Of a stretch of DNA of 63,908 bases, positions 1 to 63,908 are shown piece by piece. The stretch comes from an uncultured Clostridia bacterium (GTDB lineage Bacteria > Bacillota > Clostridia > Christensenellales > Aristaeellaceae), in NCBI GenBank assembly GCA_946414315.1, contig CAMKNZ010000013.1, positions 1-63,908 on the forward strand, read 5' to 3'. Below the pieces are notes generated by a model, which was not told the DNA's origin, did no database searches, and saw only the letters and a program-made list of their open reading frames with translations. Position 1 is the first letter of the stretch, and each line of letters starts with the position of its first letter. The translations under genes were made by a program, and so were the position numbers.

Positions 1-747
1 CATGAAGAAGGCGCCCATCACCACGCCGCCGCCGCACAGATGCGCCAGCAGGAAGGAAGGATCAAAGCCCTTGCCGCCGAACAGGCCGATAAACAGCGTA
101 AAGCCGATCAGTACGGAGAAGCAGATCTGGCCGTGGATGATGTCCATGCTCCACAGCAGCAGGCCGCCGACCAGCAGTGCCAGGATGGAGCTGCCGATTA
201 CGCCGTCCGCCGTGCCCAGGAACATATTCGTGATATTGATCGTTTCGCCGGCTTTCATGGCCGCCACAGGCGTCGCGGACGCGATCATGTCCACGCCGTC
301 GATCAGCTGGTGAACCACCGGCTTGATCGCCATTGCGTTGGCAAAGGAGATCAGCAGGAAGCAGCGCGCAGCCAGCGCCGGGTTGATGAAGTTCTTGCCC
401 AGTCCGCCGAAGCAGCATTTGCACACCGCGATGGCGAAGACGGAACCGATCACCGGGAGATACAGGGGCGTTTCCGATCCCAGGGACAGGGCCAGCAGCA
501 GGCCGGTAACCACCGCGCTGCCGTCCCAGATTGTGCTGGGCTTTTTGCATATTTTGCAGAAGAGCCATTCCGTCGCCACGGCGGACACGATTGCCAGGGC
601 CACGATGCCGAAAGCGTTCCAGCCGTAGACCAGGATACCGACAATCGTCGCGGGCAGCAGGCTCAGGGCGACCATCCGCATGATGAAGGGCGTAGTCCAT
701 TTATCCCTTGCGTGTGGTGCCGCGGAAAGATTCAGCGCCGTATTCAT
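1..747 (-). CDS. rnfD: Rnf complex subunit RnfD (partial, 3' end outside window)
   Basis: This is the membrane subunit D of the Rnf ferredoxin:NAD+ oxidoreductase, which couples electron transfer to Na+ or H+ export. The frame is open from the ATG at 747 to the left edge, giving 249 codons with no stop. Translation shows several hydrophobic segments and a short SATPVA stretch, matching the place where RnfD/NqrB proteins carry a covalent FMN on threonine. Its start overlaps the rnfC stop as ATGA, so the two are translationally coupled. rnfG, E, A and B would be expected beyond the edge. Identification is firm; the FMN site is inferred from family knowledge. Confidence 0.9.
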   Translation of the reverse strand, partial: MNTALNLSAAPHARDKWTTPFIMRMVALSLLPATIVGILVYGWNAFGIVALAIVSAVATEWLFCKICKKPSTIWDGSAVVTGLLLALSLGSETPLYLPVIGSVFAIAVCKCCFGGLGKNFINPALAARCFLLISFANAMAIKPVVHQLIDGVDMIASATPVAAMKAGETINITNMFLGTADGVIGSSILALLVGGLLLWSMDIIHGQICFSVLIGFTLFIGLFGGKGFDPSFLLAHLCGGGVVMGAFFM

Positions 748-2093
748 TTCTGACCGCCCCCTTCCCGTTTTCTTCTTTCAAGGATCTCTGCCTTGGCCTG
801 CTTGAAGGTCGGCGTCAGCGGCCGCTTGGCCGGGCAGGCAAAGCTGCAGCTGCCGCACTGGATGCAGTCCATCCCGTAGAGTTTCTTTTCGTACCGCTCA
901 TAGTCCCCGGCGATGGCCGCGTCGGCCATCAGCTGGGGCGTCAGGCCCATCGGGCACACCGTGGTGCAGCGGCCGCAGCGCAGGCAGCTGGTCATCAGCT
1001 CCTCCGCCGCCTCGACCGGATCCTCCGCCAGCAGCGTCAGGCCGTTGTTCTGTTTCTGGATCGGGATATCAAGCGAGCCGATCGCGATGCCCATCATGGG
1101 TCCGCCGGAAAGGGCCTTCTTGATTTCCATGCCTTCCTTCACGCCGCCGGCGGCTTCCAGCAGTTCCGCATAGCTGGTGCCCACCCGGACCATATAATTG
1201 CCCGGTTCGGCAACGGCTTCGCCCGTGATCGTGAAGCACTGGCTGTAAAGCGGTTCACCGTAAAGCACCGCCTTCTGGATCGCGTAGAGCGTGCCCACGT
1301 TCTGCACGACGCAGCCCACGTCCGCCGGCAGCTTGCTGGTCGGGAAATCGACGCCGGCCACCGCCTGGATCAGGCTGCGCTCGCCGCCCTGCGGATACTT
1401 GGTAACCATCGTCCGGACGCTGATCCGGGGTTTATCGGAAGCAGCCCGGCTCATGGCCTCGATCGCCTCAGGCTTGTTATCCTCAATGCAGATCACGCCG
1501 TCCGCGTTCGGGAACAGCCGGAGCACCAGCTCCATGCCTTCCACGATCTCGTTGGAATGAATCCGCATCAGCTGATCGTTGCAGGTCAGGTAAGGCTCGC
1601 ACTCCGCGCCGTTGGCGATCACGTACTCGATTGCGTCCGGATCCTTCGGGGCCAGCTTCACGGCTGTCGGGAAGCCCGCGCCGCCCAGGCCGACCACGCC
1701 GGCGTCTTTTACGCGCTGGATAATCTCGCTGTTGGACAGCTGCGCGGCGTCAGTGCGCTGGGTATAATCGGCGAAAGGAGTGAACTGTCCGTCGTTGGCA
1801 ATGACGATACACTCCGCCATGCCGCCGCCGAGCACCCGGCGCTTTTCGATGGCTTTGACCGTACCGGAGCAACTGGAATGAATCGGAGCGGAGATAAAGC
1901 CGTCCGCTTCGGCGAGCAGCTGGCCTACCTTTACCTCGTCATTCTTTTTGACCACCGGTTTCGCGGGTTTTCCGATATGCATGGACAACGGGAAAACCAT
2001 CTCTCCCTTTGGGTCGAAGAGGCGCAGACGGCTTTCCCGGCTCAGGTCCTTGTGACCTTCCGGATGAACGCCGCCGCGAAATGTGTTTTTCAC
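744..2093 (-). CDS. rnfC: Rnf complex subunit RnfC
   Basis: RnfC is the peripheral, NADH- and FMN-contacting subunit of the Rnf complex. Two ferredoxin-type 4Fe-4S motifs are visible near the C-terminus, CLRCGRCTTVCP and CIQCGSCSFACP. The N-terminus has the family opening TFRGGVHPEGHK. An upstream in-frame ATG at 2168 would add 25 residues with no family resemblance and would leave almost no leader after the promoter at 2183-2211. The GTG at 2093 is therefore chosen; it has AAAGGAG about 11 bases upstream and gives 449 residues, normal for RnfC. It is the first gene of the rnf operon and overlaps rnfD by four bases. Confidence 0.93.
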   Translation of the reverse strand: MKNTFRGGVHPEGHKDLSRESRLRLFDPKGEMVFPLSMHIGKPAKPVVKKNDEVKVGQLLAEADGFISAPIHSSCSGTVKAIEKRRVLGGGMAECIVIANDGQFTPFADYTQRTDAAQLSNSEIIQRVKDAGVVGLGGAGFPTAVKLAPKDPDAIEYVIANGAECEPYLTCNDQLMRIHSNEIVEGMELVLRLFPNADGVICIEDNKPEAIEAMSRAASDKPRISVRTMVTKYPQGGERSLIQAVAGVDFPTSKLPADVGCVVQNVGTLYAIQKAVLYGEPLYSQCFTITGEAVAEPGNYMVRVGTSYAELLEAAGGVKEGMEIKKALSGGPMMGIAIGSLDIPIQKQNNGLTLLAEDPVEAAEELMTSCLRCGRCTTVCPMGLTPQLMADAAIAGDYERYEKKLYGMDCIQCGSCSFACPAKRPLTPTFKQAKAEILERRKREGGGQK

Positions 2094-2182
2094 TGCAGTG
2101 CCGACTCCTTTCGTGTTAATCGATGCAAGTTGTCTCTCATCTAAATTGTATTTGAGTATGCTGTTCATACAGCTCTGTATTC

Positions 2183-2211
2183 ATAGTATCAGACCGTATC
2201 TGAAAAGTAAA
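2183..2211 (-). promoter_or_regulatory. Predicted sigma-A promoter of the rnf operon
   Basis: On the minus strand TTTACT (2206-2211) and TACTAT (2183-2188) are separated by 17 bases. The implied transcript would start near 2176, leaving a leader of about 80 bases before the GTG of rnfC. Confidence 0.5.
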
Positions 2212-2226
2212 GCAAATCCGGCGGTT

Positions 2227-3111
2227 TTAAGGGCTATTATTTCCAGTTGCTTCCAGCGTATAGGGATCTTCTTTGGTCCCGTTTCCGCCGGTTATCCGGA
2301 ACCTGTCCGCCGCCAGCTGGATCACAGGCCGTGCGCCTACGTCCTGGTTGTGTGCGCCGAGACGGCCTGCGCTTCCATCCTTCTTGGTCGACCTGGCCTG
2401 GTTTGCCACACTCTCTGCATGCTCCCGCAGCCAGTACGGCGTATGGCTTCCGTCCCTGGCGGAGTAGACAAAGGCTCCGGTGGAACGGATCGCATACTCC
2501 GTCGCCATTGCCTTTCGTGTTTTCAGCTTTTTTTTCGTAAGGCCCATATCAGCATTGTTCAGGTCTTTATAGGACGGGACGCAGATCTTTCCCATCGTTC
2601 CGAAGGGAAGCAGCGCTTCCATCTCCGTGTCCGTAAACGCGGCTTTAGCAAATTCCCCGTTCAGTTTCCGCCCCAGGTCCGTTTGTTCAAACGCATCGCC
2701 CAGTTTGCTGTACTCTTTGAGATCCATGTGCATCGGGGAAGCAAACAGGATATATTCGCTCATCAGGTAGATGCTTTCCCCGTCCGTGCTCATCACCCGC
2801 CAGAGAATGGGTTCCTTTTCAATCGGCCCCGGATCGTAGGGATCGAGCGGATCGTGTTTTTTCAGTTTCAGTTCCTTCCGCTTAGCGGTTTCCCAGTCCC
2901 GGTATTCTTTCCGCCAGCGGGCGGTATTGGCCGGGTCGTCAGGGCTCCCTCCCGTGATTGTCTGCGGATACCGTCCGAATGTGACATAGGTATACCCTGT
3001 TTCGCCGCTGTATGGTTTCAGGGCTTCCGCATCTTCTGCCCGCACTGTGTCCGGCAGGAATGCAGCCGCCAGCAGAATCACTGCCAGCAGGATGATCCCT
3101 GTTTTCCTCAT
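2227..3111 (-). CDS. Secreted DUF6273-type protein
   Basis: The 294-residue product starts with a clear Sec signal peptide (MRKTGIILLAVILLAAAFLP, cleavage near VRA/ED). The mature part carries the hallmarks of DUF6273: FGRYPQ, PILWRVM, a YLMSEY segment, and ARPVIQLA near the end. This domain is common in exported proteins of gut Clostridia and has no established biochemical role. The middle is lysine-rich and a proline/aspartate-rich DPLDPYDPGP segment lies near residue 90. It stands alone, with the rnf operon downstream and a divergent gene upstream. The fold assignment is fairly safe; the function is unknown. Confidence 0.75.
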   Translation of the reverse strand: MRKTGIILLAVILLAAAFLPDTVRAEDAEALKPYSGETGYTYVTFGRYPQTITGGSPDDPANTARWRKEYRDWETAKRKELKLKKHDPLDPYDPGPIEKEPILWRVMSTDGESIYLMSEYILFASPMHMDLKEYSKLGDAFEQTDLGRKLNGEFAKAAFTDTEMEALLPFGTMGKICVPSYKDLNNADMGLTKKKLKTRKAMATEYAIRSTGAFVYSARDGSHTPYWLREHAESVANQARSTKKDGSAGRLGAHNQDVGARPVIQLAADRFRITGGNGTKEDPYTLEATGNNSP

Positions 3112-3255
3112 TCCGTATCCCCTTTCCGGATCCGTTTTCCTTATGGTTTCGTCTTCCGGATCTTTGTGTATATTGTATCACCCGTACCGCCGTTTGCATA
3201 GTTTTTCTTCATTTTCCGCCCATGCGGATGCTTCGCTTCCGGCTGCTTTGCCGCA

Positions 3256-3285
3256 TTGACAAGCCGCGCCGGGAAGCATTAAAAT
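3256..3285 (+). promoter_or_regulatory. Predicted sigma-A promoter of the LacI-sensor/GGDEF gene
   Basis: A perfect TTGACA at 3256-3261 is followed after 18 bases by TAAAAT at 3280-3285. A second TATAAT at 3285-3290 overlaps but is too far from the -35. The leader is about 50 bases. Confidence 0.55.
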
Positions 3286-3343
3286 ATAATATATACAAAG
3301 TACCAACAGGCAAATAAACAGCATTTTGAAGGATGGTCATTGA

Positions 3344-5233
3344 ATGAACAGCGGAAGGCATCAGTTCCGGATCGCGTTTTTGACAGTGGACTGGAACTAT
3401 GAGCTGGTGGAAAACACACTCCACGGGCTGCTTCAGTATACCGCCGACCATCCGGAAGTCCAGGTCTGTGTTTTCGACTGTTTCGGAAAGGATCTGGGCA
3501 ATGACAAGGACAGAAGCGAATACGCCATCTTCCGTTTGCCGGATCTCTCCGGCTTTGACGGTATGCTCATCCAGAGCAACCAGATCATCTGGCAGGAAGC
3601 CCGGGAAGAAGTGGAACGGCTGGTCACGGAAAGCGGCATCCCGGCTGTTGCGATCGGATGCGAACTGGAGGGCTGTACGCTGGTCCATTTTGATAACCGA
3701 AAAGCGCAGTATGCCATGGCTGAACACATCATCCGGGAACATGGCGCCCGCCGCCTGGTATACCTGACCGGCAATATGGATAACAACTGTCCCGAAGGCC
3801 AACAACGTCTGGATGGTTTCCTCGATGCCTGCCGGGATAACGGAATCCATGAAAAGGCCATGGAAATCATTCACTGTACCTGGCGCACCGGCGACGGCGT
3901 CAATGTCGCCCGCCGCTGGATCCGGGACAAGGAACCCCTCCCGGACGCCTTTATCTGCGCCAACGATGAAATGGCCCTGGGGCTGATGGAAACGCTGCAG
4001 GAAAACGGAATCCGCATCCCGCGGGACGTGCTGGTCTGCGGTTTTGACAACCTGACCAGTGCGGAGCTGTCCAGCCCCCGCCTGTCCACCGTGCATACCG
4101 ACCACAGCAAGATGGACTATTTCGCGGCTGATGTCCTGATGAGCAAGATCCGGGACGGAATCAATCGCGACCGGATCCCCTTCAATTATGAATTGATCTG
4201 TTCCGAATCCTGCGGCTGCCATAACGCGCCCCGCCGCGGTGTTATCCGGGACCTGTATTTCCAGCAAACCCGTTTTCTCCGCTCCTTCTATGTACAGCAG
4301 GATCAGATGGCTGAAGACCTGTTCGAAGCCAAAGACCTGCCCGACCTGATGCAGATCATCAGCAAAAACCATACCATCTTCGGCTGCGATGATATCTATC
4401 TGTGTATTAACGAATACTATTTCGACAACTATGACAAAAGCATGTGGCCGGACTATGCCGAGCGCTTTGACTCAACGATGGTTCTGTACAACAGCGGTAT
4501 CCGGGAACAGGCGGGAAAAGATGATATGATCCGTTTTCCCACCACGGACCTGCTGCCGGAAAGCCTGATGGAAAAAGAATCCTTCCTGATGTTCTACCCC
4601 CTCCACTACAACACCTATTCCATCGGCTACATCGTTCTGAACGGGATCTGTACCGCAGCCAAATTGAACCTGCACGAAAACATCCTGAACTTCCTGGAGA
4701 TCGCTATTGAAAACGTGCGCAAAAAAAGCCTGCTGCACAACCTGAACGACACCCTGGACGATCTGTATATACACGATGCGCTGACCGGACTGTTCAACCG
4801 GTTCGGCCTGGGCCGGTTCGGCCAGCAGCGTTTTGACGATCTGCTTGCTTCCGAAGGGGTCGTCCAGGTGCTCTTCATCGACATGGACGACATGAAATCC
4901 ATCAATGACCGGTACGGTCACGAGGCCGGGGACATGGCCCTGAAGGCTTCCGCCCGCCTCCTGCAGCGCACCTGTTCCCCCGACGCGTTTATCATGCGCT
5001 ACGGCGGGGATGAATTTATCATTATCGATACCGGCAGGATCCGCCGTCTGGATAAGATGATCCTGGAAGCCGCCGATGAGTACAACCGCACCTCAGGCAT
5101 GCCCTTCAGCCTGGGTTTCTCCGTGGGAGTGATGCGCACCGACAGTCAGGAGCGCCTCCCCATGGACGACTGCATCAGGGAAGCAGACTCCCGCATGTAT
5201 AAAATCAAACAGAAAAGAAAAGCAGGCCGCTGA
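3344..5233 (+). CDS. Periplasmic-binding-like (LacI-type) sensor fused to GGDEF diguanylate cyclase
   Basis: The 629-residue protein has three parts. Residues 1 to about 300 resemble the ligand-binding domain of LacI-family repressors (segments such as AFICANDEMALGLMETL, VLVCGFDN and PRLSTVH) but there is no DNA-binding helix-turn-helix in front. About 300-460 is a GAF-like region followed by a short linker helix. About 467-625 is a GGDEF domain with DALTGLFNR and an intact YGGDEF (553-558). The RxxD product-inhibition site usually five residues before GGDEF is absent. No signal peptide or membrane segment is seen, so it is probably cytoplasmic. The likely role is c-di-GMP synthesis tuned by a small molecule, perhaps a sugar. 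The ligand cannot be told from sequence. Confidence 0.85.
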   Translation: MNSGRHQFRIAFLTVDWNYELVENTLHGLLQYTADHPEVQVCVFDCFGKDLGNDKDRSEYAIFRLPDLSGFDGMLIQSNQIIWQEAREEVERLVTESGIPAVAIGCELEGCTLVHFDNRKAQYAMAEHIIREHGARRLVYLTGNMDNNCPEGQQRLDGFLDACRDNGIHEKAMEIIHCTWRTGDGVNVARRWIRDKEPLPDAFICANDEMALGLMETLQENGIRIPRDVLVCGFDNLTSAELSSPRLSTVHTDHSKMDYFAADVLMSKIRDGINRDRIPFNYELICSESCGCHNAPRRGVIRDLYFQQTRFLRSFYVQQDQMAEDLFEAKDLPDLMQIISKNHTIFGCDDIYLCINEYYFDNYDKSMWPDYAERFDSTMVLYNSGIREQAGKDDMIRFPTTDLLPESLMEKESFLMFYPLHYNTYSIGYIVLNGICTAAKLNLHENILNFLEIAIENVRKKSLLHNLNDTLDDLYIHDALTGLFNRFGLGRFGQQRFDDLLASEGVVQVLFIDMDDMKSINDRYGHEAGDMALKASARLLQRTCSPDAFIMRYGGDEFIIIDTGRIRRLDKMILEAADEYNRTSGMPFSLGFSVGVMRTDSQERLPMDDCIREADSRMYKIKQKRKAGR

Positions 5234-5253
5234 TCCTCAGCCGCCTGCCGCTT

Positions 5254-5281
5254 CCGGGACCGCGTATGGTCCCGGTTTTTT
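5254..5281 (+). terminator. Rho-independent terminator
   Basis: CCGGGACC (5254-5261) and GGTCCCGG (5268-5275) form a perfect 8-bp stem with a 6-base loop followed by six T. It ends the GGDEF gene. Confidence 0.9.
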
Positions 5282-6626
5282 AATCTTTTCTCATGGAGGT
5301 CTCTCCCTGTTCGCACCGGAAATAGACCTTGTATTTTTCCAGTTCAACCCCGTCCTTGGCAAATAGCTCGTCGATCGTGAGCAGCATATACCCTTCCTCT
5401 TCCAGGTACCGGACGATCTGCCGGGCGGATTCCGGAGTATTGTCCTTGATATCATGACAGAGAATGATATCCCCGTCATGGATCTTCTTCTTCACTGTGT
5501 TCAGCACTTCGGACGTTTTGCGTCCCCGCCAGTCATAGGTGTCCAGGCTCCACTGGATATAGGCCCAGCCGGCCTTCACCTCGATCATGCGCGGATACCG
5601 CCCGCCGGGCACCCGGTCATACCGCACCGGAATACCGATGGATTTGATCATCGCCTGGTTCACCTTCTGGGGCATAATACGCAGGGCGTGACCGGAGGAT
5701 TTGAGCACATTGCCGTGATGCCAGTTGTGGGATCCGATTGCGTGGCCTTCGTCGTGTTCCTGCTGAACCAGATACCGGTTGTCCTTGATCAGGTTGCCGA
5801 TCACGAAGAATGTTCCCCTGGCGCCGGTCTCCATCAGGGCGTCCAGCACCTTTGGCGTGTTTTTTGCTTTCGGGCCGTCGTCGAAGGTCAGCGCACAGGT
5901 CTGGTAGTAGGACAGATTGTCCGTCTGCATCTTCGCTTCTTCCGTCATCATATCCCTGATCTCCGGATAGAAGAGCGTCACTTCCATCAGTGTATGATAA
6001 TCCGGATAGAGTTCGTTCGCCGGATAATGCAGAACCAGGGACATGCCGTGAAGCGTGAAATCAGCCTGCTCCAGCGCTTCCCTCGTGCACAGCCGGTCCA
6101 GCTTTTCAGCGTCCGGTTCCTCGTCCGGCCAGTAATCCGTCAGCGTCTGCCGCACTCGGGCGCTCAGGGTGTCCCAGATATCGTCGTCATCCTCAAAGAT
6201 ATCCGTCAGATACAGCCGTGTTCCGTTCTCCATGTCGTAGGTTCGGGTGGTGAACCGCTGGTCTGTCAGCTTCTGGTGATAGACGGTCCGCGCCTGCACC
6301 AAAAAGCTCAGCCAGCTCAGCCCCGTCCGGCTGTAGCGGATCTCAACGTCCAGCCTGCTGTTTTTTTTGCCGCTGTTGCCGGCGCTCTTCAGCTCCGGGC
6401 CCAGTTCTTCCGCCCATGCTTCCGCCAGCGCGTTGATCTCGTCCGTAACCTCCGGCAGCGCCGTTTCCGCGTGCCAGAGTTTGATTTCGCTTTTGTTCTT
6501 CTGGGTGGTCGTCGTAAAGGTGTTGGTGACCCGGTGGCACGCCTGCAGGCCTTCTGCGCATACGGTGCCGAAGCTCAGGGAGATCAGCGTCAGGATCAGA
6601 AGAATGCCGGTGAACACCCTCTTCAT
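5280..6626 (-). CDS. PdaC-like polysaccharide deacetylase
   Basis: This is an exported NodB-fold deacetylase of 448 residues that likely removes acetyl groups from peptidoglycan or another envelope glycan. The start is the ATG at 6626, which begins a signal peptide (MKRVFTGILLILTLISLSFG). Longer upstream reading is rejected because it runs into the prs promoter region. The N-terminal half resembles the DUF3298/DUF4163 module of Bacillus PdaC (TRTYDMENGTRLYLTDIF). The C-terminal half has the NodB motifs TFDDGP, SHNWHH, a variant motif 3 (RVPGGRY where RPPxG is usual), SLDTYDWR and ILCHDI. It converges on the GGDEF gene and its stop lies in that gene's terminator tail. Confidence 0.88.
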   Translation of the reverse strand: MKRVFTGILLILTLISLSFGTVCAEGLQACHRVTNTFTTTTQKNKSEIKLWHAETALPEVTDEINALAEAWAEELGPELKSAGNSGKKNSRLDVEIRYSRTGLSWLSFLVQARTVYHQKLTDQRFTTRTYDMENGTRLYLTDIFEDDDDIWDTLSARVRQTLTDYWPDEEPDAEKLDRLCTREALEQADFTLHGMSLVLHYPANELYPDYHTLMEVTLFYPEIRDMMTEEAKMQTDNLSYYQTCALTFDDGPKAKNTPKVLDALMETGARGTFFVIGNLIKDNRYLVQQEHDEGHAIGSHNWHHGNVLKSSGHALRIMPQKVNQAMIKSIGIPVRYDRVPGGRYPRMIEVKAGWAYIQWSLDTYDWRGRKTSEVLNTVKKKIHDGDIILCHDIKDNTPESARQIVRYLEEEGYMLLTIDELFAKDGVELEKYKVYFRCEQGETSMRKD

Positions 6627-6736
6627 ATACTCTCTGGGCTCCTTTCCGTTTGATTGAAATATTATAACAAATCCGGTCCGCAGCCGCAAGGATCGGAGCA
6701 TGGCAAAAAAAGGAACAGAAACAACCAGATTCTCAC

Positions 6737-6765
6737 TTCTCTTTCTGTAAATTTGAGAGTATAAT
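6737..6765 (+). promoter_or_regulatory. Predicted prs promoter with palindrome over the -10
   Basis: TATAAT (6760-6765) follows a weak TTCTCT -35 (6737-6742) at 17 bases. The -10 sits in the centre of a 13-base palindrome, GAGTATAATACTC (6757-6769), which could be an operator. Confidence 0.5.
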
Positions 6766-6809
6766 ACTCCCGTCGGTAACGTTCTCGACCTGATTTTGGG
6801 AGGTTCGTC

Positions 6810-8027
6810 ATGACAGATTTTGTCAGCACATGGAACAAAGACTCTTTCCTCACCTATCCTGTCGGTCCTTTGGGACTCATCGCAATGCCCGGAACCGAAG
6901 AGATAGGTGAAAAAGTCAACAGCTGGCTGAAGAAATGGCAGGATCATACCGAGGAATCCATGCCCGGCGATATGAGCACGACGCCCGGTGCCGAGCGTGA
7001 AAACTTCCTGATCGACGTCACCTGTCCCCGTTTCGGAAACGGTGAAGGCAAGGGCATGATCAAGGAAAGCATCCGCGGTTACGATATGTATATCCTCTGT
7101 GACCCCGGCGCATACAACGTTGAATATAAAATGTTCGGGCAGACCATTCCGATGAGCCCGGACGAGCACTTTGCCAACCTGAAGCGGATCATCGCCGCCA
7201 TGGGCGGCAAGGCCAAGCGTGTTACGGTTATCATGCCCATGCTGTACGAAGGCCGCCAGCACCGCCGTGCTTCCCGGGAAAGCCTGGACTGCGCCATGGC
7301 GCTCCAGGAGCTGGAGAACATGGGCGTGAGCAACATCATCACCTTCGATGCGCATGATCCCCGGGTCCAGAACGCCATTCCAACCACCGGCTTTGAGAGC
7401 ATCATGCCCAGCTACCAGATTTTCAAGGCCCTGCTGAAGAAGGACAAAACCCTCCGGATCGACAAGGATCATATGATGATCGTTTCGCCGGATGAAGGCG
7501 CGATTGACCGCAACATCTTCTACGCCTCCGTACTGGGGCTAGATATGGGCCTGTTCTATAAGCGGCGTGATTACACCCGCATCGTCAACGGCCGCAATCC
7601 CATTGTTGCCCATGAATATCTGGGCGACAGTGTCGAAGGCAAGGACGTGTTCGTCGCGGACGACATGATCTCCAGCGGTGAAAGCATCATCGACCTGGCC
7701 AGGGAACTGAAAAAGCGCAAGGCCAACCGGATTTTCGCCGGCTGTACCTTTGCCCTGTTCACCAACGGAATTGAAGCCTTTGAGGAAGCGTACCGCAACG
7801 GCCTGATCGACCGGGTTATCTCCACCAACCTGACCTACCGCAAGCCTGAACTGGCCCAGACCGAATGGTTTGTTGAGGCGGATATGAGCAAGTATATTTC
7901 CTTCATTATCGCCACCCTGAACCATGACCGCAGCCTCAGCAAGCTCCTCAACCCCTACGACCGGATTCACGCGCTGATCAAGCGCTACAACAACGAACAG
8001 ATGGCCGCCGGTATCCGGCTGGTCTGA
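6810..8027 (+). CDS. prs: Ribose-phosphate pyrophosphokinase (long variant)
   Basis: PRPP synthetase makes 5-phosphoribosyl-1-diphosphate from ribose 5-phosphate and ATP for nucleotide, His and Trp synthesis. At 405 residues it is about 90 longer than the classical enzyme (about 315), mainly through an extended N-terminus and insertions. Core features remain: the RQHRRASRE segment aligned with the ATP-site RQDRK/REP region, FDAHDPRVQN aligned with the DLHAxQxQ site, and the PRPP loop VFVADDMISSGES, where the classical form is VVDDMIDTGGT. The start is the ATG at 6810 with GGGAGG about 9 bases upstream. It is monocistronic with a strong terminator. Confidence 0.87.
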   Translation: MTDFVSTWNKDSFLTYPVGPLGLIAMPGTEEIGEKVNSWLKKWQDHTEESMPGDMSTTPGAERENFLIDVTCPRFGNGEGKGMIKESIRGYDMYILCDPGAYNVEYKMFGQTIPMSPDEHFANLKRIIAAMGGKAKRVTVIMPMLYEGRQHRRASRESLDCAMALQELENMGVSNIITFDAHDPRVQNAIPTTGFESIMPSYQIFKALLKKDKTLRIDKDHMMIVSPDEGAIDRNIFYASVLGLDMGLFYKRRDYTRIVNGRNPIVAHEYLGDSVEGKDVFVADDMISSGESIIDLARELKKRKANRIFAGCTFALFTNGIEAFEEAYRNGLIDRVISTNLTYRKPELAQTEWFVEADMSKYISFIIATLNHDRSLSKLLNPYDRIHALIKRYNNEQMAAGIRLV

Positions 8028-8046
8028 CCGATCCGAAGCGTATAAA

Positions 8047-8081
8047 AACACCGGGTTCCGTTTTTCACGGAACCCGGTGTT
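8047..8081. terminator. Bidirectional terminator between prs and the CapA-like gene
   Basis: A perfect 14-bp stem (8047-8060 with 8068-8081) has a 7-base loop. T runs follow on both strands, strongest on the minus strand, so it can end both converging genes. Confidence 0.9.
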
Positions 8082-8097
8082 TCATATTCCGGGCGTT

Positions 8098-9210
8098 TCA
8101 TTCTTCCGGCACCATGGTGCCGTCTGTTGCCGGCGTATACGGCATTTCCATATAGGCAAATCCGTTTTCGTCCGCTTTCAGTTCCGGAAGGGTAAACGCC
8201 GTATCCCGCTGGATCGCCGCGCGCACCGGTTCAGCTTCTTCCAGGGAAAGACGTTTGGGCTGGAAATGGTTGATCTGCGGGTCATCGCTGATATAGACCG
8301 GATAGATGACCGTCCGCTGCCCAAGGAACTGACCGTCGTTGGAAAAAGTCATATTCACCTGGATAACCATTGAATACAGGGAGGTGACTTCCTTGTTGCC
8401 GCCGTACTTTTCATAGCGAATGGCGCTGTTTCCGCCGAATACAAAATTGCCCATCGAATAGAATACCATACGGTTATTGATCACTTCGATGCCCTGGAGC
8501 ACATGAGGATGGCTGATGATCACCAGGTCGGCGCCCATTTCGATCAGGTTCGTCATGATCTTGGTCGTCTGTTCCCTGTGCTCTCCGACATATTCGGAAC
8601 CGGTATGCACATAAATAACGATCGCCTGGACTTCGCCGGCTTCTTTCAGTTTTTTCCACATTTTGCCCATTTCCGGGCGGAACGTGTAGATCTTGGAGTT
8701 TTCCAAGCCGAAAAACCCGATCCTGACCCCGTCTTTTTCAACAATAAAGTACTTGTCGTTCCGGCACCATTTCACGCCGTTCTCGTCAAGTGTCTTGCGG
8801 GTGTTCCGCTCTCCCTGTTCGCCGAAGTCCACGATATGGTTGTTCGCGATGCTGACCCCTTCGACCGAGCTGCCGGTCAGGATCTTCACATAGTCTGTAT
8901 CTCCCCGGAAACGGTAGGTCTTACCCTTGTTTTCCAGGAACTCATTGTCTGAAAGTACTCCCTCCAGGTTCACGAAGGTCACGTCATCATTGTCAAACAG
9001 ATCCCGGAAGTTTGCGAAGAAATAATCGTATCCGTATTTCTCTGCAAAGGCAAAAAAGGAGTCCTCTTTCTTACGGTTGTGTCCTTCGCCTCCGATCGTG
9101 CAGTCTCCCGCAATGGTAATCAGAACGTTTTTCTCCGCCAGTGCACCGGATACCGTTACAAGCAGGAGCAGAAGCACGAATGCAGTGCTGAGGGCCTTTT
9201 TCATCGTCAT
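8098..9210 (-). CDS. CapA-family (PGA_cap metallophosphoesterase fold) secreted protein
   Basis: The 370-residue protein has a signal peptide (KKALSTAFVLLLLLVTVSGALA) and a PGA_cap domain. Visible family motifs are ITIAGDCTIGG at the start of the mature part, VTFVNLEG, GVSIANNHIVDFG, IVYVHTG-like VIYVHTGSEY, IISHPHVLQGIE and FYSMGNFVFGG. The Asp, Asn, Glu and His positions match metal-binding positions of the metallophosphoesterase-like fold. CapA takes part in poly-gamma-glutamate capsule synthesis, but no capB/capC neighbours are present, so that function is not supported here. The second Met (two codons in) is an equally possible start, with GGAAGG upstream of both. Confidence 0.85.
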   Translation of the reverse strand: MTMKKALSTAFVLLLLLVTVSGALAEKNVLITIAGDCTIGGEGHNRKKEDSFFAFAEKYGYDYFFANFRDLFDNDDVTFVNLEGVLSDNEFLENKGKTYRFRGDTDYVKILTGSSVEGVSIANNHIVDFGEQGERNTRKTLDENGVKWCRNDKYFIVEKDGVRIGFFGLENSKIYTFRPEMGKMWKKLKEAGEVQAIVIYVHTGSEYVGEHREQTTKIMTNLIEMGADLVIISHPHVLQGIEVINNRMVFYSMGNFVFGGNSAIRYEKYGGNKEVTSLYSMVIQVNMTFSNDGQFLGQRTVIYPVYISDDPQINHFQPKRLSLEEAEPVRAAIQRDTAFTLPELKADENGFAYMEMPYTPATDGTMVPEE

Positions 9211-9251
9211 CTTTCCTTCCTCATCTCAGGAATCTTATTCAAAACAGAGTT

Positions 9252-9280
9252 ATTATATACGAATTATGCCGTCTTTGCAT
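9252..9280 (-). promoter_or_regulatory. Possible promoter of the CapA-like gene
   Basis: On the minus strand a perfect TATAAT (9252-9257) has only a poor -35 (ATGCAA at 9275-9280, 17-base spacer). Confidence 0.4.
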
Positions 9281-9325
9281 CCCTTTCGTGCGCTTTTTCC
9301 TGAAAAGCCCGGAAAGGCTGCTGGT

Positions 9326-9354
9326 TTGACATCACCGGGCTAAACGCATATAAT
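9326..9354 (+). promoter_or_regulatory. Consensus sigma-A promoter of the NAGPA-like gene
   Basis: TTGACA (9326-9331), 17 bases, TATAAT (9349-9354): a fully consensus promoter, so expression is probably high and constitutive. Confidence 0.85.
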
Positions 9355-9402
9355 AATTCAGAAATGATCAGCCTTCCCCAGCAAGGCTGAGGAGGTATTC
9401 TG

Positions 9403-10296
9403 ATGAAGAAACTGACAGCGCTTCTGGCTGCTTTTCTGCTGGTGTTTTCCACCAGTGTTTTTGCTGTTGCAGAAGAAGGAGCCGGTTACTCCCTTCCGAT
9501 CGATTTCTCTCCGGGCAAACCCCTTGACCCGAAGTGTTTCATTTCCGAAACCGTCTACGAAGATCCGACAATCAAAGTCGAGATCACAACCGGAGATCTT
9601 GATCGCCGGCAATACTGGATTGCCGATATCGAAATTGCTGACGCCAGCCAGCTGCGGACTGCTGCAGCAGAAGACTTTTCCGTCAGCAGCGGTCTGGAAC
9701 TGGGTACGGTTATCGCCCGCCGGATGAACGCTGTGGTGGCCATTGACGGAGATTACTACTGGTATGGCTACAACAATCCCGTACACGTGACGATCCGTCA
9801 GGGAATTACCTTCCAGAACAATCTCCGGAAGAAAGTCTGCCAGGATGTGCTTCTCATTGATGAAGACGGTGATTTCCACGGAATCGAAGACGCTGTTGAA
9901 GGAGACGTCGGCACAGAGATCAACGGGAAAAAGATCATCAATGCGTTTTACTTCGGGCCGCTTCTGGTAAACAACGGCGAGATCCGGAAAAACAAAGCCC
10001 CGTCTCACATGAAACCGGATCAGCTCTCCCAGCGCGTGGCCATCGCCCAGACCGGTCATCTGAAATACCGTATTATTGTGACCGGCCCGAACAGGAATGG
10101 CAGCAGGGCCTTCAAGTTTGAACCCTGGCGTGAGTTTGTTGCATCAATGGACGACATCCAGGTCGCCTACAATCTGGACGGCGGAGACAGCGCCTTCATG
10201 TATTTCAACGGAAAAAAGATCAACGATCCGCTGACCGATAACGACCGTTTACTGGCGGACATTGTCTATTTTGCTTCTGCCTGGTCCGGCGAATGA
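9403..10296 (+). CDS. Secreted phosphodiester glycosidase (NAGPA/DUF2233) family protein
   Basis: The 297-residue protein has a signal peptide (MKKLTALLAAFLLVFSTSVF) and a NAGPA domain. The domain is recognised by AVVAIDGDYYWYG early on, FGPLLVNNGEI in the middle, SQRVAIAQTG, and the characteristic YNLDGGDSAFMYFNG near the C-terminus. Bacterial members are exported and thought to cleave sugar-phosphodiester linkages in envelope polymers. The ATG at 9403 has AGGAGG eight bases upstream. The following membrane gene starts 31 bases after this stop, so the two are probably one transcript driven by the consensus promoter at 9326-9354. Confidence 0.87.
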   Translation: MKKLTALLAAFLLVFSTSVFAVAEEGAGYSLPIDFSPGKPLDPKCFISETVYEDPTIKVEITTGDLDRRQYWIADIEIADASQLRTAAAEDFSVSSGLELGTVIARRMNAVVAIDGDYYWYGYNNPVHVTIRQGITFQNNLRKKVCQDVLLIDEDGDFHGIEDAVEGDVGTEINGKKIINAFYFGPLLVNNGEIRKNKAPSHMKPDQLSQRVAIAQTGHLKYRIIVTGPNRNGSRAFKFEPWREFVASMDDIQVAYNLDGGDSAFMYFNGKKINDPLTDNDRLLADIVYFASAWSGE

Positions 10297-10327
10297 TCCC
10301 CTGCTGAGAAACGGAGCACGATTGTTT

Positions 10328-11281
10328 ATGTCAAACTATCTTGTCATGATCCTGTGCATTGTCCCTGCAGTCTATGTGCTGTTTATTCTCCTGAATCTCA
10401 TACATTCTGACCGCCGCGGCGCCGCAGCCGCCGCGGTCTCTTTTCCGTTATGCACCCTGCTGGGGTTCCTGTTTGCGAAGTTTTTCTACATCATCACCAT
10501 GGAAACCAGCAACATCTGGTACTGGGGTGAATGGGGCCCGTCCCTGAGCCTGGATCCTTCGCTGTTCTGTTTTGTCGGAGGCGGCATCGGGGTCTGGCTG
10601 GGTGTATGGCTGGCGGCAAAGATCACCGGATATACCCCCGCCGGGAAGCTGCTGGACCGCTTTGCTCTTCCGGGAGCCCTGCTGGTCGCGGGTTTGCGGA
10701 TGGCTGAAATCGAGCTCGGTTCCCTCGGCACCGGCCGTTTCATCGAGGTTCCTGAAAACTCCGCATATCTGATTCTGGCTGTTTACAACCGTTACGGTGA
10801 GCCGCATGTCGCTCTCTTTGTCTGGGAAGCCGTTGCCGCCGCCGTCATCGGGCTGCTTTCCCTCCGCAATGAAACAAACTGCCGCCCCGGACAGCGGTTT
10901 ATGACTGCCGTATTCCGTCTCTGTACCTGCCAGATCCTGCTGGAAAACATGCGCAGCCGCGCGCTGATGTGGGGTTTCGTCCGCGTGGAGCAGCTGCTTT
11001 GCGCCGTGATTCTCATGATACTCATGCTGCTTGCCTGCGCGCACAATACAAAAAAGCAGGGAGTCGTCCGGTTCCTCCCCGCTCTGTATCTGTTTCTGTG
11101 TATTGCCGCAATCATCGGGATCGAGTTCCTCCGCCAGCGGAGCACCAGCCGCTTCATGGGTGAGCACGGCGGTTATCTGATGATGGCGGCAGTGCTTTGC
11201 GTGATCCTTCTCCTGTATCGGAAGCAAACTACAGGTCTTCGTCTTCGTCGTCCTCCGGAAGATCCGGGAAGGAGTCGCTGA
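10328..11281 (+). CDS. Multi-pass membrane protein, divergent Lgt-like
   Basis: The 317-residue product has about eight hydrophobic segments. The stretch FVGGGIGVWLGVWLAAK, then LLDRFALPGALLVAGLRMAE and LGTGRF resembles the central part of prolipoprotein diacylglyceryl transferase. The HGG histidine of Lgt reads VGG here and the GRIGNF signature is reduced to LRMAEI, although one Arg is kept. It is therefore unlikely to be the housekeeping Lgt. The ATG at 10328 is chosen over an upstream TTG (10262) that lies inside the previous gene; GGAG sits 11 bases upstream. The 3' end overlaps the converging LRR gene by 53 bases. The homology is suggestive only. Confidence 0.6.
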   Translation: MSNYLVMILCIVPAVYVLFILLNLIHSDRRGAAAAAVSFPLCTLLGFLFAKFFYIITMETSNIWYWGEWGPSLSLDPSLFCFVGGGIGVWLGVWLAAKITGYTPAGKLLDRFALPGALLVAGLRMAEIELGSLGTGRFIEVPENSAYLILAVYNRYGEPHVALFVWEAVAAAVIGLLSLRNETNCRPGQRFMTAVFRLCTCQILLENMRSRALMWGFVRVEQLLCAVILMILMLLACAHNTKKQGVVRFLPALYLFLCIAAIIGIEFLRQRSTSRFMGEHGGYLMMAAVLCVILLLYRKQTTGLRLRRPPEDPGRSR

Positions 11282-12146
11282 ACGGGACATAATGCATTCT
11301 GTCCTGATGGTAATAATCAAACATCTCATCGATCACATCATGATGCGGGTGATCCCGCCAGCCGCCCATCGTCGGGTTTGATTTCCAGTCAATCTGAGTA
11401 TTGGGCAGCTTTTCTTTCAGCATTTCGATGACGTCCGCCGGGATGTCATTTTTTTTCTTATATGCTTTACCGAGCCACAGGCGTTTAAGCCAGGTCATTT
11501 CATACAGGGGGGTATAATCGGTGATCAGGTTATAGCCGATATTCAGATCCATCAAATGAGTCAGGCCTGTCAGCGGGGTCAGATCCGAGATATTATTGTT
11601 GAACATTTCAAGATACTCAAGCTTGGTCAGGCTGGCCAGGGGTGTGATATCCGTTATCTTGTTGATCGCAATGATCAGAAAGCGCAGGTCCGGCAGTTCC
11701 GTCAGCCAGGAGATGTCGTTCACCGAATTATGGCCGATATCCAGCGCTTTAAGGTTTTTGCAAAAGCGCAGTACGGCGATATCCGCAGTACTGTGCGGCT
11801 GCGAATTGGAGAAATGCATTGTGGAAAAGGCAGTCGCATCTGTCCGGACCGTATGATCCTTGCCGATCTTCATCGTCCAGCCGAACTCGATCTCCGGATA
11901 CAGTGACGCCAGTTCCTCCACCTGATTACGATAAAGCTGGACGTTGAACATGTCCACTTTTTTCAGATTGGGATACTTGGCAAGTATACTCTTTACCATA
12001 TTATAGTTCAGACGCTGTTCATCCAGGTTCAGATACGTCACGTTTTCATAATCCTCACCTGCTTCCTCCGCGTACGCCAGGACAGGCGTCAGGAATAATA
12101 CAGCAAGCACCATACAGATCATTATTTTTCTGATATTCACGGTCAT
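11229..12146 (-). CDS. Secreted leucine-rich-repeat protein
   Basis: The 305-residue protein has a signal peptide (IRKIMICMVLAVLFLTPVLAYA) and internalin-type leucine-rich repeats. Successive repeats read NLKALDIGHNSVNDISWLTELP, DLRFLIIAINKITDITPLASL, KLEYLEMFNNNISDLTPLTGL and HLMDLNIGYNLITDYTPL. It ends in a strongly acidic tail (PEDDEDEDL) with no LPxTG anchor and no cell-wall module, so it may be released or held by an unrecognised interaction. Such proteins usually bind other proteins. Its end overlaps the converging membrane gene. Confidence 0.85.
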   Translation of the reverse strand: MTVNIRKIMICMVLAVLFLTPVLAYAEEAGEDYENVTYLNLDEQRLNYNMVKSILAKYPNLKKVDMFNVQLYRNQVEELASLYPEIEFGWTMKIGKDHTVRTDATAFSTMHFSNSQPHSTADIAVLRFCKNLKALDIGHNSVNDISWLTELPDLRFLIIAINKITDITPLASLTKLEYLEMFNNNISDLTPLTGLTHLMDLNIGYNLITDYTPLYEMTWLKRLWLGKAYKKKNDIPADVIEMLKEKLPNTQIDWKSNPTMGGWRDHPHHDVIDEMFDYYHQDRMHYVPFSDSFPDLPEDDEDEDL

Positions 12147-12210
12147 CCTCCGCTTCTTCTCTGGATTCTGTCCGCAATGATTCTACCATGTCATCCCCTG
12201 AATGGCAATA

Positions 12211-12240
12211 AAAGAGCGCTCCGGGGCAATCCCGGAGCAC
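12211..12240 (-). terminator. Terminator of htrA
   Basis: On the minus strand GCTCCGGG and CCCGGAGC (12218-12225, 12231-12238) form a GC-rich stem with a 5-base loop, followed by CTCTTTTATT. Confidence 0.8.
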
Positions 12241-12256
12241 CCTGGGGATGATCAGT

Positions 12257-13549
12257 TTACTGGTTTACCGCGTCAAGCATGGCAAGCGTCACCGTCAGGT
12301 CGATGTATTCGCCGTCGGTGGAGATCCTGCCGGAAGCGGCGTCCGTCACCTTTTCCGGACGGAACACTTTCACCGCGACCTCGTCCCCTTCCTTCAGCTG
12401 GGAAACGATCTCCACTTCCTCGCTGACGGAGGAAACAACCGTACCGTTCACTTCGACGATGATGTCGCCTTCTTTGATGCCGCCCTTGTCAGCGGGGCTG
12501 TCCTTTTCCACTTCGATGACGTAGACGCCCTTCGGATATGCGCCGCCCTGGCCGTCCGAGGTGGATACGCTGACGCCCATCCTGGGCTTTCCCTTCAGAT
12601 CATTGCGGGAAGCGTCCGGGGTTTCGCTGTCAGCGGAAGGCTGCTGCTCTTCGCCCTTCCCGCTCAGTGCTTCCTCGATCACGTCTTTCGCCTCATTGAT
12701 CGGGATGCACATACCGATGCTCTCTACCGTAGCGTTGGAGCTGTAACGGGAACCGGTATATTTCAGCGTCGGAATGCCCACCAGCTGTCCGGCCGTGTTG
12801 AACATGCCGCCGCCGCTGTTGCCGCTGTTGATGGCCGCGTCGGTCTGGATCATGCTGTTGACCACCTTGCTGGAACGGCCGTACTTATCCACCGCACTGT
12901 TGTCGGAAGCGATTTCCCGGTTCAGTCCGGAAACGATGCCCGCGGTCGCGGTGCCCGTGAATCCGATCGGGTTGCCGATGTTGACGACCCAGTCGCCGAT
13001 GACCAGTTCATCGCTGTCCCCGATCTCCACAGGTTCCAGCGGCAGGCCCGGCACATGCAGCACAGCCACATCCTTGTTTTCGTCGCTGGCCGCCACCGTT
13101 GCGTCAAAGAGGTTTTCTTCATCGTCGCCGATGGAGATCTTCAGGCTGTGAGCGGCTTCCACCACATGATAGTTCGTCAGCACGTAATCCTTCGCGATGA
13201 CCACGCCGGAACCGCTGCCGTACTTGATCTCCTCGCTGGATTCCGGCTGATTGCGGCCGTATCCGTTACCGTATCCGTTGCCGTACCCGTTGCCGAATCC
13301 GAAGTAGTTCCAGGGGAAATAGTCATATCCGCCGTAACCGCCGTAATTGTTGTTGACGATCTGGTAGTTGTTTACACCGACCACGCTGTCACGGACCTTG
13401 GCAATCGCCTCGGTAAAGGGTGAGGTCAGGACGACCTTTTCTTCCGCGTTCGCGGCCGGCTCGGAAGCACCGATCACGGTTCCCGCAAATACACAAACAA
13501 GCGCCAGGGCGATAATGCCCATTACTTTCTGATTCAGGATCTTCTTCAT
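12257..13549 (-). CDS. htrA: HtrA/DegP-type membrane-anchored serine protease with PDZ domain
   Basis: The 430-residue protein has an uncleaved N-terminal anchor (MKKILNQKVMGIIALALVCV), a low-complexity linker rich in Gly, Tyr and Asn, a trypsin-like protease domain and a C-terminal PDZ domain. The triad is visible as His in LTNYHVVEAA, Asp in DVAVLHVPG and Ser in GNSGGGMFN. The PDZ domain includes KGVYVIEVEKDSPADKGG and DIIVEVNG. Members degrade misfolded exported proteins. The start is the ATG at 13549, with AAGGAGG nine bases upstream, rather than the longer frame from 13576. The gene is monocistronic with its own terminator. Confidence 0.93.
   Translation of the reverse strand: MKKILNQKVMGIIALALVCVFAGTVIGASEPAANAEEKVVLTSPFTEAIAKVRDSVVGVNNYQIVNNNYGGYGGYDYFPWNYFGFGNGYGNGYGNGYGRNQPESSEEIKYGSGSGVVIAKDYVLTNYHVVEAAHSLKISIGDDEENLFDATVAASDENKDVAVLHVPGLPLEPVEIGDSDELVIGDWVVNIGNPIGFTGTATAGIVSGLNREIASDNSAVDKYGRSSKVVNSMIQTDAAINSGNSGGGMFNTAGQLVGIPTLKYTGSRYSSNATVESIGMCIPINEAKDVIEEALSGKGEEQQPSADSETPDASRNDLKGKPRMGVSVSTSDGQGGAYPKGVYVIEVEKDSPADKGGIKEGDIIVEVNGTVVSSVSEEVEIVSQLKEGDEVAVKVFRPEKVTDAASGRISTDGEYIDLTVTLAMLDAVNQ
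13255..13300. repeat. In-frame 12-bp tandem repeat coding GNGY units of HtrA
   Basis: A 12-base unit, roughly CCGTTGCCGTAC, is repeated about three and a half times and encodes GNGYGNGYGNGYG on the minus strand. Copies differ at third positions. It lies in the linker between membrane anchor and protease domain and could vary in length by slippage. Confidence 0.7.
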
Positions 13550-13596
13550 CTTAAAAACCTCCTTTCCGGTTTTCAAGGTGAAGTATATTCCCCTAT

Positions 13597-13624
13597 TTTG
13601 TACAGATTATGAACGCAATGTAAA
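13597..13624 (-). promoter_or_regulatory. Possible htrA promoter
   Basis: On the minus strand TTTACA (13619-13624) and TACAAA (13597-13602) are 16 bases apart. Confidence 0.4.
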
Positions 13625-13648
13625 CACTACAAAAGAAGATAAGGAATG

Positions 13649-13673
13649 CATCATTATGAATTATGAATTAAAA
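13649..13673. repeat. GAATT-unit dispersed repeat, copy 1
   Basis: The spacer between htrA and the GerMN gene holds consecutive ATTATGAATTATGAATTA units. Similar tracts occur at 22201, 35069, 39793, 40918 and 49439. Confidence 0.6.
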
Positions 13674-13706
13674 AGGGCTTGACTGACTGTGTCAGCCAAG
13701 TCCTTT
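13672..13706 (-). terminator. Terminator of the RR-HK-GerMN operon
   Basis: On the minus strand a long imperfect stem (AAGGACTTGGCTGAC pairing with GTCAGTCAAGCCCTT) is followed by a T run. The stop codon of the GerMN gene lies inside the hairpin. Confidence 0.8.
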
Positions 13707-15233
13707 TTCCGCCAGTCCGATATTATACATAAATTCTCCGGCCCAGTAGATCGTTCCGGCGACGGTCTCCACCTGTTCTCCTTCAAAGAAGAATCGGACC
13801 CGCTTCATACCGGTATTCCGGCACAGCGTATTGACCATGCTGTAGCAGATCAGGGTTTCCGCCTCCGGCCCCTGTTCCTGAATTTCTGCCCGGAAGCTTT
13901 CACTCAGGTTGACCAGCAGCGTATCGCCCTCTGCCGCAATCCCCAGGATGTCATCCTCCCGGACGGTGGCGGGCAGCGTCGCGGTGATGCCTTCTTCCTG
14001 TTCCGTGGAATCCGGTCCGTCGATCAGGGCTGCCATCTGCGCCCGCAGGCTGTCCGCGTAACGGCGGGCGACGGGGCGTTCACATTCACAAAGGATTCCG
14101 TTCCGGGCAAAATACACCGTCACGTTGCTCATCAGGAATGGCTCCACAGCAGCGCGCGTCACCAGTCCCCCCAGCGCGGTAACCGCGTCGAACCGGCTGG
14201 TTTTCAGCTCTGTAATCGGCTTGTCGCCGATCCGGATGCAGACAGCGGCTACGCCCGGAATAAACGTGGTCATCGTATAGGTCATTGCCGCGGCAAAGCA
14301 GGCAAGGTCTGTCTTTCCTTCCGCCAGCAGGGCTTCCGTATCTTCCCGCAGGCTCAGGGTGATCAGATGGGTCCCGTCGCTCAGTTCGCTGGAAACCGGA
14401 TCATGGGTCAGAAGATCCTTCAGGTCCGGGAAATTCTGTCCTCCGGTCATATTCCGGCGAATGTCGCTTACAGCGCTGATCAGTTCCTTGGCAAGCTGTT
14501 CCGGCGTCTGGCCGTCAAAGTTTACCATCCGGATCGTACATCCGACGCCCCGGCTGTCCGGCAGCGGATAATACAGTGTTGCCAGTGAATTCAGCGGGGT
14601 TTTGCTGCTGTTCTCCCCCAGCGGCGTCCGTTTCGCTTCCATCTGTTCCCACAGAACCGCGATGTTTTCTCCCTGGTGTGCGATCAGCGTGCCCATCGGC
14701 AGGTTGCCGGAGATGTCCAGCGCGACGCTCTGATCCGCAACCAGGACGTTCACACTGTTGATTCCGTCAATCTCGCAGAGGGTCGTGGACAGGGCCAGGC
14801 AGTTTTTGTAATACTCGTTCAGGCTCAGCTGAAGCATAGCGGACGTCAGGTTGACCGTGCATACGCCGCCGCTGATCTCGATCGGATGGCTGCCGTACAG
14901 GTCCACTGCCCGTGTGCCGCCGAACTTTCTGGCTTCCGTATCGCCTTCAAAGGCAATCATGTTTCGGATCAGCATTTCCGCGGTATCGTTCAGGTTCGCG
15001 GCTTCCAGGAATACGCTTCGGGATACGAGCCGCAGTCCGTCCCGTCCGGGGAAATACATCCGGTATTCCCTGTCTTCCGAAACAATTCCGTCACCGTCCG
15101 GGGCCGCAAACCGCGCCTCGGCCGGCTTCAGCGTCGGCACGGGCGTTTTATCTGCCTCAACGCTTCTTCCGGCGCAGCCCGTCAGGAAGAGCGCACAGCA
15201 AAGCGCCAGCAGCAGGCAGATTGTTTTTTTCAT
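13692..15233 (-). CDS. GerMN-domain lipoprotein (LpqB/GerM-like)
   Basis: The 513-residue protein begins with a lipoprotein signal (CCALFLTGC), so it should be membrane-anchored on the outer face. It appears to hold two GerMN modules. One lies near residues 60-200 (VCTVNLTSAMLQ, INSVNVLVADQSVALDI). The other lies in the C-terminal third (LIDGPDSTEQEEGITATLP, DTLLVNLSESF, VKRVRFFFEGEQV-like). GerMN modules occur in spore germination protein GerM and in LpqB, the lipoprotein partner of the actinobacterial kinase MtrB. The start codon overlaps the kinase stop as TGATG; a GTG one codon earlier is also possible. The tight coupling suggests it modulates the kinase. Confidence 0.82.
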   Translation of the reverse strand: MKKTICLLLALCCALFLTGCAGRSVEADKTPVPTLKPAEARFAAPDGDGIVSEDREYRMYFPGRDGLRLVSRSVFLEAANLNDTAEMLIRNMIAFEGDTEARKFGGTRAVDLYGSHPIEISGGVCTVNLTSAMLQLSLNEYYKNCLALSTTLCEIDGINSVNVLVADQSVALDISGNLPMGTLIAHQGENIAVLWEQMEAKRTPLGENSSKTPLNSLATLYYPLPDSRGVGCTIRMVNFDGQTPEQLAKELISAVSDIRRNMTGGQNFPDLKDLLTHDPVSSELSDGTHLITLSLREDTEALLAEGKTDLACFAAAMTYTMTTFIPGVAAVCIRIGDKPITELKTSRFDAVTALGGLVTRAAVEPFLMSNVTVYFARNGILCECERPVARRYADSLRAQMAALIDGPDSTEQEEGITATLPATVREDDILGIAAEGDTLLVNLSESFRAEIQEQGPEAETLICYSMVNTLCRNTGMKRVRFFFEGEQVETVAGTIYWAGEFMYNIGLAEKGLG

Positions 15234-16669
15234 CACTCCGCCGCTCCTTCCTGCGGGAACATCACCGTAAACTCGGAACCCTGGCCGGGTTCGCTGTATA
15301 CGGAGATCGTACCGCCGTGCATTTTCACCATCTGTTTCACAATGCTCAGGCCCAGGCCCGTTCCGCCGGTTTCCCGCCCCCTGGCCTTGTCCACGCGGTA
15401 AAAACGCTCAAAGATATGTTCCTGGTCGTCCGCCGGGATTCCGATTCCGTTATCCTTCACCCGCCAGATGATACAGCCATTCTCCTGTTTCAGGGAAACA
15501 TGCACAGTGCCTTTCTCAGGCGTGTATTTGATCGCGTTGTCCATCAGGTTGTACAGGATCTGGCCCAGTTTGCTCCGGTCGCCGTACAGAAGAAGATTGT
15601 CCTGTATGTCTTCGGTCAGTGTCTGGCTGTTCTGCTCCGCGGCGGGCGTCAGCATGTGGATCGTTTCCTGCGTCAGCTCGCTCATGTTCACGGTATCGCG
15701 CTTCATCTCGTCCCGGTTGTCCATCCTCGTCAGCACCAGCAGATCAGTCACGATCCCGGTCAGGCGGTCGATCTCATGATTGATATCCTTCATGAAGTCC
15801 GCCCGGACGTCAGCCGGCATATCAGGCTGGTAGATCATGGATTCCAGCATGATCTTCATCGTAGCCAGCGGCGTCTTCAGCTCATGGCTGGCGTTGGAAA
15901 CAAACTGGTTCCTTGTTTTATCAAGGCTTTCCAGCTGCGCTGCCATCGTGTTATAGTTCTCTGCCAGTTCGCGCAGCTCGCCGCTGCCCCTGACCGGCAC
16001 ACGGACGCTCAGGTCGCCTTTCCCCATCTTTCTCATGGTCCGGCTGACAGCGGTAATCGGATTGGTCAGCACCCTGCTCAGGAACAGTGCCACAACCAGC
16101 GCTGCCACAGCAATCATCGCAAACACGTTCAGCAGCTGTACCCGTACCGTATTCAGTGAATCCATCAGGCCCTGAATGCGGCTGACAAACAGGGCCGCGC
16201 CGATCCGGCCCTGGAAGCCGGTCATCTCATGCACGCTGTACGCCACATAATCAGCACCGGTCTCTCCGCTCATCTCTTCGACGACTGCCCGTCCGGGCGC
16301 ATGAATACCATAGGCTTCTTCTGTATTCCCGGCAAGTACGCGCAGCACTTCGTCAACCTGGACCCGCTGTCCGCACAGGTTCTGGAACGTGTCGTACTGG
16401 ATCTTACCGTCATTGTCGATCAGGATCAGGCGGCCGTCCATGGTCGCCGCGTTCTCTTCCAGCATGTCGTTCAGCTCGTTCGCAGAAACAGACTGAAAAA
16501 GAGGAGCTGCCGCAAGGGCAAGCTTCTCGGTCTTCAGGCTGTCATCCCGTGTCCGCTGATCAAACAGGTAATCGCTGACCAGTCCGGTCAGGGTTGTCGC
16601 GGCAACAAAAAAAGAAAGGCCTACAATGAGAAAAAAGGCCAGCAGGATCTTCCACCTGATGCTGGCCAT
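15233..16669 (-). CDS. Transmembrane sensor histidine kinase (OmpR-system partner)
   Basis: The 478-residue kinase has a first membrane helix (WKILLAFFLIVGLSFFVAAT), an extracytoplasmic sensor of about 130 residues, a second helix (LLNVFAMIAVAALVVALFL), a HAMP domain, a HisKA domain with SHELKTPLATMK (phospho-acceptor His), and a HATPase domain with NLMDNAIKYT, VKDNGIGIPA and GTGLGLSIVKQM. The ATG at 16669 lies 10 bases after the regulator stop. The layout resembles WalK/VicK, PhoR and MtrB kinases. No PAS domain is evident. Confidence 0.92.
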   Translation of the reverse strand: MASIRWKILLAFFLIVGLSFFVAATTLTGLVSDYLFDQRTRDDSLKTEKLALAAAPLFQSVSANELNDMLEENAATMDGRLILIDNDGKIQYDTFQNLCGQRVQVDEVLRVLAGNTEEAYGIHAPGRAVVEEMSGETGADYVAYSVHEMTGFQGRIGAALFVSRIQGLMDSLNTVRVQLLNVFAMIAVAALVVALFLSRVLTNPITAVSRTMRKMGKGDLSVRVPVRGSGELRELAENYNTMAAQLESLDKTRNQFVSNASHELKTPLATMKIMLESMIYQPDMPADVRADFMKDINHEIDRLTGIVTDLLVLTRMDNRDEMKRDTVNMSELTQETIHMLTPAAEQNSQTLTEDIQDNLLLYGDRSKLGQILYNLMDNAIKYTPEKGTVHVSLKQENGCIIWRVKDNGIGIPADDQEHIFERFYRVDKARGRETGGTGLGLSIVKQMVKMHGGTISVYSEPGQGSEFTVMFPQEGAAE

Positions 16670-16679
16670 GAACGCGAAT

Positions 16680-17372
16680 TTAGTCCTGATCCGTGAAATA
16701 ATAACCAACTCCCCATTTGGTAAAGATGAATTCAGGCTTTGAAGTGTCCCGTTCAATCTTTTCCCTCAGGCGGCGGATATGAACGTCCACCGTACGGGCG
16801 TCGCCGGCATAGTCATATTTCCAGACAGTTTCGAGCATCTGCTCCCTGCTGAACACCGTGCCGCGGTTGATAACAAACATCTGCAGGAGATCAAATTCCT
16901 TGGCTGTCAGTTTGATATCCTTGCCGCCCAGTGTCACGCTCCGTTTGATCAGGTTGACTTCCATATCGTGAACACGGATCACACGATGTTCCTGCTGCTG
17001 AACGCTGCCGGCGACCCTGCGGAGGATCGTCTTGATGCGCGCTTTGACTTCCAGGATGTTAAACGGCTTGGTCATATAATCATCCGCGCCGTATTCCAGG
17101 CCGAGGATCTTGTCCATATCCTCTCCCTTGGCGGTAAGCATGATGATCGGGATGTCGCTGCGTTCGCGGATGCGTTGGCATACGGCGATGCCGTCCAGTT
17201 TCGGCAGCATAACGTCCAGCAGGATCAGGTCAAAAGCCCCTGTCTCAAACTTGGCCAGGGCTTCCTCTCCGTCCATGGCGCTGTCCGTTTCGTAGCCTTC
17301 CTGCTCCAGTGTATATTTCAGGCCTTTCAGGATCAAAGGCTCATCGTCAACCAGGAGGATCCTTTTTCCCAC
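16680..17372 (-). CDS. OmpR/WalR-type response regulator
   Basis: The 230-residue regulator has a receiver domain (LLVDDEP acidic pair, phospho-Asp in LILLDVMLPKLDG, LTAKGE, KPFN) and a C-terminal winged helix (LTAKEFDLLQMFVINRG, DARTVDVHIRRLREKIE). These match the WalR/PhoP/MtrA class. The GTG at 17372 is chosen because AAAGG is 9 bases upstream; a GTG at 17381 lies directly against that site. It is the first gene of a three-gene operon with the kinase and the GerMN lipoprotein. Direct TGTAAY repeats just above its promoter could be an autoregulatory site. Confidence 0.93.
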   Translation of the reverse strand: MGKRILLVDDEPLILKGLKYTLEQEGYETDSAMDGEEALAKFETGAFDLILLDVMLPKLDGIAVCQRIRERSDIPIIMLTAKGEDMDKILGLEYGADDYMTKPFNILEVKARIKTILRRVAGSVQQQEHRVIRVHDMEVNLIKRSVTLGGKDIKLTAKEFDLLQMFVINRGTVFSREQMLETVWKYDYAGDARTVDVHIRRLREKIERDTSKPEFIFTKWGVGYYFTDQD

Positions 17373-17406
17373 AGAAAACACCCTTTCGTAACCAATACTT
17401 GTAACA

Positions 17407-17457
17407 ATATTATCTTATTTATAAAAAAAAAGCAAGGGTTTGTTACAAACTATTACA
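17407..17457 (-). promoter_or_regulatory. Promoter of the RR-HK-GerMN operon with upstream TGTAAY direct repeats
   Basis: On the minus strand TTGCTT (17430-17435), 17 bases, TAATAT (17407-17412). Immediately upstream TGTAAT (17452-17457) and TGTAAC (17442-17447) are direct repeats 10 bases apart, close to WalR/PhoP-type boxes, whose period is usually 11. Confidence 0.5.
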
Positions 17458-17479
17458 ATATGTCAAATTCTGTATTGAA

Positions 17480-17505
17480 ACAGGACTGCCTTCCGGCAGT
17501 CCTGT
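17480..17505 (-). terminator. Terminator of the first DUF3048 gene
   Basis: An 11-bp perfect stem (17480-17490 with 17495-17505) with a 4-base loop lies 34 bases beyond the stop of the 17539-18798 gene. The T run is short. Confidence 0.75.
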
Positions 17506-17538
17506 TCCGTATTGTCATCCTGAACGATTTACAGGTTT

Positions 17539-18798
17539 TTACTCATAGCTGACCTGGCTTCCCTTGTTGTTATATGCCATCAGGATAATCAGCGTGCGGC
17601 CGCGCTGCAGTTCGATCTCATTCCCGTCAGGGCCGTAGAAGATCGTACGGCTGTTGTAATCTTCCCTTTCCCACACGCCGGCGATATGCCTGCCGCCCAT
17701 AAAGTAATCCGCGTTCCCCGTACCGGTAAGGACCGGATCAGGACGGGAGGAACCTTTCCAGTGCATGGTGATGCCCTGGACGATCACATTGCTGAAGGTG
17801 ATCATTTCTCCCGGCTCCCGCCCTTCCAGTTTTACGTTATATGACAGCTTGCCGTTTATCCTTTCGTTAATATCCTCCGGGTTCTGCAGGATCGATTCCC
17901 GGTATGGCTGGTCAGGGTTGTTCTGCACCTTCACATACCGGATATAAGCGTTGTCGGACTCATCGTATTCCAGCCGGCTGTCCGTGTCATACGGATTTCC
18001 GAAAGCCACATAAATGACCTCCGCCGGATCTCCGTCTTCAGGCAGTTCATCCGTAAACTTCCAGGTGTGGTTGGCCGGCACATGATCCGCAGGAACAATG
18101 TTCTCCACGATTTTGGCCAGTTCGAACACCTCGTTGTCGGGAGTCTTGGTTCCTTTCAGGCGGCGCACATATTTCTTCCACGGTTTATTGATCCCGACGT
18201 CGCCGACGTAAGCGATCCCCGGATCCTTTTCTGTTCCGTTTGCCGGGTTCTTTACGCCCATCGCCCTCCATTCTGCCGGGACATCCGCACTTGAATAACC
18301 CGACGTGCAGAAAACACAGTTCCATTCCTGGCGAAGGCGGACATGCGTCAGGCGGGTGCTGCGGAGAAAACCGACATAATCCGGAATGGTATCCGAGAAG
18401 ACCATGCTCATTCGGGTCTGTCCGCCGCCGTTCGCCTGGCAGGCTTCATAAACCACGTCCGCATAGGAGCCGTTCACGGGGGCGTATGCGTACAGGCTGC
18501 CGTCATCCTTTATCCCGACCCCGTTTTGGGAATTGGAAATCTGAACCATTACCGGCTGATATTTTTCTGTTTCCGCCAGATTCAGGAATCCCTCCGGTAC
18601 TTTGATCGCCGACAGCTCTCTGCCGGTTGTGGGACTGATTCCCTGTGCGATCATCTCGTCTGCGGACGGATTCAGGCCAGCTTTGTGAATATCGATCTCC
18701 CTCGGTGTAAGTCCGTCGATCACGATCGGCTCTGCAAATCCTGCGGAAACAGTCATGATCAGGATTGTGGCGAAGATCAGGGCTGTCAGCTTCTTCAT
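17539..18798 (-). CDS. DUF3048 (YerB-like) exported protein, copy 1
   Basis: The 419-residue protein has a signal peptide (MKKLTALIFATILIMTVSAG) and a full DUF3048 domain: PVMVQISNSQNGVG, SYADVVYEA, MSMVFSD, YVGFLRSTR early, and DYFMGGRHIAGVW with TIFYGPDGNEI near the end. YerB-type proteins are usually lipoproteins of Bacillota with unknown role; this one has no lipobox. It shares the opening ISPTTGREL segment and overall layout with the gene at 18870-20156, so the two are tandem duplicates that have diverged. It has its own strong ribosome site (GGAGGAG). Confidence 0.85.
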   Translation of the reverse strand: MKKLTALIFATILIMTVSAGFAEPIVIDGLTPREIDIHKAGLNPSADEMIAQGISPTTGRELSAIKVPEGFLNLAETEKYQPVMVQISNSQNGVGIKDDGSLYAYAPVNGSYADVVYEACQANGGGQTRMSMVFSDTIPDYVGFLRSTRLTHVRLRQEWNCVFCTSGYSSADVPAEWRAMGVKNPANGTEKDPGIAYVGDVGINKPWKKYVRRLKGTKTPDNEVFELAKIVENIVPADHVPANHTWKFTDELPEDGDPAEVIYVAFGNPYDTDSRLEYDESDNAYIRYVKVQNNPDQPYRESILQNPEDINERINGKLSYNVKLEGREPGEMITFSNVIVQGITMHWKGSSRPDPVLTGTGNADYFMGGRHIAGVWEREDYNSRTIFYGPDGNEIELQRGRTLIILMAYNNKGSQVSYE

Positions 18799-18823
18799 AA
18801 TACTCCTCCGGTCTGTTTTAAGA

Positions 18824-18851
18824 AAAAGGGAACCACTATACAGTGGTCCCC
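18824..18851 (-). terminator. Terminator between the two DUF3048 genes
   Basis: On the minus strand a stem of about 10 bp with one mismatch (18828-18837 with 18842-18851) and a 4-base loop is followed by TTTTTCTT. Confidence 0.7.
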
Positions 18852-18869
18852 CCGGGGTTATACCTGCTC

Positions 18870-20156
18870 TTATTCGTAAGTGACGCTCCGGTCAGGATTC
18901 GGCTGCAGTTTCGTTCTTCCCCAGGCTTCCCTTACAGGCATCTGAATGATCAGCGTCTTGCCGGGCTGCAGTTTGATCTCGTTGCCGTCCTCACCGTAGA
19001 ACACGGTGCGTTCATTGTAGTCTTTCCGTTCCCAGACGCCGGCGTAGTGCTTGCCGCCCATGAAATAGTCGGCATTGCCGGTCCCGGTCAGTTCCGGATC
19101 GGGACGGGAACCGCCCTCCCAGTACATGTCGATACTCTGAACGATAATATTCGAGAAGGTGACATCCACATTCAGGTCACGAGAGTCGCAAACAAGTCTC
19201 CTCTGGGGCTGGCCCTCGATCTGAACCATCTTGGTCCTCGCGTTCACGAGCTGGGTATCCTTGTAGGACTTGTCCTCGGATTTCTGAACCTGGCACCAGC
19301 GAGTGTAGAGGTTGGTTTCCGGGTCGTATTCCAGGCGGCTGTCGGTTTCATATTTGTGGCCAAAGGTCACATAGATGATTTCTGCGTCATCGCCGCCTTC
19401 GGGCAGTTCTTCGGAGAACAGCCAGGTATGGTTTGCAGCTTTATGATCCTTCGGAATGATGTTCTGGGCGATATCAGCCAGCATGAACACTTCGTTGTTG
19501 GGGGTAGCCTGCGGATACAGGCGCCAGACATAATCCTTCCAGACTTTCGGATAGTCTCCGACGTAAACCAGTCCGGGATCATCCGGCGAAGCGCCCTGGG
19601 GATTCTTCACGCCGAATTTCTTCCATTCGTCGGGAACGTCTGCCATGGAATATCCGGAAGTACAGAACGCGCAGTTCCATTCCTGGCGGATCCGGGCATG
19701 CGTTGCACGGGTGCTGCGGACAAAACCGACATAATCCGGAAGCAGGTCACAGAAGACCATGCTCATACGGGTTTCGTTGCCGGCTTCCTTCTGTAAGCAT
19801 TCGTATACCACGTCGGCATAGGAAGCGTTGATCGGAGCGTACTGGTAAGCCTCGCCCTTCTTGTTCACGCCTATGCCGTTCACGGAGTTTGTAATCTGGA
19901 CCATGATCGGCTGGTACTTTCCGGTGACCGCCACGCCCAGGAAACCGTCCGGCGTTTCAAGCTCTGCCAGCTTCCGGCCGGTGGTGGGGCTGATACCCTG
20001 CGCAATCACATCATCCGGCTCCGCATTCAGACCGGCTGTGTTGATTTTGATGTTTCTTTCGGAGACACCGTCAATCTTTGTCGGATCTGCCAGCGCGGAT
20101 GTGACACCCATCAGCAGCGCCAGCGCCAGGATCAGACTCAAAACCTTTTTCATCAT
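18870..20156 (-). CDS. DUF3048 (YerB-like) exported protein, copy 2
   Basis: This is the upstream paralogue of the 17539-18798 gene, 428 residues, with signal peptide KKVLSLILALALLMGVTSALA. Shared blocks include ISPTTGRKL, PIMVQITNSVNGIGV, SYADVVYE, YVGFVRSTRATHARIRQEW and DYFMGGKHYAGVWERKDYN. Three ATG codons lie in a row at 20159, 20156 and 20153; the middle one is 7 bases from GGAGG and is chosen. A terminator follows, so the downstream copy is probably transcribed separately or by read-through. Role unknown; an envelope function is likely from export. Confidence 0.85.
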   Translation of the reverse strand: MMKKVLSLILALALLMGVTSALADPTKIDGVSERNIKINTAGLNAEPDDVIAQGISPTTGRKLAELETPDGFLGVAVTGKYQPIMVQITNSVNGIGVNKKGEAYQYAPINASYADVVYECLQKEAGNETRMSMVFCDLLPDYVGFVRSTRATHARIRQEWNCAFCTSGYSMADVPDEWKKFGVKNPQGASPDDPGLVYVGDYPKVWKDYVWRLYPQATPNNEVFMLADIAQNIIPKDHKAANHTWLFSEELPEGGDDAEIIYVTFGHKYETDSRLEYDPETNLYTRWCQVQKSEDKSYKDTQLVNARTKMVQIEGQPQRRLVCDSRDLNVDVTFSNIIVQSIDMYWEGGSRPDPELTGTGNADYFMGGKHYAGVWERKDYNERTVFYGEDGNEIKLQPGKTLIIQMPVREAWGRTKLQPNPDRSVTYE

Positions 20157-20242
20157 CATTGTCCCTCCTGATACTGAATTGTCAAAACCCAACATATGGT
20201 ATCACAGAGCACTGTATTTGTCAAACTGTTGTTGTCCGGATA

Positions 20243-21835
20243 TTATTCTTCCGTCTCAATGGAATCCTTGGCCGTGACCGTCACCTTGCGGTTGTAGCAG
20301 GAGAAGATATCGTCGACCCGTTCCCTGCCCGGGCTCCTGGAGATCAGACTGATCAGCGGTACGATCACCAGGCCGGCAATCATGCAGAACGCGCCTGCGT
20401 TGATCGGGGACTGCAGGAATCCGAGGTTGATGTTCAGTACCTTCAGGTTCGCGAGCATGTCGATGATCATGAAGACAGAGGAGAAGATCATGGAACCCCA
20501 GCAGCCCCTGGCCGTGGTCCGTTTCCAGTACAGGCCGTAGAGGAACGGCGCCAGGAATGCGCCTGCCATCGCGCCCCAGCTGACGCCCATCGCCTGCGCG
20601 ATGAAAGCAACGCTGGAATTCGCCTGGACGATCGCCAGCGCCGCGGAGATCACGATGAACACCACGATCAGGATCCGCATGACCAGTAGCTGCTTCTTTT
20701 CGTCCATCTTTTTGATGAGGCGGCCTTTGAGCAGGTCCAGTGTCACCGTGGAGGATGAGGTCAGCACCAGGGAGGACAGCGTGGACATGGACGCGGAGAG
20801 AACCAGTACGATCACGACCGCGATCAGGAAGGGAGAAAGGGACTGCAGCATGGTCGGGATTACATTGTCAAATCCGCCCGCCGGGCTGCCGCCTTCCGCC
20901 GCGCCGAGCTCCGCCGCAAACAGCCGGCCGAAGCCGCCCAGGAAATAGCATCCGCCGGCTACGATCATCGCGAAGATGGTGGAGATGATGGTTCCCTTGT
21001 GGATGGAGCCCTCATTCTTGATCGCATAGAACTTGCCGACCATCTGGGGCAGGCCCCAGGTACCCAGGGATGTCAGAATAACCACGCCGAAGAGGCTCAG
21101 CGGATCCGGGCCGAAGAAAGAATTGAAAATGCCCGGAACGGAGCCGTTCGCAATTCCCGGATCCTGTGCGGCAGCCAGGCCGCTCAGGGACGCCATGAAA
21201 CCGCCCTTGCTTCCCAGCACAGCCGCGATCACCGCGACGATGCCCACCAGCATGATCAGGCCCTGGATGAAGTCGTTCACGGCGGTTGCCATGTAGCCGC
21301 CGACGATGACATAGATTGCGGTCAGCACCGCCATTACGATCACGCAAACCGCGTAATCGATGTTGAAAGCCATGCGGAACAGGCGGCTCAGACCGTTATA
21401 CAGCGACGCGGTATAGGGGATCATAAAGATAAAGATGATAATGGAAGCGGCAACTTTCAGGGAGGGCGCGGAGAAGCGCTTCTCGAAGAAGTCCGGCATC
21501 GTGGCGCTGCCCAGGTGCTGCGTCATGATGCGGGTACGCCGTCCGAGGATGACCCAGGCCATCAGCGAGCCGATCAGGGCGTTGCCGATGCCGACCCATG
21601 TCGCCGCTATACCGAATTTCCAGCCGAACTGGCCGGCATAACCAACGAAAATAACAGCGGAAAAATAAGACGTGCCGTAGGCAAAAGCCGTCAGCCAGGG
21701 GCCCACGCTCCGTCCGCCGAGCACGAAACCGTTCACGTCTGTGGAGTGCTTCCTGCAATAGAAGCCCACAAAGATCATGACGCCGAAAAAGACCAGAAGC
21801 ATGCCGAGTTTGAGGATGAGATCACCGATTGCCAT
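20243..21835 (-). CDS. Sodium:solute symporter (SSS family), T-box controlled
   Basis: The 530-residue permease has about 13 membrane helices and SSS-family features: FVLGGRSVGPWLTAFAYGTSYFSAV at the start of the core, IYVIVGGYMATAVNDFIQG, GTWGLPQMVGKFYA, and SASMSTLSSLVLTSSS, where the last holds residues typical of the Na2 site. SSS members import sugars, proline, pantothenate or other solutes with Na+. The leader carries a T-box with a UAC specifier, which points to tyrosine or a related aromatic compound as cargo; this is inference from regulation. AGAAGG precedes the ATG by 8 bases. Confidence 0.9.
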   Translation of the reverse strand: MAIGDLILKLGMLLVFFGVMIFVGFYCRKHSTDVNGFVLGGRSVGPWLTAFAYGTSYFSAVIFVGYAGQFGWKFGIAATWVGIGNALIGSLMAWVILGRRTRIMTQHLGSATMPDFFEKRFSAPSLKVAASIIIFIFMIPYTASLYNGLSRLFRMAFNIDYAVCVIVMAVLTAIYVIVGGYMATAVNDFIQGLIMLVGIVAVIAAVLGSKGGFMASLSGLAAAQDPGIANGSVPGIFNSFFGPDPLSLFGVVILTSLGTWGLPQMVGKFYAIKNEGSIHKGTIISTIFAMIVAGGCYFLGGFGRLFAAELGAAEGGSPAGGFDNVIPTMLQSLSPFLIAVVIVLVLSASMSTLSSLVLTSSSTVTLDLLKGRLIKKMDEKKQLLVMRILIVVFIVISAALAIVQANSSVAFIAQAMGVSWGAMAGAFLAPFLYGLYWKRTTARGCWGSMIFSSVFMIIDMLANLKVLNINLGFLQSPINAGAFCMIAGLVIVPLISLISRSPGRERVDDIFSCYNRKVTVTAKDSIETEE

Positions 21836-21864
21836 AATGAAGCCTTCTTTCTGCGGTCCCTGCC

Positions 21865-22150
21865 ATGAAAAAAGCCCCTGTGTCCGTCAGGACACAGAGG
21901 GCGAATTAACATCGCGGTACCACCTCGTTTTTGCCGTTCCGTCGGAAACGGCCTCCGGATACTTTCATATCCTTTGCGCTGTATCGGGCGCCCCCGGGTC
22001 TCCTACTTCCCTTCCGGGTTTCAGATCTCAGCTCCGGAGAGTATTTCGGATAAACAGTTCCGGCCGCCTCGCACCAACCGGCGGCTCTCTGGACGGAATC
22101 CCTGTTTCCTACTGGATCTCCTTCATCGCGATGCCATCGTATTCCCTTCC
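21865..22150 (-). promoter_or_regulatory. T-box riboswitch, tyrosine (UAC) specifier
   Basis: The conserved T-box AGGTGGTACCGCG is at 21913-21925 on the minus strand, followed by a terminator (CCTCTGTGTCC pairing with GGACACAGGGG, then T6, 21868-21900). Stem I folds by eye: AAGGAG/CTCTCC, AAACAG/CTGTTT, TTCCG/CGGAA and CCGCC/GGCGG, with an apical GGTTGGTGCGA loop and an AGAGAG element. The specifier loop shows the AGTA (22110-22113) and GAA loop-E strands, and the codon after GAAA is UAC (22041-22043), for Tyr. Uncharged tRNA-Tyr should relieve termination before the symporter gene. The exact 5' end is uncertain. Confidence 0.9.
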
Positions 22151-22200
22151 TCCGCTCCCGTCAATAGGCTGAACAATGAAAGAACAAAATCATCGGAAAT

Positions 22201-22232
22201 AATGAATGATGAATCGTGAATCCTGAATTGAC
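22201..22232. repeat. GAATT-unit dispersed repeat, copy 2
   Basis: The spacer between the divergent T-box and TPP leaders has four degenerate GAATNNT units (GAATGAT, GAATCGT, GAATCCT, GAATTGA). Its right end supplies the TTGACT -35 of the thiT promoter. Confidence 0.55.
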
Positions 22233-22255
22233 TTTTCCTTTTCCGATGCTATAAT
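22228..22255 (+). promoter_or_regulatory. Promoter of the TPP riboswitch-thiT transcript
   Basis: TTGACT (22228-22233), 16 bases, TATAAT (22250-22255). Confidence 0.8.
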
Positions 22256-22277
22256 AGCACCGTTCCGTTGCGAACAA

Positions 22278-22411
22278 TGACGCTGGGGGTGCCGGTTTCC
22301 GGCTGAGAGGGCTTCGCCCGACCCTTGGAACCTGTGTAGGTAATCCTACCGTAGGGAAGCGGCAGTCCATCATGTACCGCTTCCCGCATGCAAAAGCATG
22401 TGGGATTTTTG
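22278..22411 (+). promoter_or_regulatory. TPP riboswitch with terminator/antiterminator
   Basis: The THI-element core is intact: GGGGGTGCC, GGCTGAGAGG, ACCCTTGGAACCTG, GGTAATCC and CGTAGGGAAG, with P1 closing around 22281 and 22361. Downstream, CCCGCATGC/GCATGTGGG (22383-22404) plus T5 forms a terminator. The competing antiterminator is GGGAAGCGG (22354-22362) with CCGCTTCCC (22377-22385), which uses the 3' strand of P1 and the first bases of the terminator. High TPP should therefore stop transcription before thiT. Confidence 0.95.
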
Positions 22412-22456
22412 TATGCTCGCAAGCCGGAAACGATTATTGTGCTGGAGGAATAAAAC

Positions 22457-23017
22457 ATGTCTCTGAACGGTCAACAGTCTCCCGTCCGCCGCTTGACAGA
22501 AGGCGGCATCTGTATCGCGCTCTCCCTTGCCCTGAGTTACCTGAAGATCCCGGTCATGGCCGGGTTCGGCGGATTCGGCGGAAGCATCGACTTCGTCATG
22601 ATTCCCCTGATTATTTTTGCTGTCCGCTGGGGTCTGGGATGGGGCATCGGCGCAGGCTTTGTCTTCGGTACGCTGAAGTATATCCTGGCTTCCGGTTTTG
22701 CGATCAGCTGGGTTTCCATCATCTTTGACTACTCCGTCGCCTATGCTTTTATCGGTTTTTCCGGCCTTTTCAAAAAGAAGTACAACCTGCTTCCCGTCGC
22801 AGCACTGGTAGGCTGCCTGGCACGCTTTATCATTCATTTCATCAGCGGCATCACCGTCTACGCACAGTATATGCCTGAAGAGTTCATGGGCTATACCGGC
22901 ATGACGCCTGTACTGTACTCCACGCTGTATAACGGAACCTATATGCTGCCCAATACCATCATCGCCGTTGTGGCCTGCGCATTGCTGATCCCGGTGATGA
23001 AGCGGCTGGATCACTGA
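22457..23017 (+). CDS. thiT: ECF thiamin transporter S-component ThiT
   Basis: The 186-residue, six-helix membrane protein binds thiamin and works with the shared ECF module (EcfA, EcfA', EcfT), which is not in this window. Family features are LTEGGICIALSLALSYLKIP at the N-terminus, the GGSIDFVMIPL segment, WGLGWGIGAG, and the conserved ARFIIHFISG and TLYNGTYMLP loops. The TPP riboswitch directly upstream confirms the substrate class. GGAGG is 10 bases before the ATG. Confidence 0.95.
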   Translation: MSLNGQQSPVRRLTEGGICIALSLALSYLKIPVMAGFGGFGGSIDFVMIPLIIFAVRWGLGWGIGAGFVFGTLKYILASGFAISWVSIIFDYSVAYAFIGFSGLFKKKYNLLPVAALVGCLARFIIHFISGITVYAQYMPEEFMGYTGMTPVLYSTLYNGTYMLPNTIIAVVACALLIPVMKRLDH

Positions 23018-23041
23018 TATCGTTCTTCCCCTGTTTCTGCG

Positions 23042-23089
23042 TTGACTTTGGAAATCGTTTACGCTATCATAGGAAACGTAAACGATTTC
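23042..23089 (+). promoter_or_regulatory. LacI-gene promoter bracketed by a 13-bp inverted repeat
   Basis: TTGACT (23042-23047), 17 bases, TATCAT (23065-23070). GAAATCGTTTACG (23051-23063) lies in the spacer and its exact reverse complement (23077-23089) starts near +1. The arms are 13 bases apart and flank the -10, fitting two operator halves for autorepression. The right arm runs into T8, so the same structure could also terminate thiT. Confidence 0.65.
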
Positions 23090-23129
23090 TTTTTTTGCAT
23101 TTTTATTTGAAAGGCAGGGTTTTCACTTG

Positions 23130-24113
23130 GTGAGATTAAAGGATATTGCCGAGGTCTGCGGCGTTTCCGTCGCCACAGTATCCCGTGCGCTGAACGGTTT
23201 AACAAATGAAAACAGGGAGCGGACTGCCTTCATCTGCCAGACCGCGCGTGATATGGGGTATTACCCGAACGCGGCGGCCAGAACACTGAAAACAAGCCGT
23301 TCCAACAATCTGGGCATCCTCTATGAAGACCGGATGAACCACGAATACTTCAGTTCCCTTTTCGATGAGCTCCGCCGGGAGGCGGATGCCCACGGCTACG
23401 ACCTGACCTTCCTGGGACAGGGTGACTTTTCCGAATCCAATTACTATGAACACGCCCGTCAGCGCAACCTGGACGGCGTCATCGTGGTTCAGGCCGACTA
23501 TGACGCTGCCGGCATCATCCGCCTTGCCACCAGCAGCATCCCGACCGTGATCATCGATCACACCTACGACGGCTGCGACTGCGTGACCAGCGACAACCGC
23601 TCCAGTATGGACCAGATCGTCCGCCATGTATATGCCCGGGGCCATCGTCGTATCGCCTTTATCCAGGGCGAAAAGGGCGCCGTAAGCCGGGAACGGCTTG
23701 CCGGTTTCTATAAAGCCTGTGCGGAACTGGGGATCCGCGTCCCCGTGGAATATGTCCGGGAAGGCCATTTCCATGACCCTGCCGAATGTACCGCGTTTAT
23801 CCGGGAGCTGATGCGCATGGATGACAAGCCCTCCTGCGTCCTCTGCCCTGACGACTACAGCTGTCTCGGCGCGCTGTGGCTGCTTGAATCCCAGGGAGTC
23901 AGGGTACCAGCAGACATCAGCCTCGTCGGCTATGACGGCATCCGTATGAGTCAGATGATGACGCCCCGCCTGACCACCTACTGCCAGGATACGGTTCAGA
24001 TCGCGAAGGAAGTGTTCACGCTGATCATCGATGCGATCGAGAATCCCGAAACGCATATTCCGAAGCAGATCACCGTCTCCGGCATGCTCATGGAGGGGGA
24101 AACCGTCAGATGA
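23130..24113 (+). CDS. LacI-family transcriptional regulator
   Basis: The 328-residue regulator has a LacI helix-turn-helix at the N-terminus (LKDIAEVCGVSVATVSRALNG) and a periplasmic-binding-like ligand domain (NLGILYEDR, GVIVVQADYD, PTVIIDHTYDG, RRIAFIQGE, SLVGYDGIRMS). The start is taken at GTG 23130, 9 bases after AGGCAGGG; a TTG one codon earlier is possible. The inverted repeat around its promoter suggests autoregulation. It overlaps the next gene by four bases, so its regulon probably includes that gene. The effector is unknown. Confidence 0.92.
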   Translation: MRLKDIAEVCGVSVATVSRALNGLTNENRERTAFICQTARDMGYYPNAAARTLKTSRSNNLGILYEDRMNHEYFSSLFDELRREADAHGYDLTFLGQGDFSESNYYEHARQRNLDGVIVVQADYDAAGIIRLATSSIPTVIIDHTYDGCDCVTSDNRSSMDQIVRHVYARGHRRIAFIQGEKGAVSRERLAGFYKACAELGIRVPVEYVREGHFHDPAECTAFIRELMRMDDKPSCVLCPDDYSCLGALWLLESQGVRVPADISLVGYDGIRMSQMMTPRLTTYCQDTVQIAKEVFTLIIDAIENPETHIPKQITVSGMLMEGETVR

Positions 24114-24931
24114 AGCTGCGGCTTGGTCTCGCACTGTTCCTGTCGCTCCTTTGCCTCGTAAATGGTCTCCTTCCCACCCCCGTCCTGGCCGAGGATACGT
24201 TTTCTGCGGACCTGGTTGAGGAAGAGATCTCGCTCGATGATGAGGAAGCCGGATCGGACGAACCGGATGAGCCGGATGAACCTGCCGATCCGACAGCCCG
24301 GGACGCATTTATTGACGATATCATCGCTTCGGGGCAGAAGCTGTTCAAAAAAGCGCGCGGCAAAGCCCAGCGCGCCCATTACAAGAGCGATATCTACATC
24401 TGCAAGAACTTCACAGTCTACCTGTTCCGCCAGAACCGGGACAAATACCGCATGGCGGAATACCCGGACGTGCAGCTGGTAATCCCTGACAATCTCCCTG
24501 TCAAAGAGTGCAAACCGTACTATTACGGCATCCTCTGGAAAGATATCCCCGCCGACAAGGGGAATCCCTTCTATATCGCCGCTGAATTCCGCTATGACAA
24601 AAGCCTCAGCTATGAAGACAACCTGGAACTGGCGATGGATTTCATGCGGGAAGTGAAACGCGGCGACTATTTCCAGATGTCTGCTGACTATCAGTACGGA
24701 AAAGGCGCCCACAGCGCGATTATGATCGCAGATTATGATCCGGAAACGGATACCGTTCACTGGATGGATTCCAACATGCGGGGCGGAAAACACGCGGACG
24801 GCCTCCGTTACGGCCTGGTCCAGTTCGACGAGGAAAAAGAGATCCGCTGGTGGGCGGAAGCTTTCTGCCACAAGAACCGCGGCGCCACCATCTACCGTCT
24901 CCGGGACGATATCATCTTCGCGAATCAGTAA
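24110..24931 (+). CDS. Secreted protein of unknown function coupled to the LacI regulator
   Basis: The 273-residue product has a signal peptide (MKLRLGLALFLSLLCLVNGLLPTPVLA), then a very acidic linker with repeated DEPDEP units (about residues 28-62), then a globular domain. The C-terminal part, GKGAHSAIMIADYDPETDTVHWMDSNM, looks like the His/Asp strands of cysteine-peptidase or CHAP/NlpC-like folds (HSAIV..YD....V..MDSN). No convincing catalytic cysteine is visible ahead of it, so activity is doubtful. The ATG overlaps the stop of the LacI gene (ATGA). Function is not assigned. Confidence 0.7.
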   Translation: MKLRLGLALFLSLLCLVNGLLPTPVLAEDTFSADLVEEEISLDDEEAGSDEPDEPDEPADPTARDAFIDDIIASGQKLFKKARGKAQRAHYKSDIYICKNFTVYLFRQNRDKYRMAEYPDVQLVIPDNLPVKECKPYYYGILWKDIPADKGNPFYIAAEFRYDKSLSYEDNLELAMDFMREVKRGDYFQMSADYQYGKGAHSAIMIADYDPETDTVHWMDSNMRGGKHADGLRYGLVQFDEEKEIRWWAEAFCHKNRGATIYRLRDDIIFANQ

Positions 24932-24943
24932 GCAGAAATGGAA

Positions 24944-24980
24944 ACGCCGTATCCGGCCTGAAACCGGATACGGCGTTTTT
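24944..24980 (+). terminator. Terminator after the secreted protein
   Basis: A perfect 13-bp stem (24944-24956 with 24964-24976), 7-base loop, then T5. On the other strand only a short T run follows, so it may also weakly serve the converging permease gene. Confidence 0.9.
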
Positions 24981-24993
24981 GTTGACTTTGTTT

Positions 24994-26052
24994 TTATTCT
25001 TTCACATTCCTGGACGTTTTAACCTTGCCCCTGCGGCTGAGCACGACGCTTTGCAGCACAATGAAGAACATCAGCATCGCACCGGTCGTAATGCTCTGCC
25101 ACCAGGGATCATTCAGACCGCTGGTTACCACAATCTTTTTGATTGTCGTCAGTGTCAGTGTTCCGAAGAACGTCCCGATGATATTGCCCACGCCGCCTGT
25201 CAGCAGCGTGCCGCCGATGATGGAACTTGCAATCGCGTTCATTTCAGCTCCTGCAGCGTTTGTTGCATTGCCGGCACCGGTATGCATCATGAACACATAG
25301 CCCGCGATCCCGCTCAGCAGGCCGCTGATTACATATGAAGTGAAACGGGTCCGCTTCACATTGATACCGAGCATCAGCGCGCTCTGCTGATTTCCGCCCA
25401 GCGCATAGAAATTTCTGCCGGTCCGGCCAAACTTCAGCAGCAGGAAGATTACAATTACGCATAGCAGCGCAACAATCACGCCCAGTTCCATCCGGGCAGG
25501 AATCAGGTTGCCGTTCTTCGCAACATAGCCCAGCCAGGGAATTTCGATCTTGACGGCACGCAGGGCGTTCACGCCCTCATGGGCAAGCTTCTGTGGGTTT
25601 ACGGAAAGGATGGTTGTCATTCCACGGGCAAAGAACATGCCCGCCAGGGTAACGATAAACGGCTGAATCTCCAGGTAACTGACCAGTAAGCCGTGTACCA
25701 GCCCGAAAGCCAGGCCGATGCCCAATGCCAGCAGCATTGAAACAAACATGTTGCCGCTGTTGTTCAGATACAATACGCAGCTCATGACCACCAGGGACGT
25801 AACGCCGCCGACGCTGATATCAATACCGCCGCCGATCATGACCACCGTCAAGCCGCATGCGACAATAATCAGCGGAGCATTATCGTTCAGCAGGTCAAAG
25901 ATCTGCTGCGCGCGGAGGAAGCCGCCGCCCAGCAGCAGCATCGCCAGGATATACATCACGAAGAAAATGCAGATGGTAATCGTCATCAGCAACTGAGTGT
26001 CGGTTAACGGCTCCCTACGCTTTTGATTGAGGGATGAATTCTGAACAGTCAT
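24994..26052 (-). CDS. yjfF: Sugar ABC transporter permease (YjfF-like)
   Basis: The 352-residue membrane protein belongs to the RbsC-type BPD_transp_2 family: GLTVVMIGGGIDISVGGV, LVHGLLVSYLEIQPFIVTLAGM and ALGGNQQSALMLGINV, with about nine helices. It is the last gene of the transporter operon and overlaps the other permease by one base (TGATG). Paired unlike permeases with an RbsA-type ATPase and YtfQ-like binding proteins match the E. coli YtfQRT-YjfF galactofuranose system. The name is given on that basis; the substrate here is not proven. Confidence 0.85.
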   Translation of the reverse strand: MTVQNSSLNQKRREPLTDTQLLMTITICIFFVMYILAMLLLGGGFLRAQQIFDLLNDNAPLIIVACGLTVVMIGGGIDISVGGVTSLVVMSCVLYLNNSGNMFVSMLLALGIGLAFGLVHGLLVSYLEIQPFIVTLAGMFFARGMTTILSVNPQKLAHEGVNALRAVKIEIPWLGYVAKNGNLIPARMELGVIVALLCVIVIFLLLKFGRTGRNFYALGGNQQSALMLGINVKRTRFTSYVISGLLSGIAGYVFMMHTGAGNATNAAGAEMNAIASSIIGGTLLTGGVGNIIGTFFGTLTLTTIKKIVVTSGLNDPWWQSITTGAMLMFFIVLQSVVLSRRGKVKTSRNVKE

Positions 26053-27137
26053 CAGTTTCCCTCCTTTACGCCTAAGCGGCGGATACTCGCGCCGCGGATA
26101 TTGGCCATTACCTTGGTAAACCAGCGTTTTACCACAGGTGAACCGATCACTACCAGCAGGATGATCACGATAGCCTTGTATGCTTTCACATCCGTAGAGG
26201 ATACTTTCATGGCATACAGCGTCGTTGTCAGCATCTGGATCACGTATGCGCCGAGAATCGAGCCGCTGATCTTGAACTTGCCGCCGCCCAGGCTGTTGCC
26301 GCCGATAGCAACCGCGAGAATCGTATCCATTTCAATGTCAATCAGCAGCGTCTCATGGTTGATCAGCTGCAGACGGCAGACACCGATACAGCCGGCGACG
26401 GATACGCAGATACCCAGGATGACGAAGCTAAGCAATTTAATCAGCGTCGTGTTGATACCGTTCAGCCGGGCTGCGTTCTGGTTAATACCGACCGTCTGGG
26501 TATACAGGCCCAGCGTGGTAAACCGGAACGCCAGAGAGAACAGGATGATCATCACCACAACGATAATAACGGGGGTCGGGATCGGTACGCCCGGAATAAA
26601 GCTTCCGATCGCGCCTGTGATCGAGCCGTCAATCGTCGGGGTGGCGCCGCCGTTGATCCAGTACGCAATGGAACGACCGCACGTATACAGAATCAGAGTT
26701 GCAATCATCGGCTGGATTCTGAACACAGAAACCAGCATACCGTTGAAAGAGCCGAAGAGCATCGCAACAACGCAGCACGCAAGGAAAGCCAGGATCACGG
26801 TTCCGCCGGTAACCATCGAAGCACCGCGGATAACCTTGACGAACACGCTGCCGGCTATGGCAGCAGCCGCGCCGACTGAGATATCCTGCCCGCCGCAGGC
26901 CGCTGTAACCAGCGTCATGCCCATTGCGAGGATTGCCAGTTCGCTGGCACCGTTGATAATACTGATCAGGTTGCCGGCAAGCACCGTGTTTCCGGCGTTG
27001 TTCAGCTTGGTCTCAATGCTGAAGAAACCCGGATCCCGGATCAGGTTAAAGATAATCAGCAAACCGAAAGCAATCAACGGAATCATCAGCTGGCTGAGGT
27101 TCCCTTTTTTCTTTAGGGTTTTTTTCGTCACGATCAT
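26052..27137 (-). CDS. ytfT: Sugar ABC transporter permease (YtfT-like)
   Basis: The 361-residue RbsC-family permease has ILAMGMTLVTAACGGQDISVGAAAAIAGS, GSFNGMLVSVFRIQPMIATLILYT and TVGINQNAARLNGINTTLIK. The N-terminus is lysine-rich before the first helix. It overlaps the ATPase gene by four bases (ATGA) and the next permease by one, so the three form one translational unit. Two different permeases in one locus suggest a heterodimeric channel, as in YtfT-YjfF. Confidence 0.87.
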   Translation of the reverse strand: MIVTKKTLKKKGNLSQLMIPLIAFGLLIIFNLIRDPGFFSIETKLNNAGNTVLAGNLISIINGASELAILAMGMTLVTAACGGQDISVGAAAAIAGSVFVKVIRGASMVTGGTVILAFLACCVVAMLFGSFNGMLVSVFRIQPMIATLILYTCGRSIAYWINGGATPTIDGSITGAIGSFIPGVPIPTPVIIVVVMIILFSLAFRFTTLGLYTQTVGINQNAARLNGINTTLIKLLSFVILGICVSVAGCIGVCRLQLINHETLLIDIEMDTILAVAIGGNSLGGGKFKISGSILGAYVIQMLTTTLYAMKVSSTDVKAYKAIVIILLVVIGSPVVKRWFTKVMANIRGASIRRLGVKEGN

Positions 27138-28642
27138 GACGCCTCACCTCCCGCTATGGTCTTCATAACCTGCTTCTGTGTCAGCTGATCGCCGGTCAGT
27201 TCGCCGACAATATTCCGGTCGCGCATAACAATCAGCCGGCTGCAGGTTCGCAGCATTTCCTCAATCTCGGAAGAGATGAACGTAACGCTCACATTCTCCT
27301 CTGCCAGCTTCAGCACCAGCTTTTGGATCTCAAGCTTCGTGCCGACGTCGATACCGCGGGTCGGCTCATCCAGGATCAGGTAATCCGGATGAGTCAGCAG
27401 CCAGCGGGCCAGAATCACCTTCTGCTGGTTGCCGCCGGACAGGCTGCCGACAGGCGTATCCTTGCTGGCCGTCTTGATGCTCAGCGCCTTGATGTATTCA
27501 TCCGCGAATTTTTCCATATCCGCGCGGCTGAGCGGCTTGAAAAAGCCCTTCATGACCTGCAGCGCAAGGATGATATTCTCCCGAACGCTCAGATCGGCAA
27601 TGATGCCGTCCCGTTTCCGGTCCTCCGGCAGATAGCCAATCCCGTTCTTCATTGCTTCATAGGGTTTGGTAATATGGACATCTTTGCCGTTCACCTTCAC
27701 CTTGCCGCCGGTGACCCGGTCTGCGCCGAAGATGGCGCGGACGCTCTCACTCCGTCCGGAGCCAAGCAGGCCGGTAAACCCATTGACTTCTCCTTTATGA
27801 ATTTGGAAATCAAAGGGCTTGCTTGCTTCTGATGAAAGGTGCTCCGCTTTATAGGTCACCTCATCGCTGACAGCGGCCTTCTGGCTGAACTCAGACATGC
27901 TGTTCAGTTCATCCAGATCCTTTCCCATCATCTTGGCGACAAGCTGAACCTGTGGAAGATCCTCCACCACATACTCTCCGACCAACTCACCGTTCCGGAG
28001 TACGGTGATACGGTCGCTGACCTCATACACCTGTTCCAGGAAGTGAGTAACAAAGATGATGCCTACGCCTCGGCTCTTCAGATCCCGCATAAGGGTGAAA
28101 AGCATCTGCACCTCTTTGTCATCCAGGGAAGAAGTCGGTTCGTCCAGGATCAGCACCTTGCAGTTCATATCCACCGCACGGGCAATGGCAACCATCTGCT
28201 GGACAGCGAGCGAGCAGCTTGCCAGCTGCTGCTTCGGCCGGGCCGGAATGTTCAGGTTGGCGAGAAGCTCTCCGGCCTTCTTCTCATAATCCTTCTGCTT
28301 TACCAGCAGTCCGTTTCCACGGCCGATATACATGTTTTCAGCCACAGTCAGGTTCGGACAGAGAGTAATTTCCTGATACACCGTTGCGATCCCGATGTTC
28401 TGCGCGTCCTGCGGGGAATGGATGTGCGCTTCTCCTTCCGATCCGTCGATCCAGATCACGCCGGCATCCTTTCCGTAAACGCCGGTCAACACTTTAATCA
28501 GCGTGGATTTACCTGCGCCGTTTTCTCCCATCAGAGCGTGAATCTCACCTTTACGGAGCGTGAAGTCCACATTATTCAAGGCTTTGACGCCGGGAAATTG
28601 TTTGCTGATCCCGCGCATCGTCAAAACCGTTTCATTCGGCAT
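27134..28642 (-). CDS. ytfR: Sugar ABC transporter ATPase, duplicated (RbsA/YtfR type)
   Basis: The 502-residue protein holds two nucleotide-binding domains. The first has Walker A GENGAGKST, a degenerate signature (CSLAVQQMVAIARA) and Walker B VLILDEPTSSLD. The second has the usual altered Walker A (GLLGSGRSES), the signature SLSGGNQQKVILARW and LILDEPTRGIDVG. The start is ATG 28642, with GGGAGC upstream; a frame extending to 28738 has no ribosome site and crosses a hairpin. It powers sugar import with the two permeases downstream. Confidence 0.93.
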   Translation of the reverse strand: MPNETVLTMRGISKQFPGVKALNNVDFTLRKGEIHALMGENGAGKSTLIKVLTGVYGKDAGVIWIDGSEGEAHIHSPQDAQNIGIATVYQEITLCPNLTVAENMYIGRGNGLLVKQKDYEKKAGELLANLNIPARPKQQLASCSLAVQQMVAIARAVDMNCKVLILDEPTSSLDDKEVQMLFTLMRDLKSRGVGIIFVTHFLEQVYEVSDRITVLRNGELVGEYVVEDLPQVQLVAKMMGKDLDELNSMSEFSQKAAVSDEVTYKAEHLSSEASKPFDFQIHKGEVNGFTGLLGSGRSESVRAIFGADRVTGGKVKVNGKDVHITKPYEAMKNGIGYLPEDRKRDGIIADLSVRENIILALQVMKGFFKPLSRADMEKFADEYIKALSIKTASKDTPVGSLSGGNQQKVILARWLLTHPDYLILDEPTRGIDVGTKLEIQKLVLKLAEENVSVTFISSEIEEMLRTCSRLIVMRDRNIVGELTGDQLTQKQVMKTIAGGEAS

Positions 28643-28695
28643 CTTTACTTGCTCCCTTCCAATAGCTTTTTTTGAGGAGGAATCCGGTCCTGAAG

Positions 28696-28746
28696 AAAAG
28701 GCGCGGTGCGAACCGCGGAATTGAATCCACCGGCTCACACCGCGCC
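28696..28746 (-). terminator. Hairpin between binding-protein gene and ATPase gene
   Basis: GGCGCGGTG (28700-28708) and CACCGCGCC (28738-28746) are perfect inverted arms around a 29-base interior, followed on the minus strand by TTTTCTT. It probably attenuates or trims the transcript, giving more binding protein than ATPase. Confidence 0.65.
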
Positions 28747-28784
28747 ATGTCAGTCACCCTTTGGTTTGGTCTGCGTGGTGGCGA

Positions 28785-29732
28785 TTAGTCACCCAGGCCG
28801 TAGGTCGCGATGTCTTCTTCAGTAATGGTGGCGGCGTCGAAGAATCTTTCAGCATTGATGATCTTCTTCTCAGCAGGGGTCTCGCCGCTCTTGATCAGGT
28901 CGCTGATCACTTTCGCCTGGAAGGGGCTGCACTGTCCGTCGTAGTTCCAGTTGCCGGCCAGCACTTCGCGCAGGGCGAACTTGTTGCAGTCAAAGCCCAT
29001 AACGACAACCTTGCCGTCTTTGCCGTGGGTGATGCCCGCTTCGTCCAGAGCGGCCACAGCGCCACGAGCCATACCATCGTTTTCAGCGTAGATGACGTTG
29101 AAGTCTTCACCGCTGTTGATGACGGATTCCACGATCTTCTTGGCTTCCGCTTCGTCCCAGGTCGCGGTCTGCTGCACAACCTTGGTCATGGTGCCGGCGG
29201 CGAACTGCTCGTCCAGAGCGCCGGTACGGCCGAGCTGAGCATCGCTGCCCATCGCGCCCTGAATATGCACGACTTTGTATTCATCCAGCTTCTGATCCAG
29301 CAGCCAGCCAACAGCCATCGCGCCTTCAGCGGGCATGTCGGAAACAACAGCAGCCTCGTACAGATCTTCGGGGATATCGATCATACGGTCGAACAGGTAA
29401 ACCTTGATGCCGGCTTCCTGAGCAGCCTTCAGAACTTCGTCCCAACCGGTGGTCTCAGCGGCGGAGATCAGCAGCACATCCACACCGTCGGTGATGAAGC
29501 CGCTGGCAGCCTGCAGCTGTTCGTCGTTCTTGATGCTGTAGAAGGTCTTCAGTTCATAGCCGTTCTCTTCGGTGAACACGGCTTCAAAGTCAGCAACGTT
29601 CGCCGCACGATAGCCGGATTCAGACGGTGGATTGTTTACAACGCCGACCTTGATCAGGTCATCCGCATGGGAAAAGGATACCAGGCCGAGGCACAGCGCC
29701 AGAGCCAGCACGAGAGCAAGCAGTTTCTTCAT
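28785..29732 (-). CDS. Sugar ABC transporter substrate-binding protein 1 (YtfQ-like)
   Basis: The 315-residue protein has a signal peptide (MKKLLALVLALALCLGLVSFSHA) and a type-I periplasmic-binding fold: VGVVNNPPSESGYRAANV, GVDVLLISAAETTGWDEVL, FDRMIDIP and NVIYAENDGMARGAVAALDEAG. The GWDEVL and FDRMI blocks match YtfQ. ATG 29732 has GGAGGAAG upstream. No lipobox is seen although Gram-positive binding proteins are usually lipoproteins, so it may be retained through the translocon or otherwise. It is 31 residues shorter than its neighbour paralogue at 29965 in the frame used and ends with the same TYGLGD. Confidence 0.9.
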   Translation of the reverse strand: MKKLLALVLALALCLGLVSFSHADDLIKVGVVNNPPSESGYRAANVADFEAVFTEENGYELKTFYSIKNDEQLQAASGFITDGVDVLLISAAETTGWDEVLKAAQEAGIKVYLFDRMIDIPEDLYEAAVVSDMPAEGAMAVGWLLDQKLDEYKVVHIQGAMGSDAQLGRTGALDEQFAAGTMTKVVQQTATWDEAEAKKIVESVINSGEDFNVIYAENDGMARGAVAALDEAGITHGKDGKVVVMGFDCNKFALREVLAGNWNYDGQCSPFQAKVISDLIKSGETPAEKKIINAERFFDAATITEEDIATYGLGD

Positions 29733-29780
29733 AGGATTCTTCCTCCATTCATATTTTGGCTTATCAGCCATCTTGATCAC

Positions 29781-29809
29781 AGTATAAAAATTTTCCTCCG
29801 GCATGAAAA
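29781..29809 (-). promoter_or_regulatory. Possible promoter of binding protein 1 and transporter genes
   Basis: On the minus strand TTTTCA (29804-29809), 17 bases, TATACT (29781-29786). A terminator separates it from the preceding paralogue. Confidence 0.5.
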
Positions 29810-29907
29810 TACAGAGGATTTTTATTTTGGTGTGAATTTTTCCGTTTCTGCCATGGATGCACCTGAAATCGGTTTGAAATCTTTCTTCCCCGGTTTGATT
29901 TTTTCAG

Positions 29908-29942
29908 AAAAAGCGGTATGAACCCGAATTTGTTCATACCGC
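29908..29942 (-). terminator. Terminator after binding protein 2
   Basis: An 11-bp perfect stem (29913-29923 with 29932-29942), 8-base loop, then TTTTTC on the minus strand. Confidence 0.85.
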
Positions 29943-29964
29943 TTTCATATTATTGCAATCAGGG

Positions 29965-30978
29965 TCAGTCGCCAAGTCCGTAAGTATCAATATCTTCCTG
30001 GGTAATGGTTCCGGCTTCGAAACCTTTTTCTTCGTTGATAATCTGTCCCAGGTCGTTCAGTCCTTCGATTGTGCTGCCGCCTTCAAGCTTCTTGATCATC
30101 TCATCGATCAGTTTGGCCTGGAAGGGGCTGCACTGTCCGTCATAGTTCCATTCGCCGGAGAGCAGTTTCCTGAGTGCCCATTTGTTGCAGTCGAATCCCA
30201 TAACGATTACGCTGCCGTTCACGCCGTGGGTAATGCCTTTGGCGTCCAGCACTTCAACCGCCGCGTTTGCCATGTCATCGTTTTCGGCGTAAATGACGTT
30301 GAACTCCTCACCGGCGTCCACCGCGGCCTGGGCGATCTTCCGGGCTTCTTCCGGATCCCAGCTGTCCCCGCCTGTGCCCTGGCGGACAATGGTCCAGTTC
30401 TCTTCCTCGGCGCATTTGACTTCCAGCGCGCCGGACCGGCCCAGCTGGGCAGCGCTGCCCGGCTGGCCTTTAATATGCAGTATTCTGTATTCCGGCAGGC
30501 CCTGGTTTTCCAGCCACGCCACGGCAGCGCTTCCTTCCCTGTTCATATCGGAAACGACAGCGGCGGTATACAGGTCTGGAGAAACGTTGACCATCCGGTC
30601 AAACAGGAAAACTTTGATACCTGCTTTTTTGGCCTTCTTCAGCACCTCATCCCAGCCATCGGCGTCGGCAGCGGAGATCAGCATATACTTTACCTTATCC
30701 TCAATAAACCGGTTGGCTGCCTCCAGCTGTTCTTCAATGGTGGGAGCCGTTACAAAAGTGGCGTTATAGCCATTCTCAGCGGTGAAGGTTTCCGCCATAT
30801 CCGTGACGTTTGCCTTCCGGTACCCGGACTCGGCAGGGTCAAGATTGATGACGCCGATCCTGATCATACCATCGTCTTTCTGCGTTTCTCCGCGCTTTTC
30901 CCAGGGCGACCAGACCAGCAGAATGATCACGACTGCCAGGAGAACAGCGATAACGGCCAGGAGTCTCCAGGTCTTCAT
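29965..30978 (-). CDS. Substrate-binding protein 2 (YtfQ-like, signal-anchored)
   Basis: This 337-residue paralogue of the 28785-29732 protein shares the SGYRxANV, GWDEVL, LFDRMV, GFDCNKxALR, WNYDGQCSPFQAK and terminal TYGLGD blocks. Its N-terminus (TWRLLAVIAVLLAVVIILLV) is a membrane helix with no clear cleavage site or lipobox, so it may stay tethered. Start is ATG 30978 with GAGGAAAG upstream; a frame from 31005 adds MKVKRRKVP but lacks a ribosome site. It sits between the YesN regulator and the transporter genes, followed by a terminator, so it may have a sensory or scavenging role. Confidence 0.85.
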   Translation of the reverse strand: MKTWRLLAVIAVLLAVVIILLVWSPWEKRGETQKDDGMIRIGVINLDPAESGYRKANVTDMAETFTAENGYNATFVTAPTIEEQLEAANRFIEDKVKYMLISAADADGWDEVLKKAKKAGIKVFLFDRMVNVSPDLYTAAVVSDMNREGSAAVAWLENQGLPEYRILHIKGQPGSAAQLGRSGALEVKCAEEENWTIVRQGTGGDSWDPEEARKIAQAAVDAGEEFNVIYAENDDMANAAVEVLDAKGITHGVNGSVIVMGFDCNKWALRKLLSGEWNYDGQCSPFQAKLIDEMIKKLEGGSTIEGLNDLGQIINEEKGFEAGTITQEDIDTYGLGD

Positions 30979-31023
30979 TGGTACTTTCCTCCTCTTAACC
31001 TTCATTGCAGACAGCCAGGTGTG

Positions 31024-32595
31024 TTACTGTTCTTCCGGACGGTTTTGCCTGCGATAGTCGCTCGGCGTCATTCCGGTTGTCTTTTTGAACAGATAGCTGA
31101 AATAGTGGGAATCGTTATAGCCGACCTCTTGTGCGATCTGGGAGGACCGCATCTCTGTTGCCTCCAGCAGTTCCTTTGCCTTGCCGATGCGCAGGGCGGT
31201 CAGATACTGGGTAAAGGTCAGTCCGGTTTCCTGGGCGAATACTGTGGAAAAATGGCTTTGGGACAGGTGAACTTCTCCAGCCACGTCCTGCAGCATCAGG
31301 TTCGGATCGGCGTAGTGTTCCGAAAGATAGGCTCTCGCCCGGCTGATCGTCGGATCGCCGTAACCTGCACGGTTCCGGTTGCGGAAAGCAATCGCGCGCT
31401 TCAGCAGTTCCGCAAGCTGCAGGAATCCTTCTTCTCCCTCTGTATGCAGCGTTTCCTCCACCTGGGCATCCGAAAGAACATCGCGGGGATTTCCGTCCGC
31501 CTCCTGGATAATCCGGCGGGCCGCCATCAGGCCGGCTACACGCAGATATCCCAGTGCCAGCACGGGATCCATGGAACGGGTATACTCCGTCAGGATCGGT
31601 TCCACTTCTTCCTCCGCGGCATACTGAAGGCGCTCATACAGCGGGCTCAGCTCTGTTTCCGACAGCGGCGCCTGCTGCCCCGCGTTTTCGTTGACGCCGA
31701 TGATCTTCCGTTCCTCATTCGCTTCCGGCCCCTGCAGATGGCGGGCGTGGCGGGCGTTTCTCATCGACTGGCGGATATCATGGAAATCCGTTACCGTATC
31801 TCCCACTGAGATCAACAGCCGTTTTTCCTTGGCCAGTTCCGGCAGATGCATGGCGGAATTTGCAAAGGAATAAGCACGTTCCTCCGTATCCTCCGGATTG
31901 TCGCCCAGCACCAGCGCGCGGGCGCCCTTTGGCGCTCCGCACACATACACGCCGCCGCCGCTCATTTCCGCCAGGGAAACCAATGCGTTCCGGCAGGTCA
32001 TCCGCTTTTCTCCCTCGGCCGGGAAAGCGATATCGATGACCGCATAGCATCCCGCGGTCAGGTTCACGCCCAGTTCCCGCATCTGGCGGCGCAGCGCCTC
32101 GTCATCCTCGCTGTCTCCTTCATCGGTAAACAGGGAGGCCAGCAGTTTGTCACGCAGAAACTGATTGCCGGAGGACAGTCTTTCACGCAGCGCTGTCAGG
32201 TTTTCCCTGTCCCGGCGTTTTTCCTCGATCTGTTTTTTGACCCTGTCCAGCGCCGCTTCCAGTTCCGAAGCGGTAACCGGTTTGAGCAGGTATTCCTTCA
32301 CGCCCAGGGAGATTGCTTTCTGGGCGTAGGCAAAATCGTCGTATCCGGACAGGATGATCCGTTCCACCCAGGGCATGGCCTTCTGTACTTCTTCGCAGAG
32401 TTTCATCCCGTCCATAAAGGGCATCCGGATATCTGTAAGCAGGATGTCCGCGTTCAGGTCCCGCAGCATCGGCAGCGCCATCTCCCCGTCCGGCGCCTCG
32501 CCGACCAGCTGATATCCTTTTTCTTCCCAGGGAAAGGAATTGCGCAGATTCTCCCGGATTGCGATCTCGTCATCCACGAGAAATACTTTCATCAT
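31024..32595 (-). CDS. YesN-type response regulator (receiver + AraC DNA-binding domain)
   Basis: The 523-residue regulator has an N-terminal receiver domain (FLVDDEIAIRENL, phospho-Asp in ADILLTDIRMPFMDG, LSGYDDFAYAQKAI, KPV) and a C-terminal AraC/XylS domain (MLQDVAGEVHLSQSHFS, SQIAQEVGYNDSHYFSYLFK, GMTPSDYRR). The middle of about 280 residues is typical of YesN regulators. Its start overlaps the end of the kinase gene by 26 bases. It is expected to activate the adjacent sugar transporter after phosphorylation by the kinase. Confidence 0.93.
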   Translation of the reverse strand: MMKVFLVDDEIAIRENLRNSFPWEEKGYQLVGEAPDGEMALPMLRDLNADILLTDIRMPFMDGMKLCEEVQKAMPWVERIILSGYDDFAYAQKAISLGVKEYLLKPVTASELEAALDRVKKQIEEKRRDRENLTALRERLSSGNQFLRDKLLASLFTDEGDSEDDEALRRQMRELGVNLTAGCYAVIDIAFPAEGEKRMTCRNALVSLAEMSGGGVYVCGAPKGARALVLGDNPEDTEERAYSFANSAMHLPELAKEKRLLISVGDTVTDFHDIRQSMRNARHARHLQGPEANEERKIIGVNENAGQQAPLSETELSPLYERLQYAAEEEVEPILTEYTRSMDPVLALGYLRVAGLMAARRIIQEADGNPRDVLSDAQVEETLHTEGEEGFLQLAELLKRAIAFRNRNRAGYGDPTISRARAYLSEHYADPNLMLQDVAGEVHLSQSHFSTVFAQETGLTFTQYLTALRIGKAKELLEATEMRSSQIAQEVGYNDSHYFSYLFKKTTGMTPSDYRRQNRPEEQ

Positions 32596-34048
32596 GATCG
32601 ATTTCCTCCCTGGTTCTGATCGGAATGGAGAAAGAAACTTCAGTTCCTTCCGGACCGGATTGAATCAGCAGTCCTGTCTGTTTCTTATAATACAGTCGGA
32701 TGCGCATGTCAACATTGCGCATACCGAAGCCGGAATGTCCCGGTTCCATCGCTGCCTGCGACGTCGGAACCTCTTCCTGCAGGCTTTCCTCCAGCGCTTT
32801 CAGCTGTTCCGGCGACATTCCTTTGCCGGTATCCGCCACGGTAAAGGTCATAATCCGGTTCTGACGCTTGACCTTGACCAGAATTCTTCCGCCACCGCGC
32901 CTGTTTTTGATCCCGTGGTACAGGGCATTCTCCACCAGCGGCTGCAGGAGGAGTTTCAGCATATATACTTCTTCAAGGCCCTCCGCCTGGTCCACTTCAT
33001 AATCCAGGATGTCCCGGTACCGGGTTTTCTGGATGCTCAGATAGGCAGAAACATGTTTCAGTTCCTGGCTGACCGGGATCCAGTCAGCACCGGAGGAAAG
33101 GGCAATCCGGAAAAAGTCGCTGAGGTTTCTTGTTAGGCGGACAACCTCGTCTCCCTTGCCGGATTCCGCCTGCCAGACAATCGTGTCCAGCGTATTATAC
33201 AGGAAGTGCGGATTGATCTGGGCCTGCAGCGTTCGAAGCTCCGCTTTGGACAGGTGATCCTGGTTCTGCCGGACCTGTTCGATCAGCGTCTCCAGGCGGT
33301 CCGCCATCTGATTGATCTGCTCGCCCAGCTCACGCAGTTCTTCCACATTCATTCCTTTTACGCGATCGCCGAACTGGCCTTCCGCAATGCGGCGCACTGT
33401 TTCCTCCAGTGAATAGATCGCGGTATGAATGGAATTGGTCAGCCTTCTGGTTTCGTTCCGGGTTCGCAGGAACGCAAACAGCAGAAGCAGTACCTCCGCC
33501 ACAGCAGCGATCGTCACGATTGTGCGCAGCCGACGGCTGGAGTCTGTCGCGTTTGCGATTTCTTCTGTCGTAAACGCATCCAGCATGTCCGTCACAAGAC
33601 GGCCCACATTCCGGACTTCATCCACGATACTCTCAATTTGACTGATCGGCGTACCTGCTGCCATGCCATCCCGGACTTTATATACATATTGTTCCAGCGT
33701 GTCCATGGTTCTCCGGGCAATCGTCAGCTGCATCTGGCCGCCGCCCTGGGTCTCCCCCAGCAGCATATCCAGCGTCTCATCCGTCTCCCTGATCAACGTT
33801 TCCACGTTGCTTTCATCAAAAGAAGTCCGGCCGGCCGCAACCGAAAACAGATTCTCCGGAATTGTGCTTTCCAGCACGGGTTTCATCCGGGCCGCCGCAT
33901 CCATACGCCGGATCATAGCCTGCGTCTGCGCAGAGTACATCAGCATAACCACCAGGCCGATCAGCGCCGGCACCGCCAGCAGGACGGCAATCGAAGCTAC
34001 CGATCTGCGGACCTGCAGTGTAATGCTGGTCATTCCGCTCCGCCGCAT
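32570..34048 (-). CDS. YesM/LytS-type sensor histidine kinase
   Basis: The 492-residue kinase has a first membrane helix (SVASIAVLLAVPALIGLVVMLMY), an extracytoplasmic domain of about 130 residues, a second helix (TIVTIAAVAEVLLLLFAFL), HAMP, the His_kinase box LQAQINPHFLYNTLDTI with the phospho-acceptor His, and an ATPase domain (LLQPLVENALYHGIK, DTGKGMSPEQL, GFGMRNVDMR). Only one base separates the stop of the sensor lipoprotein gene and this ATG. That fits a three-part system in which a periplasmic-binding lipoprotein reports sugar to the kinase. Confidence 0.93.
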   Translation of the reverse strand: MRRSGMTSITLQVRRSVASIAVLLAVPALIGLVVMLMYSAQTQAMIRRMDAAARMKPVLESTIPENLFSVAAGRTSFDESNVETLIRETDETLDMLLGETQGGGQMQLTIARRTMDTLEQYVYKVRDGMAAGTPISQIESIVDEVRNVGRLVTDMLDAFTTEEIANATDSSRRLRTIVTIAAVAEVLLLLFAFLRTRNETRRLTNSIHTAIYSLEETVRRIAEGQFGDRVKGMNVEELRELGEQINQMADRLETLIEQVRQNQDHLSKAELRTLQAQINPHFLYNTLDTIVWQAESGKGDEVVRLTRNLSDFFRIALSSGADWIPVSQELKHVSAYLSIQKTRYRDILDYEVDQAEGLEEVYMLKLLLQPLVENALYHGIKNRRGGGRILVKVKRQNRIMTFTVADTGKGMSPEQLKALEESLQEEVPTSQAAMEPGHSGFGMRNVDMRIRLYYKKQTGLLIQSGPEGTEVSFSIPIRTREEIDHDESISRG

Positions 34049-34049
34049 C

Positions 34050-35027
34050 TCAGAAGCCCTCCACCGCGGGATCGTTCAGGTTGTCAAAGTCAGAGAAAGC
34101 GCCTTCATCCGGGTGATTCACCTTGGGCAGTTCTTTACCGGCAGTCAGGTCCCTGACCAGGTCCATAACCGCTGGTCCCAGATCCGGCGTGCACTGTACC
34201 ACGCAGTTGATCCGGCCGGCTTTCAGCGCATCTACCGCGTCCTTTTCCCCGTCTACGGTAATCAGCAGAATATCCTTCCCCGGTTGAATCTTTTTCTTGT
34301 CGAGCACATCTAAAACACCCAGCATCATGCTGTCGTTATGGGAATAGATAACGTCGATGCCTTCAGTTCCATGCTGTTTCAGCAGTTGTTGTGCGCATTC
34401 CTCGCCCTTGGAGCGGAGGAAGTCCCCGTCCACACTGTCGATCACCGTAAACCTCGGATCGCCGCTGATCACGTCCATAAAGCCCTTCTGCCGGTCCCGC
34501 ATGGGTGTGGAATCCGTTGTGCCGTGTATTTCCGCAATGCGCAGATGCTCCGCACCCAGCGCGTCCGCCTTCCGGACCAGATACTCTCCGGCGCGCTGTC
34601 CTTCGGCATAGAAATCCGCGCCGATATAGGCGGTATACAGGCTGTCATCCTGCGTTTCGATCATCCGGTCCATCAGGATTACGGGAATACCCGCCTGTTT
34701 TGCTTCAGTGAGCACGTTGTCCCAGCCGGTTTCCACGATCGGTGAAAACACGATCACATCGACCCGGTAAGCAATAAAAGAGCGGATCGCGTCAATCTGC
34801 TTTTCCTGCTTCTGGTTCGCGTTCTCCATCATCAGGCTGAACCCGGCTTCTTTGGCCGCCTGTTCCATGCTCACCGTGTTCGCGATGCGCCAGGAACTTT
34901 CCGAACCGAGCTGGGAAAACCCGACCACAATCGAGGCATTGTCCGCTGCCGGTTCCTGTTTCCCGGCACACCCGGACAATCCCAGCAACAGGATCAGGAT
35001 TAACCCCAGAGCTATTCCTCTGCGCAT
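34050..35027 (-). CDS. YtfQ-like sugar-binding lipoprotein, probable co-sensor of the kinase
   Basis: The 325-residue lipoprotein has a lipobox (LLLGLSGC) and a type-I periplasmic-binding fold: VVGFSQLGSESSWRIANTVSM, nearly the YtfQ opening; VDVIVFSPIVETGWDNVL; ILMDRMIE; DVIYSHNDSMMLGVLDVL. It heads the operon lipoprotein, kinase, regulator, binding proteins, transporter. This order resembles XylFII-LytS-YesN systems of clostridia, where the first binding protein is sensory rather than for transport. YtfQ binds galactofuranose, so a furanose or related sugar is the best guess for the ligand. GGAAGG precedes the start by about 10 bases. Confidence 0.9.
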   Translation of the reverse strand: MRRGIALGLILILLLGLSGCAGKQEPAADNASIVVGFSQLGSESSWRIANTVSMEQAAKEAGFSLMMENANQKQEKQIDAIRSFIAYRVDVIVFSPIVETGWDNVLTEAKQAGIPVILMDRMIETQDDSLYTAYIGADFYAEGQRAGEYLVRKADALGAEHLRIAEIHGTTDSTPMRDRQKGFMDVISGDPRFTVIDSVDGDFLRSKGEECAQQLLKQHGTEGIDVIYSHNDSMMLGVLDVLDKKKIQPGKDILLITVDGEKDAVDALKAGRINCVVQCTPDLGPAVMDLVRDLTAGKELPKVNHPDEGAFSDFDNLNDPAVEGF

Positions 35028-35068
35028 TTTTCTGTCATCCTTCCATCAGTTCGGTTGCCAAATCTTTC

Positions 35069-35097
35069 TGAATTATGCATTGTGAATTATGAATTGC
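35069..35097. repeat. GAATT-unit dispersed repeat, copy 3
   Basis: Three to four units (GAATTAT, CATTGT, GAATTAT, GAATTGC) fill the spacer between the sensor lipoprotein promoter region and the stop of the VanY gene. Confidence 0.6.
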
Positions 35098-36228
35098 TTA
35101 CGCCGCGTCTCCGTCTTCAGCCGCTTCTTCCGCTTCATCCGGTTCTGCCGCTTCATCCGGTTCCGCTGCCGGTTCCGCCGTTTCGCTGCCGCTGCCGGCA
35201 TGTACGATCGTTCCGTCTTCGATTCCCTGGATATACTCTTCCAGGCACAGATCGTGATCCCTCATATACAGCGCGTGTTCCACGCCAACATAGCGGATAT
35301 GCCAGGGTTCGGCAACAAATCCGGTGATCTCTTCCTTGCTCTTTTCATAGCGGATGATGAATCCGTATTCCCAGCAGTGTTGGTTCAGCCAGTCGCTGTT
35401 CTTCGTTCCGGCGAACGAGGACGATCCTTTTCTGTTGACGTCGAAAGCCAGTCCGGTATGATGCTCGCTGGCGCCCGGCTCCGCGACAGACTTCAGCGCT
35501 GCCCGGCGCGCTTTGGAGCTGCTCCAGCCCTTATTCTTAGATTTGTAGCTGTTGATTTTCGAATTGAGCACATTGTTCTGGTCATCCCAGCTCCGGTAAC
35601 CCGCTGAGATCTGCCACTTTTTGCCGACACCGTCTTCCTTCGCCGCTTCCAGCATGGTCTTCAGCGCCTCCACAGCGGTCCGGACGCCTCTGGTCTTCTT
35701 GTATTTGATCGTCGCGAGATCCTTCTTGATGATCTCGCTGACAAGCACCAGGTCGTCCGGGATAAAGAACTCATCCACCAGGTGCTCTTTGTTCACCAGG
35801 ATCGGAACGTCGCCGTACAACACGTCCACTTTTTCCTCGCCGGGCGCTGCGACCGCGTCCTCGGCATACAGCTTCGCCAGCGTTTCCGCTCCGGCGACGC
35901 CGTCCGTCGTCAGGCCGTTCCTGCGCTGGAAGGCGATCACCGCGCGCTTGGTGCCGCCGCCGAACTGACCGTCCACCTTGCCGTTCAGATAGCCAAGGTC
36001 CTTCAGCCGCTGCTGGCACTTTTTCACGTCCTCACCCTTCGCGCCCACGGTCAGGATCCCCTGCGCCTGCAGTTCGGCGGCGGATACTTTCGGCTTTTCC
36101 GTCGGTTCTTCGGTTGCCTGTGCGGTTGCTTCCGGGGTCGTCTCAGCCAGCGCAGCCGGCGGCAGCCAAAGGCACAGCAGGAGTACCGCTGCCAGTAAAA
36201 CCGCGAACCGTTTCATAGATTGCCTCAT
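35098..36228 (-). CDS. VanY-family D-alanyl-D-alanine carboxypeptidase with peptidoglycan-binding domain
   Basis: The 376-residue exported protein has a signal peptide (MKRFAVLLAAVLLLCLWLPP), a Thr/Glu-rich linker, a PG_binding_1 domain (LTVGAKGEDVKKCQQRLKDL through RNGLTTDGVAG, about 60-120) and a VanY/DacB-type metallopeptidase. Zinc ligands fit SEHHTGLAFDV (His, Asp) and EPWHIRYVG (His), with the catalytic Glu in the latter. It ends in a low-complexity AEPDEAAEPDEAEEAAED tail. It trims the terminal D-Ala of peptidoglycan stems. No van resistance regulators flank it, so a housekeeping role is likelier. GGGAGG precedes ATG 36228 by 8 bases. Confidence 0.92.
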   Translation of the reverse strand: MRQSMKRFAVLLAAVLLLCLWLPPAALAETTPEATAQATEEPTEKPKVSAAELQAQGILTVGAKGEDVKKCQQRLKDLGYLNGKVDGQFGGGTKRAVIAFQRRNGLTTDGVAGAETLAKLYAEDAVAAPGEEKVDVLYGDVPILVNKEHLVDEFFIPDDLVLVSEIIKKDLATIKYKKTRGVRTAVEALKTMLEAAKEDGVGKKWQISAGYRSWDDQNNVLNSKINSYKSKNKGWSSSKARRAALKSVAEPGASEHHTGLAFDVNRKGSSSFAGTKNSDWLNQHCWEYGFIIRYEKSKEEITGFVAEPWHIRYVGVEHALYMRDHDLCLEEYIQGIEDGTIVHAGSGSETAEPAAEPDEAAEPDEAEEAAEDGDAA

Positions 36229-36276
36229 ATTCGTTTCCTCCCTCGAAGGATTTTATGTTGTTGATCAAACTGATAT

Positions 36277-36306
36277 ATTATATATCATAAAGTGCCATTC
36301 GGGCAA
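36277..36306 (-). promoter_or_regulatory. Possible promoter of the VanY gene
   Basis: On the minus strand TTGCCC (36301-36306), 18 bases, TATAAT (36277-36282). The -10 lies in a GATATATAATATATC palindrome. Confidence 0.5.
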
Positions 36307-36312
36307 ACTCCC

Positions 36313-36341
36313 TTGTCGGTCCCGTAAAAAATTGTTATACT
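36313..36341 (+). promoter_or_regulatory. Promoter of the phospholipase-like/VanZ-VOC pair
   Basis: TTGTCG (36313-36318), 17 bases, TATACT (36336-36341), about 35 bases before the ATG. Confidence 0.6.
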
Positions 36342-36376
36342 GAACCGGAACAAAGCACGGAAAACGGAGGCAGATC

Positions 36377-37327
36377 ATGCCTGATCCAACAGTACATGTT
36401 TCCTTTGGCCGGGAGGTCCTCGCCTCTCTGCCGGAAGAGGTTCGGGACTTTATTCTTCCCGGGCCCTATACTTTTGCGCTCTTCGGGCCGGACGTCTGGT
36501 TCCTGCATAAACCCGTCGGCCGGCATGAAAGCCGCGGGCGCCGGATGCACACCACAAAGCCCGGCCTGTTCCTGATGTCGCTGCTCCGCCGTGCCCGTGT
36601 TTCCGCCTGCCGGGCGGAGCTGTTCTCCTACCTGGCCGGCTTCATGTGCCATTACGCGCTGGACAGTACCGCCCATCCCTACGTGATCTGGCTCACCGCG
36701 GAAGAACACGTTTTCCCCCGCAGCCATATGAGCCTGGAACATGCGCTGGACGCGGCCGTCATGCGGCGGGACGGTTTCTGGGGACAGAAGCATCCCGTCA
36801 CAAACAACTATTTCCCGAAACTTCAGCTGCCGGAATCCATGAAAGACGACCTGGATGAAGTATTCGAATCGGTCTACGGCTGGACCGGCTGCTGGAAAGA
36901 CATGAACCATGCCTGCCTGCGCTACCGCGCCTGTTTCCGGATCATGGAAAACCCGCGCGGCTTTGCCGCGTTGCTGACCCGCCTGACAAAAAAACCTGTG
37001 CTGCAGTCCCTGATGTATTCCGAATCGTTTTTCCATGACCGGGATCCTGAAAACGAAGGGCACCGGACCTGGCGCCATCCGTTTGATCCGGCGCTGACCT
37101 CTGAAGAAAGCTTCCCGGAGCTGCGGGAAAAGGCCCGCCGGTTCGCTGTATCGATCATCACTGCTGCCTACCGTTACCTTTGCTGTGAAGAAGGAACCGA
37201 TGAAAGCCTTGCCGCCCTCATCGGCGACCGTTCCTATCTCAGCGGCCTGCCTTCGGATGACCCGCGGAACCTGACCGTTCCGTCCATGCTTCCGCCCGGC
37301 GCCGAAGTCTCAAAGGAGGCTCGGTAA
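36377..37327 (+). CDS. Zinc-dependent phospholipase C family protein
   Basis: The 316-residue protein matches the Zn_dep_PLPC family common in Clostridia. Signature stretches are PDPTVHVSFGREVLASLP, FALFGPDVWFLHKP, RRMHTTKPGLFLMSLLR and FSYLAGFMCHYALDSTAHPY; the His and Asp residues in these fit a three-zinc site like that of bacterial phospholipase C. No signal peptide is present, so it is probably cytoplasmic, and the true substrate of this intracellular subfamily is unknown. Its stop overlaps the start of the VanZ-VOC gene by one base (TAATG). Confidence 0.87.
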   Translation: MPDPTVHVSFGREVLASLPEEVRDFILPGPYTFALFGPDVWFLHKPVGRHESRGRRMHTTKPGLFLMSLLRRARVSACRAELFSYLAGFMCHYALDSTAHPYVIWLTAEEHVFPRSHMSLEHALDAAVMRRDGFWGQKHPVTNNYFPKLQLPESMKDDLDEVFESVYGWTGCWKDMNHACLRYRACFRIMENPRGFAALLTRLTKKPVLQSLMYSESFFHDRDPENEGHRTWRHPFDPALTSEESFPELREKARRFAVSIITAAYRYLCCEEGTDESLAALIGDRSYLSGLPSDDPRNLTVPSMLPPGAEVSKEAR

Positions 37328-38409
37328 TGGATGTAAACAGTCTGGAGATGAACCTGCTGGTCACACTGTTTGTGGCGGCCTTGGTTTTTTTGCTGCCCCT
37401 GGCGGACCGGCGGATCTGCCGTCGTCTTCGGCTGAACCTGGAAGGCGGGCTGAGTGAGAATCCGAACGCGGACCGCCTGCTCCGGCTGCGCCAGCGTCTC
37501 CTTGCTTTCGGCCTGCTGCTGTATCTGCTGATCTTTGCCTGGCTGATCTTCTTCTCCAGGGAAACCGCCGGCAGTTATACCGTGCACGTCGCTCCGTTGG
37601 AGGATGTCAAGAACGCCTTCAAAACACCCACCGGCTTTTCCGGCTGGTTCCAGACCCTGTTCACGGAAGGCTTTGCTTCCGCCTTTTCCCAGATTTCCAT
37701 CGTCAGGCCGGAGGATCTCTCCCAGTTCTGGCTGAATATGATGCTCTTCGTCCCCATCGGATACCTGCTGCCCTATGTGTTTCGCTGGTTCCAGGCCCGG
37801 GTGCGTATCCGGCCGGTGGTCTTCTGCCTGCTTCTGAGCATCCTGGCGGAAAACCTGCAGCTGGTCACGCAGCGCGGCATGTACGACTTTGACGATATCA
37901 TTTCCAACACGCTCGGCGGCTGGATCGGTCAGCTGCTCTACATCGCGGTGGGCTATGTGGTCACCCATCCGGGCTGGCGGAAGGATCTGCGCGATTACCG
38001 CCGCTGGAAGTTCAAAGCGCGCAGCAGCACGCTTTTCCCCTACACGAAAAAATCCGGCATGTTCCGGACCACGCTGATGGGGTCGGACCAGGCCGCCGTC
38101 TGCGACTTTTATGTCAACCGGCTCGGTTTCCGCCTGCTCCAGCAGCTGAACCGGCGGGAATCCGGCGACACGGTCTTCCTCTTTGAGATGGGAAAGACCC
38201 AGGTACAGGTCATCTGTTCCTTCCGTGATCCGGTCCCGGAAAAACAGTATCTGACGCTGTACGCCGTCCGTCTGCCAGCCGTGCGCAGGCGGCTGGAATC
38301 AAACGGCATCCATCCGGGCGATTACCGCCGGGATCCCTGCACGGGTCAGCGGATGCTCCGTTTCACCGGTCCGGACAACGTCCGGGTAGAAATAATGGAG
38401 GCTGATTAA
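37327..38409 (+). CDS. VanZ-like membrane domain fused to a VOC (glyoxalase-fold) domain
   Basis: The 360-residue protein starts with a VanZ-like membrane domain (about 1-220): LLAFGLLLYLLIFAWLIFFSRETAG, FWLNMMLFVPIGYLLPYVF, ILAENLQLVTQRGMYDFDDIISNTLGGWIGQ. A basic linker leads to a soluble C-terminal domain (about 240-360) that reads like a VOC/glyoxalase fold: MGSDQAAVCDFYVNRLGFRLL, VFLFEMGKTQVQVI, RMLRFTGPDNVRVEIME. VanZ confers low-level teicoplanin resistance in enterococci, and VanZ-like domains are widespread with unclear function. It is coupled to the upstream phospholipase-family gene. The fusion is read directly from one uninterrupted frame. Confidence 0.82.
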   Translation: MDVNSLEMNLLVTLFVAALVFLLPLADRRICRRLRLNLEGGLSENPNADRLLRLRQRLLAFGLLLYLLIFAWLIFFSRETAGSYTVHVAPLEDVKNAFKTPTGFSGWFQTLFTEGFASAFSQISIVRPEDLSQFWLNMMLFVPIGYLLPYVFRWFQARVRIRPVVFCLLLSILAENLQLVTQRGMYDFDDIISNTLGGWIGQLLYIAVGYVVTHPGWRKDLRDYRRWKFKARSSTLFPYTKKSGMFRTTLMGSDQAAVCDFYVNRLGFRLLQQLNRRESGDTVFLFEMGKTQVQVICSFRDPVPEKQYLTLYAVRLPAVRRRLESNGIHPGDYRRDPCTGQRMLRFTGPDNVRVEIMEAD

Positions 38410-38424
38410 GCCTCCATTTTTTAT
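38394..38424 (+). terminator. Terminator after the VanZ-VOC gene
   Basis: A perfect 10-bp stem (38394-38403 with 38409-38418), 5-base loop, then T6. The stop codon of the gene is inside the loop region. Confidence 0.88.
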
Positions 38425-39611
38425 AACATTCTTTTTCTTTTATCCTTCAGTCTTCCCTGCCGTCCAAGGGCGATCAGCCGCTCGTATCTCAGTGCCGCGT
38501 TCTCCATCACCTTGTCCCAGGGCACCGGGATTGTCTCCCGCGCCTGCTCACCGATCGCCTGCAGTCTTACCGGATCCCCCAGCGCTTCGGTCATCACCCG
38601 GGCCAGGTCTTTGGGATCGTTCTCGCACAGCAGGCCGTTTTCCCCATGCCGGATGATCTCCGCGGCGGTACTGCCTTTCACCATGACCGACGGTGTGCCC
38701 ATGACAGCCGCTTCCCGCACTACCATGGGTGCGGCGTCATACAGCGAAGGGAACGCAAAGATGGAAGCCCTGGCGTAAAACGCGTCCAGCAGGCTGGCGT
38801 CTGTGATATGACCCAGCAGTTCCGCCCGGTCCTGAATATTCAGGTCGTGGATCTTCTGTTCGATCGCGCTCTTGTCGATACCCTGCCCTGCCAGCAGCAG
38901 CCGGAAAGGTACGCCTGCCATCTTCATCTCGGCGCAGGCCTCCAGCACGGTCAGGATGTTTTTCTTCCAGTCCATCTGGCCCACAAACAGGATCAGGGGA
39001 TCTTCACCCAGGTTCCAGCGGCGGTTAACCTGCTCCACGTCCCGCGGGTTCACGGTCCGCATGGTCGCGCCGTTGGGCATCACCTGAATCTCGCCTTCAT
39101 AGCCGTATTCACGCAGTACGTCCGCCGTGTTCTTTCCCACGGCCCAGACTTCGTCGCAGCGGTTATAGAAACTCACAACCAGCTTTACGCCCATCTTGGC
39201 AATGGACTCCGACTTGGTGGCTTTCAGAAAATCGTCATAATACTTGGAATGGAAGGTCGCCACCAGCGGCAGTTTCCTTACTGCGGCAAGACGGAGCGCT
39301 TCAGAGCCGGCGGTAAAGGGACTGTGCGCGTGGATAATGTCCAGGTCGATCATCCGGATCCGCTGCCGGTAGTGAGCGTCCAGTACCGCTTCGCCGACTT
39401 TGTACTGTTTCATGCCGGGCACGCTGCTGGCTACATATTCCACCAGCTGGTACGGGAACCCGCCCTGGAAACCCGTGTCGTACATCGGGGCGACCACCGT
39501 CACCTGATGTCCCATCTTGCAAAGCGTCTCTGAATAGGCCTGGACCACCCGGCCCACACCATCCACAATCGGCAGAAACGTATCTGTAAACTGCCCGATC
39601 TTCATCTGCAT
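38421..39611 (-). CDS. GT4-family glycosyltransferase
   Basis: The 396-residue enzyme has the GT-B fold of family 4: KIGQFTDTFLPIVDGVGRVVQAY at the N-terminus, IDLDIIHAHSPFTAG, PLILFVGQMDWKKNILTVLEA, RAELLGHITDASLLDAFYARASIFAFPS, and the donor-site REAAVMGTPSVMVKGSTAAE with GLL following. Relatives make glycolipids (diacylglycerol glucosyl/mannosyl transfer) or envelope polymers. ATG 39611 has AAGGTG six bases upstream and is preferred to frames starting at 39650. The gene is monocistronic. Donor and acceptor cannot be told from sequence. Confidence 0.9.
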   Translation of the reverse strand: MQMKIGQFTDTFLPIVDGVGRVVQAYSETLCKMGHQVTVVAPMYDTGFQGGFPYQLVEYVASSVPGMKQYKVGEAVLDAHYRQRIRMIDLDIIHAHSPFTAGSEALRLAAVRKLPLVATFHSKYYDDFLKATKSESIAKMGVKLVVSFYNRCDEVWAVGKNTADVLREYGYEGEIQVMPNGATMRTVNPRDVEQVNRRWNLGEDPLILFVGQMDWKKNILTVLEACAEMKMAGVPFRLLLAGQGIDKSAIEQKIHDLNIQDRAELLGHITDASLLDAFYARASIFAFPSLYDAAPMVVREAAVMGTPSVMVKGSTAAEIIRHGENGLLCENDPKDLARVMTEALGDPVRLQAIGEQARETIPVPWDKVMENAALRYERLIALGRQGRLKDKRKRML

Positions 39612-39655
39612 TGCATTCACCTTCACACAGGACATTGCCCTTTTTTCCATTGGTT

Positions 39656-39684
39656 ATTATCTCATGTTCAGCTGAAAAAAGCAA
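39656..39684 (-). promoter_or_regulatory. Promoter of the glycosyltransferase gene
   Basis: On the minus strand TTGCTT (39679-39684), 17 bases, GATAAT (39656-39661). Confidence 0.6.
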
Positions 39685-39735
39685 ATCGACCGCGCGTAAA
39701 AACAGAACGAAAACCGCCCTGGTATCCTCAGATCA

Positions 39736-39764
39736 TTGACATTCCCTTCCCTGCGTTATATTGT
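39736..39764 (+). promoter_or_regulatory. Possible promoter of the shikimate operon
   Basis: Perfect TTGACA (39736-39741), 17 bases, TATTGT (39759-39764). The leader of about 70 bases contains the GAATT repeat copy 4. Confidence 0.55.
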
Positions 39765-39792
39765 CATTCTGTTATTTGGTTCTGTCCTTTTG

Positions 39793-39823
39793 TTCTGAAT
39801 TCTGAATTGTGAATTCTGAATTG
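39793..39823. repeat. GAATT-unit dispersed repeat, copy 4
   Basis: Four regular 7- to 8-base units, TTCTGAATTCTGAATTG then TGAATTCTGAATTG, lie in the aroC leader. This is the most regular copy in the window. Confidence 0.65.
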
Positions 39824-39839
39824 TTTTTGAGAGGTTTGT

Positions 39840-40928
39840 ATGAAAAACACCTTCGGCACTTCCGTTTCCGTAACCCTTTTCGGTGAAAGCCACGGCCCTG
39901 AGATCGGCGCGGTCATCGACGGCCTCGCCCCCGGGCTTCCTGTGGACGAAGCTTTCATTGCCTCTCAGCTGACCCTCCGCCGTCCGGCAGGAAGGATTTC
40001 CACTGCCCGCCAGGAAGCGGATGCCTTCCGCATCGTCAGCGGTGTTTTTGAAGGCCGCACCACCGGTACGCCCGTGACGATCCTGATTCCCAACGCGGAT
40101 ACCCGCAGCGGGGACTATCAGCGGGGGCCCGCGCGGCCGGGCCACGCGGATCTGGCGGCTTATGCCAAATATCACGGCTTTGAGGATTACCGCGGCGGCG
40201 GCCACTTCAGCGGACGCGTCACGGCCGCGCTGGTCGCGGCCGGGGCGGTGGTCCTCCCTGCGCTGAAGGCCAAAGGAATCCTGATCGGCACCCATATCGC
40301 CCGCTGCGCCGGAATTAACGACGCGCCCTTCGGAAACGATCTTTCCGCCGATCTGGAAAAACTGAATTCCCTGCCCTTTGCCGTCCTGGATGAGGGCAGC
40401 GGTGAGCAGATGCGTGCCGCAATCGAAAATGCCGCTTCAAATGGCGACAGTGTCGGCGGCGTTCTGGAAACCGCTGTGACCGGCCTGCCGGCCGGCGTCG
40501 GCGAACCCTGGTTCGATACGGTCGAAGGTGTCCTGTCCCATGCGCTTTTCTCCGTTCCCGCCGTGAAAGGCGTTTCCTTCGGCGGCGGCTTCTCCCTGGC
40601 GGATATGACCGGCAGTACAGCCAATGATCCGGTCCGGATGGAAAACGGCAAGCCGGTCACCGTGACCAATCATAACGGCGGCGTAAACGGCGGCATTACC
40701 AACGGCATGCCCCTGCTCTTCCGCTGCGCGGTCAAGCCCACGCCTTCCATCGCGCTGGAACAGCAGACCGTCAACCCCCTCACCGGCGAAGAAACCGCCC
40801 TGCGGATCTCCGGCCGCCATGATCCGGCGATCGTTCACCGGGCCCGTGTCGTTGTGGACAGCGTCACCGCCCTCGTCCTCTGCGACCTCCTTGCCCTCCG
40901 CTACGGAACAGATTGGTTATCATTATGA
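39840..40928 (+). CDS. aroC: Chorismate synthase
   Basis: The 362-residue enzyme converts EPSP to chorismate, the last step of the shikimate pathway, using reduced FMN. Family motifs are GESHGPEIGAVIDGLAPG at the N-terminus, RRPAGRISTARQEAD, RPGHADLAAYAKYHGFEDYRGGGHFSGR (read in two blocks), and HNGGVNGGITNGMP. Length is normal. It heads an operon with the aroE-aroK fusion, aroQ and aroA, in an order different from pathway order. Its TGA overlaps the next ATG (ATGA). Confidence 0.96.
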   Translation: MKNTFGTSVSVTLFGESHGPEIGAVIDGLAPGLPVDEAFIASQLTLRRPAGRISTARQEADAFRIVSGVFEGRTTGTPVTILIPNADTRSGDYQRGPARPGHADLAAYAKYHGFEDYRGGGHFSGRVTAALVAAGAVVLPALKAKGILIGTHIARCAGINDAPFGNDLSADLEKLNSLPFAVLDEGSGEQMRAAIENAASNGDSVGGVLETAVTGLPAGVGEPWFDTVEGVLSHALFSVPAVKGVSFGGGFSLADMTGSTANDPVRMENGKPVTVTNHNGGVNGGITNGMPLLFRCAVKPTPSIALEQQTVNPLTGEETALRISGRHDPAIVHRARVVVDSVTALVLCDLLALRYGTDWLSL

Positions 40929-40939
40929 ATTATGAATTG
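40918..40939. repeat. GAATT-unit dispersed repeat, copy 5, inside coding sequence
   Basis: ATCATTATGAATTATGAATTG spans the aroC stop and the first five codons (M-N-Y-E-L) of the aroE-aroK gene. Its sequence is nearly identical to copy 1 at 13649. Confidence 0.65.
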
Positions 40940-42166
40940 ACCTACGGCTGCATCGGCGAACATCTGCCCCACAGCTTCTCCAGAGAGATCCACGGGCAGA
41001 TCGGCGGATACGCCTACGAACTGAAGGAACTGACCCCGGAAGAGCTGCCCGCGTTCATGGCAGCACGGTCTTTCCGCGGGATCAACGTCACGATTCCCTA
41101 CAAGCAGGCAGTGATCCCTTTCCTGGATGAGATCGATGAAACTGCCCGGGCAATCGGCGCCGTAAACACCGTCGTCAACCGGAACGGAAAACTGTACGGG
41201 TTCAACACGGACCTGGACGGGCTTACCCGGCTCATCCGCCGCATCGGCCTGGACCTGTCCGGCAAAAAAGTCCTGATTCCCGGCACCGGCGGCACTTCCC
41301 GGACCGCGGCCTTCGCGGCGGAAAAGCTTGGCGCCCGGGAGATCCGGAAGATCAGCCGCACCGGCAGGAACGGCAGCCTCACCTATGAGGAAGCCCTGCG
41401 GGATCATGCCGACGCGGAGATCATCCTGAACACTACACCCTGCGGAATGTATCCGGAACCGGATGCCCAGCCGCTGCCGCTGGAACCTTTCCACCGTCTG
41501 GAAGGCGTGGCGGACGTGATCTACAATCCCCTGCGCACCCGGCTTGTGCGGGAAGCACTCAGCCGCGGTATTCCAGCGGAAGGCGGCCTGTATATGCTGG
41601 TTGCCCAGGCGGTCCGCGCTTCGGAGCATTTCCTGGATACTGTTTATCCGGACGGCCTGACCGACCGGATCTATGAACGGATCCTGCGGCAGAAAGAAAA
41701 CATCGTCCTCATCGGCATGCCCGGCAGCGGCAAGTCGGCCGTCGGCCGGATCCTGGCCGGAAAAACCGGCCGGCCCCTGGCCGACACGGATCAGCTGGTC
41801 ACGGAAAAAGCCGGCAAACCGATCCCTGATATCTTTCGGGAAAACGGCGAACCCGCTTTCCGGGATCTGGAATCAGAGATCATCCGTGAGCTGTCAAAGC
41901 AGGGCGGACAGATCATCTCCACCGGCGGCGGCGCGGTTCTCCGCCCGGAGAACGTCAACGTCCTGCGGCAGAACGGCCGCCTGTTCTGGCTGGACCGGGA
42001 TCCGGAAGCCCTGGTCCCCACGGACGACAGGCCGCTGGCCGATACCGCTGAAAAGATGAAACAGCTTTACCGCGATCGCGAACCGATCTATCGTGCCGCC
42101 GCGGATGAGATTATCCCCGTGACCGGCACGCCCGAAAATGCCGCCGACAACATTGAAAGCAGGTAA
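40925..42166 (+). CDS. aroE-aroK: Shikimate dehydrogenase-shikimate kinase fusion (AroE-AroK)
   Basis: One uninterrupted 413-residue frame carries both enzymes. Residues 1 to about 250 are AroE: GEHLPHSFSREIHGQIG, GINVTIPYKQAVIPFLDEID (substrate site with Lys), VNTVVN, GFNTDLDG, and the NADP loop GTGGTSRTAAFAAEKLGA. About 255-413 is shikimate kinase: IVLIGMPGSGKSAVGRILA (Walker A), DTDQLV, GEPAFRDLE, ISTGGGAVLR and a C-terminal DRxPIYxxAA-like DREPIYRAAADE. It reduces 3-dehydroshikimate and phosphorylates the shikimate formed. The ATG overlaps the aroC stop. The kinase half keeps all key residues. Confidence 0.95.
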   Translation: MNYELTYGCIGEHLPHSFSREIHGQIGGYAYELKELTPEELPAFMAARSFRGINVTIPYKQAVIPFLDEIDETARAIGAVNTVVNRNGKLYGFNTDLDGLTRLIRRIGLDLSGKKVLIPGTGGTSRTAAFAAEKLGAREIRKISRTGRNGSLTYEEALRDHADAEIILNTTPCGMYPEPDAQPLPLEPFHRLEGVADVIYNPLRTRLVREALSRGIPAEGGLYMLVAQAVRASEHFLDTVYPDGLTDRIYERILRQKENIVLIGMPGSGKSAVGRILAGKTGRPLADTDQLVTEKAGKPIPDIFRENGEPAFRDLESEIIRELSKQGGQIISTGGGAVLRPENVNVLRQNGRLFWLDRDPEALVPTDDRPLADTAEKMKQLYRDREPIYRAAADEIIPVTGTPENAADNIESR

Positions 42167-42170
42167 CAGC

Positions 42171-42602
42171 ATGAACATCCTTGTCATCAACGGGCCGAAC
42201 CTGAACATGCTCGGCATCCGCGAACCGGAGATTTACGGCAAAGCAACTTATACGGATCTGTGCGATCTGATCCGGGCCCATGCCGAAAAACTGGGCGTCA
42301 GCGTCACCCTGTACCAGTCCAACCATGAAGGGGACCTGGTGGACGCCATCCAGCAGGCCTACGGAAAGCAGGACGGCATCGTCATCAATCCCGGCGCCTA
42401 TACCCATACCAGTGTCGCCCTGCTGGACGCGCTGAAGGCGGTCGGTATTCCCGCGGTGGAAGTCCATATCTCCGATCCGGATACCCGGGAGGAATTCCGG
42501 AAGGTCAGCTATATCCGCAGCGCCTGCGTAAAAACCATCAAAGGCCATGGCTTCGACGGTTATCTGGAAGCCATGGATGATCTGACTGGAGACCGTCCAT
42601 GA
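42171..42602 (+). CDS. aroQ: Type II 3-dehydroquinate dehydratase
   Basis: The 143-residue enzyme removes water from 3-dehydroquinate to give 3-dehydroshikimate. Motifs are INGPNLNMLGIREPEIYG (with the catalytic Tyr), QSNHEGDLVD, INPGAYTHTSVALLDAL and VEVHISD. The start at ATG 42171 has AGGTAA upstream and lies four bases after the aroE-aroK stop; an upstream in-frame ATG (42138) would overlap that gene and lacks homology. Its stop overlaps aroA (ATGA). Confidence 0.96.
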   Translation: MNILVINGPNLNMLGIREPEIYGKATYTDLCDLIRAHAEKLGVSVTLYQSNHEGDLVDAIQQAYGKQDGIVINPGAYTHTSVALLDALKAVGIPAVEVHISDPDTREEFRKVSYIRSACVKTIKGHGFDGYLEAMDDLTGDRP

Positions 42603-43807
42603 ATGTACTGATCCGTCCCGGCACTGCCCGGGGTACTGTCGCAGCGCCGCCTTCCAAGTCCATGGCGCACCGCCTGCTGATCTGTGCCGCGCTGGCGGAC
42701 GGCGAAAGCACCGTGCGCGGCGTGGACCGCAGCGAGGATATTCTCGCCACGGCGGACTGCCTGGCTGCGCTGGGCGCTTCCCTCTCCTGGGAAGGAGATG
42801 CCGTCCGTATCCGGGGCTGCGATCCCCGGAAGGCCGGCCCTGCCGTGCTGCGCTGTCGGGAATCCGGCAGCACGCTGCGCTTCATGATCCCGCTGTGCCT
42901 GCTCTCCGGCAGTGACATGCGGCTGGAAGGCAGTGAAACGCTTCTCTCCCGTCCGCTGTCCGTATATGAGGATCTCTGCCGGGAACAGGGCCTCACCCTC
43001 CGGCGTGAGAGCACCGGTCTCCTGGCGGCCGGCCGGCTGGCGCCCGGAGAATATTCCGTGCCGGGCGGCATCAGCAGCCAGTTCATCACCGGCCTGCTCT
43101 TTGCCCTGCCGCTCCTGCCGGCCGACAGCCGGATCCGGCTGATCCCGCCGGTAGAAAGCCGCTCCTATCTGTCCCTGACGCTGCAGGCGCTGCATGACGC
43201 CGGCGTTATGGTGTCATGGACGGATGAAAACACACTCCTTATTCCCGAAAACGCTGTTTACCGTCCGCTGGATACGAAGGTGGAAGGCGATTATTCCAAC
43301 GCCGCCTTCTTCGAGGCCCTGAACTGTGCCGGCGGAAACGTCACGGTCACCGGCCTGCGGCCGGACAGCCTGCAGGGCGACCGGGTGTATCGGGATTTCT
43401 TTCCCTGTCTTACGGCTGAAAATGCCGAGCTGGATCTGGCCGACTGTCCGGACCTGGCCCCGGTGCTCTTTGCCGCCGCGGCGCTCGGCCGCGGAGCTTC
43501 CTTCACCGGCACGCGCCGCCTGCGCTTCAAGGAAAGCGACCGGGGCGCCGCCATGGCGCAGGAATTGGCAAAGTTCGGCGTCCTCCTGACGCTGGAGGAA
43601 AACCGGATTATCGTGCCCGCCGCCCCGCTCCGCGCGCCGTCCGAACCGCTGGACAGCCATAACGATCACCGGATCGCCATGGCCCTGTCCCTGCTGTGTA
43701 CCCGTACCGGCGGAGAAATCCGCGGCGCGGAAGCTGTCCGCAAGAGTTTCCCGGATTACTGGGACCGGCTCCGGTCCCTGGGTATTGACGTTGAAAAAAG
43801 AGACTGA
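42599..43807 (+). CDS. aroA: EPSP synthase
   Basis: 3-Phosphoshikimate 1-carboxyvinyltransferase, 402 residues. Visible are the N-terminal PPSKSMAHRLLICAALADG (Lys/Ser/Arg substrate site), CRESGSTLRFMIPL, GGISSQFITGLLFALPLL, GDYSNAAFFEAL, RRLRFKESDRGAAMAQEL and SHNDHRIAMALSLLC. The active-site loop reads ESGSTLRF, where most class I enzymes have NAGTAMRP; this is typical of the Gram-positive, more glyphosate-tolerant type. It is the fourth gene of the operon and is coupled to aroQ. Confidence 0.95.
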   Translation: MNVLIRPGTARGTVAAPPSKSMAHRLLICAALADGESTVRGVDRSEDILATADCLAALGASLSWEGDAVRIRGCDPRKAGPAVLRCRESGSTLRFMIPLCLLSGSDMRLEGSETLLSRPLSVYEDLCREQGLTLRRESTGLLAAGRLAPGEYSVPGGISSQFITGLLFALPLLPADSRIRLIPPVESRSYLSLTLQALHDAGVMVSWTDENTLLIPENAVYRPLDTKVEGDYSNAAFFEALNCAGGNVTVTGLRPDSLQGDRVYRDFFPCLTAENAELDLADCPDLAPVLFAAAALGRGASFTGTRRLRFKESDRGAAMAQELAKFGVLLTLEENRIIVPAAPLRAPSEPLDSHNDHRIAMALSLLCTRTGGEIRGAEAVRKSFPDYWDRLRSLGIDVEKRD

Positions 43808-43820
43808 CCCGGAGGTAAAT

Positions 43821-44219
43821 ATGGCTACATTTCAGTCGCTGGAAGAAGCAAAGGCCTTCTTCGTCAAGGATCGTTTCGCCACGGAAAACAATATGAGCCT
43901 GGAAGCGCTGACAGAGGACGGCGCCGTCTGCGTCATGGAACTTACCGAACGCCATCAGAACGCGGAAGGCCATCTGATGGGCGGGGCGATTCTCGCCCTG
44001 GCCGACTTCACCTTCGCCGTCGCGTCCAACAACGCCCACCGTCCTTCCGTCGCGCAGCAGGTCAGCCTGAGCTTCCTGAACGCCTCCAAAGGAAAAAAGC
44101 TGATCTCGACCGCCTTCTGTGTCAAAAGCGGCCGGACCAGCTGCGTCTATCGCATTGAGGTCAAAGATGACCTGGGCAAGGATATCGCCCAGGCCATGTT
44201 CACCGGATTCAAGCTGTAA
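43821..44219 (+). CDS. PaaI-type hotdog thioesterase
   Basis: The 132-residue protein has the hotdog thioesterase pattern: GHLMGGAILALADFTFAVASN with the HLMGG active-site turn, and SLSFLNASKGKKLISTAF. PaaI-type enzymes hydrolyse aryl- or acyl-CoA thioesters. It follows aroA by 13 bases with its own GGAGG and is probably co-transcribed, although no step of the shikimate pathway needs a thioesterase. A role on an aromatic CoA ester is possible but unproven. ATG 43821 is chosen for its ribosome site. Confidence 0.88.
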   Translation: MATFQSLEEAKAFFVKDRFATENNMSLEALTEDGAVCVMELTERHQNAEGHLMGGAILALADFTFAVASNNAHRPSVAQQVSLSFLNASKGKKLISTAFCVKSGRTSCVYRIEVKDDLGKDIAQAMFTGFKL

Positions 44220-44777
44220 TCATTTTGCTGCAGCGTCCAGTTTTCTCAGGATCCCTCCGGCTTTCAGGGCCGGTACCACAGCATGATAGAAGATCGGTGC
44301 AGCCACGATGGCAGCCCCCGCGTTAATGATCGACGCCGGGAATTTGCTGGCGACCGCTGCCCAGGCATTTCCGGCGATCGCTCCGTAGATCGCGCTCTTG
44401 AGCATATACAGCGCCACATAGGTCAGCGCACCGGCCACACACGCAAGCACAACGCGGATCACGGGCTGTACTTTTTCATTGCGTTTTCCCGCTATGATGC
44501 CGCAGACCCAGGCCATCGCGAACTTCGAAACAAACGTAATCAGCAGATTGATAATTCCTTCGTTGTAGAACGAAAGATCATACAGCGCGGAGCCGAGGCC
44601 CGCGGCCGTTCCGCCCCACACCGGTCCCAGCAGCAGGCCGGACAGCAGGCAGACCGCGTTGGCAAAATGCACCTTGGATCCCAGCAGCGGGAATCTGAAC
44701 AGCGTGACCACAAACACCAGCGCCGCCAGTACAGCGCCGAATACAATCCGCGTCAGCTGAATTTCACTCTTCTTCAT
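44220..44777 (-). CDS. ECF transporter S-component (vitamin uptake, PdxU-like candidate)
   Basis: The 185-residue, six-helix membrane protein fits the ECF S-component family: RIVFGAVLAALVFVVTLFRFP, KVHFANAVCLLSGLLLGPVWGGTAAGLGSALYDL and ITFVSKFAMAWVCGIIAGK. Its start is ATG 44777 with AGGGGAC upstream. It lies divergent from a MocR-family regulator, a pairing known for PdxR-controlled pyridoxine/pyridoxal uptake (PdxU types). The vitamin B6 assignment rests on that context alone. The end abuts the thioesterase stop with no gap. Confidence 0.82.
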   Translation of the reverse strand: MKKSEIQLTRIVFGAVLAALVFVVTLFRFPLLGSKVHFANAVCLLSGLLLGPVWGGTAAGLGSALYDLSFYNEGIINLLITFVSKFAMAWVCGIIAGKRNEKVQPVIRVVLACVAGALTYVALYMLKSAIYGAIAGNAWAAVASKFPASIINAGAAIVAAPIFYHAVVPALKAGGILRKLDAAAK

Positions 44778-44795
44778 CGTCCTGTCCCCTTCATC

Positions 44796-44848
44796 TTTGT
44801 ATCCATTATACAAAATCCATTGACTTTGTATGCGAAGGAGTATATGCT
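44796..44848. promoter_or_regulatory. Divergent promoters with three TTTGTAT boxes
   Basis: TTTGTAT occurs at 44796-44802 and 44825-44831 on the plus strand and at 44808-44814 on the minus strand, the first pair forming TTGTAT-CCATT-ATACAA. The minus-strand promoter for the S-component has TATAAT (44805-44810) within the inverted pair and no recognisable -35. The plus-strand promoter for the regulator is TTGACT (44820-44825), 17 bases, TATGCT (44843-44848), whose -35 meets the third box. The layout suits a MocR-type regulator acting on both genes. Confidence 0.6.
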
Positions 44849-44898
44849 TCATTTGGCTATATGAAAAGTGCCAGAAAGAGAGATTTTTATAAGACCAG

Positions 44899-45969
44899 AT
44901 GAAAAAGAACAAACCTGCCTATCTGACCCTGTATGAATCCCTCCGGGAAGAGATCGTCTCCGGCGTCCGCCCCTTCGGCAGCCGCCTGCCTTCCCGGCGT
45001 GTGCTCGCCCGGGACCGCGGCGTCAGCGCCGTCACGGCGGAACACAGCATCGAACTTCTTTGCGAAGAAGGTTATGCGGAGCCCCGGCCCCGCAGCGGCT
45101 ACTATGTCGTTTACCGGGAGTCCGACGGATTCATCCAGCCCGCCGTCCGCCCGGAGCACCGTTTCCCGCCTGCTTCTCCCACACCGGGCCGGAATGCTTT
45201 CCCCTTTCCCACCCTGGCAAAGATCATGCGCCGGGTTCTTTCGGAATACGGGGAAGAGATCCTGGTCCGGCCGCCGCATCAAGGCTGCAAGGAGCTTCGG
45301 GAAGCGCTCAGCAGCTATCTGGCCCGCAACCGCGGCATCCGCGCCACTCCGGACCAGATCGTGATCGGTGCCGGTGCGGAGTATCTCTACGGCCTTGTGA
45401 CGGAACTGCTGGGTGGCAGCCGGATTTACGGGATCGAAGCGCCGTCCTACCAGAAGATCGAGCAGGTTTATCACTCCCGCGGCGTACAGGTGGATTACTG
45501 CCCCCTGGGCAAGGACGGCATCCTCTCGGAGGCGCTCCGGAACACGTCCGCTTCCGTCCTGCACATTACCCCTTTCCGCAGTTTCCCCAGCGGCGTCACC
45601 GCCACCGCTTCCAAGCGGCGGGAATACCTTCACTGGGCGGACAGCCCGGACCGTTATATTGTCGAGGATGACTATGAGTCGGAGTTTTCCCTGCTGCGCA
45701 AGCCCGAAGAAACGCTCTTTGCCGGTGCGGCCCGCGGAAATGTGATCTATCTGAACACCTTTTCACGCACCGTATCCCCGTCTTTCCGCGTCGGCTATAT
45801 GGTGCTTTCTCCCGCTTTGCTGCCGGTCTTTGAGTCCCGGGTCGGCTTTTACAGCTGCACCGTTCCCGCCTTCGAGCAGTATGTACTCGCGGAGCTGATC
45901 AGCGGCGGGGAATTCGAACGCCATATCAACCGGATCCGGCGCAACGAACGCAAAGGAGCCGAAGTCTGA
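44899..45969 (+). CDS. MocR/PdxR-type regulator, C-terminally short and lacking the PLP lysine
   Basis: The 356-residue protein has a GntR winged helix (about 1-75: LYESLREEIVSGVRPFGSRLPSRRVLA, VSAVTAEHSIELLCEEGY, in two blocks) and a fold-type-I aminotransferase-like domain (VIGAGAEYLYGLV, RYIVEDDYESEF, GNVIYLNTFSRTVSPSFRVGYMV). The Schiff-base lysine of MocR proteins (TFSKxxxPxxRxGY) is Arg290 here (codon CGC at 45766-45768). The TPxHQxPxG motif is also altered, to TPFRSFPSG. It stops after RRNERKGAEV, about 80-100 residues before the family end, and no continuation is seen in other frames. No good ribosome site is visible. It may be ligand-blind, bind another ligand, or be decaying. Confidence 0.85.
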   Translation: MKKNKPAYLTLYESLREEIVSGVRPFGSRLPSRRVLARDRGVSAVTAEHSIELLCEEGYAEPRPRSGYYVVYRESDGFIQPAVRPEHRFPPASPTPGRNAFPFPTLAKIMRRVLSEYGEEILVRPPHQGCKELREALSSYLARNRGIRATPDQIVIGAGAEYLYGLVTELLGGSRIYGIEAPSYQKIEQVYHSRGVQVDYCPLGKDGILSEALRNTSASVLHITPFRSFPSGVTATASKRREYLHWADSPDRYIVEDDYESEFSLLRKPEETLFAGAARGNVIYLNTFSRTVSPSFRVGYMVLSPALLPVFESRVGFYSCTVPAFEQYVLAELISGGEFERHINRIRRNERKGAEV

Positions 45970-45987
45970 TTTTTTCTCAGAAAACGG

Positions 45988-46016
45988 TTGAATGATCTTC
46001 GGTTTTCAGCTACACT
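45988..46016 (+). promoter_or_regulatory. Promoter of uxuA
   Basis: TTGAAT (45988-45993), 17 bases, TACACT (46011-46016), about 35 bases before the ATG. Confidence 0.6.
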
Positions 46017-46057
46017 TTTCACAGTACATCATTCATTGATTCCGGAGGAACAATACT

Positions 46058-47143
46058 ATGCCGATGCAGATGGGTTTCCGCTGGTACGGAGAAGGAAACG
46101 ACAAGATTTCTCTTCAGGACATCCGCCAGATCCCCGGCGTCTCCACCATCGTCTGGGCGCTTCACAACAAAATGCCCGGCGAGATCTGGGAACCGGAGGA
46201 GATCGAGGAAGTCCGCAAACAGATTGAAGCGTACGGTTTCAACATGGATGTGGTGGAATCGGTCAACGTCCATGACGATATCAAGATCGGCCTGCCCACG
46301 CGGGACCGGTATATCGACAACTACATCCAGACCATCCGCAACCTGGCCCCCTTCGGCGTCAAGGTGATCTGTTACAACTTCATGCCCGTGTTCGACTGGA
46401 CCCGGACAGACCTGTTCCACCCCGTCGGCGACGGTTCCACCGCCCTGTTCTATCAGGCGGACCTGATCCAGGACGATCCCAAAGCCATGGCGGATTACAT
46501 CCTGAAAAACCTCAACGGCCTCACCTTCCCCGGCTGGGAGCCGGAACGCATGGCCCGCCTGGACGAGCTCTTTGCCGCCTATAAGGACGTCACCCGGGAA
46601 AAGCTCTGGGAGAATTTCCGTTATTTCCTGGAACGCCTGATGCCGGTCTGCCATGAATGCGATATCAAAATGGCCGTCCATATGGACGATCCGCCCTGGG
46701 ATATTTTCGGCCTGCCCCGCCTGCTGGTGGACGAAGAAAGCATCGCCCGCTTCCTGTCCATGGTGGACGATCCCTGTAACTGCCTGACCCTCTGTTCCGG
46801 CTCCCTGAACGCGAACCCGAAAAACAACGTCGCGGAAATCGTACGGAAGCACTGCGACCGCATCGCCTTCGCCCATATCCGCAACGTCCGCCATTTCCCC
46901 AACGGGGATTTCTGCGAAGCCAGCCACCGGGACTGCGACGGCGATACCGGTATCCTGGAGATCCTCCGCGCTTATCACGACAACGGCTTTGAGGGCTATA
47001 TCCGGCCGGACCACGGCCGCCAGCTCTGGACCGAAACCCCCGGCAACGTGCGCCCGGGTTACGGCCTGTATGACCGCGCGATGGGAATCATGTATATGCT
47101 CGGCGCCTGGGACCTGATGGACCGTCTCGACGGCAGAAAGTAA
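46058..47143 (+). CDS. uxuA: D-mannonate dehydratase
   Basis: UxuA dehydrates D-mannonate to 2-keto-3-deoxygluconate in glucuronate breakdown. The 361-residue length and motifs agree: GFRWYGEGNDKISLQDIRQIPG, IVWALHNKMPGEIW, VVESVNVHDDIKIG, YNFMPVFDWTRTDL, MAVHMDDPPWDIFGLPR, TLCSGSLNANPKNN, FAHIRNVR, and IRPDHGRQLW; His, Cys and Asp residues in these serve as metal ligands or catalysts. GGAGG precedes the ATG by 10 bases. It stands alone; no uxaC, uxuB, kdgK or kdgA is in the window. It would process glucuronate freed by the GH2 enzyme downstream. Confidence 0.95.
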   Translation: MPMQMGFRWYGEGNDKISLQDIRQIPGVSTIVWALHNKMPGEIWEPEEIEEVRKQIEAYGFNMDVVESVNVHDDIKIGLPTRDRYIDNYIQTIRNLAPFGVKVICYNFMPVFDWTRTDLFHPVGDGSTALFYQADLIQDDPKAMADYILKNLNGLTFPGWEPERMARLDELFAAYKDVTREKLWENFRYFLERLMPVCHECDIKMAVHMDDPPWDIFGLPRLLVDEESIARFLSMVDDPCNCLTLCSGSLNANPKNNVAEIVRKHCDRIAFAHIRNVRHFPNGDFCEASHRDCDGDTGILEILRAYHDNGFEGYIRPDHGRQLWTETPGNVRPGYGLYDRAMGIMYMLGAWDLMDRLDGRK

Positions 47144-47174
47144 CGGCGCGGCTTCTCCTTTCAACAGCTTCATA

Positions 47175-47203
47175 TTGATTTAACGGGTCTTCTGTCGTAC
47201 AAT
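47175..47203 (+). promoter_or_regulatory. Promoter of ppk1
   Basis: TTGATT (47175-47180), 17 bases, TACAAT (47198-47203), with a leader of about 65 bases. Confidence 0.65.
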
Positions 47204-47273
47204 AACAGACGGAAGATCCTGTTTTTTACAAAACAATATCCCCAATCACAAGATTAAAGGATTGATCTGATTT

Positions 47274-49430
47274 ATGCCTTCCAAGGAGAAAAAGAACAAA
47301 AAACCCGCGGCGGAGAGCATCTATGTCAACCGGGAGCTGAGCTGGCTGGCGTTCAACAAACGCGTCCTGCTGGAGGCTGCCGACCGCCGGGTTCCCCTGC
47401 TCGAACGGCTGAAATTCCTGATGATCTACCAGTCCAACCTGGAAGAATTCTACCGGGTGCGCATCGGCATCCTGACGCACCGCGACATGCTTGCGCCGGA
47501 CAGAGGCGATCCGGTCTCAGGCATGCTGCCCGCCGAGCAGATCGTTGAAGCCCTGCGCATCACCCGGGAACAGCAGACGCTCATGGAAAGCGTCTGGAAG
47601 GATATCCGGGACGAGCTCCGCGCCAACAACGTGGACGTGCTGGATTTCAAAAAGATCAGCAAAGTGGATGAGCTGATGAGCAAAAAACTCTTCGGCGATA
47701 TCAAGGACCTCCTGCAGCCGCAGATGATCGGCCTGGATCAGCCCCTTCCCTTCCTCTGGAACGGCGAAACCAACATCGTGGCCTTCCTCGGCCGGGGCAC
47801 GGAGCAGAAGCTGTGCTTCATCCCGCTCCACCGCATCCCCGCCTACCAGAGCTTTGAGATCGACGGCTGCCAGAAGATCGCCCCCACCGCGCTGCTGGTC
47901 CGGCATTTCCTGCCGCTGCTGCTGAAGAAGGAAACAATTTCCCAGGCTGCCATTGTGGATGTTACCCGGAACGCGGACGTTTTCTTCTCCAGCATGGAAG
48001 ACCGGGCGGACGACGATTTCCGGAACAAGGTCTCCGGCATGCTGTCCAAGCGGAAACGGGAGATGCCCGTTCGTGTCCGGATCATCGGCAAGCTCACCGA
48101 TCCGGCCAAAGCCCTGCTGATCCGGAAGCTCCGCGTACCGGAAAACCGCGTCTTCTCCCAGAACGTTCCCTTTGACCTGTCCTTCCGTTCCTGCATCAAC
48201 CTCCCGGCGGAATTCCGCTATCCGGAACGCAAGCCCGCCCGGGATATCGGCCTGAAGAAGGGCGAGTATTTCTCCTATATCCAGAAAAAAGACCTGCTGC
48301 TCTCCTTCCCCTTCCAGAGCATGGCCCCCTTTGTGGACCTGATCTATGAAGCGGCGGACAATCCGGACGTTCAGTCCATCAAGATCACGCTCTACCGCAT
48401 GTCCGGCAGCAGCAAGGTCGCGGCCGCCCTGGCCTATGCCGTTGACCGCGGCAAGGACGTGCTCTGCCTGCTGGAACTGCGCGCCCGTTTTGACGAGCAG
48501 AACAATATCGATTATTCCGAGATGCTGGAGGACGCGGGCTGCCGCGTTGTCTACGGCCTGCCGGAGCACAAGGTCCACAGCAAGCTGTGCGTCATCACCC
48601 TGCAGCGCGGCGAATCCGTCAGCCGCATCACCCAGGTCGGCACCGGCAACTATAACGAAGTAACCAGCGAGCAGTATACCGACCTGTCCCTGATCACCGC
48701 CCGTCCGGAAGTCGGCCGGGAAGCGGAGGAAGCCTTCGCCGCTCTCGAAAAGGGCGAGATCCCGCCGGAAATGAACGAGCTGTGGATCGCGCCGCTGAGT
48801 TTCAAGCCCCGCGTCCTCGAAATGCTGGACCGGGAAATTGCCAAGGGCGAAAACGGCCGGGTTGCGATCAAGGTCAACTCCCTGAACAACCGGGAGGTCA
48901 TGGATAAGCTGATCGAATGCTCCCAGGCCGGCGTCCGGGTGGAGCTTTTCATCCGCGGTATCTGTTCCCTGCGTCCCGGCGTTCCCGGCTATACGGACAA
49001 CATCACCGTCGTCAGCGTGGTCGGCCGCTGGCTGGAACATTCCCGGATCTACAGCTTCGGCGAAGGCGAAGACCAGCGCCTCTTCATCGGGTCGGGCGAC
49101 CTGCTGAACCGGAACCTGGAGCGGCGTGTGGAGGCCTTTATGGAGGCCGTCACCCCGGATACGCGGGAACAGCTCAACGAGATCCTGGACGCCCTGCGCG
49201 TCGACAAAGAAAAAGGCTGGCAGATGCAGCCGGACGGCACCTATGTCCTGGAAGAAGGCAGCGAAGGCACCTCCTCCCAGGAAGCGCTCTACCGCTACTT
49301 CAGCAAACGGAAAGTGTCGCTGCATCCGCCCCAGCCTGAGGTTGTCCGTTCCGCCGGGGCAAAGGATAAATCCGTTCCGGAAAACAGCGGCGGCCTGTTC
49401 GGATGGCTCCGCAGGCTCATCAGATCCTGA
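47274..49430 (+). CDS. ppk1: Polyphosphate kinase 1
   Basis: PPK1 builds inorganic polyphosphate from ATP at the membrane. The 718-residue protein has the usual order: N domain (NRELSWLAFNKRVLLEA, SNLEEFYRVRIG), head domain, then two catalytic domains. Visible are SIKITLYRMSGSSKVAAAL, LLELRARFDEQNN, the phospho-His motif PEHKVHSKLCVI, GTGNYNEVTS, and the second histidine region RWLEHSRIYSFGEGEDQRLFIGSGD (in two blocks), followed by RRVEAF. It carries a lysine-rich N-terminus and a nonconserved tail after residue 690. No ppx gene is adjacent. Confidence 0.95.
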   Translation: MPSKEKKNKKPAAESIYVNRELSWLAFNKRVLLEAADRRVPLLERLKFLMIYQSNLEEFYRVRIGILTHRDMLAPDRGDPVSGMLPAEQIVEALRITREQQTLMESVWKDIRDELRANNVDVLDFKKISKVDELMSKKLFGDIKDLLQPQMIGLDQPLPFLWNGETNIVAFLGRGTEQKLCFIPLHRIPAYQSFEIDGCQKIAPTALLVRHFLPLLLKKETISQAAIVDVTRNADVFFSSMEDRADDDFRNKVSGMLSKRKREMPVRVRIIGKLTDPAKALLIRKLRVPENRVFSQNVPFDLSFRSCINLPAEFRYPERKPARDIGLKKGEYFSYIQKKDLLLSFPFQSMAPFVDLIYEAADNPDVQSIKITLYRMSGSSKVAAALAYAVDRGKDVLCLLELRARFDEQNNIDYSEMLEDAGCRVVYGLPEHKVHSKLCVITLQRGESVSRITQVGTGNYNEVTSEQYTDLSLITARPEVGREAEEAFAALEKGEIPPEMNELWIAPLSFKPRVLEMLDREIAKGENGRVAIKVNSLNNREVMDKLIECSQAGVRVELFIRGICSLRPGVPGYTDNITVVSVVGRWLEHSRIYSFGEGEDQRLFIGSGDLLNRNLERRVEAFMEAVTPDTREQLNEILDALRVDKEKGWQMQPDGTYVLEEGSEGTSSQEALYRYFSKRKVSLHPPQPEVVRSAGAKDKSVPENSGGLFGWLRRLIRS

Positions 49431-49438
49431 AATCCATA

Positions 49439-49471
49439 TATATGATGATGAATTGTGAATGATGAATTGAT
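49439..49471. repeat. GAATT-unit dispersed repeat, copy 6
   Basis: Units GATGAATTGT, GAATGAT and GAATTGAT fill the 56-base gap between ppk1 and the ROK gene. Confidence 0.55.
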
Positions 49472-49486
49472 AAGGAGGGTTCCACT

Positions 49487-50449
49487 GTGGCTGAAAGTTA
49501 CAACATCTGTCTGGACGTGGGCGGCACCAAGGTGCTCGGCGCAATCTTCAACGAAAAGGACAAGATCATCTACCGCCTGAAAAAACGTTCCAAGAGCGGC
49601 GGCGAAGGCTCCGCCGACGTGGAAAAGGTCATCATCAGCGTCGTGAACGAGATGATCAGGGAATCCGGTATCGATAAGAAAAAACTGAACGCCGTGGCGT
49701 CCTGCGCCCCCGGCGTGATCGATCAGGATAAGGGAATCGTGCTCTTCACGCCGAACCTTCCCTGGCGCGATTACGACATCGCCTCCGCCATGCGCAAGGA
49801 ATTCGGCGTTCCCTTCTTCGTCGGCAACGATGTAAACCTTGGCGTCCTGGGTGAATATCACTTCGGCGCCGCCAAAGGCTATCAGAACATCGTCGGTTTC
49901 TTCGTCGGCACCGGCATGGGCGGTGGCCTGGTCCTCAACGGCAGGCTCTTCACCGGCAACCAGTTCAAAGCTGCCGAATACGGTCATATGATCCTTGATC
50001 CGGAAGGCCCGCTGTGCAACTGCGGCCAGCGCGGCTGTCTGGAAGCCTTCTCCAGCAAGCAGGGCATGACCGCCTATATGCGCCAGCAACTCAGCCGCGG
50101 CCGGAAAACGGTCATGGAAGAAGCCATCAAAGACGGCGTCTTCCGCTCCAAGAAGCTGGTCAAAGCCCTTGAGGCAGGAGACCAGGTGGCGGAGGAAGCC
50201 GTGGACCGCGCCTGCCACTGGCTGGCAGTTGCCACCGGCAACCTGATCAACACCATCTCCCCGGACCTGGTGCTTTACGGCGGCGGCGTCATCGAAGCCC
50301 TCGGCGACGTCTTCCTGAAGAAGGTCCTGGCCGAAGTAGACCGCTACTGCATGCCCACAATCCGGTCCACCGTAGAGATCAAGACCGCCTCCCTCGGCGA
50401 CGATTCCATCCTCTACGGCGACCTGGCCATGATCAAGGGATTAGGTTAA
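49487..50449 (+). CDS. ROK-family sugar kinase, probable glucokinase
   Basis: The 320-residue kinase starts with the phosphate loop LDVGGTKVLGAIF and has GVPFFVGNDVNLGVLGEYHFGA (catalytic Asp), GFFVGTGMGGGLVLNG, EYGHMILDPEGP and the ROK zinc motif CNCGQRGCLEAF. These match bacterial glucokinase or N-acetylmannosamine-type ROK kinases rather than ROK repressors, because no helix-turn-helix is present. The start is GTG 49487 with AAGGAGG upstream. It lies 56 bases after ppk1 and may share its transcript. Substrate specificity is inferred. Confidence 0.9.
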   Translation: MAESYNICLDVGGTKVLGAIFNEKDKIIYRLKKRSKSGGEGSADVEKVIISVVNEMIRESGIDKKKLNAVASCAPGVIDQDKGIVLFTPNLPWRDYDIASAMRKEFGVPFFVGNDVNLGVLGEYHFGAAKGYQNIVGFFVGTGMGGGLVLNGRLFTGNQFKAAEYGHMILDPEGPLCNCGQRGCLEAFSSKQGMTAYMRQQLSRGRKTVMEEAIKDGVFRSKKLVKALEAGDQVAEEAVDRACHWLAVATGNLINTISPDLVLYGGGVIEALGDVFLKKVLAEVDRYCMPTIRSTVEIKTASLGDDSILYGDLAMIKGLG

Positions 50450-50670
50450 TATATCTTCTCGATCTCCCCGCTGATCCCGTATTTCTCTTTGAATTCCTCC
50501 AGGTCTGCGGGTGAGCGGATCAGCGTCACTTCTTCAAACCGGCCGGTCTGTCCGTCACGGAACCCGGCCACCTGTTCTCCCGTGCAGATACTGCAGCGGA
50601 TCACCGGCGTGCCCTGATAAGCCTGGGCCGCCGGTTTCTTTTTCTTTCCCGTCAAAAAAGAGAATGCCAT
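50446..50670 (-). CDS. Small conserved-looking protein with CSICTG motif
   Basis: The 74-residue product starts with a short hydrophobic patch and a KKKK cluster (MAFSFLTGKKKK), then TPVIRCSICTGEQVAGFRD, then a predicted helix (SPADLEEFKEKYGI). The CSICTG pair of cysteines could bind a metal. GGGGAAA precedes the ATG, and the gene overlaps the end of the ROK gene by four bases. It probably follows the ribokinase gene on the same transcript. Family and role are not recognised. Confidence 0.6.
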   Translation of the reverse strand: MAFSFLTGKKKKPAAQAYQGTPVIRCSICTGEQVAGFRDGQTGRFEEVTLIRSPADLEEFKEKYGISGEIEKIY

Positions 50671-50692
50671 GAATATTTCCCCTTTCCCCCTG

Positions 50693-51577
50693 TCAGTCCA
50701 GCTCTTTTCTCCAGGGGATCGATCCTGCCGCGCCCGGCCGGGTCACCGCGATCGCCGCGGCCCGGCTTGCTTCGTTCATACAGGCACGGAGCGTCCTGCC
50801 TGCCGTCAGCCCGGCAATAAAGTATCCCGTATAGGTATCCCCCGCCGCCGTCGTGTCCACTGCTTTTACCCGAACAGCCTCTTCACGGTGTGTTTCGATA
50901 TTTCCGCCGCCGGCCCGGTATGCGGTGCTGCCGCTGCTGCCCAGGGTAATCAGCACAGACAGCGCCGGATACTGTCCATGCAGCTTCTCCCATACTTTCT
51001 CCGGTTCTTTTTCGCCGGAGATCTGTTCCGCCTCGATCTCATTGACCAGCAGCCAGTCCAGCCTGTTCAGGTCGGTTTCCTCCAGCGACCGGTCATACGG
51101 CGACGGGTTCAGGACGATATGCATTCCCTGCCCGGCCGCGAGCTCCGTAATCAGAGGCAGTCCGTTGATCTCGTTCTGAAGGATCAGCCAGTCTCCCTGC
51201 CCAAACCCCGTGATCACGCGGCGGATATATTCATCCGGAACACACCGGTTTGATCCGCCGTACAGCAGGATGCTGTTCTCCCCCTGCCGGTCAACCTGGA
51301 TCACGGTGTGGCCCTGCATTTCATCAACAGGAAGCAGGAGCGAAGTGTCCACACCGTTTTCGTCCAGTATGCTTTTCAGGATCTCCCCGCCTGCGCCCAG
51401 GCAGCCCGCGTGGCAGACCTGCGCGCCTGCCCTGGCCAGCGCGACGGACTGATTCAGCCCCTTTCCGCCGGGCTTTACGTCCCGGGACAGCGCAGCCAGC
51501 GTTTCGCCCGGCCGGACGAAATGATCCACGTTGTATACATAGTCCAGGTTCAGAGAGCCAAAGTTCAGGATACGCAT
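50693..51577 (-). CDS. rbsK: PfkB-family carbohydrate kinase, ribokinase-like
   Basis: The 294-residue kinase has ILNFGSLNLDYVYNVDHFVRPGET at the N-terminus, GGKGLNQSVALARAG (PfkB signature 1), VLITLGSSG, and VKAVDTTAAGDTYTGYFIAGL (signature 2 with the catalytic Asp and anion hole; the usual DTTGAGD reads DTTAAGD). Ribokinase phosphorylates ribose at O5, but related PfkB kinases take other sugars. ATG 51577 has GAGAGG six bases upstream; a longer frame to 51634 is rejected on that ground. It is divergent from the GH78 operon. Confidence 0.88.
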   Translation of the reverse strand: MRILNFGSLNLDYVYNVDHFVRPGETLAALSRDVKPGGKGLNQSVALARAGAQVCHAGCLGAGGEILKSILDENGVDTSLLLPVDEMQGHTVIQVDRQGENSILLYGGSNRCVPDEYIRRVITGFGQGDWLILQNEINGLPLITELAAGQGMHIVLNPSPYDRSLEETDLNRLDWLLVNEIEAEQISGEKEPEKVWEKLHGQYPALSVLITLGSSGSTAYRAGGGNIETHREEAVRVKAVDTTAAGDTYTGYFIAGLTAGRTLRACMNEASRAAAIAVTRPGAAGSIPWRKELD

Positions 51578-51664
51578 TCCTTTCCTCTCCCCCGTTATCA
51601 TGCTGCGGTCTTCTTTGATATAATCATAAACCATTTTTCCGCTCTTCCGTCAAGTATTATTTGC

Positions 51665-51693
51665 TTGACTTAGAGTAAACTATAACATATAGA
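51665..51693 (+). promoter_or_regulatory. Promoter of the glycan operon
   Basis: TTGACT (51665-51670), 17 bases, TATAGA (51688-51693), about 45 bases before the GH78 start. Confidence 0.65.
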
Positions 51694-51744
51694 ATCTGTA
51701 TCAGAAGATGATAATCAGATTCCATTTTTCGGGAGGATATCATC

Positions 51745-53910
51745 ATGATCATCCGCAACGCGTCCTGGATCACAATGGACGGAGCTCCGTCCACCGTGGT
51801 GCCTGTGTTCCGCAAAATCTTTTCCTGCGGCAGACCTGTCCGTTCCGCAGCGCTGGAGGTGACCTGCGACGGCGTCTATGAGGCCATGCTCAACGGCCGC
51901 AGGGTCGGCAGTTTCATCCTTGCCCCGGGCTGGACGGAATACCGCAGGCGCCTGCAGGTGCAGTGCTATGATGTCAAATATCTGCTGAATGAGGAAAACG
52001 CCCTGGAAATCACCGTGGCCAACGGCTGGTATCGCCGGACCAATGCTCCCTGGACCGGCACTAAAAATCCGGATGAGTTCCTGCCCGCCATGCTCATTGC
52101 CGCCCTGCGCCTGGTTTATGAGGACGGAAGCGAAGAAACCATCCTGACGGACAGCTCCTGGGAGGTTTCAGAGAGCAGCGTCACGCTCAGCGGCATCTTT
52201 ATCGGTGAAGATGTGGACATGACGCGGCCGCTTTCCTATGAACCGGCCGTGACCTGCGATTATCCGAAATCCATGCTGATCCCCCAGGAAGGTCCGGAGG
52301 TTCATGAGCAGGAAACCGTCTGGCCCCGCGCTTCCTTCCGCACACCCCGCGGTGAATGGGTGATCGACTTCGGCCAGAACCTGACCGGCTATATGGCCTT
52401 TGAGCTGGACGCCCGTGCGGGAGAAAAGCTTTCCCTTTCAACGGCGGAAGTGCTGGACAAGGACGGCAATTTCTATACGGGCAACTACCGTTCCGCCCGC
52501 AGCCAGCTTCACTATATCTGCAGGGAAGGCCGTCAGAGCTATAAACCGCGGTTCACTTTCTTCGGTTTCCGCTATCTGCGGATCGACGAAGCCCCGGAAG
52601 GCTTCTCCGTCGATCAGATCCATGCCGTCGTTCTGCATTCGGAGATGAAGCGTACCGGCTGGCTGGACAGCAGCGATCCGATGCTTAACCAGCTCTTCAG
52701 CAATATCATCTGGAGCCAGAAGGGCAATTACCTGGATATCCCCACAGACTGCCCGCAGCGTGATGAGCGCTATGGCTGGACCGGGGACGGCCAGATCTTC
52801 TGCCGCGCCGCGACCCTGCAGTACGATGTCCGGCAGTTCTTCCGGAAATGGCTGGCGGACGTCCGTGCCGCCCAGCATGACAACGGCTGGGTTCCCGAGG
52901 TCGTGCCGAGCCTGACCGCCTACAAGCCCGGCGGCGGCGCCTGGTCCGACGCGGTAACCATCATTCCCTGGCAGCTGTACCAGACCTACGGCGACATCTC
53001 CTTCCTTTCGGACATGTATGACGCCATGGTACGGTGGATCGCCTATATCCCCACCGTATCCACCACGAAAGACCTGTGGACCGGCTGCTGGACCTACGGC
53101 GACTGGCTGGCCCTGGACTGGCCGGAAGGCTATGTCCCCGCGAACATCGAACTGTCCAAGCGCGGCTACAGCAACGACGACCTGATCTGCAGCGCCTTCT
53201 ATGCCAACTCGGTCGATATTGTCATCCGTGCAGGCAAGCTGCTGGGCAAAGACGTCAGTGAATACGAAGCCCTGCACGCGCGCATCGCCGCTGCCTATAA
53301 AGCCCGTTTCATAGACCGGCTGAACACCCAGACGGAAAAGGTGCTGACCCTGCACTTCAACCTTTCCGACGATCCCCGGTCCCTTGCCGACGCACTGGCG
53401 GAGCAGGTCCGGGCCTGCGGCATGAAACTGCAGACCGGCCTGGTCGGTACCCCCTACCTGCTGCACGAGCTGAGCCGCTACGGATACACGGAGATTGCCT
53501 GGTCCCTGCTCCTGCGAAAGGAATATCCCGGCTGGCTGTACTCGGTTTCCAAAGGAGCTACCACCATGTGGGAACACTGGGACGGCATCAAACCGGACGG
53601 CACCTTCTGGGATGACGATATGAACTCCTATAATCATTACGCCTACGGTTCCGTGGCGGACTGGGTCTTCGGCGTGGCCTGCGGCATCCAGCCGGCTGAG
53701 CCGGGCTATGCCGCCGCCCGGATCGAGCCGCGTCCCGATCCGCGGCTGAACAGCCTCGGTGCGGTACTCGACACCGTCCACGGGCGGATCCGTTCCTTCT
53801 GGAAATATACGGACAGCGGGATCCGGTATGAGATTGACACGCCCGTCCGGACCGAGATCGTCATTGACGGGAAAACCCGGATCGTGGAAAAAGGACAGTA
53901 TCTGTTCTGA
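51745..53910 (+). CDS. GH78 alpha-L-rhamnosidase
   Basis: The 721-residue enzyme has an N-terminal Bac_rhamnosid_N-type lectin-like domain (VTCDGVYEAMLNGRRVG, LAPGWTEYRRRLQVQCYDV), a beta-sandwich (VIDFGQNLTGYM, FFGFRYLRI) and the catalytic (alpha/alpha)6 barrel with YLDIPTDCPQRDERYGWTGDGQIF, which holds the conserved acidic residues. MWEHWDGI follows at about 610. No signal peptide is present, so it acts inside the cell on imported oligosaccharides. It is the first gene of an operon with GH2, GH3 and an isomerase; gaps are under 40 bases. Confidence 0.93.
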   Translation: MIIRNASWITMDGAPSTVVPVFRKIFSCGRPVRSAALEVTCDGVYEAMLNGRRVGSFILAPGWTEYRRRLQVQCYDVKYLLNEENALEITVANGWYRRTNAPWTGTKNPDEFLPAMLIAALRLVYEDGSEETILTDSSWEVSESSVTLSGIFIGEDVDMTRPLSYEPAVTCDYPKSMLIPQEGPEVHEQETVWPRASFRTPRGEWVIDFGQNLTGYMAFELDARAGEKLSLSTAEVLDKDGNFYTGNYRSARSQLHYICREGRQSYKPRFTFFGFRYLRIDEAPEGFSVDQIHAVVLHSEMKRTGWLDSSDPMLNQLFSNIIWSQKGNYLDIPTDCPQRDERYGWTGDGQIFCRAATLQYDVRQFFRKWLADVRAAQHDNGWVPEVVPSLTAYKPGGGAWSDAVTIIPWQLYQTYGDISFLSDMYDAMVRWIAYIPTVSTTKDLWTGCWTYGDWLALDWPEGYVPANIELSKRGYSNDDLICSAFYANSVDIVIRAGKLLGKDVSEYEALHARIAAAYKARFIDRLNTQTEKVLTLHFNLSDDPRSLADALAEQVRACGMKLQTGLVGTPYLLHELSRYGYTEIAWSLLLRKEYPGWLYSVSKGATTMWEHWDGIKPDGTFWDDDMNSYNHYAYGSVADWVFGVACGIQPAEPGYAAARIEPRPDPRLNSLGAVLDTVHGRIRSFWKYTDSGIRYEIDTPVRTEIVIDGKTRIVEKGQYLF

Positions 53911-53938
53911 ATGATGCCGGATTAAATGAGGTTGGAAT

Positions 53939-55699
53939 ATGGCAAACAAATACCTGTCGGATATTCATCTGGAAGACTATACCGGCGAATATGAAACCCC
54001 GCAGGCTACGTACCGGGAACTGATCTTTACCGGCGGCCGGGACGTCACATCGCTGAACGGGCTGTGGTATTACGCAGTCGACCAGTATGACACCTGCCTG
54101 CGCCAGAAATGGTTCCTGGAAAGATATACGGATGACAAAGGCTTTACGCTGCCCGTGGATTATTCCTTCGACGAATGGGAAACCATGGAACTCCCGGCCT
54201 GCTGGAACACCTTTGCGGAAAAGTATCTGCTCTATGAAGGCCCCATGGTCTTCACCCGCCGGTTCCGGTCCGACCCCGCGAATCCGGGTCGCGCTTTCCT
54301 CCGCATCGGTGCGGCTTCCATGCTCTGCCGCGTATTCCTGAACGGGCAGTACCTCGGAATGCACCGCGGAGCGTCCACGCCTTTTTGCTTTGATATCACC
54401 GGTATCCTGAAGGAAGACAACCGGATCATCCTCTGCGTGGATAACACCCGGCGTCCGGAACAGGTTCCAACCGAGAACACCGACTGGTTCAATTACGGCG
54501 GTGTTTTCCGGGATATCAGCCTGATCCGTGTCCCGGATCTCTTTATCCGGTCCTTCCGCCTGAACCTGATCCCGGACGGGTGCTTCGACAAACTGTCCCT
54601 GTCTGTGTCCGCCTCCGCGCCGGTTGACGCGGCCGCCGTCCTGGAAATCCCGGAGCTCGGGCTCCGCAGGGAGCTGCAGCTCAGATCCGGATCCTGTGAG
54701 GCTGTCATTCCGGCTTCACCGGCACTGTGGTCCCCCGACAATCCCCGCCTGTACGACGTATCCCTGCGTCTGGGGGACGATGCCGTCTCTGACCGCATCG
54801 GTTTCCGGGAGATCCGGACAGAGGGCCGGAAGATCCTGCTCAACGGGAAGCCCCTGTTCCTGAAAGGGATCAGCACCCATGAGGAGAGCGTGCGGAACGG
54901 CCGTGCGCTGACAGAGGATGAGCGGATCGAAAACATCCGGCTGGCCAAAGAACTCGGCTGCAATTTCATGCGGCTCGCCCATTATCCGCATCATGAGAAC
55001 ATGGCGCGGCTCGCGGACGAGCTCGGCATGCTGCTCTGGGAAGAGATCCCGGTATACTGGGCCATCCGCTTTGACCGGGAGGAAACGTACCGGGACGCGC
55101 ACAACCAGCTGGCGGAGCTGATCAGCCGGGATTATAACCGCGCGTCGGTCGTCATCTGGTCTGTCGGCAATGAAAACGCGGATACGGACAGCCGCCTGGC
55201 GTTCATGTCGCGTCTGGCGGAGTACGCCCATGCGGCGGATCCGTCCCGTCTTGTTTCCGCCGCCTGCCTGGTTGACGCCCGGGAAAACCGGATCGCGGAC
55301 AGGCTCGCGGATCATCTCGACGTGATCGGCATCAACGAATACTGCGGCTGGTATACCCCGGACTTCGGCAAACTGCCGGAGCTGATGGCCAACAGCAATC
55401 CGGCCAAGCCGGTCGTCATCACGGAATTCGGTGCGGACGCGATGTGCGGAAACACCGGTTCAGACGATTGCAAGGGAACGGAGGAATACCAGGCCCGCGT
55501 CTATGAACTGCAGATGGAAACGCTGCTGAAGATCAGCTATATCCAGGGCATATCCCCCTGGATCCTGTACGACTTCCGCTGTCCCCGGCGCACAAGCAGC
55601 ATCCAGAAATACTATAACCGGAAAGGCCTGCTGGACGAAACCAAAGCCTGCCGGAAACCGGCCTTCTTCGTTCTGCAGAAATACTATAAAGATCTCTGA
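53939..55699 (+). CDS. GH2 beta-glucuronidase-like glycosidase
   Basis: The 586-residue GH2 enzyme has sugar-binding, Ig-like and TIM-barrel domains. [17 protein letters not shown] and MRLAHYPHH are typical of beta-glucuronidase and its relatives. The acid/base is Glu412 in WSVGNEN and the nucleophile Glu496 in VITEFGAD. The YCGWYTPD segment around 468 also resembles beta-glucuronidase (YYGWY). The NxK motif that marks true glucuronidases after the barrel is replaced by RCPRRTS, so galacturonidase or other specificity is possible. No signal peptide is seen. The start at ATG 53939 has GAGG upstream. Confidence 0.85.
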
Positions 55700-55734
55700 C
55701 GGATCACCCGTCAGCTGTACAGGAGGATCATTTC

Positions 55735-58143
55735 ATGGATAAATGGATTCGCGCGCGTTTCCTGCCCGGCATCCCGCTCGGAGCGGACGGACGCCGGATT
55801 ACCGCCGGCAAAGAGCATATCGCGCTTTCCCGGCGGGCTGCCCGGGAAGGCATGGTGCTGCTGAAAAACGAAGGAGGCGCGCTTCCGCTTTGGCCGGACT
55901 GCAAAGTTGCCCTGTTCGGCAAGGCCACCGTCGACTATGTCAAAGGCGGCGGAGGCAGCGGAGACGTGACCGTGCCCTATATCCGGAATATTGCCGACGG
56001 TTTTTCCGAAGTACTCGGCAAAGAAGCCGTTTTTCCGGACACCGTGGAATTCTACCGGCAGTATGTCGCGGAACAGTACGCGGCCCATTGGGCGCCGGGT
56101 ATGATTGCCGAGCCCGATATCCCGGAGGAGATGCTCCGGAACGCCCGGGCTTTTACGGATACAGCGGTCATTTCGGTCAGCCGCTTTTCCGGCGAGGGCT
56201 GGGACCGGAAATCGTCACGGGCCAGAATCACCCGGAAGGATCCTGTCACCGGCGACGCGGTCAGCATGAGCGACGTTCTCTTTGAACGCGGCGATTTCTA
56301 TTTGTCCGACGCAGAACGGCGTATGGTGGAAACCGTCAGCCAAACCTTTGAGAAGACGATCGTCGTGATCAATGCCGGCGGCATAGTGGAAACCGCCTGC
56401 TTCCGGGATAACCCGCGGATCAGGGGCCTTCTGCTGGCTTTCCAGGGCGGCATGGAAGGCGGCTGTGCCGAGGCCGAACTGCTGGCGGGGCTTGCCTCCC
56501 CTTCCGGAAAGCTCACCGATACCTATGCCGCCGACCTGGAAGATTATCCCGGATGTGCGGATTTCTATGACAGCGAGGACTATGTCCATTACTATGAGGA
56601 CATCTATGTCGGTTACCGGTATTTTGAGACCCTCCCCGGCATGGCGGAAAAGGTTGTTTATCCCTTCGGTTTCGGCCTGAGCTATACCCGTTTCTCCCTG
56701 ACGCGGGAAAAGATTCTTTTCACCGCGGACGAGGCGGAAATCAGCGTGCTGGTAACCAATGAAGGAGACTGTGCGGGCAAGGAAGTCGTACAGGTCTATT
56801 ACAGCGCCCCGCAGGGTCTGCTGGGAAAACCGGCCAAAGAACTGGCCGGTTACCGGAAAACAAAGCTGCTTGCTCCGGGAGAGCATGAACAGATCGTGAT
56901 CCGCTTCCCGCTCTCTCAGATGGCCAGCTATGACGATCTCGGAAAAGTCGCGCGCTCCGCATGGGTGCTGGAAGCCGGTGAATACAGGTTCTTCGTCGGC
57001 ACCAGTGTGCGGGACGGACAATGGCTGGAAAACACCTGGACGCTCCCGGAAAACCGGATCGTCCGGCAGCTGACCTCCCGCATGGCGCCCACCTGTCTTG
57101 AAAAGCGCCTCCTGGCGGACGGAACCTGGGAAAAGCTCCCGACCGGTCCCTGCAATGATTTTCTGTCCACTGCGCTCGCGCCCATGTCCCACGACGATCT
57201 GCACTCCACGCCGGAAGTGCGGGCCGTACCCCGGATCAAAAACTTCGGCCGCGGAATCGGCATGAAGCTCCAGGATGTTGCGGACGGAAAGATCAGCCTG
57301 AAGGAGTTTGTTTCCGCGCTGCCCGTGGCGGATCTTGCCTGCCTGCTGGGCGGCCAGCCCAACGTCGGCCTGGCGAACACCTTCGGCTACGGCAACAACC
57401 CGCTCTACGGAATCCCGAACATCATGACCGCGGACGGCCCGGCCGGCATCCGCTTCCACCAGGGCATCGGCGTCACGACGACGGCCTTCCCCTGCGCGAC
57501 GCTGCTGGGAAGTTCCTGGGATCCGGATCTGGTCTTTGAGGTCGGCGTGGCTGCCAGTCTCGAAGCAAAAGAAAACAATATCATGGTCTGGCTGGCGCCC
57601 GGCGTGAACATTCACCGGAATCCGCTCTGCGGCAGGAACTTCGAATACATTTCAGAAGACCCGCTGCTTGCCGGAAAACAGGCGGCCGGCATGATCCGGG
57701 GCATCCAGTCCAACCATATTGCCGCCACCCCCAAGCATTTCGCCCTGAACAACAAGGAAACCAACCGCCGGAACTGCGACTCCCGCGCCTCGGAACGGTC
57801 CATCCGTGAAATCTGGCTGAAGCAGTTTGAAATCATCGTCAAAGAATCCCATCCCTGGTCCATTATGTCCAGTTACAATATCATCAACGGCCACCGGGCC
57901 AGTGAGAACAGGGACCTGCTCACCGGCATCCTCCGGGAGGAGTGGGGTTTTGACGGCATGGTCACCACTGACTGGTGGACCTTCGGCGAACATTACAAGG
58001 AAGTCGCCGCCGGCAACGATATGAAGATGGCCACCGGTTTCCCGGATCGTCTGCAGGAGGCGCTGGAAAAAGGCGTCCTGACCCGGGAGGATATGGAAAA
58101 AGCCGCTGAAAACATTCTGCGGCTGATCCTGAGAATCGACTGA
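55735..58143 (+). CDS. GH3 beta-glycosidase with swapped domain order
   Basis: The 802-residue protein carries GH3 domains in reverse order. The (alpha/beta)6 domain comes first (REGMVLLKNEGGALPL, then LLLAFQGGMEGGCAEAELL), followed by the fibronectin-III-like domain (VVYPFGFGLSYTRFS, GKEVVQVYYSAP, ELAGYRKTKLLAPGE). The TIM-barrel domain comes last (IMTADGPAGIRF, WLAPGVNIHRNPLCGRNFEY, ATPKHFALNNKETNR). The predicted nucleophile is Asp746 in DGMVTTDWW. This permuted order is known from rumen bacterial beta-glucosidases of the BglA type. It is cytoplasmic by lack of a signal and is the third gene of the operon. Confidence 0.92.
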   Translation: MDKWIRARFLPGIPLGADGRRITAGKEHIALSRRAAREGMVLLKNEGGALPLWPDCKVALFGKATVDYVKGGGGSGDVTVPYIRNIADGFSEVLGKEAVFPDTVEFYRQYVAEQYAAHWAPGMIAEPDIPEEMLRNARAFTDTAVISVSRFSGEGWDRKSSRARITRKDPVTGDAVSMSDVLFERGDFYLSDAERRMVETVSQTFEKTIVVINAGGIVETACFRDNPRIRGLLLAFQGGMEGGCAEAELLAGLASPSGKLTDTYAADLEDYPGCADFYDSEDYVHYYEDIYVGYRYFETLPGMAEKVVYPFGFGLSYTRFSLTREKILFTADEAEISVLVTNEGDCAGKEVVQVYYSAPQGLLGKPAKELAGYRKTKLLAPGEHEQIVIRFPLSQMASYDDLGKVARSAWVLEAGEYRFFVGTSVRDGQWLENTWTLPENRIVRQLTSRMAPTCLEKRLLADGTWEKLPTGPCNDFLSTALAPMSHDDLHSTPEVRAVPRIKNFGRGIGMKLQDVADGKISLKEFVSALPVADLACLLGGQPNVGLANTFGYGNNPLYGIPNIMTADGPAGIRFHQGIGVTTTAFPCATLLGSSWDPDLVFEVGVAASLEAKENNIMVWLAPGVNIHRNPLCGRNFEYISEDPLLAGKQAAGMIRGIQSNHIAATPKHFALNNKETNRRNCDSRASERSIREIWLKQFEIIVKESHPWSIMSSYNIINGHRASENRDLLTGILREEWGFDGMVTTDWWTFGEHYKEVAAGNDMKMATGFPDRLQEALEKGVLTREDMEKAAENILRLILRID

Positions 58144-58165
58144 TCAACGGCGTGAGGTGAGACAG

Positions 58166-58975
58166 ATGCATTATACCGTCGGAATCACAAGCTGGTGCTG
58201 GCCGGACTTCAGCACGTCCGCCATGCCGGAGATCAAAAAGGCAGGGCTTGACGCCCTGCAGCTCCAGATCGGCAACTGGGAGGACGGCCTTCCCCTGTCA
58301 GACAAGGCAATGCAGAAGGCGTATACGGAAGCTGCCGTGGCAGCCGGCCTGAAACTGCTTCCCGTCTCGGTCAACACCGTATGCCAGCATCCCTTTACGG
58401 AAGGGCTGGATACGCCGGATGGTGCCATCGCCCTCAAAGCCCTGGACGCCGGCGTCGAAGCGGCTGCCGGAATGGACGCTGAGGGGATCACCGTGCCCAA
58501 CTTCGGCAGGAACAAGATCCTGAACCCCGCCGCCTTTGAGAACACGGTGCTGGCCCTCCGCCACGCCTGTGAGTATGCGCAGTCCCTCGGTGTCAACGTG
58601 TATACGGAAAACCTGCTGTCGGCATCCGGCCTGGAGCAGCTTTTTGCCGACTGCTCCTTCCCGAATCTGTACTTTTTGTTTGACAGCCATAATTACCGGC
58701 TTCACGGCCTGGACTATGCCGTGGACGTGCTGCAATCCTGGTACGGCCGGGCAGGCTCCCACCTTCATGTCAAAGCCGGTACCCTGGAAGGCAGCGCCCT
58801 GCTCAGCAGCGGAGACAGTCCCGTGGAAGATGTGCTCGCCTTTTTGAAAGAAAAAGACTACGCCGGTTCCATCGTGCTGGAAAACGATTATGTGAATCCC
58901 CCGCTCCGCAGCAAGGATCTCCGCTTCATGCTGGAGGATATCCGCTTTATCCGCCGGCGCATGGCCGAAGCGTAA
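58166..58975 (+). CDS. Sugar phosphate isomerase/epimerase family protein (AP endonuclease 2 TIM barrel)
   Basis: The 269-residue protein has the xylose-isomerase-like TIM-barrel pattern: YTVGITSWCWPDFS, GLDALQLQIGNWEDGL, ITVPNFGRNKI, VNVYTENLLS, NLYFLFDSHNY and HLHVKAGTLEGSALLSSGD, with acidic and His residues suited to metal binding. It closes the operon after GH3. ATG 58166 is chosen because GAGGTGA lies at proper spacing; a GTG at 58157 would overlap that site. It likely interconverts a sugar released by the upstream glycosidases; the reaction is not known. Confidence 0.85.
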   Translation: MHYTVGITSWCWPDFSTSAMPEIKKAGLDALQLQIGNWEDGLPLSDKAMQKAYTEAAVAAGLKLLPVSVNTVCQHPFTEGLDTPDGAIALKALDAGVEAAAGMDAEGITVPNFGRNKILNPAAFENTVLALRHACEYAQSLGVNVYTENLLSASGLEQLFADCSFPNLYFLFDSHNYRLHGLDYAVDVLQSWYGRAGSHLHVKAGTLEGSALLSSGDSPVEDVLAFLKEKDYAGSIVLENDYVNPPLRSKDLRFMLEDIRFIRRRMAEA

Positions 58976-59017
58976 ACAGACGGCTTTTGTCATCCTATTT
59001 CTGCAAAAACAAAGACC

Positions 59018-59047
59018 ACCGGATCGCATTGGATCCGGTAGCCTTTT
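59018..59047 (+). terminator. Terminator of the glycan operon
   Basis: An 8-bp stem (ACCGGATC at 59018-59025 with GATCCGGT at 59032-59039), 6-base loop, then AGCCTTTT. Confidence 0.65.
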
Positions 59048-59216
59048 CATCTGTCCGGGTTTATTATAAGAACGTTACTTTATATGAACCTAAAACAGCT
59101 CATGTTGTTGCTGCCTGATTCAGCAGCCGGGGCATAATGCCGATTCCTCTTTCCTGTGTTATAATAAGTTTAAATGAGTAAAAAACCCGTCACAGAACAA
59201 CGAAAGGTAAAGATCA

Positions 59217-60443
59217 ATGACTGAAATTACAAAATTCAGCGTGAAGAATAAGAGAATCCGGAGGATCGCAGCATGGCTGGCCGTGCTGTGCCTCACGTTT
59301 GTTTTCAGTGCGGCTTCCGCCGCGTCCGTCCCGGAAAACGGTGCAAAAATCCTGACCGTCTCGGACGCGGACCGGACATTTGAAAAAGGGCTTCGGGCGG
59401 ATATCAACGGGATTACCGTCGTCAGCCTTTACGGAACCTGGCGCGAAATGGGACGGCAGTACGGCATGCTGATGAAAAACCGGCTGGATGAAGTCTACTT
59501 CTTTGTGAATACCATCATTGAGTACAGCGTCGGAAACGCGCAAAAAGCCCGGAGCATCGTTGCGGCCCAGACCGCGCAGACGCCTTATCGGATCAGTGAG
59601 TTTTTTGAAGGGGCGGCGGAAACCTCCGGTCTGACGGTGGAACAGCTGCAGGCCGTCAACGCGGTGGAGCGTATTGGCGGTCTGCCGAAATGCAGTGCGG
59701 CTTTCTGCTGGGGTGAATACACCTCCGGTCCGCTGGTCATCGGCCGGAATTACGACTATTCCGACGCTTTCGCGCTGCTGAAAGATGATGTGGCTGTAAC
59801 GATATACCATCCCGCGGACGGATCGCTTGCCACCGCGACAATCGGCTACGTCGGGGAGATTTACGCGGTCAACGCGATCAATGAAAAAGGCATCTTCCTG
59901 GAACTGAACAACGGAAAGCCCTCCGCGAACATCAAAGCCCCCAACTCAAGGATCACCGGAACGACCGCGCTGTTTTCCGAAATGTTTGAGGCGGACGACC
60001 TGGAAGACTGGGATCTGTTCTTCAACACGACAAACTGCAGCTCGTCCTACATTATCAATATCGCGGACAGCAGCCGGGCCCGCTCCTATGAGTGGTGCCC
60101 TGTGGACGTAAAGCAGGGCGGAAAAGACCTGCCGGACGGCCTGCTTGTCTCCACGAATTATTACGTCAATTCCGACTGGCTGTTCGCAGTTCCGTCCGAC
60201 GCCGCATCCTGGGAAGGGCTGACCCGCCGCAAAAACCTGATCGCGTTATGCGAGGCGGAAAAGGGGAAAATCGACGAGCAGGCAATGATGAAGATCATCG
60301 AAACGCCGCTGGAAGCCGGCGGCGCCCAGAATGAGCTCACCGTATACCAGATCGTCATCGTCCCGGAAACAAAGATGCTGTGGCTCCGCGTCATCGGCGG
60401 CGCCGACTGGACCCGGATCGACCTGGCCGGGTTCCTGCAGTAA
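59217..60443 (+). CDS. Secreted C45-family Ntn hydrolase (acyltransferase/acylase-like)
   Basis: The 408-residue protein has a basic N-terminus and signal peptide (IAAWLAVLCLTFVFSAASAA). The rest matches C45/acyl-CoA:6-aminopenicillanic acid acyltransferase-like Ntn hydrolases: LYGTWREMGRQYGMLMK, then PKCSAAFCWGEYTSGPLVIGRNYDYSD. Cys159 in PKCSAAF is the candidate N-terminal nucleophile after self-cleavage, and GRNYDYS is the conserved Asn/Tyr/Asp block; EIYAVNAINEKGIFLELN follows. The substrate would be an amide or ester outside the cell, such as N-acyl amino acids or bile-salt-like conjugates, but cannot be named. It lies 26 bases before the M29 aminopeptidase. Confidence 0.83.
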   Translation: MTEITKFSVKNKRIRRIAAWLAVLCLTFVFSAASAASVPENGAKILTVSDADRTFEKGLRADINGITVVSLYGTWREMGRQYGMLMKNRLDEVYFFVNTIIEYSVGNAQKARSIVAAQTAQTPYRISEFFEGAAETSGLTVEQLQAVNAVERIGGLPKCSAAFCWGEYTSGPLVIGRNYDYSDAFALLKDDVAVTIYHPADGSLATATIGYVGEIYAVNAINEKGIFLELNNGKPSANIKAPNSRITGTTALFSEMFEADDLEDWDLFFNTTNCSSSYIINIADSSRARSYEWCPVDVKQGGKDLPDGLLVSTNYYVNSDWLFAVPSDAASWEGLTRRKNLIALCEAEKGKIDEQAMMKIIETPLEAGGAQNELTVYQIVIVPETKMLWLRVIGGADWTRIDLAGFLQ

Positions 60444-60469
60444 CGCAACCATCATAGGAGGTATTTGTT

Positions 60470-61699
60470 ATGAAACAGACTGTACTTCGCAAATACGCGA
60501 AACTGATCGCCCGTATGGGCGTCAACATCCAGAAGAACCAGGATGTGATCATTTACAGCCGGCTCGACCAGCCGAAATTCGTGGAACTGCTGGTGGACGA
60601 GTGCTACAAGGCCGGCGCCGGAAAGGTCACCGTGGAATTCAGCCACCAGCCGCTTTACAAGCTGAACGTTCGCCATCAAACCGTCGATAAGCTGTCGAAG
60701 GTTGAAAAGTGGGAAAAAGCCCGCCTTCGGCACTACGTGAACACCCTCCCCTGCACCATCAGCCTGGTTTCTGACGATCCCGACGGTCTCAAGGGGATCA
60801 ATCAGAAGAAAATGGCGGAGGCGGACCGGAAGAGCTGGCCCATCGTCAAGCCATACTATGACGCCATGGAGAATAAAAACCAGTGGTGCATTGCCGCCGT
60901 GCCCGGCGCCGCCTGGGCGAAAAAAGTATTCCCCGGACTGCCGAAAGGGCGGGCGATTGAAAAGCTCTGGGAGGCGATTCTTTTTACCTCCCGCGTTACC
61001 GACGACCCCATTGCTGCCTGGGAAGCCCATAACAAAGACCTGCATGACCGCTGCGCCTATCTCAACAGCCTGGGCATTGCCGAACTGCATTACAGGGGTG
61101 ACAACGGCACCGACCTGACCGTCGGCATGATTCCGGAAGGATCCTTCCTCGGCGGCCAGGAAACCACCATCAGCGGTCTGCCCTTTGACGCCAATATTCC
61201 CAGTGAGGAATGCTACACTTCTCCCATGCGTGGAAAGGCCGAGGGGATAGTATACGCAACCAAACCGCTCAGCTACAACGGAGAGCTCATCGAGGACTTT
61301 TCCGTCCGCTTTGAAAACGGAAAGGCCGTGGAGGTGAAGGCCGGAAAGAACCAGGCGCTGCTGGAGCAGATGATCTCCATGGACGAGGGTGCCGCCTATC
61401 TGGGCGAATGTGCGCTGGTACCGGTGAATTCCCCGATCTACGAGTCCGGAATCCTGTTCTATGAAACCCTGTTCGATGAGAATGCCGCCTGCCATCTGGC
61501 GCTGGGCATGGGCTTCACGAACACCATTCGCGGCTTTGAAAACAAGACGCTGAAGGAATGCCGCGAGATGGGCATCAACGATTCCATGGAACACAACGAT
61601 TTCATGATCGGTTATGAGGGCCTGGATATAGACGCGGTAACAAGAGACGGAAAAACAGTTCCCATCTTCCGCCGGGGCAGATGGGCCTTTGATGTCTGA
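60470..61699 (+). CDS. M29-family aminopeptidase
   Basis: The 409-residue metallo-aminopeptidase (AmpS/PepS/aminopeptidase II type) has two metal ions. Ligand regions are visible as NIPSEECYTSPM (Glu), SMDEGAAYLGECALV (Glu), YETLFDENAACHLALG (His) and DSMEHNDFMIG (His, Asp). It has no signal peptide. AGGAGG precedes the ATG by 8 bases. It follows the secreted C45 hydrolase by 26 bases and probably shares its transcript, which suggests uptake and cleavage of amino acids or peptides released outside; this link is inference. Confidence 0.92.
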   Translation: MKQTVLRKYAKLIARMGVNIQKNQDVIIYSRLDQPKFVELLVDECYKAGAGKVTVEFSHQPLYKLNVRHQTVDKLSKVEKWEKARLRHYVNTLPCTISLVSDDPDGLKGINQKKMAEADRKSWPIVKPYYDAMENKNQWCIAAVPGAAWAKKVFPGLPKGRAIEKLWEAILFTSRVTDDPIAAWEAHNKDLHDRCAYLNSLGIAELHYRGDNGTDLTVGMIPEGSFLGGQETTISGLPFDANIPSEECYTSPMRGKAEGIVYATKPLSYNGELIEDFSVRFENGKAVEVKAGKNQALLEQMISMDEGAAYLGECALVPVNSPIYESGILFYETLFDENAACHLALGMGFTNTIRGFENKTLKECREMGINDSMEHNDFMIGYEGLDIDAVTRDGKTVPIFRRGRWAFDV

Positions 61700-61785
61700 A
61701 GCGACGTTGTCCTGAGAATGCCGGACCCGTCATGATACGGCACGAAACAGCTCACGCGGCAAATCAATTTCTGTTCCCCATGAAA

Positions 61786-61825
61786 ACGGCAGCCTCTCAT
61801 TTCCGGGAGGCTGCCGTGGGTTTTT
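61786..61825. terminator. Bidirectional terminator between M29 and metallophosphatase genes
   Basis: An 11-bp stem (61786-61796 with 61807-61817) with a 10-base loop is followed by GGGTTTTT on the plus strand and TTTTC on the minus strand. Confidence 0.8.
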
Positions 61826-61832
61826 CAGACAG

Positions 61833-62543
61833 TTATTCAGCATAAAACGGACACATATCATCCAGTCGGAGCAGCATGGGGCTCCCTCCGCCGGCGGCGC
61901 CCGTATCGATGTCCGCCCAGGTATCCGTCACGAACATCTTCCCTTTTTCTCCCCCGATATACTGCGTCGGCGTATGGCCCAGGATGACCATCCGGTCTTC
62001 CCAGTATCTTTCATCCACTCCCGGACGGGTCCAGAGCAGATCATCTTCATCATATTCATCCAGGCCTTTCCCCGGTTCAAAACCGTTCAGCCCTCCATGG
62101 ACCAGTACAAAGCGCTTCATCGGCACAGCCACTTCCATATACAGCGGCGCAGACCTGACATATTTCACGAGCTTTACCAGTTCGTCCGGACCCTCATCCC
62201 TCAGTTTCAGCAGGCTTTCCAGTGTCTTCAGGCAGCCGTTTCTGTGCCAGCGGAGCAGATGGAACTCCTGATCAATTGTGACCAGTCGCAGATTGGTCAG
62301 ATCCACATCCGCAGACAGCGCAAACTCACACTCCAGCATCATGGCTTCATGATTGCCTTTGAGCAGCGTCACATTCTCCTGCCGCATCATCCACCGGAGC
62401 ATGGCAACGCCGCCATCGCCGTTCCGGTCGATGACGTCCCCGATCACATACAGCTGGTCCGATTCAGAAAACCCGGCTTTTTCAAGCAGGCCCAGAAACG
62501 AATCCAAAGGATATCCGTGGATATCCGAAGTTGCAAAAATCAA
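61833..62543 (-). CDS. PPP-type metallophosphoesterase
   Basis: The 236-residue phosphatase has the motifs SDIHG (10 residues in), VIGDVIDRNGDG, LLKGNHEAM, VHGGLN and ILGHTPTQY, all metal or phosphate ligands of the calcineurin-like PPP family. It resembles bacterial serine/threonine phosphatases and diadenosine-tetraphosphatase-like proteins. The start is TTG 62543, with GAGGAATAAGG upstream and no better codon in frame. It is monocistronic and converges on the M29 gene. Confidence 0.9.
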   Translation of the reverse strand: MIFATSDIHGYPLDSFLGLLEKAGFSESDQLYVIGDVIDRNGDGGVAMLRWMMRQENVTLLKGNHEAMMLECEFALSADVDLTNLRLVTIDQEFHLLRWHRNGCLKTLESLLKLRDEGPDELVKLVKYVRSAPLYMEVAVPMKRFVLVHGGLNGFEPGKGLDEYDEDDLLWTRPGVDERYWEDRMVILGHTPTQYIGGEKGKMFVTDTWADIDTGAAGGGSPMLLRLDDMCPFYAE

Positions 62544-62847
62544 ACCTTATTCCTCAACCTTCATAAACCTTTGACAGGCATATGGCCGTACTTTTTCATC
62601 CGAATAAATCTCCTTTTTCGTTCATCCAACAAATATGACGAAAAAGTCCCGTGTTTTGTTTCTTCGGACGGATGCCAATTTCATTGCAGCCGGCCACATC
62701 AATTATATCATATCCACAGATTTCTCCATATCAGTATTTATTGACTGTTCACTGCCACCTGTTAAAGGTGATGCGTATAAAACTATGTCAGGCAGAAAAT
62801 GCATGGCAGAGAAAAAGGGTTTTTAATAAGAAGGAGTGAAAGAATAA
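62544..62847. other. Gene-free spacer with a possible promoter
   Basis: No convincing gene is seen in these 304 bases. On the plus strand TTGCAG (62684-62689), 16 bases, TATCAT (62706-62711) could drive the small membrane protein. Two overlapping short frames around 62635-62839 lack ribosome sites and look accidental. The left part holds the leader of the divergent phosphatase gene. Confidence 0.4.
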
Positions 62848-63303
62848 ATGTCTATCCTGGCTGTTGTTTTAGCACTGATCGGTGGTCTGGGAGCGCTTCT
62901 CTCGATGTTGACCGGCATTATCTGCGGTATCCCTGCTGTGATCCTCGGGCTGCTGGCCTGTGTCCTTGGCTTCCTGGCCTGGAAAAAAACCAGGAAGGGC
63001 GTTCCTGCGATCTTCTTCGGTTTCATCGCGGTGGTTCTGGCTGTTATGCTGACGGTTGGCAGCATCAACTCTGCGAAGTATCAGTACGATCAGGTGAAGG
63101 CCCATCCGGAAAAGGCGCCCACGCTGGCCCAGCATCTTGACGACGCCCAGCTGCAGTATGGTTTTATCGGCCTGATGATGGTTTCCAAGAACCCGGAAGA
63201 GGATAAGGCGATCACCGAAGAAGTGATTGCGCTGATCACGGGCGAACTGCCGAAGACCGCTGCCGCCGAGCCGGCGGAACCGGTCGCGGAAGCAGAATTC
63301 TGA
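62848..63303 (+). CDS. Small membrane protein, DUF4190-like
   Basis: The 151-residue protein has two hydrophobic segments at the N-terminus (LAVVLALIGGLGALLSMLTGIICGIPAVILGLLACVLGFLAW, in two helices) and a third (IFFGFIAVVLAVMLTVGSI), with a KKTRKG turn between. This GIICGIPAVILGLLA pattern is typical of DUF4190-type proteins. A soluble tail of about 80 residues ends in an Ala/Glu/Pro-rich stretch. GGAG is 11 bases before the ATG. The function is unknown. Confidence 0.7.
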   Translation: MSILAVVLALIGGLGALLSMLTGIICGIPAVILGLLACVLGFLAWKKTRKGVPAIFFGFIAVVLAVMLTVGSINSAKYQYDQVKAHPEKAPTLAQHLDDAQLQYGFIGLMMVSKNPEEDKAITEEVIALITGELPKTAAAEPAEPVAEAEF

Positions 63304-63373
63304 TCGTCAGAATACAATCCTATCCCTGAATGAATTGACAGACAAAGTGCAGATTGACAAACTGACGGAATAA

Positions 63374-63410
63374 AAAGACGCCCTGGTTCATAACGAACCG
63401 GGGCGTCTTT
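63374..63410. terminator. Bidirectional terminator between two small genes
   Basis: A 16-bp stem with one mismatch (63374-63389 with 63395-63410) and a 5-base loop. On the minus strand T5 follows, so it mainly ends the 63427-63660 gene; on the plus strand the T run is short. Confidence 0.82.
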
Positions 63411-63426
63411 CATGCCGCAACAAATC

Positions 63427-63660
63427 TTATTTCCTGCTTTCCTTCCAGGCATCGACCTTGTCGGCCGCCAGGCGAACCATGGTTTCCTTCGGGAAGGGTG
63501 AATTCATTCCGCCGAAGCAATAAAGGAAGAACTTGCCGTCCGCCGTCTTATACAGCGTTTCCTCATATCCCCAGGGATCGCCATAATTACCGAAGGTTTT
63601 CTTGTACACCAGTTCAGAAGCGTCTGTATCATAATCTATTCCACTGATTCTCTTTTTCAT
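63427..63660 (-). CDS. Small cytoplasmic protein of unknown function
   Basis: The 77-residue product (KKRISGIDYDTDASELVYKK, then GDPWGYEETLYKTADGKFFLYCFGGM) looks like small proteins common in gut Clostridia that pair a YDTDxA start with a LYxTxxGxFFL strand. The role is unknown. The ATG at 63660 is preferred, with AAGGATG 6-7 bases upstream; the ATG at 63669 sits directly against that site. A terminator follows. Confidence 0.7.
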   Translation of the reverse strand: MKKRISGIDYDTDASELVYKKTFGNYGDPWGYEETLYKTADGKFFLYCFGGMNSPFPKETMVRLAADKVDAWKESRK

Positions 63661-63813
63661 AACAACCATCCTTTCGACATCAGTTGCCTTCTGGCTGAAT
63701 TATCATATACAGATTCTGACAAAAAATCAACACAGCTCCATCTCACAGGTTCAGCTGACACCAGCTTTTTTGTTCAAAAAGCGAAAAACCCTCATCACTG
63801 AAAAATGCCCGGA

Positions 63814-63842
63814 TTGACAAAAAAGTCCCTGAAGCTTATACT
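63814..63842 (+). promoter_or_regulatory. Promoter of tRNA-Arg
   Basis: TTGACA (63814-63819), 17 bases, TATACT (63837-63842); the tRNA begins 13 bases later. Confidence 0.85.
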
Positions 63843-63854
63843 TTTCAAGGTCCT

Positions 63855-63908
63855 GCACCCGTAGCTCAGTAGGATAGAGCGGCCGCCTCCTAAGCGGCAG
63901 GCCGTGGG
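63855..63908 (+). tRNA. tRNA-Arg (anticodon CCT), cut by the window end
   Basis: GCACCCG opens the acceptor arm, GCTC/GAGC is the D stem with AGTAGGATA loop, and GCCGC/GCGGC closes the anticodon loop CTCCTAA, giving anticodon CCT (codon AGG). The T arm and 3' acceptor strand lie outside the window. Confidence 0.92.

Follow-up and report, generated by a model that had tools for sequence, protein, structure and literature searches.

Can a PdxR-type regulator still respond to vitamin B6 once it has lost both the lysine that holds PLP and a whole domain, or is such a gene decaying? The usual picture of a MocR regulator is a PLP Schiff-base protein whose aminotransferase fold is complete. A gene that departs from this picture on both counts lies in the window, by which we mean the whole stretch of 63,908 nucleotides analysed here (contig CAMKNZ010000013.1 of an uncultured Clostridia bacterium), where it is divergent from a transporter gene:

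44220..44777, minus strand: ECF transporter S component (PF07155), putative vitamin B6 importer subunit, PdxU-like (Pfam, gene context)
44899..45969, plus strand: short PdxR/MocR-type regulator, 356 aa (open reading frame, Pfam, NCBIfam, alignment, predicted model)
45766..45768, plus strand: codon 290, CGC (Arg), at the position of the PLP Schiff-base lysine, GabR K312 (sequence, alignment)

A regulator without the small domain

The window protein keeps two PdxR/MocR features, an N-terminal GntR-type wHTH and a large part of the fold type I aminotransferase-like domain, and is laid out as wHTH (about residues 7–70), linker and aminotransferase large domain, ending in a helix at 338–355. The wHTH, described as apparently intact in an initial annotation of this DNA, is complete (PF00392 positions 2–64 of 64; 36.3 bits, cut-off 27). 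The aminotransferase-like domain (PF00155) matches profile positions 9–269 of 361 only, and the NCBIfam PdxR model NF052282 (348.9 bits, cut-off 320) is matched over positions 1–359 of 448. At 356 aa against a full-length median of 464, the protein is about 100 residues short, in agreement with the earlier estimate of a stop 80–100 residues early. Because just 88 bp separate this stop from the next gene, uxuA at 46058, there is no detached C-terminus behind the regulator.

An AlphaFold model (pLDDT 88.2, pTM 0.79, from a 60-row alignment) ends at the equivalent of residue 377 of the 479-residue GabR chain, and the small C-terminal domain of the MocR fold is missing. The predicted sensor part superposes on those of GabR and PdxR at 1.8–2.2 Å over 264–266 residues; whole-chain superpositions give an rmsd near 25–27 Å, because the wHTH and the sensor part are placed differently with respect to each other.

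The short form is a clade under purifying selection

The initial annotation considered a pseudogene in early decay, and a sequencing error in this genome would have the same appearance: the regulator is shorter than the named family models, and its source genome is a fragmented assembly, 60% complete. When this genome and 60 relatives were searched, however, 31 of 37 genus genomes proved to carry the gene, the source genome among them (E of at most 1e-100); the remaining six are 64–85% complete. Two broader scans were run. A pattern-seeded contig scan yielded 127 relatives, of which the best 80 were retained; one of its six seed peptides is near the short end, a possible bias of that set alone. 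A phylum scan covered 398 genomes drawn evenly from the larger group, with no short-end seeding and up to five candidates scored per genome. Matches at E 1e-40 or better came from 118 of the 398 genomes, and among the candidates scored there were five short proteins, the window's included (open frames of 358–381 aa, 508–577 bits), separated by a gap from the full-length proteins (at least 436 aa, at most 404 bits).

In all, 110 loci yielded 99 distinct short proteins, the window protein included and 11 identical copies left out; another aminotransferase of the same genome (L002) had no match at the cut-off and is outside the 99. Adding L120–L123 gives a short set of 103, and one more short member, L118, stands outside the later counts. 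The other 102 proteins are 44–88% identical to that of the window. The small domain is absent from all 103, which have 1–24 residues beyond position 351, versus 77–111 in 31 full-length relatives. A quick IQ-TREE tree was built from the 134 rows with column 290 and the tail left out, and was rooted on the full-length proteins; it has four flagged long terminal branches, and 40 of its 131 internal branches are weak. A single branch (SH-aLRT 100) separates the short proteins from all 31 full-length ones, and length changes once on this tree.

The initial annotation had proposed a dN/dS comparison, and we ran one (Nei–Gojobori, 28 pairs of eight close relatives), at a median dS of about 1, near saturation. 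Median omega was 0.079 for the whole regulator and 0.074 for the large domain (28 of 28 pairs usable in each), 0.045 for the last helices (24 of 28), 0.081 for the wHTH and 0.272 for the linker (27 usable pairs). Such low values, about 0.08 overall, therefore make a strong case against decay. All 103 proteins of the clade, which come from many assemblies, share this end region. Together with omega and the occurrence in 31 of 37 genus genomes, this led us to reject a pseudogene or sequencing error, a reading to which we give next to no credence.

Neighbouring genes point to vitamin B6

The identification of an ECF vitamin transporter gene opposite the regulator was borne out by Pfam, with a PF07155 match of 75.2 bits (cut-off 26.7); NCBIfam gave a sole match for this protein, to a folate-family model, at 26.2, below its cut-off of 60. 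PF07155 is the Pfam family of PdxU and PdxU2/HmpT, according to PMC9997740. From gene context, the substrate of the S component is presumably a B6 vitamer.

That context was assembled with homology seeds checked by NCBIfam and Pfam, the PdxT seed itself being outside those scans, over flanks of up to 3 kb per locus and about half that for many; representatives scored over cut-off with the NCBIfam equivalog models of pyridoxamine kinase and of PdxS, and with that of YggS. A B6-type gene lies divergently upstream of 66 of the 99 short members: an S component in 45, pyridoxamine kinase in 7, pdxST in 5, kinase with S component in 3, S component with yggS in 3, kinase with yggS in 2 and yggS in 1. 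S-component neighbours were called from a phmmer match (1e-4) with any of seven S seeds, so that not every match need be a B6 transporter. B6-type genes were found downstream in none of the 99, and 33 of the 99 had no recognised B6-type neighbour within flanks of up to 3 kb. The four additional short members L120–L123 have a divergent kinase in two cases and a divergent S component in two, L120 with a kinase-like match downstream as well. Among the 31 full-length relatives, the divergent gene is pdxST in 16, kinase in 1 and an S component in 4, and in L137 an S component lies downstream. The link to vitamin uptake made in the initial annotation thus stands and extends to other B6 genes.

pdxS was found in none of 41 genus genomes, while a control search was positive in 10 of 14 well-known genomes; the bacterium therefore probably depends on imported B6, which suggests auxotrophy as judged on the DXP-independent route to which pdxS belongs.

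The clade may include other functions, as 33 of the 99 members lack a B6 neighbour and 29 of these also lack the upstream element described below. In several short-clade sub-groups (L096, L098, L103, L105, L108, L110; L050, L052, L073) the divergent gene is a citrate synthase or CitMHS-type transporter gene, an annotation checked on L103 and L050 only. These sub-groups are without the element and are possibly changed regulons.

A conserved three-box element overlaps the predicted divergent promoters

The intergenic region holds the following features:

44820..44848, plus strand: predicted regulator promoter, TTGACT-17-TATGCT (sigma-70-like search)
44839..44867, minus strand: predicted S-component promoter, TTTTCA-17-TATACT (sigma-70-like search)
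44852..44898, plus strand: 47-bp three-box element, proposed PdxR operator, abutting the start codon (upstream-region matrix, pattern search)
44852..44862, minus strand: operator box 1, inverted CCAG-type half-site
44865..44874, plus strand: operator box 2, AAAGTGCCAG
44889..44898, plus strand: operator box 3, ATAAGACCAG
44796..44831, no strand: TTTGTAT boxes of the initial annotation, not conserved and not counted in the system

The TTTGTAT boxes had first been noted as possible binding sites of the regulator, and they do occur at 44796–44802, 44808–44814 (inverted) and 44825–44831; the whole window has nine such words against 3.3 expected, a number reached in 1 of 100 shuffles. The claim that each promoter core contains one did not hold, since one box overlaps 44820–44848 and none overlaps 44867–44839. 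Nor are the boxes conserved: in the 200 bp upstream of the 99 short members there are none in 90, one in 7 and three in 2 (the window and L033). With 90 of 99 upstream regions lacking any, an operator role for the TTTGTAT boxes was rejected.

The 47-bp element, made of one inverted and two direct CCAG-type boxes, is the better operator candidate, to which the regulator would bind on the strength of sequence conservation. It scores above 12 bits in 64 of 99 upstream regions versus 0 of 495 mononucleotide shuffles, with an ungapped matrix trained on the same 99 regions, which makes this no independent test. It is present in 60 of the 66 members with a B6 neighbour (6 being without it) versus 4 of the 33 without such a neighbour. 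A 40-base pattern with up to three mismatches was found in 20 of 41 genus genomes, in one copy each and two in G033, while the reversed control pattern was found in 0. On the 31 full-length relatives, the same matrix exceeded 12 bits in 14, of which 11 are beside pdxST. A scan of the window's own genome with ATATWASCCAG gave six scattered sites, none at the regulator locus.

Only two sigma-70-like promoters were predicted in 44760–46070 (0.6 expected), and they face each other with overlapping −10 regions; the S-component promoter overlaps the −10 of the regulator promoter plus operator boxes 1 and 2. With the same geometry and up to 3 of 12 mismatches, the plus promoter recurs at 47 of 64 element-bearing loci versus 18 of 1,280 shuffled sequences, and the minus promoter at 38 of 64 versus 12 of 1,280, although the minus −35 overlaps the 47-bp element and the two conservations are hence not independent. 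A protein bound to the boxes would cover the regulator's own predicted start and touch the divergent −35, as expected of an autorepressor controlling a divergent target.

Around the start codon (44875–44901), which box 3 abuts, a conserved GAGAG/GGAG lies about 16 nt before the start codon. This spacing is far for a usual Shine–Dalgarno sequence, and the layout is common to many relatives.

The element might instead be a structured RNA leader of the regulator mRNA, since its place is after the predicted start and before the start codon, and a hairpin of five pairs between boxes 1 and 2 could form, its pairs being possible in 66–90% of 61 distinct elements. However, pair 5–20 is an A–C mismatch in 14 of the 61, and the strongest mutual information, uncorrected for relatedness, joins 17 and 41, which are like positions of the direct boxes and not pairing ones. 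The second copy in G033 (L180, G033:C122:8000-13000) also lies upstream of an S gene and is not followed by a regulator gene. We consider an RNA leader very improbable. In G033, a pyridoxamine kinase gene lies between this second element and the regulator, and the element is followed by an apparent remnant of the regulator's start; a recent duplication would also explain the second copy.

The Schiff-base lysine is lost repeatedly while much of the pocket is kept

As the initial annotation had recognised, codon 290 (CGC) encodes Arg, which aligns with the Schiff-base lysine of both B. clausii PdxR (7pq9) and GabR, and the TPxHQxPxG motif is altered, to TPFRSFPSG; with Arg290 a Schiff base is impossible, in support of its suggestion that PLP may no longer be bound covalently. 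That annotation had also allowed that relatives might carry a normal lysine and full length. For length they do not, the short form being the clade of 103; for the lysine they are mixed, with R in 56 of the 103, K in 29, Q in 13, L in 2 and I, G and H in 1 each, so that 74 lack it. The 31 full-length relatives have K in 29 and R in 2 (L114 and L148), and the lysine change is thus not confined to the short clade. L114 and L148 keep the small domain; L148 is divergent from pdxST and L114 from an S component.

The fewest K/non-K changes at position 290 that the tree requires is 19, a minimum and not a measured number, with gains back to K possible. Because K occurs here and there in the short clade and in almost every full-length relative, we infer that the domain was cut first and that the lysine changed later and repeatedly. 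In raw counts, a B6 neighbour is present for 11 of 26 members with K and 55 of 73 without; an association between a kept lysine and an absent B6 neighbour was dropped after a comparison of independent pairs on the tree (median p 0.625).

Pocket positions are given in GabR numbering, with contacts from PMC6677901. The ring-nitrogen Asp (D279; D257 in the window protein) is kept in 101 of 103 short members, the window protein included, and in all 74 without the lysine, and the stacking Tyr (Y205; Y184) in 103 of 103. The residue at R319 (R297), which we take to be the phosphate Arg, is also kept in 103 of 103, again including the window protein. Retention of the phosphate Arg and the ring-nitrogen Asp favours a protein that still binds a B6 phosphate, although these residues could be structural instead. 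Besides the lysine, two PLP contacts differ: at the Y281 position 57 members have F, 44 have Y and 2 have V, and HQ of the motif is mostly RS (R in 76, H in 14, N in 10, S in 2 and I in 1 at the His position, followed by Ser in 102 of 103). Trp 106 (30 of 31 full-length relatives) and Tyr 350 (31 of 31) are each found in 0 of 103 short members, losses that would fit packing on the missing small domain.

Constitutive or different-ligand control, as suggested in the initial annotation, keeps some probability, and these alterations bear on two other readings. The regulator may bind no B6 vitamer at all, behaving as a ligand-blind, self-limiting protein in a permanent apo state whose own level sets B6 uptake; the 19 K/non-K changes, the loss of the small domain and the relaxed Y281 and H248 positions are all in keeping with this. 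The pocket should be of no use to a ligand-blind protein, however, and the Asp, phosphate Arg and stacking Tyr are kept in 101, 103 and 103 of 103, with omega at 0.074 in the large domain, and we regard this reading as unlikely. Alternatively, the sensor may now respond to a different ligand: a B6 vitamer without its phosphate, an amino acid, or some other vitamin that the S component carries. The S components of PF07155 are used for more than one vitamin, and clade-typical residues lie in or near the pocket motif (S228 in 102, Y243 in 103, H222 in 103 and R227 in 76 of 103). Against this, the divergent genes other than S components are pdxST, pyridoxamine kinase or yggS, all B6-related, and the phosphate Arg is kept; a changed ligand seems to us rather improbable.

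Proposed mechanism

We lean, with a little over even confidence, towards a functional, shortened and autoregulated PdxR that controls B6 uptake in probable B6 auxotrophs and senses a B6 phosphate without a Schiff base. The computed basis is the short clade, purifying selection, the B6 neighbours, the element and promoters, the repeated lysine change and the kept pocket, from which we infer DNA binding, the direction of regulation, the ligand, its non-covalent mode and the dimer. A regulator dimer would bind the three-box element at 44852–44898 and block its own promoter, the boxes covering the predicted start and the stretch just after it. The divergent S-component gene, with a predicted −35 placed between boxes 1 and 2, would also be controlled, and probably activated, by the dimer. 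The ligand would be a phosphorylated vitamer (PLP, perhaps PNP or PMP) held non-covalently in the large-domain pocket, with Arg297 contacting the phosphate, Asp257 the ring nitrogen and Tyr184 lying against the ring, and with neither a Schiff base nor a small domain to close over it. By analogy, the regulator would be apo at low B6 with the S gene on, and a B6 phosphate, bound without an aldimine, would turn the S gene off.

We give even weight to the broader proposition that, in a widespread clade of PdxR proteins, a sensor that held PLP covalently came to work without a Schiff base through the loss of one domain, regulating B6 genes with the ancestral operator type and the large-domain half of the pocket while the lysine, after the cut, drifted freely. 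If true, MocR-type signalling would be possible without an aldimine. A natural clade without the small domain, in which the lysine has repeatedly changed while operator and B6 neighbours are kept, offers a ready way to test where in the fold the signal resides, and would lead to corrected annotation of B6 regulons in Clostridia of the rumen and gut. A search by titles and the start of abstracts, with subscription papers mostly outside it, found no paper on a short or lysine-less MocR/PdxR clade.

Comparison with known regulators

GabR of Bacillus subtilis (4n0b, 5x03) shares the domain order, and its sensor part superposes at 1.8–1.9 Å over 265 residues. GabR represses its own gene, and the working model here shares with it autorepression and control of a divergent target. 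According to PMC6677901, GabR uses PLP on K312 together with GABA, which the small-domain Arg430 contacts; both residues are missing from the window protein. The same paper describes both the Asp and the Lys as conserved in every one of its MocR clusters, a statement from which the short clade departs as regards the Lys. Streptococcal PdxR, as described in PMC11619246, represses itself, its loss lowers pdxK transcripts without B6 precursors, and the pdxKU transcript is similar with and without precursors; on that account even the streptococcal B6 response is not simple.

The nearest full-length relatives are the PdxRs of related Clostridia (L124–L148), which share divergent pdxST (16 of 25) and, in some, the same element type, but are 434–485 aa long with the small domain present and the lysine in 24 of 25. 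With PdxR itself (MocR subfamily of GntR; B. clausii 7pq9, 7zla) the regulator shares the wHTH, the fold and sequence of the large domain, and divergent B6 genes. The proposed operator likewise has the two direct and one inverted boxes that are frequent in MocR subfamily operators, according to PMC5320631. In contrast to PdxR, the short clade has no small C-terminal domain, lacks the lysine in 74 of 103 members and has mostly TP[YF]RS[FY]P in place of TPxHQxPxG. The regulator is a PdxR descendant that probably works in the same manner, and a derived variant rather than a standard member because the small domain and the lysine, two defining features, are missing.
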